The position numbers were made by a program, and so were the translations under genes. A DNA stretch of 22,282 nt, from positions 1-22,282 of the IMG/VR virus record IMGVR_UViG_3300017917_003352; one strand, given 5' to 3'. The stretch's first letter is position 1; every line of letters begins with the position of its first letter. Shown piece by piece: positions 1-22,282 of this stretch. The DNA is from a virus. The notes beneath the pieces are model-generated. The model saw nothing but the letters and a program-made list of their open reading frames with translations. It made no database searches and was not told the DNA's origin.

Positions 1-939
1 ATGTTGGGCGTTAGTATATACCAATCCGTGAGCTGTTGCGATGAAAGGTGATGCGCAGTCAAAGGAAATTGTGAAGTTTTCATTTACGTGCTTTCTAATT
101 TGGCGTTGGATAAGTGTTAGATAACAGGCCCAATCTAATTGAGCAGTACCCAAGAAGTGCATCCAATCTTTGCCTTCTAATAAACCGTCAAATCTTAGAG
201 TGATTAATCTGCGTAGGGTAATTGGCATCTTGCACATATTGGCACCGCCCATAGCCCAACCTTCTGCGGCTTTATCTCCCCATACAGCGGGATCACTGAA
301 CTCTTTTACACCTTGATACCATTGTTCAGCAGTTTCCCAATCTGATCCCTGCAATACATTTAAGAACTTGGTATTTCCTAAACGATTTTCTAAAAAATAT
401 TTGTTATTAAATTTAGTCTTTTCTAGACAGTCTTCGAATGTTTTTAAGCCTGTCTTGGGACTATGGATATGATCACAGGCCCAGGTCGGAACGTCTAGCA
501 TCATAGACCAATCGGCAGTAAGTTCAAGCCATTCTAAGATACTCTGTCTAGTTTTATCTGCTGCAGGTCCTTCAAAATTTAACCAATCAAATTTAAGAAC
601 GCCTTTACCAATCTGGTAACCGCCTGAGTCACCTAAGATCATCGTTGCGTTACGATCACGCTGTTGAATCATTGATTCTTGATCTATACTTTTTTGTAAA
701 TCGAGTTGTGCATGACCTGCAGAATACAAGCCGTACTTATAATAAAAGTATCCTTGTTCGGGATCAAGAAAGTTCATTCCTTCAATTCCTCGATCAAATC
801 CTGCAGGAATTCGTTCTTTAGGAACAAATTCTTCTAATCTCTGCTTTGCAATATAAGTGCTATAGAAAGAACTGATAGCAGGCAAATAGACTGCATAGTC
901 TTTCTGTAATGGTGTTAAATCAACTGGTGGTTTCTTCAT
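1..939 (-). CDS. TGT/DpdA-like 7-deazaguanine transglycosylase, 3' end cut by window edge
   Basis: An open frame of 313 codons runs from an ATG at 939 to the window edge with no stop. It has the tRNA-guanine transglycosylase signatures in order: GDSGGYQI at residues 103-110 (substrate-pocket Asp104), LDVPTW at 149-154, NVLQG near 194-198, GWAMGGAN at 227-234, and FDCASP at 293-298, whose Asp294 sits where the TGT nucleophile lies. Known family role: exchange of guanine for a 7-deazaguanine such as preQ0, in tRNA (Tgt) or in DNA (DpdA of phages and bacterial islands). In a phage, next to replication genes, DNA modification against host restriction is the likelier role, but this is inference. 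The start overlaps the preceding gene by 20 nt and has only a weak GAGAG-like ribosome site. No preQ0 synthesis genes lie in the window. The zinc-site region of the family would fall past the edge, so tRNA versus DNA specificity cannot be judged. Confidence 0.82.
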   Translation of the reverse strand, partial: MKKPPVDLTPLQKDYAVYLPAISSFYSTYIAKQRLEEFVPKERIPAGFDRGIEGMNFLDPEQGYFYYKYGLYSAGHAQLDLQKSIDQESMIQQRDRNATMILGDSGGYQIGKGVLKFDWLNFEGPAADKTRQSILEWLELTADWSMMLDVPTWACDHIHSPKTGLKTFEDCLEKTKFNNKYFLENRLGNTKFLNVLQGSDWETAEQWYQGVKEFSDPAVWGDKAAEGWAMGGANMCKMPITLRRLITLRFDGLLEGKDWMHFLGTAQLDWACYLTLIQRQIRKHVNENFTISFDCASPFIATAHGLVYTNAQH

Positions 940-1288
940 GTTCTCTCGCTAAAATTGCTGTAAGTTCTACTCTTGTTCGTGCCTGTTCTAGTTGATCAAG
1001 TGCGATACGAACTGCTTCATTTGAAGAAGCCAGTTCGTACCAATCTTTTTCTTGCTTTTGCCTTTTAATGGCCCACTCGATAGCACTTTCGGCTTCGTTA
1101 TTTAGGCCAATGTTTGCACTATTCGCATAAATCTTCATCCAGGTATTACCATCAAACACTTCCATTTCGGATCCGTTGATTCGCAGCATACCTTGTGCGG
1201 GATTAGATGAATTGTATGACACATAGGGTAGTGAACTACCCCCTGCGGCATATAGATATTTGCTAGAACTGTTTACGGAATTAATCAT
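920..1288 (-). CDS. Hypothetical protein, 122 aa, fibre-like N-terminus and helical C-terminus
   Basis: I do not recognise a named family. Residues 30-51 carry a pattern (GMLRINGSEMEVFDGNTW) like the short beta motif found in many phage tail and fibre proteins. Residues 62-118 are charged and helical (repeated Ala/Glu/Arg/Gln), possibly a coiled coil. The ATG shares its A with the TAA of the sliding clamp (TAATG), so translation is probably coupled to gp45. The 3' end overlaps the TGT-like gene by 20 nt. The position in a gp45-led operon suggests early or middle expression, which fits a virion role poorly, so the fibre-like motif may be coincidental. Confidence 0.75.
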   Translation of the reverse strand: MINSVNSSSKYLYAAGGSSLPYVSYNSSNPAQGMLRINGSEMEVFDGNTWMKIYANSANIGLNNEAESAIEWAIKRQKQEKDWYELASSNEAVRIALDQLEQARTRVELTAILAREHEETTS

Positions 1289-2025
1289 TAGGCTGCTTGT
1301 GCTGGAATAATGTATTTGTAAGTTGCCAACCCGCTGTCAAGAGTGATCTGGATAGCACCTTCGTTACTCAAAGACATCTTTGTATTGTTGACATCTGCGA
1401 TCTTAAGAATACTTAGAATCGGAAGTACAGGCCAAGTCCAACCGCGATCAAGTTTACCTGCTACGTTCTGTGCAAATACAAACTCGCCACCGTGAGTTGA
1501 AGCATCACCAAAGATAAACTTTAAGTTACCACCATCTGTCTTTGCTAAGAATGTTGGATGCTCGTTGTTAGCACCTGCCTGGAAGTTGAAACGCTGCACA
1601 GCGGCCACGCTTGGCTCGATCTCTACATCCCATTTAACACCGCGGAACTTGACAGTCTTCATCTTTTCGTTGATAATTTCGGTTGACATAAAACGATAAT
1701 CGTTCTTAAAATCGCCGTCTTTGTTTTCGAAGTGGATGCCAACAGGAATGTTCTCGCCATTACGTTCAGCAGTAGTGATACTGATTTTAGCATCTTCTTT
1801 GTATTCAGCACCATCTAACAAGTATTTGAGTTTATTAAGCTGAGGCATACCAAAAACACCAACCATGTCTGGGTAAGGAGCAGTTGTTTCTGCCTCCATA
1901 ATTACAGAACGGTCATCAGCCATAGAATTGATAACAGTTTTTTCGTTATTGCCTGTGACTTTAACAGTTGTAAGGAAGCCTAGGTTTTGTGTATGTGATA
2001 CGATGTCTTGTAAAATATCTTTCAT
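1288..2025 (-). CDS. 45: Sliding clamp, DNA polymerase processivity factor (T4 gp45-like)
   Basis: The 245-residue protein is close in length to T4 gp45 (228 aa) and matches the form seen in marine T4-like phages, with a conserved VFGMPQLNKLKYLLD-type helix near residues 57-71 and the repeating beta-strand pattern of a clamp. Three copies should form the ring that tethers gp43 to DNA; in T4 the clamp also serves as the mobile activator of late transcription. GGAGA at 2034-2038 lies 8 nt before the ATG. A sigma70-type promoter precedes it at 2051-2079, so it can be expressed independently of gp43 just upstream. The clamp-loader genes 44 and 62 are not in the window. Confidence 0.88.
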   Translation of the reverse strand: MKDILQDIVSHTQNLGFLTTVKVTGNNEKTVINSMADDRSVIMEAETTAPYPDMVGVFGMPQLNKLKYLLDGAEYKEDAKISITTAERNGENIPVGIHFENKDGDFKNDYRFMSTEIINEKMKTVKFRGVKWDVEIEPSVAAVQRFNFQAGANNEHPTFLAKTDGGNLKFIFGDASTHGGEFVFAQNVAGKLDRGWTWPVLPILSILKIADVNNTKMSLSNEGAIQITLDSGLATYKYIIPAQAA

Positions 2026-2050
2026 TTAGAGAGTCTCCATGTATATTAAG

Positions 2051-2079
2051 ATTATATTTAGATCGTGAATAGAAATCAA
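2051..2079 (-). promoter_or_regulatory. Sigma70-type promoter for gp45
   Basis: On the minus strand TTGATT (2074-2079) and a perfect TATAAT (2051-2056) are separated by exactly 17 nt. The expected transcript starts near 2044, leaving a leader of about 18 nt that contains the GGAGA ribosome site. It lies in the only gap between gp43 and gp45. It indicates recognition by the unmodified host holoenzyme, i.e. early transcription. Confidence 0.65.
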
Positions 2080-2087
2080 CCCTGAAA

Positions 2088-4757
2088 TCATTCAAAATCA
2101 AACAATTTTGAGAATGTATTATCTGACCTTGTTGAGCTGATGTCCCATTCCAAAACACCAATAAGGTTTTCTAATTTTTCGTCGATGACTGTGGTTTCCA
2201 TTTCAGCATCGTCGAAAGGTAAGTCTTTGAACCATTGTGGCAACCGTAGTTCGTCTACAGGATATGCCACTGATGTATAACCCATAGGATTATCTTTAAC
2301 TTTACAAACAATGACTTTTGCACCGTCTGTGATATTCATTGAATATTTGTCATCAAACATACGTTTCAAAGTGTTCCAATTTAATGAAGCACGAACGTGA
2401 CCAGGCATGTTGGCTTTACCTGCTTTCTTTTCTTTGGCAGCATATTCAGTGATATTGTTAGCACGTTTGGGAGAACCTTTCTCCCATCCAGGTCTAGTCT
2501 TAAATTCAGTTCTAAAATCTGTGATATACTCTAGAACTTCTTCTTTAGGAACACCATTTAGAACTTTAGTTAAGACTTCACTTAAGAAGTCTTGGATAAC
2601 AACCGGGGTATCTGACCGCTTGAGGTCGAGCCCCATAGCCTTGATTTTTCCCGGCTTCCCGTCGATGTCTGACCGTTTTCCTTCTTTGTCGTAGTAGAGG
2701 ACTGCATATCGTTTCTTTGTAATGAATAATCCTTTGGAAGCAACAATCTCGCGACCTGCCTTAATGACCTCTCCTCGGGTTTTTGGACAGTGGAAGGCGT
2801 CTTGCATGAATTTTGGGAATGTTCCATTAACTTCTTCTCCTATGGTATCATAAAGTTCAATAACGGATTCTTTACTCCAAGGCAATGTGCCTTTTTCTAT
2901 TTCTTTTTTGAGGGTGCTATAGGCTGAAAAATAGCAACTATCAGTATCGCCATAGATGATGGCTTTTCCTACATGATCTTTAGTTCCAGTAATGATTTCA
3001 TTTACTTTTGAAGCCATATGTTTAGCGATAGCCCGTCCGGTAAGAGTGGTAGATTGACCGATACGATTATCAAAGAACCTACAACCGGGATTAAGAATAG
3101 CACCATATAAGCTATTAAGATTAATTTTTTTAACCAGTTGTCGTTTGTCCCAATATTCTTCTTCAATTTTATTTCCTGCCTTGATAGAATCTTTTAATTT
3201 AGCCTGCATTTCTTTACGTTCAGCATACCAACGCTTTAGAAGACCGGGAATGATACCTTCCTTTTCGTAGGTAAAGATAGTACCGTTAGCAGATAACATC
3301 CAAGGCTGATTGCTCTCAAAAATTAAATCATAGATCTGTGCAGCACTTAAAGTATCTGAACCGCCATCTTCCCAGTCAATGGTAATTTCACGACCAACTT
3401 CTCTATTCATCACGGCGGTATATTCTAGCGAACCGAAAATACCTTCCCAAGCTGCGGCGAACGATTTACCCTTGGCGATTTCTGCCGCAATAAAATCTTT
3501 AGTACCGTCTTGACGCAATTGACCGACGATAGTTTCTGGACCCATGTTTAGAGCGCGAATGGCACTTGGATATAGTGAGTTAATATCTAATGAACCGATC
3601 CATTCGTGGATACCTTTCTTAGGATAGGCAACATAAGCACCCGCGGCCTGCGTGTCTCCTTGTTCGTCCATCTTTTTACGATTAGGAACGATCATTCCAC
3701 GTTTATGAGCTTCGTTGATAATAGCCTGTTCAGTCACTGCCACAGCACCCATAGTAGTCTGTAGCAATACTGTACATTCATGTGCAAGTGTATTAGCTAG
3801 ATCTAGGAATTTTAGTTTCTTATCTAACTTATCAAGTAGTGCGGTATCTTGTCTATTGTATTCAATGAATTTCTTAAAATCGTTGTTGTAAAGTTGATCC
3901 AGGGTACCTTCGTAGACAGTTTTACTTTCACCTACTTCCATTTCTCCGATGGCATCTAAACGATAGGTGTGTCGTTCTTCGTAGGTATATTTTCTATACA
4001 GTTCTAAACTGTCCAGATGCACTCTTCCGACAAGATCATACGTGACAGCTGTCTTGCCGTATTTTTCGTACTCTCGTTTTTTTGGAAATTGATCCCATAG
4101 GCAAAATCTGCGTGTGTCCTCTTTGCTTAGAACTTTTGTAACGCGATTAACAGTATATGGGATATCAAAACCTTCCGAGTTCCATCCACTTAGAACATCT
4201 GCATCTTCGATAAGATCTAAGAAAGTATCTAGCATATCTGCTTCATTATCGAACAGCATAGTGTTGGGAAATTCTTCCACAGCTTTTTTGGCCTGTTCCA
4301 TTGACAATGTCTTTGGCGGAATCGCTAGACATATCATAGTATTCAACCATTGTAGATGAACAGCGATGGATGTGATTGGCATGAATGCATCGTCGGGAGA
4401 TGCATATCCTCTCTCAGGATCAAAGTCTACTTCAATATCGAAAAATGCTACATTTAGTTTTGGAGCATCTTGATTAAGGTAGTTATCTTCTAAACAACGA
4501 TATATTGGGTTGATATCGCTTTCGTATAATTTCTTATTGCTATGGATAGCTAATTCTTTGCGATATTCTTTGACGTTTTTACAACTGACTCGACTTAAAG
4601 GCTCTCCTTTGATTGACTGGAATTTACCTTTAGGATCGTAATAATAGAAAAGATGTCGGGCGGGATATTCTTTATAATGTCTTTTGCCCTTATCGTCGCG
4701 CTCAACAACACGAATGATGTCATTGTCGCGATCATAGAAAGCGTCTACGTAACTCAT
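2088..4757 (-). CDS. 43: Family B replicative DNA polymerase (T4 gp43-like)
   Basis: At 889 residues this is close to T4 gp43 (898 aa). All proofreading exonuclease motifs are present: Exo I FFDIEV (D107, E109), Exo II SGWNSEGFD (190-198, D198), and Exo III YNRQD (300-304). The polymerase motifs follow: motif A SLDINSLYPS (389-398, D391), motif B K544 with NSLYG (548-552), and motif C YGDTDS (602-607, D604 and D606). The C-terminus ends in SKLFDFE, matching the clamp-binding tail of T4/RB69 polymerase. The ATG at 4757 is preceded by GGAGAA at 4761-4766. The gene is intact, and both catalytic sites look competent. It sits between a small membrane-protein operon and the clamp gene. Confidence 0.97.
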   Translation of the reverse strand: MSYVDAFYDRDNDIIRVVERDDKGKRHYKEYPARHLFYYYDPKGKFQSIKGEPLSRVSCKNVKEYRKELAIHSNKKLYESDINPIYRCLEDNYLNQDAPKLNVAFFDIEVDFDPERGYASPDDAFMPITSIAVHLQWLNTMICLAIPPKTLSMEQAKKAVEEFPNTMLFDNEADMLDTFLDLIEDADVLSGWNSEGFDIPYTVNRVTKVLSKEDTRRFCLWDQFPKKREYEKYGKTAVTYDLVGRVHLDSLELYRKYTYEERHTYRLDAIGEMEVGESKTVYEGTLDQLYNNDFKKFIEYNRQDTALLDKLDKKLKFLDLANTLAHECTVLLQTTMGAVAVTEQAIINEAHKRGMIVPNRKKMDEQGDTQAAGAYVAYPKKGIHEWIGSLDINSLYPSAIRALNMGPETIVGQLRQDGTKDFIAAEIAKGKSFAAAWEGIFGSLEYTAVMNREVGREITIDWEDGGSDTLSAAQIYDLIFESNQPWMLSANGTIFTYEKEGIIPGLLKRWYAERKEMQAKLKDSIKAGNKIEEEYWDKRQLVKKINLNSLYGAILNPGCRFFDNRIGQSTTLTGRAIAKHMASKVNEIITGTKDHVGKAIIYGDTDSCYFSAYSTLKKEIEKGTLPWSKESVIELYDTIGEEVNGTFPKFMQDAFHCPKTRGEVIKAGREIVASKGLFITKKRYAVLYYDKEGKRSDIDGKPGKIKAMGLDLKRSDTPVVIQDFLSEVLTKVLNGVPKEEVLEYITDFRTEFKTRPGWEKGSPKRANNITEYAAKEKKAGKANMPGHVRASLNWNTLKRMFDDKYSMNITDGAKVIVCKVKDNPMGYTSVAYPVDELRLPQWFKDLPFDDAEMETTVIDEKLENLIGVLEWDISSTRSDNTFSKLFDFE

Positions 4758-4835
4758 ATTTTCTCCATATGCGATTTAGGGCTCGCAAATACCAATATAA
4801 TCATTTATGGCTGATTAAACCTTACTCGAAGATAT
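4758..4835. other. Short gap before gp43, no clear regulatory element
   Basis: These 78 nt separate the small membrane protein from gp43. They hold the gp43 ribosome site and a TATATT-like hexamer at 4794-4799 without a matching -35 box. I see no hairpin with a T-run. Expression of gp43 most likely comes from read-through of the dsbA-like operon. Confidence 0.4.
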
Positions 4836-4967
4836 TTAGCGATTGTACAATCTATCAACAATTTTTTCACACAAAATTGCAAAATACAGAGCCGAAAGCA
4901 TTCCTACGGCTATAACTAAACCCATTCCTAACCAATAACCGATTATTTCTAGTAATATAGATATCAT
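4836..4967 (-). CDS. Small single-TM membrane protein, 43 aa
   Basis: This short frame starts at an ATG directly after the TAA of the upstream membrane protein (TAAATG at 4965-4970) and ends with TAA at 4836-4838. The product has one long hydrophobic stretch (about residues 3-32, Gly/Ile/Leu/Ala rich) followed by a charged tail (EKIVDRLYNR), as expected for a single-span inner-membrane peptide. The same TAAATG junction joins the two genes before it, which supports real co-translation. Family and role are unknown. A chance frame cannot be excluded at this length, but the hydrophobic profile and junction argue against it. Confidence 0.6.
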   Translation of the reverse strand: MISILLEIIGYWLGMGLVIAVGMLSALYFAILCEKIVDRLYNR

Positions 4968-5255
4968 TTATAACATTCTAATCAAACCGATGGTATCGAT
5001 AGTAGTTAGAAGCAGGTAGTTAGCCAACATGCCAAACGATTTCCTAGTATAAGCAGCCCAACCATACATGGCGCAGCCAATAATCCAAATAGGGTAAAGA
5101 ATAAGTAATGGAGGATTGGGGACCGTGAGCGCCATAGTGACTGAACATCCAATCGAAATAGCCCATGCGATAACCTCCACCACAAAACGGAACGGGTTAC
5201 TGTGCCAATCATCTCGAATCCATTCTAGAGTTGGTCGGAATAATTCACTTAACAT
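4968..5255 (-). CDS. Three-TM membrane protein, 95 aa
   Basis: No family is recognised. Three hydrophobic segments are visible at about residues 24-44, 49-69 and 75-93, with an acidic/aromatic N-terminal stretch before them, so this is an integral inner-membrane protein. It starts immediately after the TAA of the dsbA-like gene (TAAATG at 5253-5258) and is followed without a gap by the 43-residue membrane peptide, suggesting that the pair works together. Expression from the sigma70 promoter upstream of the dsbA-like gene would put it in the early class, where small membrane proteins often alter the host envelope or exclude superinfecting phage. That role is inference only. Confidence 0.75.
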   Translation of the reverse strand: MLSELFRPTLEWIRDDWHSNPFRFVVEVIAWAISIGCSVTMALTVPNPPLLILYPIWIIGCAMYGWAAYTRKSFGMLANYLLLTTIDTIGLIRML

Positions 5256-5522
5256 TTAATCCTTTTCGGGCAAACGCTTAGTTACACCTAGGATCATTTC
5301 AATTTCATCCCATTCTTCTTCGTGAGACTTCCAATTGTCTTTATGTGCAATCTTAATCGCTTTATTGATAATACTGGGTTTGATCTGAAGTTCTTCTGCA
5401 ACAGCCTTGACTGTTTCTTTAAGGCCTTCTTGTAGATCTTCAACTTCACGCAGAACGTTAGAACCTTCGTTGATAAGACGCTCGAGTTTTGCTTTTTCTT
5501 CGGGACCGTACATCTTTGCCAT
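5256..5522 (-). CDS. dsbA: DsbA-like dsDNA-binding / transcription accessory protein
   Basis: The 88-residue product matches T4 DsbA (89 aa) in length and character: a highly charged helical N-terminal half and a segment (residues 48-66, IKPSIINKAIKIAHKDNW) aligning with the T4 segment that ends in YHKDN. T4 DsbA is a small double-strand DNA-binding protein implicated in late transcription. The ribosome site AAGGAGA lies just upstream (GGAG at 5531-5534), and a strong sigma70-type promoter precedes it at 5545-5573. It is the first gene of a four-gene unit leading into gp43. The name should not be confused with the disulfide isomerase DsbA. Assignment rests on recalled similarity, not an alignment. 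Confidence 0.7.
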   Translation of the reverse strand: MAKMYGPEEKAKLERLINEGSNVLREVEDLQEGLKETVKAVAEELQIKPSIINKAIKIAHKDNWKSHEEEWDEIEMILGVTKRLPEKD

Positions 5523-5544
5523 ATAATAATCTCCTTATAGGACT

Positions 5545-5573
5545 ATTATATAGCCATAAAAAAAGCCAGTCAA
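5545..5573 (-). promoter_or_regulatory. Sigma70-type promoter embedded in terminator hairpin, drives dsbA-like operon
   Basis: On the minus strand TTGACT (5568-5573) and TATAAT (5545-5550) are spaced by exactly 17 nt, an 11/12 match to consensus. The -35 box spans the loop and first stem bases of the terminator at 5558-5589, so RNA polymerase ending one operon does so on top of the promoter of the next. The expected start is near 5538, giving a short leader that holds the AAGGAGA ribosome site. Confidence 0.75.
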
Positions 5574-5589
5574 CCGATGACTGGCTTTT
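5558..5589 (-). terminator. Rho-independent terminator after the late block
   Basis: An 11-bp perfect stem (5561-5571 with 5579-5589, core GCCAGTC/GACTGGC) with a 7-nt loop is followed on the minus strand by a run of seven T. It lies 18 nt past the stop of the acidic/basic protein at 5608-6462 and closes the long late gene block. The A-rich plus-strand side also gives a T-run in the other direction, but no plus-strand gene needs it. Confidence 0.85.
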
Positions 5590-5607
5590 GTTTACCAAAT
5601 GATAGTT

Positions 5608-6462
5608 TTATTTTTGATCTTCGCTTAGTACATCGTACATTTCAAAACGTCCGCCCATGCGCTCGTATACCATTCCGGCGTAGACTTCTGCTTTCATACT
5701 TTCAGTAAATTTATTTTTGGCTATTCTTGTTGCCCAAGCAAACAGTTCCTGATCTAACGGATCGATCTGCTGCTGTCCACCGCTTTCGATAACAAGTTTC
5801 ATCATATCACGGAAGGACATTGGTGTTTCTAAAGATTCTGCAACTACCTTTTTGGAAGTTTTTACAGATTCGTTCTTCTTACCGAAATATTTTTCTTGTT
5901 TTGCACTCATACCTTTTTTGCCATCTTTCTTTTCGCTACCTTTATCGCTAGCAGCTTTTTTCATTGGCTCAGACTTATCGCCGTCTTTGTCTAAGTCTAG
6001 GAAGTCTGGTTTGGAACCTTCATCCATCTTTTTAGATTTTTTATCTTTCTTTTCTTCTTTTTTAGCTTCTACCATCTTGGTAAACTTAGCTTTAAATGCT
6101 TCAGTATCGATAGATTCTTTTTTGGCCTTTTTAGATTTAGGAGCATCTTCATCGTCCTCGTCTTTTTCTTTTCCGTAGGAACGTTCATGCTTTAGACCGG
6201 TAGCAGTTTTGGTCATTGTACCGTGTTGTGTTTTAGCCTTGTCGCCGACTTTTTTAAGTTCTTCTTGACCTTCATCTACTTTATCTTCTTTCTTTTCTTC
6301 GGCTTTTTTCTTAGCTTCTACGATATAAGTAGAAGTTCCCGCTAAAACTCGAAGTTGTGCATCTTCATTTAGCTGCACAGCTTTTGGTAATTCTGGTGCA
6401 GAAACAGACTCGATTTTGTCGTCCATTTCGCTGATTTTTGTAATTAGTGATTTTAAGTCCAT
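5608..6462 (-). CDS. Lys/Glu/Asp-rich protein with EF-hand-like loop, candidate packaged protein, 284 aa
   Basis: No named family. The N-terminus (MDLKSLITKISE) resembles a capsid-targeting peptide ending in an I-S-E site (residues 10-12). Residues 50-205 are very rich in Lys, Glu and Asp and probably disordered. Within this lies a DLDKDGDKSE loop (about residues 158-167) that matches the D-x-D-x-D-G core of EF-hand or dockerin calcium loops, although the usual acidic residue at loop position 12 is Met. The last 70 residues look folded, with helices and aromatic residues (LFAWATRIAKNKF, YAGMVYERMGG). A GATAAATA late promoter lies 27 nt upstream and a terminator follows, so it can be transcribed alone or as the last gene of the block. 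A scaffold or internal head protein is possible. Confidence 0.75.
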   Translation of the reverse strand: MDLKSLITKISEMDDKIESVSAPELPKAVQLNEDAQLRVLAGTSTYIVEAKKKAEEKKEDKVDEGQEELKKVGDKAKTQHGTMTKTATGLKHERSYGKEKDEDDEDAPKSKKAKKESIDTEAFKAKFTKMVEAKKEEKKDKKSKKMDEGSKPDFLDLDKDGDKSEPMKKAASDKGSEKKDGKKGMSAKQEKYFGKKNESVKTSKKVVAESLETPMSFRDMMKLVIESGGQQQIDPLDQELFAWATRIAKNKFTESMKAEVYAGMVYERMGGRFEMYDVLSEDQK

Positions 6463-6488
6463 GGTCCCAATCCTAAAGGTTTATAATG

Positions 6489-6496
6489 TATTTATC
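6489..6496 (-). promoter_or_regulatory. T4-type late promoter (GATAAATA)
   Basis: GATAAATA on the minus strand matches the T4-like late consensus (TATAAATA, or NATAAATA in T4-like cyanophages). It ends 26 nt before the ATG of the gene at 5608-6462, almost the same distance as the copy at 14537-14544. The expected start leaves a leader of roughly 20 nt with an AGGATTGGG stretch as a possible ribosome site. Confidence 0.65.
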
Positions 6497-6749
6497 TTTT
6501 AATAGCAGAGCCGCCGCCGAAGATATTTGTCTTCATATCTAAGGCATTTTTAGCGGTTCCATCAGGGTTTTTAGCCTGCTTTACTTTAGGAACATCCGGA
6601 GCTTTTGTACCGCTTTTTCCAGGACTTCCTGTGTAACTCTTTTTTCCGCGATCTTTTCCTATAGCTATGTGTGGGCTCACTACGGTTGCAATGTTTCCGG
6701 AGCTGGTAGCACCTGCGGTAGCTGTTTCAAAAATTTCACGTATTTTCAT
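6492..6749 (-). CDS. Small late protein with capsid-targeting-like N-terminus, 85 aa
   Basis: The product begins MKIREIFETATAG, sharing the M-[RK]-x-x-E-[FIL] start of its neighbours and containing two I-x-E sites (I3-R-E5 and I6-F-E8). The rest is Gly/Ser/Lys/Pro rich, basic and without hydrophobic segments (patterns GKKSYTGSPGKSG and FGGGSAIKR), so it is probably disordered and able to bind nucleic acid. No Shine-Dalgarno is visible. AATAAATA at 6757-6764 sits too close to the ATG to serve clearly as its promoter. It lies in the late block, 10 nt after the 140-aa gene. Function unknown; a packaged internal peptide is my inference. Confidence 0.7.
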   Translation of the reverse strand: MKIREIFETATAGATSSGNIATVVSPHIAIGKDRGKKSYTGSPGKSGTKAPDVPKVKQAKNPDGTAKNALDMKTNIFGGGSAIKR

Positions 6750-6759
6750 AATATAATAT

Positions 6760-7182
6760 TTATTTCTTTCGACCGCTCTTCATATTTGCGCACCAATGGT
6801 ACATTTTGGCTTTCTCACCGCTAGAGTTTTTAGCACGTTTTCTTAGATCAGTCACAGAGCCATTACAGCTCGCTCCTGATTTCTTTACTCTGCCCGGGCG
6901 ACTTTTGCCCTTTACTTTTCCGTCCGCGAAGTTTTCGGTAAGTTTGTTTAGTTTTTTATAGTAGTCCCCGCCTATACTCATTTTTGCCTGTTTGTATAAC
7001 ATCATTAGTTGTGATGCTTGGGACTTAACATATGATGTTTTAGGAAGATCAGACATTTTATCGATAGCCAGTTTCATAGCATCAACACCAGTCTCGGCAT
7101 CTATAGCAAGACGATCTTTGATGATCCTCTGAACATCACTGTCGGAAATTTTTAATTCTGTTATAAATTCGCTAGCTCTCAT
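6760..7182 (-). CDS. Late protein with capsid-targeting-like N-terminus and basic Cys tail, 140 aa
   Basis: The start MRASEFITE is nearly identical to the start of the preceding gene (MRASEI) and carries an I-T-E site (I7-E9). Residues 10-85 form a helical region. The last 50 residues are strongly basic with two cysteines (C106 in GASCNG, C131 in MYHWC) and an SRPGRVK motif, a domain I recall from other T4-like marine phages without an assigned function. L81-T-E83 precedes this tail and could be a second processing site. The ATG overlaps the stop of the HAD-GH19 gene (ATGA at 7179-7182), so the two are translationally coupled. Confidence 0.8.
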   Translation of the reverse strand: MRASEFITELKISDSDVQRIIKDRLAIDAETGVDAMKLAIDKMSDLPKTSYVKSQASQLMMLYKQAKMSIGGDYYKKLNKLTENFADGKVKGKSRPGRVKKSGASCNGSVTDLRKRAKNSSGEKAKMYHWCANMKSGRKK

Positions 7183-8786
7183 TTCATTGCCGTCTTAAAA
7201 TTTACAAATTTTTCTTTTCGATCTTCTAGACCCTTAAGGCCGGGATTGATAGGTTTAGTTGATGCTCTGGTATCGTAAAAATTGTCTACTTTAGGCTGTA
7301 CACGATTCTGCCAAAACCATATAGCTACTTTAGCAGCAATTTCTGGTTTTTCTACTAGCTCAGGACGTTCTTCCAAAGGCAATCCTAATGCTTCTCCCGC
7401 TTTTTTATAATTATATCTGCCAGTAAGCTGTATGTAGCCTCTACCTTTGTAACGAGCACCGTCACCTACTTTAGTATTACCTAATGTTTTTGCTTTAGGA
7501 TTAACCTGTACTAGCTTTTTAGTTTTCTTGTCTTTAACAAACTTAGGTTCATACTTTTTAAAATCTAATGAACCGCCATACTCGACCATTGATTTAAAGT
7601 TGTGCGATTCATGTGCTGTCTGTGCTAAGAACTGTGCTAGTTCTTCTCCTTTAATACCAGCGGCTATAGCAGCCTTGGTTAGAAACTTTTCGTGAGGACT
7701 ATCAGTTACTAAATGTTTAGGTATAGCATCCTTGGCAATCTTAATTACACCTTTTTCAAAATTGCTTTTTTTGTCGTCTGATTTAGTAACCGAAACAGCT
7801 TTTTCTTTATCGTCCTGACTGGATTTGTAAGCATCGTAGGCAGCAGGTCCTCCGGCAGCGATAGCAGCCCCTAAGGCAGCACCACCTACCCAGTCTTTCC
7901 AACCTTCATCTGTCTGAAACTCTTTACCTTGAAGTTTAACACCGGTTACGCCTTGTACCAATGCCCATGCTTTAGAGTATGCTTTTTGTGCTATTAATTT
8001 TTTAAAAACATCTTTTTCAAAATCCGATGCCTTTTGCATGAATTTGAATACTTCCATAGCACCTACATTTCCTGGGTATGATGCTTCTCCTACATTTCCG
8101 CCATCACCGCTATATCCTACAGCGTATCCGTAACCACCAAAGGGTCCAGGACCGTATGCGGCCCATCGTGGACGTTTTCTTTTTCTTTTTTCAGCCATCA
8201 TTCCTTCACGCATATATTCTGATGCCTGACCGTCTAGGCTAACGTGCCATGCATAGAATTTTGTCTTAGGATGATCTTTTTTTAATTCTATAAAGGTATG
8301 AAGATTAGGTTTAGCATCGTCGTACATTATTGCTTTGCTATAATCTTCTTTATCTAATAGATTTTTAATAATAGCTTTTTTACGTTCTTCAGTTGTGCCT
8401 TGTTTACTGTTACCTGCACGATATACATGAACTTTGTCAATGTCTACACCATATTTGCGGAAAGTATCTAGAAATAATTCTTTATCATCAAAGTCTGCAC
8501 GAGCTGTAACCATTACTACTTTGTTACCTGTAGCAATGTCTTGCTTGAGTTGACGCATCATAGGAATGATAGGTTTAGATTTTTCAAAAAATTCTCTAGC
8601 GTTACGAAAATCTTCAAAGTCAAAACTTTCGCCCGGTTTTAATTTATAGTGTGTAAAATCGTGACTATTAAGGCTGTTTACAACCTGACCGTCCTTAACA
8701 ACATGAACCTTAGTCTGCGTGTGAACTAAGGTATCATCGATGTCAAAGACTACTAATTTCTTAGGTTGTATTTCACTCGCTCTCAT
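7179..8786 (-). CDS. HAD-type phosphatase fused to GH19 chitinase/lysozyme, 535 aa
   Basis: Two enzymes lie in one chain. Residues 9-185 form a HAD hydrolase with motif I FDIDDT (D15, D17), motif II MVTAR (T94) and motif III MYDDAKPN (D156, D157), related to acid-phosphatase or polynucleotide-phosphatase-like HADs. A basic and Gly/Tyr-rich linker (199-232) and a short Gly/Ala hydrophobic helix (299-317) follow. Residues 355-530 form a GH19 domain: AHES with catalytic Glu393, GRGYIQLTGRYNY (448-460), and a VAIWFW helix. GH19 enzymes of phages cleave peptidoglycan or chitin. I chose the ATG at 8786 over the TTG at 8789 because MRASEI matches the neighbouring gene start and ATG shares its A with the upstream TGA (TGATG). 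With a separate GH19 endolysin in the lysis cassette, this one is probably virion-associated. Confidence 0.85.
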   Translation of the reverse strand: MRASEIQPKKLVVFDIDDTLVHTQTKVHVVKDGQVVNSLNSHDFTHYKLKPGESFDFEDFRNAREFFEKSKPIIPMMRQLKQDIATGNKVVMVTARADFDDKELFLDTFRKYGVDIDKVHVYRAGNSKQGTTEERKKAIIKNLLDKEDYSKAIMYDDAKPNLHTFIELKKDHPKTKFYAWHVSLDGQASEYMREGMMAEKRKRKRPRWAAYGPGPFGGYGYAVGYSGDGGNVGEASYPGNVGAMEVFKFMQKASDFEKDVFKKLIAQKAYSKAWALVQGVTGVKLQGKEFQTDEGWKDWVGGAALGAAIAAGGPAAYDAYKSSQDDKEKAVSVTKSDDKKSNFEKGVIKIAKDAIPKHLVTDSPHEKFLTKAAIAAGIKGEELAQFLAQTAHESHNFKSMVEYGGSLDFKKYEPKFVKDKKTKKLVQVNPKAKTLGNTKVGDGARYKGRGYIQLTGRYNYKKAGEALGLPLEERPELVEKPEIAAKVAIWFWQNRVQPKVDNFYDTRASTKPINPGLKGLEDRKEKFVNFKTAMK

Positions 8787-8944
8787 CAATGCTCACCGTA
8801 AGGATTTATTTTTTCGTCGGAATCTTCGTTAGATTTTTCTGGATATACGAGATATTGATTAGGATTAGGAGTCTGAGGCTGCTGTCTTTCCTCTTCAATT
8901 CTTTTCTGCGCTCTTTCGATATAGTCCTTGAGAGTCTTGTCCAT
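8786..8944 (-). CDS. Small charged protein, 52 aa, unknown
   Basis: I place the start at the ATG at 8944 (MDKTLKDYIERAQKR), 4 nt after the IscA-like stop; the longer frame to 9010 would run deep into that gene. The product is a charged helix (residues 1-22) followed by a Gln/Pro/Asn/Asp-rich hydrophilic tail. There is no signal, membrane segment or recognised domain. Its TGA overlaps the ATG of the HAD-GH19 gene by one base. Position and coupling suggest a small accessory partner of its neighbours, with no evidence on function. Confidence 0.6.
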   Translation of the reverse strand: MDKTLKDYIERAQKRIEEERQQPQTPNPNQYLVYPEKSNEDSDEKINPYGEH

Positions 8945-8948
8945 AATA

Positions 8949-9275
8949 TTACACCGAAAAACTTGATCCACAGCCGCAGGTAGTTTGTGCGTTGGGGTTT
9001 TTAATAACAAACTGACTTCCGTGTAAGTCGTCTTTATAATCTATTTCTGCGCCAGTAAGATACTGCATACTCATAGCATCTATAACCATTTTCCATTTAT
9101 CATTTAATGGAAATTCAAAATCATCCTCGTTTTGCAATTCATCAAACGTGAATCCGTATTGAAATCCGCTACATCCACCGCCTTGCACAAATGTCCTTAG
9201 CATTAAACTAGGATTATTTTCTTCCGATAAAAGGTCGATGACTTTGGCTTTTGCTGATTCTGTAATTTCAACCAT
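8949..9275 (-). CDS. A-type iron-sulfur carrier protein (IscA/ErpA/HesB family)
   Basis: The 108-residue length and the three conserved cysteines (C35 in [12 protein letters not shown]100 and C102 in [11 protein letters not shown]) match IscA/ErpA exactly. Such proteins bind an Fe-S cluster or iron through these cysteines and hand it to apo-enzymes. A strong AGGAGATA ribosome site precedes the ATG. It overlaps the end of the 70-aa gene by 8 nt. It lies inside the late block rather than with early metabolism genes, so the expected time of expression is late. The client is unknown; no other Fe-S protein is recognised in the window. IscA-like genes are known from T4-like cyanophages. Confidence 0.93.
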
Positions 9276-9480
9276 TCTTATCTCCTATAGGTTTTTCACC
9301 GGTTAGATAAGGCAAACTAAACCATAGTTGAAACCATTCTGGTGTTCCTGGTTTGATATTATGTTTTTTCATAAGTTCACCTTTTTCATTCCCAGTGATA
9401 CTTATATTACTACCCTCGTAAGGTTGGTAGCCTTTGAATTCTGTTATTCCTGCGAGACGTTTTAATTCTGAAATTTCCAT
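9268..9480 (-). CDS. Small late protein with capsid-targeting-like N-terminus, 70 aa
   Basis: The start [14 protein letters not shown] carries I-x-E at residues 3-5 and 12-14, the second directly after an amphipathic helix, as in T4 internal-protein leader peptides. The remainder ([34 protein letters not shown]) looks like a compact small domain with aromatic residues. The ATG follows the TAA of the preceding gene without a gap (TAAATG), and its end overlaps the IscA-like gene. Family unknown; I recall similar proteins in T4-like marine phages but cannot verify this. Confidence 0.7.
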
Positions 9481-10086
9481 TTAATAATTATCTATATCTC
9501 GAAATTCTTTACCAGATGACTTGTCCATGTAATTAGCAGAAGTTTTTTTAGCTGTATATGGACTTTTATCTAGATAATTTTTTCCATCTTGTTTTGCTGA
9601 ATACGGACCTTTATCTATATAGTCTGTGGCCGCAGTCGATTGTTGTGATTGATCTTTTTTCTCTGGTTTATTACTTTCGTTATCTTTATATCTGTCTAGA
9701 TGTATACTATATTGTTTTATACCTTTTTTCTCTAATATATTTTCTAGATCTTTTTTAGCATCTTCTAGTCTATAATCGTAAGAATGTCCTAGATCTTTTT
9801 TAATTACTTTTACAGTACCGTCGTCGGCTTTAAACTTAATAGTTGCTATGACCGGTAATGGTCCTTCGCTGGCCGCAGCACTTATACCTGTACCTGCTAG
9901 AGCAGCAGCTCCAAGTCCTTTTAAAAATCCTCTACGATCAACTTCGTCGACTTTGCCTTTGTGCTTTTCATAACCTTGCTTCTGTTCTTTCTTTTTGTCT
10001 CGATGTGCTCCAGCACCTGCTGTCTTTTGGTTCTTAGCTACAAAGTTACGTGGCTTACTTGCTGGTATAAACTCTTTTGCTTTCAT
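9481..10086 (-). CDS. Late protein with internal twin-arginine motif and 15-residue repeats, 201 aa
   Basis: The N-terminus MKAKEFI shares the block's signature and is followed by a basic stretch (20-45). At residues 50-56 there is a textbook twin-arginine motif, DRRGFLK, followed by a Gly/Ala hydrophobic segment (57-72) with Ala-x-Ala at its end, i.e. a complete Tat signal placed 50 residues inside the protein. V46-D-E48 just before it could be a processing site. Residues 75-135 form a mixed alpha/beta domain, and 155-199 hold three copies of a [DN]Y[ILM]DK[GS] repeat. The ATG overlaps the stop of the 1041-aa gene (ATGA). Function unknown; delivery and export to the periplasm is a hypothesis. 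Confidence 0.8.
   Translation of the reverse strand: MKAKEFIPASKPRNFVAKNQKTAGAGAHRDKKKEQKQGYEKHKGKVDEVDRRGFLKGLGAAALAGTGISAAASEGPLPVIATIKFKADDGTVKVIKKDLGHSYDYRLEDAKKDLENILEKKGIKQYSIHLDRYKDNESNKPEKKDQSQQSTAATDYIDKGPYSAKQDGKNYLDKSPYTAKKTSANYMDKSSGKEFRDIDNY
9490..9624 (-). repeat. Three tandem 15-codon repeats in the Tat-motif gene
   Basis: Residues 155-169, 170-184 and 185-199 align as [DN]Y[ILM]DK[GS]-x-Y/G-x-AK-like units, the third degenerate. The DNA copies differ, so this is a selected or old protein repeat rather than a recent duplication. Confidence 0.7.
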
Positions 10087-13000
10087 GATGATCTCTTTTG
10101 TTTAGGACCTTTGCGTGTTTTCCATTTCTTATCAGTTGAACACCAATAGCGTCCGTAACCTTCTTCTATACTATCGATGAATCGATCAATACCTCTGCTA
10201 CGAACTCCGCCTTTCTTACGTATTTTAGCTAGTTCTTCTAGAGCATGTCGAATCTGTTCCATGTTCATCTTTAGTTCTTCGAAGTGTTTAGCCATGGCCT
10301 GCCATTCACTAGGGCTGGCATTGTTAGCTCGAGCTGCTAGATCTTTTAATTGATTGGCAGCACGTAACATTCTATATTTTAGTTTAGCAGGATTAGCTTT
10401 ATCATGACCGTATATCATTGGGTCCATTGGATCATCGGGATCCATTTCTATCGGAACTTCTGATATTAGATTTTCTTGTATGTTCATACCAGCCTTGGCG
10501 GCCGAAATTAATTTTTTAATCCATGCCTCGCCTAGTTTTTTGCCATCAAAACCTTTCATCCAAAGTGCTAATTGCTGTTCTTCGGTAGCATTAGGATCTT
10601 TTAAAATATTTCTTAATTGCGTAAAACTAATACCAGTACCACCAGACTCGGCAGCTCTCGGAGTATTTTCTACGTCAAACGTTACGTGTTCGAAACCAGG
10701 ATACTGGGGATTTTTCATTCTTTTACTTAGATGATCCATCCATTTTTTAAATCCGGCATACCGGTCCTCTCCTACCATAACTACGATATGACCATAGGGC
10801 GGAGGATTAGATACAGTAACTAATTCTTTCTCGATCTTTTTAGCTACAGAACCGCCTTCCTGTATCAATTGAAACATATCTTTGTTTCCAGGATATAATT
10901 TTTGCCAGGTCTGTAATTTTAATTCTGGCGGAATAGGGTCATCAGGTCCTACAGCACTACTGATATAAACATACGGATCACCGCCGACCTGTTGTGCTTT
11001 ATTCAATACAAATTCAACTAGTTGTTGATGACCTCTATGACCGACAAAACTTCCGGCGGTAACTACAGCGGTTTTATCACTTTTTTCACCATCGCCGGGT
11101 CCTGGTGGCCTTGCGGCTTTGATCGCAGCATTTTTAGCAGCTATGATATTTTTTTGTTCCGGACTGGTAATTTTTACTGGACCACTTTTAGTATTAAGAA
11201 TAATACCCTCGTAGTCTTTACCTAGTTTATCTTTTCCTATGATATTAGGATTCGAAATAATAAATTTTGCTAATTCGTCTTTAACTGGCTGAAGAGCTTC
11301 GCTAGCTTGTTTTTTTAGATCTCTTTTACCGCTAGTTACTAATCCTTTAAGAACTTCTATATTTGCCAACGGAGGTAATACCGCAGTAACATCAAGACCG
11401 CCATCAGATGTTAAAGAATTATCAATGAACATCGTGGTACCTATACGACCAATTTTTCTCAAAGCAGATACGTACTTGTCACTATTAGGATGTTGGTCTC
11501 CTGTTGAGCTTTTTTCTGCAAACAAGGGAACTAGTGCTAGACGTACACCCTCTGGTAGTTTATCATAGGAAATTCCTACAAATTTTAATCTACCATCTTC
11601 TTGTTCTGTAGCAAAAGGAAGATATAAAACTTCGCAATGTATTTTCACATCTATTAGTGCTTTGTTGCCTAATTTATTGTCGACCTGAGAAATAACCTGC
11701 ATCATCTCGTCGTACAGGTCGTCAAATAGTTTTGCTCGAGCTCGCACCTCGGGGTCAGCTTGTCTTTTTTCTGCATGTTGACTAAATGTACCAGGCTCGA
11801 ATTTCGGCCCACTACGACTGGTTTCCATATATGGTCGACCGTTAGAATCCTTGCCAAATCTAGCACCGAACCCGTCGACCTTAACAGTCATTGGTATATT
11901 ATCCAATTTAAATTGACCCGTGGCTTCGTCTTTGATTTCGTCTAACAAATTTAGAAAATCGATGTCTTTCATTTTTTCTAAATGAACGATACCTTTTCTT
12001 TTACTCTGTACCACGTTAGTGTCATCTGCTTCGTTAATACTTTCGCCTGTGACCTTATATGCCGCTCTATAATTTTTCTTTAGTTCTTCAATATTGCTAG
12101 GAGCCGGAATTTTTAAAACTTCTATAATTTTATTCAATGCGGCTGATTTTTCTTTTTCATCTCTGTCAGGGTCGTTTTTATATAGACCTTGCGCTCCAGG
12201 ACCAAACATCTTATTAACAAAATAGTCTAAGACACTTTGTTTTTCTTTGTCATTTAGACTAGCATTCATTATTTCTAAAATACCAACAAAGGACCAAAAC
12301 TTAGGCTCGAGACTTTTAGATTTTTTAGCATCTACTCTGTCTCCGAATAGTTTACTAAAGATGCTACCTAAATCTTGATCGTAGTCTGATGTGGGTCTAG
12401 CAGTCATAACAGGCAATCCATCTTTAATTAAAGGTTTGCCTGAGTCGTCTATAACGGGTTCGTATTTGTCTCGAAGGCCGCCCCCTTCTTTAGAACTTAC
12501 AGCAAAGGACATCATATTATCGCTTGCTGGAACATCCTGTTCACTTCTAGCTTTACCTCTACCTACCATTTTTCTTAGTAAGAAATCTTGTTTGGTTAAG
12601 GAGGTTAATGCCTGTATTAAGAATTTATGGAATACTCCTTTAATACCAGCATTGAGGTCTTCCCAAGAACTAGAATGGCTGAATTTGCTCCATGCAGTTG
12701 GTTCGTCTTGATCATATTTCACAAACTCTAGATCGATCTGAACTTTTATCGGGGGCTCGGTTAATTCCCAAAGACTGGAAAATTGTTCGTTACCTGATTT
12801 AAATCCCAACAACTTCGCAGGACCAATTTTTTGATTCTGCATAGACTTTAGAAATTCTTGAACTTCTGAAGAATAATCAGCATTTATCTGTGTGTCGATA
12901 TCTCCAACCTTGGGTTTTTTTTCAATGAATGTTTCATCAGAAATACCCTTGACATTAAAAAAGTGCAGGCTTGATCCGCTTAGAAATTCTTTACTCTGTA

Positions 13001-13208
13001 GAAGCTTAGGGTTCCACAAAGGTTTTTTATATTTCTGAGAAAAGGATTTATTGATACTAGACAAAAGATCATCTAGGATAGGAACTATGTAACTTCTATT
13101 AGTTACTTTTAAATCTATGTCCTGTGCTTGATGACCTCCGGGTAATTCTAAATTACCGCCTTCATTGATGGCCTCACCAGATCTGCGAAATAATTCTAAC
13201 AGTTTCAT
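10083..13208 (-). CDS. Multidomain NTase-like / ligase-like / NMNAT-like protein, 1041 aa, probable polyprotein
   Basis: Three enzyme-like domains can be read. (1) Residues 70-165: SGSS, GDID (102-105) and VQIDLEF (D159, E161) resemble a pol-beta-type nucleotidyltransferase. (2) Residues 410-685: the covalent nucleotidyltransferase (DNA/RNA ligase) pattern, with motif I KVDG (K443), CEVLYLP (525-531) as motif III, YEGIIL (666-671) as motif IV and PVKI (677-680) as motif V. (3) Residues 712-870: an adenylyl/cytidylyltransferase with GSFVGHRGH (719-727, HxGH) and ISFTQLR (860-866). A helical region (936-1000) and a basic YWC tail follow. Sites GEAINE (11-16), GESINE (389-393 region) and LISE (914-917) lie after the leader and between domains. 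T4 gp21 cuts after (L/I)-x-E, so processing into separate enzymes is plausible. RNA repair or NAD-related chemistry is possible. It starts 3 nt after the preceding gene. Confidence 0.85.
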   Translation of the reverse strand: MKLLELFRRSGEAINEGGNLELPGGHQAQDIDLKVTNRSYIVPILDDLLSSINKSFSQKYKKPLWNPKLLQSKEFLSGSSLHFFNVKGISDETFIEKKPKVGDIDTQINADYSSEVQEFLKSMQNQKIGPAKLLGFKSGNEQFSSLWELTEPPIKVQIDLEFVKYDQDEPTAWSKFSHSSSWEDLNAGIKGVFHKFLIQALTSLTKQDFLLRKMVGRGKARSEQDVPASDNMMSFAVSSKEGGGLRDKYEPVIDDSGKPLIKDGLPVMTARPTSDYDQDLGSIFSKLFGDRVDAKKSKSLEPKFWSFVGILEIMNASLNDKEKQSVLDYFVNKMFGPGAQGLYKNDPDRDEKEKSAALNKIIEVLKIPAPSNIEELKKNYRAAYKVTGESINEADDTNVVQSKRKGIVHLEKMKDIDFLNLLDEIKDEATGQFKLDNIPMTVKVDGFGARFGKDSNGRPYMETSRSGPKFEPGTFSQHAEKRQADPEVRARAKLFDDLYDEMMQVISQVDNKLGNKALIDVKIHCEVLYLPFATEQEDGRLKFVGISYDKLPEGVRLALVPLFAEKSSTGDQHPNSDKYVSALRKIGRIGTTMFIDNSLTSDGGLDVTAVLPPLANIEVLKGLVTSGKRDLKKQASEALQPVKDELAKFIISNPNIIGKDKLGKDYEGIILNTKSGPVKITSPEQKNIIAAKNAAIKAARPPGPGDGEKSDKTAVVTAGSFVGHRGHQQLVEFVLNKAQQVGGDPYVYISSAVGPDDPIPPELKLQTWQKLYPGNKDMFQLIQEGGSVAKKIEKELVTVSNPPPYGHIVVMVGEDRYAGFKKWMDHLSKRMKNPQYPGFEHVTFDVENTPRAAESGGTGISFTQLRNILKDPNATEEQQLALWMKGFDGKKLGEAWIKKLISAAKAGMNIQENLISEVPIEMDPDDPMDPMIYGHDKANPAKLKYRMLRAANQLKDLAARANNASPSEWQAMAKHFEELKMNMEQIRHALEELAKIRKKGGVRSRGIDRFIDSIEEGYGRYWCSTDKKWKTRKGPKQKRSS

Positions 13209-13210
13209 TC

Positions 13211-13552
13211 TTAATCCTGTTTATAATCGCCTTTTTCGATATGTTTAGATTGCTCTGAACAAATTCTTTTGGCCAATTCGATTAATTTTTCTTCCGGAAA
13301 TTTTTCTTTTACGTCTTCGATTTTAAATTTATCACAATACATTTTTAAACTTTGACGTATAGGTTTCATATAAATGGAATAGGCCTTGGGATGATCTAAA
13401 TATTTTTTATGTTTATCAACAGCAGGAAAAAAATACTTATTCAATACGGATGAATCGTTATCCATATAGAATTTCAAATCGTCTAACCAGTCAACATCCT
13501 GTTGATCATCTTTAGGTGCGCCGATCGCACTAAACATTTCTTTTAAAAGCAT
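13211..13552 (-). CDS. Hypothetical late protein, 113 aa
   Basis: I place the start at the ATG at 13552, whose A is shared with the TAA of the upstream gene (TAATG), rather than at 13588, which would overlap that gene by 37 nt. The resulting N-terminus MLLKEMFSAIG then resembles the MKLLELF start of the next gene. The body is acidic then basic and helical (LDDLKFYMDNDSSVLNKYFFPAVDKHK region), with two cysteines and no membrane segment. It precedes the 1041-aa gene by 2 nt. Family unknown. Confidence 0.75.
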   Translation of the reverse strand: MLLKEMFSAIGAPKDDQQDVDWLDDLKFYMDNDSSVLNKYFFPAVDKHKKYLDHPKAYSIYMKPIRQSLKMYCDKFKIEDVKEKFPEEKLIELAKRICSEQSKHIEKGDYKQD

Positions 13553-14511
13553 TACCAGCTCCTGCAAGACCAGTAACGTGCTTTCCAACGTGGCCCTGGA
13601 TTTTTACAATTATGGCGAGCACGGAAAGATTTTCTACGTGCCGGATTTGATTTCTTAATACGCATTTTTTTATCGCCAAAATTTACTTTAACGATATTAC
13701 CATTCGGCTTGCGTACATATACTTTAGATTTTTTAACATCCCCTGGCAGTTTCTTTCCTAAGGGAACTTCTTTTCCGCGATACTTAGCTTCGTCGACTTC
13801 TGTATCTTCAGCATATTTGTTGGCTTTCATATAATCACGAGCAGTATCTAAGTAGTCCATGGCCTTGGTAATTTTAGCCTGTACCCACTCTGGTAAGTTC
13901 TCGTCTGCTTGAATAATACTATATAATTCTTTAGCAGCGTCATTCACTGTACGTAGTTGATCCTTGGCCATATCGCCTTCGCGATCGTATTCACCTTGAT
14001 TGTATTCTGCATCCGGATCTTCTGGACCGTGATCTTCCATCTTCACACAGTTGTCCACACGCTTGCCACCTTTCATTTTGGTGCCCATGCGCTTGTAGCC
14101 TTTCCAACAAGCCTTACCGTCTAGACCTTTTTGTTTTTCTTCACGGATAACTTCGCCTTCTAAGAAAACAATACCTTCTTTAGTTAACATGTCTAATGCA
14201 GTATCGTCGAGATCAATAACGATACCGTCTTCTAAAATATCGATGATTTCTGTAGCGATTTCAAAATCTTCAGAAAAACTGATTCCGAAATTATCTCCTA
14301 CTTCAAATGATTCTGCGAATCCTTTGGCTTGAGCTTCTTTTTCTAGGTCAGCCTTGCGTTGGATAATAGCTTGTTTAATTTCCGGATCTTCAGAAGCAAC
14401 AGGATCCATTTGTAGATCTTGTAGGGCTTTGCGTTTTGCCTGTAAATCTTCTTTGTCTTTAAGTTCTGTTTCGCTGATTAAAGCGTCTAATTTTGATAAA
14501 AGGTCTCTCAT
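13552..14511 (-). CDS. Late protein with capsid-targeting-like N-terminus and two Cys-containing basic modules, 319 aa
   Basis: The N-terminal helix ends in A-L-I-S-E (I12-E14), a (L/I)-x-E-type site. Residues 15-125 are acidic and helical. Two small basic cysteine modules follow: residues 133-158 (KACWKGYKRMG to NCVKM, C135/C155) and the C-terminal 55 residues (VRKPNGNIVKVNFGD, then SFRARHNC and YWSC, C302/C316). I recall the C-terminal module from other T4-like marine phages, where its function is unassigned; its charge and spacing suggest nucleic-acid binding. V239-D-E241 before it may be another processing site. A late promoter and a hairpin leader precede the gene. Confidence 0.8.
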   Translation of the reverse strand: MRDLLSKLDALISETELKDKEDLQAKRKALQDLQMDPVASEDPEIKQAIIQRKADLEKEAQAKGFAESFEVGDNFGISFSEDFEIATEIIDILEDGIVIDLDDTALDMLTKEGIVFLEGEVIREEKQKGLDGKACWKGYKRMGTKMKGGKRVDNCVKMEDHGPEDPDAEYNQGEYDREGDMAKDQLRTVNDAAKELYSIIQADENLPEWVQAKITKAMDYLDTARDYMKANKYAEDTEVDEAKYRGKEVPLGKKLPGDVKKSKVYVRKPNGNIVKVNFGDKKMRIKKSNPARRKSFRARHNCKNPGPRWKARYWSCRSW

Positions 14512-14536
14512 AGTATGATTCCGTAGAATGATACTA
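14511..14536 (-). promoter_or_regulatory. Leader hairpin reaching the start codon
   Basis: Arms 14511-14520 and 14527-14536 pair at 9 of 10 positions around a 6-nt loop. The structure covers the A of the start codon and the only Shine-Dalgarno-like bases (GGAA, 14519-14522). A late promoter sits immediately upstream, so late transcripts should start inside the 5' arm and not form it, whereas read-through RNA would. Confidence 0.5.
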
Positions 14537-14544
14537 TATTTATC
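14537..14544 (-). promoter_or_regulatory. T4-type late promoter (GATAAATA)
   Basis: GATAAATA on the minus strand lies 25 nt before the ATG of the 319-aa gene, between it and the 118-aa gene. Sequence and distance match the copy at 6489-6496. It would start the long late block running down to the terminator at 5558-5589. Confidence 0.7.
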
Positions 14545-14556
14545 GCTTTTGATTAG

Positions 14557-14913
14557 TTAGTAATTATATCGAATTGCTATGATACTACCGTTCTGTAGGT
14601 TATATGCAGCACGGATCCACACATAATTTCCGGTAAAATTAACTGAATTAGTAACAGTCCAGGCAGAACTGTCGTCTCCCAGGCCTATTTCAGTATTAGG
14701 TATATCTAACCAGTCGCTTTCTGCAGGATACAAGGAGAGTGTTCCTTGTATTTTTATCGTTCCTATGAAATTATCGACCTGATAGGTTGCGGTATGTAAC
14801 GGGTTGAATAATCGATGATATCCAGCAGCTTGTTTTTTTTCACCGTAGATAAAGCTAGAATCGATAGATTCTGTACTGATATTAGATAAAAGAATTCGGT
14901 TTTCAGTGGACAT
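14557..14913 (-). CDS. Hypothetical beta-rich protein, probably virion-related, 118 aa
   Basis: No named family. The sequence is rich in Ser, Thr, Asn, Ile and Tyr with alternating hydrophobic residues (TIKIQGTLSLYP, NFTGNYVWIRAAYNLQNGSIIAIRYNY split across 45-118), as in small beta-sandwich phage structural proteins. I recall similar proteins in T4-like marine phages but cannot confirm this. There is no signal peptide or membrane segment. It starts 3 nt after the end of the 222-aa gene. The GATAAATA overlapping that stop codon lies too close to the ATG to give a normal leader. It is the last gene before the late promoter at 14537. Confidence 0.7.
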   Translation of the reverse strand: MSTENRILLSNISTESIDSSFIYGEKKQAAGYHRLFNPLHTATYQVDNFIGTIKIQGTLSLYPAESDWLDIPNTEIGLGDDSSAWTVTNSVNFTGNYVWIRAAYNLQNGSIIAIRYNY

Positions 14914-14916
14914 CTC

Positions 14917-15585
14917 TTATTTATCTGCTATAACGTATTTGTAAATCCGGCCTACTACTTCCGAATTTCTAAGTTTTAGCATGAGTAGAGTATTTTCGTC
15001 TTCTACTAGCACATATCTGCGATCCCAATTCCAGTCAGTTTTAATAAACCAATTTTTTACAGCGTCGCTGATTAATACAGCAGGATTTGAAGATACCCAC
15101 TCTACATATTTGTTTTTTAGATCTATATCGCCTTTCATTTTATGAGGTAATAAATAGACCTTGAATTTATATCTGTTATGCGGATATTTTTCTGTAATTA
15201 TAGAATGTTCATCATAAAGATCTTTCTTGCCTGGAGCTGGTTCAAAACGTTGCAGGGTTACATGATCGAATTTAGATGAAATATCATTATAAATCGACTC
15301 GTCGTTGGTATAAAGATCTATAATATTACGTTCAATTCTTTTTGACCAAGAATTTTTATCATAACTTAACAACAGATTAGCTAGAGGTTCTATAATTTTT
15401 CTATTATTAACCGCTGTATCAACAAAGGAACTACGCCAGCCTTTATCTTTTTCGTGATTATTCAATAGATCATTGATATCCTCTAGGCTACACATACGAA
15501 ATATAGTGATGCCCGGAATTTTTAAACAAATTTTATAACACCATTTATTATAAAATTTTCTATTGATGAACTTCGGTTTGGTCAT
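14917..15585 (-). CDS. Hypothetical protein, 222 aa
   Basis: Not recognised. The protein is basic and rich in Lys, Asn, Ile, Tyr and Trp, with no signal peptide or long hydrophobic stretch. The C-terminal part has a regular beta-like pattern (RYKFKVYLLPHKM, DRRYVLVEDENTLLMLKLRNS). Its first 26 nt overlap the end of the ClpA-like gene, and no Shine-Dalgarno is visible, so expression probably depends on coupling to ClpA translation. The higher A/T content compared with the ClpA and DnaJ genes may indicate a different origin. Confidence 0.75.
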   Translation of the reverse strand: MTKPKFINRKFYNKWCYKICLKIPGITIFRMCSLEDINDLLNNHEKDKGWRSSFVDTAVNNRKIIEPLANLLLSYDKNSWSKRIERNIIDLYTNDESIYNDISSKFDHVTLQRFEPAPGKKDLYDEHSIITEKYPHNRYKFKVYLLPHKMKGDIDLKNKYVEWVSSNPAVLISDAVKNWFIKTDWNWDRRYVLVEDENTLLMLKLRNSEVVGRIYKYVIADK

Positions 15586-17911
15586 TTTCTGTTATATTAT
15601 CGTTTGCCTGCGGTAACAACAAACCTCGTTTCATAGCTTTACGCTCAGCTTTGGTTAATTGTTTCTGTGCAGGGCCGATGTTGAAAACGATCTCGTCATT
15701 TTCAACAGATAGCAATACCATGCCACCATCTTTAAGTTCTCCAAACAAAATCTTTCTACTGAGAGGAGATTTAATTTTATTGTCGATGATTCTAGCCAAC
15801 GGTCTTGCACCCATCTTGCTATCGTAGCCTTTTTCAGCCAACCATTTAATAGCATTGTTATCGGCAACAATTTGAATATTTTTTTCTTTAACCTGTTCGC
15901 CTAATTCGTTAATGAATTTTTCAACAACTTGATAGACAACTTCTTGACTGAGTTTACTGAATTTAACAATGGCATCTAGTCGATTGCGAAACTCTGGAGC
16001 AAAGAATTTTTTAATAGCCTTATCGTCTTCTCCGTTTCTTTCAAGTTCACCAAACCCGATAGTGTTACGTTCATTGTCGGATGCCCCTAAATTACTAGTC
16101 ATGATAAGAATAGTATTTCGTCCGTCGGCTTGTTTTCCATTTGAACCTGTAACAAATCCGTTATCCATAAATTGTAGAAGAATATTACTAACATCCGGAT
16201 GAGCCTTTTCAATCTCATCGAGTAATAGGACACAATTTGGATGTTCTTGTAACTTAGTAATCAGCTGTCCGGCATTATCTTCGAAACCAACATATCCAGG
16301 TGGAGCACCGATCAATCTAGCCACGCTATGCTTTTCTTGATATTCGCTCATATCAAAGCGTACTAGAGTCATGCTCATCTTGTCGGCTAATTGTTTGGCA
16401 ACTTCCGTCTTACCAACTCCGGTAGGGCCAAGGAACAAGAAGCTGCCGATAGGTTTGTTAGGAGATTTCATACCAGCCTGGCTGACAAAAATCTTATCTA
16501 AGAGATTTTCAATGGCATGGTCTTGTCCATATACCGCGGCTTTTAATCCGCCTTCTAGATCAGAAAGATTTTTACTTTCTCTTTGAGCGACATTTTCTAA
16601 AGGCATGTTGATCATTTTACTGAGTTCGTACATGATTTGCTCAACGTCGACGATCTGCTCAACACCTTCCATAGTTTCGTCATCCTTGAGTTTATATCTT
16701 GCAGAAGCACAGTCTAAGATATCAATAGCCTTGTCCGGCAATTTTTTATCACTCATGTATTTCATAGACAACTTTACTGCTTGGTCAATAGCAGCATCAG
16801 TGATCTTGACATTATGGTGTTGCTCATAATACTTGCGAATGCCTTTGATAATTTTTACAGCTAATTCTGGTGTAGGTTCATCTACCGATACTCGTTGGAA
16901 TCGACGCATCAATGCACGATCCTTTTCGAAGTGTTTGCGATATTCTTCCCAGGTAGTTGACGCGATAACTTTAATAACACCTTTGGTTAGGATTGGCTTT
17001 AGCATGTTTGCTAAATCGTTGCTGCTTTGGTTAGCTGCACCTGCACCTTGCATCATATGAGCTTCATCGATAAACAGAACTACATTACCTTTCTTTTCTA
17101 AGGCCATTAGTACCGCTTTAATGCGTTCCTCAAAATCTCCTCGATATTTGCTACCTGCTAGTAAAGCACTGATATCTAGAGAATAAACTTGATGATCTTT
17201 TAGATAATTGGGAACTTTCTTTTCAAAGATTTTCTTCGCTAAACCTTCTGCGATAGCAGTCTTACCTACTCCTGGTTCTCCTACCAGCAGAACGTTAGCT
17301 TTGTTTCTGCGAGCTAAAATTAAAAGTATTTTTTCTATTTCATCTTCACGACCAATTACAGGATCAATTTTACGCTGTTTGGCTTTGAAGCTAAGATTTG
17401 TACAGAACTGATTCAAGATTTTTTCTAGTTGATTAGGATTAGTCATTATTCTGTGTTCTTCTTCCTCTACCTCTTCAACAAGAAACTTTTCTTGGAAGAA
17501 TTTGATAAACTTCTCTTTGGTTACTCCGCCTTTATTCAAGAAATAAAATGCGAAACTATTTTTTTCTCCTAACACACCGATAATTACATCGGCGATTTCT
17601 ATGCGTTGACGTCCGCTAAACAGTACCTGTGTAAAACACCGATTTAAAACACGCTCAACACTATTAGTCTTAACAGGCTTTTTCCCGCCAGTTCCTGTGA
17701 TTTCTGTAAGATTATTTTTTAGATAGTGATCTAAATTTGTCTTGATAAAATTAGAATCTGCGCCTGCGGATTCTAGCATTTCGTAAGAAGGTTGGTGGTG
17801 CATGATGCTGTACACCAGATGCTCAATAGTTACATATTGATGATCCAATTGTTGAGCCACATTGACTGCATTCTCAAAAACTTTTTGTAGATCATTACTT
17901 GGTTCTATCAT
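15560..17911 (-). CDS. clpA: ClpA-type AAA+ unfoldase with ClpP-docking tripeptide
   Basis: At 783 residues it matches bacterial ClpA (758 aa). It has an N-terminal Clp_N-like domain (1-145) and two AAA+ modules: Walker A GEPGVGKT (211-218) with Walker B LFIDEAH (279-285), and Walker A GPTGVGKT (495-502) with LLLDEIEKAHP (562-572). Pore-loop regions YRGDFEER (256-263) and GYVGF (539-543) and a sensor-2 GARPLARII (701-709) are intact. The second module contains T-I-G-F (617-620) where ClpA and ClpX carry their IGL/IGF ClpP-docking loop. ClpB lacks this loop, and the long middle domain of ClpB is also absent. No ClpP is encoded here, so it probably docks on host ClpP. It overlaps the deformylase gene by 17 nt. 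Confidence 0.93.
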   Translation of the reverse strand: MIEPSNDLQKVFENAVNVAQQLDHQYVTIEHLVYSIMHHQPSYEMLESAGADSNFIKTNLDHYLKNNLTEITGTGGKKPVKTNSVERVLNRCFTQVLFSGRQRIEIADVIIGVLGEKNSFAFYFLNKGGVTKEKFIKFFQEKFLVEEVEEEEHRIMTNPNQLEKILNQFCTNLSFKAKQRKIDPVIGREDEIEKILLILARRNKANVLLVGEPGVGKTAIAEGLAKKIFEKKVPNYLKDHQVYSLDISALLAGSKYRGDFEERIKAVLMALEKKGNVVLFIDEAHMMQGAGAANQSSNDLANMLKPILTKGVIKVIASTTWEEYRKHFEKDRALMRRFQRVSVDEPTPELAVKIIKGIRKYYEQHHNVKITDAAIDQAVKLSMKYMSDKKLPDKAIDILDCASARYKLKDDETMEGVEQIVDVEQIMYELSKMINMPLENVAQRESKNLSDLEGGLKAAVYGQDHAIENLLDKIFVSQAGMKSPNKPIGSFLFLGPTGVGKTEVAKQLADKMSMTLVRFDMSEYQEKHSVARLIGAPPGYVGFEDNAGQLITKLQEHPNCVLLLDEIEKAHPDVSNILLQFMDNGFVTGSNGKQADGRNTILIMTSNLGASDNERNTIGFGELERNGEDDKAIKKFFAPEFRNRLDAIVKFSKLSQEVVYQVVEKFINELGEQVKEKNIQIVADNNAIKWLAEKGYDSKMGARPLARIIDNKIKSPLSRKILFGELKDGGMVLLSVENDEIVFNIGPAQKQLTKAERKAMKRGLLLPQANDNITENDQTEVHQ

Positions 17912-18401
17912 TTAGTATTTTCCTCATTTTCTTCATAGCTAATTGTAGTTTCATTGGCGAAACTCTGTCAACAAAACATACGCCATTCAGATGATCATAC
18001 TCGTGTAAAAAACATCGAGCGACGTAACCACTGAAAGATTTAAAATGTGTATTGCCTTTACTATCTTGATATTCAACATCAATAGATTCGGGCCTTTTAA
18101 CTCGCAACCATACAGCTGGAAAACTAAGACAACCTTCTTCTCCTAATGTTTCTTCTTCCGACACCTTGAGAATTTTAGGATTGAACACACCAAAGGGATC
18201 GGGAAAGTCGGGATGATCGCTGCCCATAACAAAAACTCGTTTATCTAAACCGATTTGATTTGCCGCCAAACCAATTCCGTGATGTTGATTCATCATCTCA
18301 ATCATAAATTTTTCTAATTCGTCTGCTCCGGTATCGGATTCAAAATTCCACGGAGTGCTTTCGATTGTAAGTTTAGATCTATCGTTTAAATTATAATTCA
18401 T
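17895..18401 (-). CDS. def: Peptide deformylase
   Basis: All three catalytic motifs are present: GIGLAANQIG (42-51), EGCLS (89-93, metal ligand C91) and HEYDH (133-137, H133 and H137 ligands with catalytic E134). The enzyme removes the N-formyl group from nascent proteins using a bound metal ion. At 168 residues it has a normal core with a short C-terminal helix. Phage-encoded deformylases are known from T4-like marine phages and are thought to support synthesis of phage or photosystem proteins. It overlaps dnaJ by 11 nt and the ClpA gene by 17 nt, so all three are co-translated in one operon. Confidence 0.96.
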   Translation of the reverse strand: MNYNLNDRSKLTIESTPWNFESDTGADELEKFMIEMMNQHHGIGLAANQIGLDKRVFVMGSDHPDFPDPFGVFNPKILKVSEEETLGEEGCLSFPAVWLRVKRPESIDVEYQDSKGNTHFKSFSGYVARCFLHEYDHLNGVCFVDRVSPMKLQLAMKKMRKILNDRTK

Positions 18402-19236
18402 TTTTAATTTGTTGAATTAGATTTCTTTGTGCCGGACTTAGGTTTCTTGGAATATCGATTCGTAATCTAATAAACAACAGTCCTCTACGTTTGGTTCTTG
18501 AGTTAGGTAACCCCTGTTCTTGACAGGTTAACACAGTATCCGGTTGAGAGCCTGGGGGAACTATCAACGAAATATCTTTTCCTTCAATTGTAGGAACAGT
18601 AATCTGAGAACCTAACATAGCTTCCCAAACAGAAAGAGTTTTTTCGTAAATTAGATTATCTCCCTCTCTTGCAAATAAATGGTGATGTCTGATCATCACA
18701 TTAACAATAAGATCTCCCGGTTTTATTCCCGGTATAGAATCATCTCCCATACCTTGATATTTTATCTGTTGTCCGTTGTCTAATCCCGGCGGAATGTTGA
18801 TATTGATTAGTTTTTGTTTACCACCTGGAATTCCAATTTCTGCCTGAACATTTTTTCCGTTAAGAACTTCTTCTAGCGTGAGCTCTATGGTAATAGATAA
18901 ACTTTTGTTTTTATGTGCAGGCCTTGAACCAAAACCAAATCCGAAATGATTAAAAAGATCTTCCATGTGCGGATTTCCTGCACCAAAATGAAATTCAAAT
19001 GGACCTTGACTAAATCCTCCTCTAGCTTGTTGGGGATTATTTGGATCCATACCTAAGTCGTACATTTGTTTTTTTTGAGGATCGCTTAAAACATCGTAGG
19101 CAACGGATATTTCTTTGAATTTCTTTTCGTCGCCGCCCCTATCAGGATGATGTTTCATTGCCATACTTCGATATGCTTTTTTAATATCGTCTGGCGATGC
19201 TCCTCGTTTTAAACCTAATGCTGAGTAATAGTCCAT
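18391..19236 (-). CDS. dnaJ: DnaJ/CbpA-type J-domain co-chaperone (class B)
   Basis: Residues 1-68 form a J domain with the HPD motif at 30-32 (KHHPDRGGDEKKFKEI). A short Gly/Phe-rich region follows (73-105), then the two beta-barrel substrate-binding domains of DnaJ/CbpA (LTLEEVLNGK at about 116, GDLIVNVMIRHHHLFAREGDNLIYE at about 172-196 in part). The zinc-finger CxxCxGxG repeats are absent, so it is class B, like CbpA. It would stimulate host DnaK. The ATG at 19236 is the canonical MDYYSALGL start. The promoter at 19246-19274 would begin the RNA only 2-4 nt before it, with no Shine-Dalgarno, so leaderless initiation is likely. No phage DnaK is in the window. Confidence 0.95.
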   Translation of the reverse strand: MDYYSALGLKRGASPDDIKKAYRSMAMKHHPDRGGDEKKFKEISVAYDVLSDPQKKQMYDLGMDPNNPQQARGGFSQGPFEFHFGAGNPHMEDLFNHFGFGFGSRPAHKNKSLSITIELTLEEVLNGKNVQAEIGIPGGKQKLININIPPGLDNGQQIKYQGMGDDSIPGIKPGDLIVNVMIRHHHLFAREGDNLIYEKTLSVWEAMLGSQITVPTIEGKDISLIVPPGSQPDTVLTCQEQGLPNSRTKRRGLLFIRLRIDIPRNLSPAQRNLIQQIKNEL

Positions 19237-19245
19237 AGTCTAAAT

Positions 19246-19274
19246 ATTATATGAAAAAAATAGGACTACGTCAA
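19246..19274 (-). promoter_or_regulatory. Sigma70-type promoter embedded in terminator hairpin, drives dnaJ-def-clpA
   Basis: On the minus strand TTGACG (19269-19274) and TATAAT (19246-19251) are separated by exactly 17 nt. The TTGAC is the complete 5-nt loop of the terminator hairpin at 19254-19284, the same design as at 5545-5589. The predicted start is near 19239, almost at the dnaJ ATG. Confidence 0.75.
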
Positions 19275-19284
19275 GTAGTCCTAT
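19254..19284 (-). terminator. Rho-independent terminator after the lysis/membrane gene unit
   Basis: A perfect 10-bp stem (19260-19269 with 19275-19284, core AGGACTAC/GTAGTCCT) with a 5-nt loop is followed on the minus strand by seven T. It lies 26 nt after the stop of the secreted 75-aa gene and before dnaJ. Confidence 0.85.
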
Positions 19285-19310
19285 GTATTTAATGCCGATG
19301 TACTGAGCTG

Positions 19311-19538
19311 TTATTTTTTCTTCTCTGGTACTTTAGTTCCTTCGTGCTTTTCTCGAACTTTTATTTCTTTACAGTTTTGCTTTGGTTTTTTGGTCTTAGG
19401 GTCGATAACAGGCTTACCATCTTTTCCTTGTACATCAACACAGACTTTTTTAACTTCGGGTTTTTTATCTTCGGCGGCGTTTACAGTCGGATAAGCAACA
19501 GCTAATGCCAAACCTGCTACAAAAATTAAATGTTTCAT
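19311..19538 (-). CDS. Small secreted Lys-rich protein with two cysteines, 75 aa
   Basis: Residues 1-21 are a clear Sec signal peptide (MKHL, hydrophobic core FVAGLALAVAY, then VNA before the likely cut at Ala21/Ala22). The mature part is about 54 residues, nearly 30 percent Lys, with two cysteines (C33, C56) that could form a disulfide in the periplasm. TAAGGAG precedes the ATG at good spacing. It is the last gene of the unit that begins with the lysis genes and is followed by a terminator. Function unknown; an envelope-modifying or lysis-accessory role would fit the location. Confidence 0.8.
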   Translation of the reverse strand: MKHLIFVAGLALAVAYPTVNAAEDKKPEVKKVCVDVQGKDGKPVIDPKTKKPKQNCKEIKVREKHEGTKVPEKKK

Positions 19539-19547
19539 AATTACTCC

Positions 19548-20087
19548 TTAAATTTCTGGGTGATCAGGCTGAACCGGCATTGGTTTGCCTGTACTACTCA
19601 TCGTTGGTGCTGCTCCAAACGGACTAGCAGCAGCTGGCGCTGCACCAAATGGACTTGCAGCAGCGGGTTTATTAAAACTTAGATTAGCGCCGCCGAAACT
19701 AGCACTAGCACTGAATCCTCCACCTGTTGTTGGCGGTGTGCTAGAAGGAGCTGGACTTACTGAAGGTGGTTTATTGGCGGCATCTAATGCTTTGGCTTTT
19801 AGATCTTTGTCGTTTCCTGCTAACATAATTCCTGACAGCGTACCTGTTAAGAATGTAGCGATAGGAATAATCAATTCAAAAAACTTTTGATCGATTGGGC
19901 TAATTGCGTTTAAAGGTTGTGTTACAAAAATAATAGAATATAACACAACGAAAACGATACCTGTTAATGTTAGTGCTAAACAGATACCGATAAAAAATCT
20001 TAATCGAGCCATTAATTGCTCTTCGGTATAGATAAAGTGCTCTCCTGTATCTTTATCTTCTTTTTTAAATTTTGATAATAGTTCCAT
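19548..20087 (-). CDS. Two-TM membrane protein with Pro/Ala/Ser-rich tail, 179 aa
   Basis: I place the start at the ATG at 20087 (MELLSKFKKED), which shares its A with the upstream TAA (TAATG) and lies 9 nt from AAAGG; the ATG at 20096 is too close to that site. Two hydrophobic segments lie at about residues 31-56 and 70-91. The C-terminal 85 residues are low-complexity (Pro/Ser/Ala/Gly) and include a perfect 10-residue tandem repeat. Placed after the lysis genes, it may be an additional membrane component of lysis, but no family is recognised. Confidence 0.8.
   Translation of the reverse strand: MELLSKFKKEDKDTGEHFIYTEEQLMARLRFFIGICLALTLTGIVFVVLYSIIFVTQPLNAISPIDQKFFELIIPIATFLTGTLSGIMLAGNDKDLKAKALDAANKPPSVSPAPSSTPPTTGGGFSASASFGGANLSFNKPAAASPFGAAPAAASPFGAAPTMSSTGKPMPVQPDHPEI
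19605..19664 (-). repeat. Two tandem 10-codon repeats (AAASPFGAAP)
   Basis: The tail of the two-TM protein contains AAASPFGAAP twice in direct succession. The DNA copies differ at several third positions, so the duplication is not recent. Confidence 0.8.
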
Positions 20088-20368
20088 TATCTGCATCCTT
20101 TATTATCTAGTATGACTGGGGCTGATTTTGCTGTTAGAGATACTTCGCCGTCTTTAGGAGGTCCTAATCGAGGATCCCTACCACCTTTGAATATGTGTTC
20201 GGGGCAGGTTCTGGTCACATCGCAAGTGGGTAACTTGCACATTTCCTTATCCCAGTTTTTAGGATCTTGGCAAGGGTAACGAAAACTGTCACCACCGAAT
20301 ATGGCCAAGCCCAGCGGTAGTGCTAGTAAAAATATTACCCATTTGAATAATTTTAGATCTGCGTTCAT
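20087..20368 (-). CDS. Cys-rich single-TM protein, 93 aa
   Basis: GGAAGGAG lies 5 nt before the ATG at 20368 (MNADLKLFKW), so I prefer it over the upstream ATG at 20389. A single hydrophobic segment (8-25) acts as a membrane anchor or uncleaved signal. The following domain is Cys/Pro-rich (C33, C44, C49, C55, C92), suggesting disulfides in the periplasm. I recall related YPCQDP-type proteins from T4-like marine phages, of unknown function. It is coupled to the two-TM gene by TAATG. Confidence 0.75.
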   Translation of the reverse strand: MNADLKLFKWVIFLLALPLGLAIFGGDSFRYPCQDPKNWDKEMCKLPTCDVTRTCPEHIFKGGRDPRLGPPKDGEVSLTAKSAPVILDNKGCR

Positions 20369-20435
20369 ATCGCTCCTTCCGCTCAACATTAACTACAATG
20401 TTATTTACCCAAATTTTGAATAAAACCTCATTGAA

Positions 20436-20678
20436 TTAACTACTACTATTATCGTTTTCGTTTTTTCTCTTGCTAAACTTTTCAGATGCTGTAAATCCTA
20501 ATCCGGCGATTACAATATACATCATAGCCTCATACACGTTAGGATCGACTTTCTTGTCCCACACAAGATCACCGATAAATCCCGCTGCGCACAAAATAAA
20601 TGCTGCTACAGTAACCGCTCTTTTACTGCTTATACCATCGTCGGATCCATCTGATAACATACTATGATACCATCTCAT
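20436..20678 (-). CDS. Putative holin, two TM segments, 80 aa
   Basis: The size, two hydrophobic segments (about 20-40 and 48-65) separated by a short charged loop (DKKVDPN), and a very hydrophilic C-terminal tail (KFSKRKNENDNSSS) fit a class II holin. It lies directly after the outer spanin gene in a cluster with a GH19 endolysin and spanins, which strongly supports a lysis role. AGGA lies about 7 nt upstream of the ATG. Other small two-TM proteins cannot be excluded on sequence alone. Confidence 0.6.
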   Translation of the reverse strand: MRWYHSMLSDGSDDGISSKRAVTVAAFILCAAGFIGDLVWDKKVDPNVYEAMMYIVIAGLGFTASEKFSKRKNENDNSSS

Positions 20679-20687
20679 GTTCTTTTC

Positions 20688-20954
20688 CTATTTGATGTCA
20701 TCATAAATTTTTTTGTTGATCTTGTACCATTCTTGCCATTCTTCTACTTTAATACGGCACTGATGGTATTTGCTGTAGTTCTTTATTACCGATTCGGCAG
20801 TTTTGCTTAACTGTTTTGTGTCTGCTGGAAGTTGTTCTAGATCTTCACACTTGGTCATTAATGCTTCTGGAACATCAGGGAATTTCATCTTTACTGGAAC
20901 AGAAGTAGAACAACCTACAAGAAATAAGGAAAATAAAATTACGGAATATTTCAT
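20688..20954 (-). CDS. Outer-membrane spanin lipoprotein (Rz1-like)
   Basis: The N-terminus is a lipoprotein signal with lipobox LVGC (residues 12-15, lipidated C15), followed by Ser at +2, which directs it to the outer membrane. The mature part is short, Pro-containing near the start and then helical and charged (KVEEWQEWYKINKK). The ATG overlaps the stop of the preceding two-TM coiled-coil gene by 4 nt (ATGA), a common Rz/Rz1 arrangement. With the inner spanin it would fuse or disrupt the outer membrane at lysis. Confidence 0.7.
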   Translation of the reverse strand: MKYSVILFSLFLVGCSTSVPVKMKFPDVPEALMTKCEDLEQLPADTKQLSKTAESVIKNYSKYHQCRIKVEEWQEWYKINKKIYDDIK

Positions 20955-21418
20955 TTCTTTTCTTCCTTGAATGGATCTTCTGCTGCCTTGTTTAATTGTT
21001 CAATCACCCTCGGATCTACTTCGCACTTAGCATCTACTTCTTTAGCAATCTCTATGATTTTATCTACGTAAACAGTTTCTTTTTCTTTAACTACTTTAGT
21101 CTTATAAACTATTTTTTCCTGGATTTGTACTTTAACTTCTTGGCTCTTGGCTTCTGCGACCTTGATCTGTTCTTGTAGTTCTGCAACCCTGGCACGCCAA
21201 GACATCTCTACACCATAGCCACCGAAAAGGAAAGCCCCACCTACTAACACCAGAATTCCGATAAGTTCTGCCGGTAACTTATATTGACTTATCAACGGTA
21301 TCCAAGCTACTAATTTACTAGCTATATATAGAGCCAGACCTAATCCCATTAAGGCATATGTAATCCAAACAAATAGACTATCGGGTATTAGACTAAGCAT
21401 CCATTGGAAGTACCACAT
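20951..21418 (-). CDS. Inner-membrane spanin (Rz-like), two TM segments plus coiled coil
   Basis: Two hydrophobic segments (about 17-40 and 50-72) precede a long charged helical stretch (73-125, repeated Glu/Lys/Val heptads) and an acidic tail, matching the coiled-coil periplasmic part of an i-spanin. Typical Rz has one N-terminal TM; two would require an N-out topology. The ATG shares a base with the endolysin TGA (TGATG at 21416-21420), and its own end overlaps the lipoprotein gene. Confidence 0.65.
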   Translation of the reverse strand: MWYFQWMLSLIPDSLFVWITYALMGLGLALYIASKLVAWIPLISQYKLPAELIGILVLVGGAFLFGGYGVEMSWRARVAELQEQIKVAEAKSQEVKVQIQEKIVYKTKVVKEKETVYVDKIIEIAKEVDAKCEVDPRVIEQLNKAAEDPFKEEKK

Positions 21419-22047
21419 CAGTGTGCTCCGAATATATGCAGAGCGTGATTGTAGTGTTTGATGCGATCATCAAGACCAATAGTACCACCGTTGATACGTT
21501 TGGTCAGTGTTAGAATATCACCTTTGTCTGCCCATTGGTTAAGATTATTTTGATCCCAGAAGAAACAAGCTGACTGCACCGCGCCTTCAAAAGTTTCGAG
21601 ATATTCTGTAGCTTCTTCAATAGAAACATCGATAGAAGCGGCAAAGAATGTATAATTATCTTTACCGGTCAACTGAATTAATCCGCGACCGCAATATTTC
21701 CAGCCGTCGCCAGATGCTTCATCTCCGTTGCCCATACGATTAGCATAAACTCTGTTAGCGATCATTTGGGGTTTATTTGCATAGGTCGCTGCTATAGCAT
21801 CGTCTGGAAAATATTTAGGAAATACTTTACGTAAGCTGGCGGCTTTATAATTTAAGTTTTCTTTTAAGAAAATAAATCCGCCGCTTTCATGGGCGCATTG
21901 GGCCAAGAATGCGGCCACACGCTGAGGGGTGTTGATATCATATTCTGGAAGTATTTCTGAAATAGCATGAAACCATTGATCCACATAAGGATTTTTAGGA
22001 ATCATTTCTTTTAGTTGCTCTTTTTTAAAGTCAAATGTAAAACTCAT
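21418..22047 (-). CDS. GH19 chitinase-like endolysin, 209 aa
   Basis: A full GH19 domain with FLAQCAHESGGF (47-58, catalytic Glu54), CGRGLIQLTGKDNY (119-132), a CFFW helix (161-164) and RINGGTIGLDDR (184-195). Phage GH19 enzymes usually degrade peptidoglycan at lysis. There is no signal peptide or membrane anchor, so release should depend on a holin. AAAGGAT precedes the ATG. It leads the cassette endolysin, inner spanin, outer spanin, putative holin. It is distinct from the GH19 domain of the HAD fusion, and the two share only motifs. Confidence 0.92.
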   Translation of the reverse strand: MSFTFDFKKEQLKEMIPKNPYVDQWFHAISEILPEYDINTPQRVAAFLAQCAHESGGFIFLKENLNYKAASLRKVFPKYFPDDAIAATYANKPQMIANRVYANRMGNGDEASGDGWKYCGRGLIQLTGKDNYTFFAASIDVSIEEATEYLETFEGAVQSACFFWDQNNLNQWADKGDILTLTKRINGGTIGLDDRIKHYNHALHIFGAH

Positions 22048-22049
22048 AT

Positions 22050-22282
22050 TTAGATCCTTTGCAATAACATGGCTTTAGAGCCATTATCAAAAATAAATTT
22101 ATCACCAATTTTGGTGATGTTGTAATCCCCTAACACTTTAGTCAGCCATAAAATTTCACTGGTGGCCTTTTCATCTAATTGAATAGTATCCTCGATGCCT
22201 TCGATAATAGTTTTAGTATCACCTTCTTTAATCATCTTCAACTGAACTTTTTGATTGAACGGTTTATAGATAGTAATCAAAT
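22050..22282 (-). CDS. Hypothetical protein, 5' end outside the window
   Basis: The frame is open to the window edge and ends in TAA at 22050-22052, 2 nt before the endolysin ATG. About 77 codons are visible. A TTG at 22280 could be a start, but an upstream start outside the window is as likely. The visible part is a small alpha/beta protein with charged helices (DEKATSEILWLTKVLGDYN) and no membrane segment. No family recognised. Confidence 0.55.
   Translation of the reverse strand, partial: LITIYKPFNQKVQLKMIKEGDTKTIIEGIEDTIQLDEKATSEILWLTKVLGDYNITKIGDKFIFDNGSKAMLLQRI

Follow-up and report, generated by a model that had tools for sequence, protein, structure and literature searches.

A predicted T4-like phage polyprotein with prohead-protease motifs at the borders of three nucleotidyl-transfer enzymes

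Domain architecture of the polyprotein

The window analyzed here is the whole stretch of 22,282 nt of viral DNA. Its gene P0001 (10083..13208, minus strand; ATG at 13208, stop at 10083) encodes 1041 aa and was interpreted as a polyprotein that a T4-like phage carries as virion cargo and cuts into enzymes with a gp21-type protease. A probability of roughly 0.85 was assigned to this reading, in which packaging, cleavage and injection are inferred. The support obtained by computation comprises the cut-site motif, its conservation at domain borders, its depletion in the enzyme cores, disordered linkers, the N-termini of stand-alone homologues and a protease in relatives. The plus strand of the interval 10083-13208 is not open.

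The first-pass annotation had proposed three nucleotidyl-transfer enzymes in one chain, which was supported by fold matches and by active-site residues conserved to at least 90% in 57 sequences, as holds for all active-site residues given below. The first domain (residues 17-393, folded to about 383; 12030..13160, minus strand; pLDDT 92, phrog_19290) is a Pol-beta-type nucleotidyltransferase (NTase) with the mature start GGN. The top Foldseek matches of its model were Pol beta, Pol mu and poly(A) polymerases, with a probability of up to 0.99 and E of about 0.02-0.1. The active site of the Pol-beta superfamily, GS..DxD..D, was identified as G78-S79, the metal-binding motif D103-x-D105 within GDID (12894..12902, minus strand) and the third acidic residue D159 (12732-12734, minus strand). 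RlaP was rejected as the identity of the NTase, since the PF10127 profile did not match P0001 (E ≤ 1) and none was found in 14 related genomes.

The second domain (residues 394-703; 11100..12029, minus strand) is a covalent nucleotidyltransferase (ligase-like) domain matched by Foldseek to DNA and RNA ligases. All motifs of the ligase/capping superfamily (KxDG, E, EG and K) are present, namely KVDG (motif I, K443-G446; 11871..11882, minus strand), E526 (motif III), E667-G668 (motif IV) and K679 (motif V). The RNA_ligase profile (PF09414, ATP-grasp RNA ligase) gave no match to P0001 in the Pfam search, and the comparison of the thin ligase profile with phage DNA and RNA ligases by hhalign was uninformative. 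The ligase-NMNAT alignment used for the scan matched almost solely close relatives.

For the third domain, an NMNAT/PPAT-like HxGH adenylyltransferase (residues 706-912; 10473..11093, minus strand), the Foldseek matches were 3pxu (TMt 0.67) and FAD synthetases. It has a Rossmann-like fold and carries the conserved motifs HRGH (724-727; 11028..11039, minus strand) and TxxR (863-866; 10611-10622, minus strand). The profile search with P0001 itself gave only FAD_syn (E 0.017), and the sequence profile search of the PDB with the NMNAT part gave FAD synthetase only. CTP_transf_like (PF01467) was above the cut-off in the relatives Xanthomonas X1, Stenotrophomonas Mendera and Vibrio Va1, and the Va1 homologue matched the NMNAT family phrog_3462 with E 4e-7. 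This last match is suggestive only, and an NMN/NaMN specificity of the adenylyltransferase may at most be inferred from it. Loss of K443, HxGH or DxD in homologues had been named in advance as an outcome against the proposal; all three motifs are present in P0001 and at least 90% conserved in the 57 sequences.

The combination had been regarded as unusual, but it is common: the NTase domain has 199 relatives in viral contigs, and all three domains stand in a single frame across 53 non-redundant relatives. Among freshwater relatives of phage T4 this arrangement is widespread, and the NTase-ligase-NMNAT set is kept in fused form as well as in neighbouring genes. Leader and linker counts refer to the 53 non-redundant relatives and residue conservation to the 57 sequences. 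Since relatives share ancestry, the counts are not independent.

Cut-site motifs at the domain borders

The three sites noted in the first-pass annotation could be confirmed in the minus-strand translation, GEAINE at residues 11-16, LISE at 914-917 and GESINE, the last at 388-393 instead of 389-393, which was one residue short. The hexapeptide GE-x-INE was rejected as a special signal because its literal form is not conserved among relatives, which keep only the general motif [ILV]-x-E↓[GA] (arrow, predicted cut). T4 gp21 cleaves after L/I-X-E (PMC9026906), and the sites are instances of this prohead-protease (gp21-type) motif.

The leader MKLLELFRRSGEAINE comprises 16 residues (13161..13208, minus strand), is capsid-targeting-like and ends in site 1, INE↓GG. 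Leaders of homologues follow the pattern M-x-[LI]-x-[ED]-[LF]-F..[ILV]xE↓GGN and are mostly 11-18 residues long. In all 51 relatives with an intact leader (of the 53), it ends in [ILV]-x-E↓G(G)N with I, L or V at P3 and E at P1. Site 2, INE↓A (residues 391-394; 12027..12038, minus strand), lies in the NTase-ligase linker, where [ILV]xE↓[AGS] was identified in 47 of 53 relatives compared to 29 of 971 windows of the same length inside domains. Site 3 is ISE↓V (residues 915-918; 10455..10466, minus strand), and ESISE↓A, ESVSE↓A or similar sequences occur at the same junction in relatives. LISE↓V is less typical than E↓A or E↓G.

Burial of the I-x-E sites inside domains would have spoken against cleavage. 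AlphaFold places all three in disordered segments (1-17, 386-396 and 913-922) with pLDDT below 50. Within the three enzyme cores, the motif is depleted to 0.11, 0.45 and 0.25 of the shuffled expectation. The same count in two non-packaged proteins of the phage, the Clp ATPase and gp43, gave 1.25-1.83 and hence no depletion. Border enrichment, core depletion and disordered linkers together bear out the earlier suggestion of cut-like sites at domain borders.

Chance features of a phage protein could in principle produce such a motif and leader, for [ILV]xE is short and occurs 19 times in P0001, eight of them followed by A, G, S, T or V. The single sequence is weak evidence for this reason. The placement was nevertheless judged not to be accidental because E16-G-G-N and E393 are at least 90% conserved (57 sequences) and because of the counts of 51/51 leaders and 47/53 linkers versus 29/971. 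Together with the core depletion and the matching natural N-termini, this makes a chance origin extremely improbable.

The stand-alone NTases of Va1, X1 and Mendera start with MGGN, while the homologue of Campylobacter phage CP220 retains a leader ending in ILE↓GGN. A solo ligase in a T4-like contig has its own leader, MGFEKYLQE↓AE. The starts of stand-alone homologues thus coincide with the predicted new N-termini, as MGGN in the NTases and, behind its leader LQE↓AE, in the solo ligase. The X1, Va1 and Mendera versions lack a leader, and therefore the enzymes also exist unpackaged.

Between the ligase and NMNAT-like domains, no cut site was found in any of 54 sequences, although the linker is disordered. 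Because of this missing site, the two domains probably stay fused, and their fusion also occurs in Vibrio Va1.

It is also conceivable that the leader alone is removed and the remainder acts as an uncut multifunctional enzyme, with the internal motif serving as a flexible linker or docking peptide. T4 Alt and the internal proteins (IPs) are trimmed mainly at their ends (PMC9026906), substrate channelling between fused domains is possible, and the one-frame fusion persists in the 53 relatives. The NTase-ligase linker, however, differs in length and in its remaining residues but retains the exact protease motif. This motif is underrepresented in the cores and does not occur in the ligase-NMNAT linker, and split genes exist: in one relative (L010) the gene is divided into two at site 2, and the solo ligase carries LQE↓AE. 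An uncut enzyme is therefore regarded as unlikely.

Prohead protease and virion data

A Peptidase_S77 prohead protease was identified in a close relative of 219 kb, in other large contigs carrying this NTase family and in 4 isolates. The gene adjoins gp22 and gp23 in the relatives, and the gp23 leader ends in LAE↓SATAGAT. Several large relative contigs gave no Peptidase_S77 match. The PF03420 search of the window's own 22-kb record returned nothing, but no protease is expected there because the fragment is too short to contain gp21. Apart from a sub-threshold stretch to the M26 N-terminal region, no recognised active peptidase was found in P0001. The passages available on virion proteins of the Campylobacter phages IBB_35 (PMC3322345, main text without the supplement), CP21 and CP220 do not name the homologue, and neither virion peptides nor neo-N-termini have been observed for the polyprotein.

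Proposed maturation and function

In the proposed maturation, the T4-like 16-residue leader would bring the precursor into the prohead core, where a gp21-type protease would cleave after [ILV]-x-E during head maturation. Removal of the leader would yield an NTase starting with GGN, the cut at ESINE↓A would free it from the ligase-NMNAT unit, and the cut at LISE↓V would split off the tail. Three enzymes, whose activity is inferred, would then be injected together with the phage DNA.

The use of these enzymes can be proposed only tentatively, at somewhat less than even odds and with function inferred: rapid repair of host damage before phage gene expression, in which the NTase restores and the ligase seals the ends of broken RNA (tRNA), with the NMNAT-like domain helping to supply NAD or adenylate. 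RNA as the substrate is not proven by any sequence family.

The enzymes could instead repair ends or gaps of the phage DNA at entry, by Pol X-like gap filling and ligation similar to NHEJ. By fold, the NTase is matched best by Pol beta and Pol mu, and the top Foldseek matches of the ligase part include several DNA ligases, among them an NHEJ ligation complex. DNA ligases require an OB domain. The model has no OB-fold after motif V, only a helix (683-699) followed by the NMNAT-like domain; a normal DNA ligase gene is already present in several of these genomes, and the fold matches are weak. DNA repair was consequently considered rather unlikely. As the hhalign comparison was uninformative, the question of DNA versus RNA is argued from the missing OB-fold alone and the substrate is left open.

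A cofactor or nucleotide pathway, with AMP passed on to a protein or small molecule by the ligase-like domain and NAD synthesised or recycled by the NMNAT-like domain to counter NAD-depleting defence, is doubtful but cannot be dismissed as readily. The ligase-NMNAT pair contains no cut site and is fused in Va1 too, and a nicotinamide phosphoribosyltransferase-type gene was found in 5 of 14 records. It was not found in the other 9, some of which are fragments, and the Pol-beta NTase would be left unexplained.

Comparison with known systems

Head cargo processed by gp21 and polyvalent proteins are already known, and P0001 is a variant of these. With T4 Alt and IPI-III it shares a short N-terminal leader ending in L/I-x-E, a gp21-type protease in relatives and, as proposed here, injection as cargo. 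In T4, cargo is directed into the head by IP leaders 10-19 residues long, and Alt undergoes a further cut close to its C-terminus (PMC9026906). In P0001, by contrast, the cuts would separate several enzyme domains, ADP-ribosyltransferases are missing and the tails form modular polyprotein trains.

Polyvalent proteins (Iyer et al., 2017, PMC5512222) are likewise large and multidomain with disparate enzymes, Pol-beta NTases included; they are injected, and processing into parts has been proposed. P0001, too, joins a number of domains with disparate activities in a single chain, its injection being inferred. Processing by embedded zincin-like peptidases is a common, not universal, theme of polyvalent proteins, whereas none was recognised in P0001; most likely the prohead protease acts in trans. 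NMNAT is unmentioned in PMC5512222 and ligases appear only in passing.

The coupling of a Pol-beta-type NTase to a KxDG ligase resembles phage RNA repair sets of RlaP NTase and ATP-grasp RNA ligase (PMC7824862), but P0001 is matched by neither PF10127 nor PF09414, and here the two enzymes are joined in one chain that has a leader and also contains an HxGH adenylyltransferase. Head proteins of phiKZ and SPN3US are cut by gp175 and gp245, respectively, at multiple positions after a glutamate-ending motif, mostly removing propeptides according to the part of PMC5694885 considered here. The cuts in P0001 would free several enzymes from one chain.

If the polyprotein reading is correct, capsid maturation in many T4-like phages would activate multi-enzyme cargo beyond the trimming of scaffolds and leaders, and the exact mature enzymes could be predicted from the sites in P0001. 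[ILV]xE at domain borders would provide a simple rule for large unknown proteins of T4-like phages, and the NTase-ligase-NMNAT pathway could counter early host defence ahead of any phage gene expression. More speculatively, many freshwater T4-like phages might deliver a kit matured in the capsid by the prohead protease like animal virus polyproteins, combining a conserved NTase↓ligase-NMNAT core, for the repair of damage to RNA or NAD, with interchangeable tails. Some of these tails would not carry a Sec- or Tat-like export signal until cleaved, whereupon the host could export them to the periplasm.

Tail modules and neighbouring genes

Residues 918-1041 had been taken for a separate part. They do follow site 3, but represent rather a swappable tail that is exchanged freely between phages. 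To the helical module PIEMDPxDPMDPMI.. (residues 918-1016; 10161..10457, minus strand) corresponds a module of about 80% identity that follows a different HxGH enzyme in many of the loci L011-L050. Functional coupling with the HAD phosphatase-endolysin gene of the window (7179-8789) was set aside as evidence, as a HAD homologue was present in only one retrieved locus (L015).

A possible fourth site, IEE↓G (1014-1017), modelled as a low-confidence helix, precedes the C-terminal GYGRYWC tag GYGRYWCSTDKKWKTRKGPKQKRSS (10086..10160, minus strand), which is found after VKE↓G in another locus (L001). The next gene (9481..10086, minus strand) overlaps by 4 bases and probably adds another cargo module; its KVDE↓V precedes a Tat-like signal (TAT_signal, E 4.7e-4; DUF7230).

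Conservation and structural context of the proposed cleavage sites

The polyprotein gene (positions 13208 to 10083, minus strand; 1041 codons) is part of a 22.3-kb piece of a T4-like myovirus, together with apparent genes for a gp43-type DNA polymerase, a Clp ATPase, DnaJ and a peptide deformylase. T4 head genes are present in the nearest large relative; a megablast search of the phage collection gave no match. The three [ILV]-x-E sites proposed in the first-pass annotation were all found, with one coordinate off by one: INE/G (E16), INE/A (E393) and ISE/V (E917), the slash marking the predicted cut. In the AlphaFold model (57 sequences, mean pLDDT 85), residues 1-17, 386-396, 700-705, 913-922, 999-1005 and 1029-1041 have a pLDDT below 50. 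The sites lie within three of these segments, and their burial inside domains, named beforehand as a refutation, is not seen.

The leader ends in [ILV]-x-E/G(G)N in 51 of 51 sequences with an intact leader. [ILV]xE/[AGS] was identified in the NTase-ligase linker of 47 of 53 sequences, compared to 29 of 971 same-length windows within domains (Fisher p about 4e-54, not corrected for shared ancestry). Conservation reaches at least 90% at E16 and E393, with drift in the flanking residues. Relative to the expectation from shuffling, motif frequency was only 0.11, 0.45 and 0.25 in the NTase, ligase and NMNAT cores, against 1.25 and 1.83 in two control proteins of these phages for which packaging is not expected, the Clp ATPase and gp43. 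Another control gene was likewise low in the motif, with small numbers. No site was found in the ligase-NMNAT linker, also disordered, in 54 sequences.

Vibrio phage Va1, Xanthomonas phage X1 and Stenotrophomonas phage Mendera encode the NTase as a stand-alone gene; the products start with MGGN, which equals the predicted mature start of the polyprotein NTase. The Campylobacter phage CP220 homologue retains a leader (MKLSELMFILE/GGN). In contig L173 the NTase has EFLNE/GGN, and a leader of its own, MGFEKYLQE/AE, precedes the separately encoded ligase; in another relative (L010) the chain is broken into two genes at the second site.

Inferred processing in the prohead

T4 gp21 cleaves after L/I-X-E, and proteins are directed into the head by short N-terminal leaders, which have 10-19 residues in the IPs (PMC9026906). 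Like other large relatives and isolates, the 219-kb close relative carries a Peptidase_S77 gene; it adjoins gp22 and gp23. The gp23 leader of relatives ends with KYLAE/SATAGATSAGN. Given the gp21 motif, the role of the leader and the presence of the protease gene in relatives, cleavage of the cargo in the prohead by a gp21-type protease is a strong inference, although it was not observed. The precursor would most likely be made as a single chain, targeted to the head by its leader, cut during head maturation and its enzymes injected along with the DNA. This would work as in T4 head cargo: the leader is present, as is the protease gene in relatives, and presence in the virion is inferred. Polyvalent proteins (PMC5512222) work alike, but their typical embedded peptidase is absent here.

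A small gene (6492-6749, minus strand) encodes MKIREIFE/TATAGATSSGNIAT, copying the gp23 leader junction LAE/SATAGATSAGN. The pattern also occurs at more than 20 other loci, and in many relatives it adjoins cargo genes. The protein encoded at 13552-14511 (minus strand) combines a leader, DALISE/T, with a KACWKGYKRMGTKMKGGKRVDNCVK module shared by many of the cargo tails found in relatives.

Enzyme identities and possible function

K443 in KVDG, HRGH and GDID were present as first annotated. The Pol-beta-type NTase (residues 17-393; model pLDDT 92, pTM 0.88) has conserved GS, DxD and D, and the best matches of its predicted structure were to Pol beta, Pol mu and poly(A) polymerases (probability up to 0.99, weak E-values). 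Residues 394-703 form a covalent nucleotidyltransferase of the ligase class. Since no OB-fold follows motif V in the predicted structure, the model speaks against a standard DNA ligase; DNA-end repair by the polyprotein enzymes remains open. The two domains resemble RNA repair pairs of a Pol-beta NTase and a ligase, such as RlaP with RNA ligases (PMC7824862), and may likewise repair RNA, although substrates were not shown. The third enzyme (residues 706-912) is an NMNAT/PPAT/FAD-synthetase-like adenylyltransferase, relatives of which match CTP_transf_like above the cut-off. Phages are known to encounter defences based on tRNA cleavage or centred on NAD (PMC9503650), and NAD or adenylate support by this partner would fit, again without demonstrated substrates. 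A pure cofactor pathway is also open.

Distribution of the enzyme set

Scanning with a profile of the N-terminal domain brought up 199 relatives, and 80 loci were retained from these. Removal of sequences more than 90% identical left 53 ORFs with NTase and ligase, including that of the window; nearly all also contain the NMNAT-like domain, and the domain order is unchanged. Among close relatives in viral contigs, the full chain is retained in L001-L005 (best segment identity 72%) and L007-L009 (57-59%). The combination, initially considered unusual, is instead widespread. Its reading as processed head cargo has good comparative support and lacks experimental evidence. A search of bacterial and archaeal genomes gave a single relative, on a contig bearing T4-like genes, so the family looks viral.

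In X1 and Mendera each of the three enzymes has a gene to itself, with the genes near one another, and in Va1 ligase and NMNAT are fused, which supports a shared pathway. The polyprotein, inferred to be packaged, is one of several phage uses of this set. Between their separate NTase and ligase genes, X1, Mendera and L173 have an additional gene without known function (L147, 3924-4928; L148, 3728-4672; L173, 7057-8373), and by eye it might have a nuclease-like D..ExK pattern. The bin of contig L173 (CAKZJX010000007.1) is assigned to an Anaerolineae bacterium; the contig resembles a T4-like phage, with a gp23-resembling capsid protein, a UvsW-like helicase and ribonucleotide reductase; mis-binning or an infected cell is probable.

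Tail modules

Past residue 917 the sequence is swapped freely among phages, and site density is 0.0075 per residue compared to 0.0007 in the cores. Tails of relatives contain HD_4, phage lysozyme with LysM, GP88 or a second NTP_transf_2-like domain, as well as recurring CWKGY and AGQWKNTGP modules. The helical PIEMDP module of the polyprotein tail is found elsewhere behind a different HxGH enzyme. HD domains occur in the tails of L087 (HD_4, E 4e-17), L085 and L068 and are possibly alarmone hydrolases.

Export-signal-like stretches were observed directly past cut sites or glutamates, in a Tat-like form, (V)DE/..RRGFLKGLGAAALAGTG..A, and a Sec-like form, VEE/GWKSK-VAGAALAAANLLASPAQA (window 9481-10086, minus strand; L001 protein, residues 1019-1040; L022, L127, L077, L013, L021, L042 and others). 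Apparently the same small domain follows both (DxLPDIVAHVTFK.. or PITIAYVMIDGE..). Judged from this arrangement alone, the host might export an injected module once cutting has taken place.

The gene at 7179-8789 (minus strand) fuses a HAD phosphatase to a chitinase-type endolysin through a Gly-rich spacer. The HAD domain matches phrog_415 polynucleotide kinase (E 3.5e-11) and is 91% identical to that of L015, which has IVSE/K compared to MMAE/K in the window. A similar spacer precedes a lysozyme in the tail of L113.
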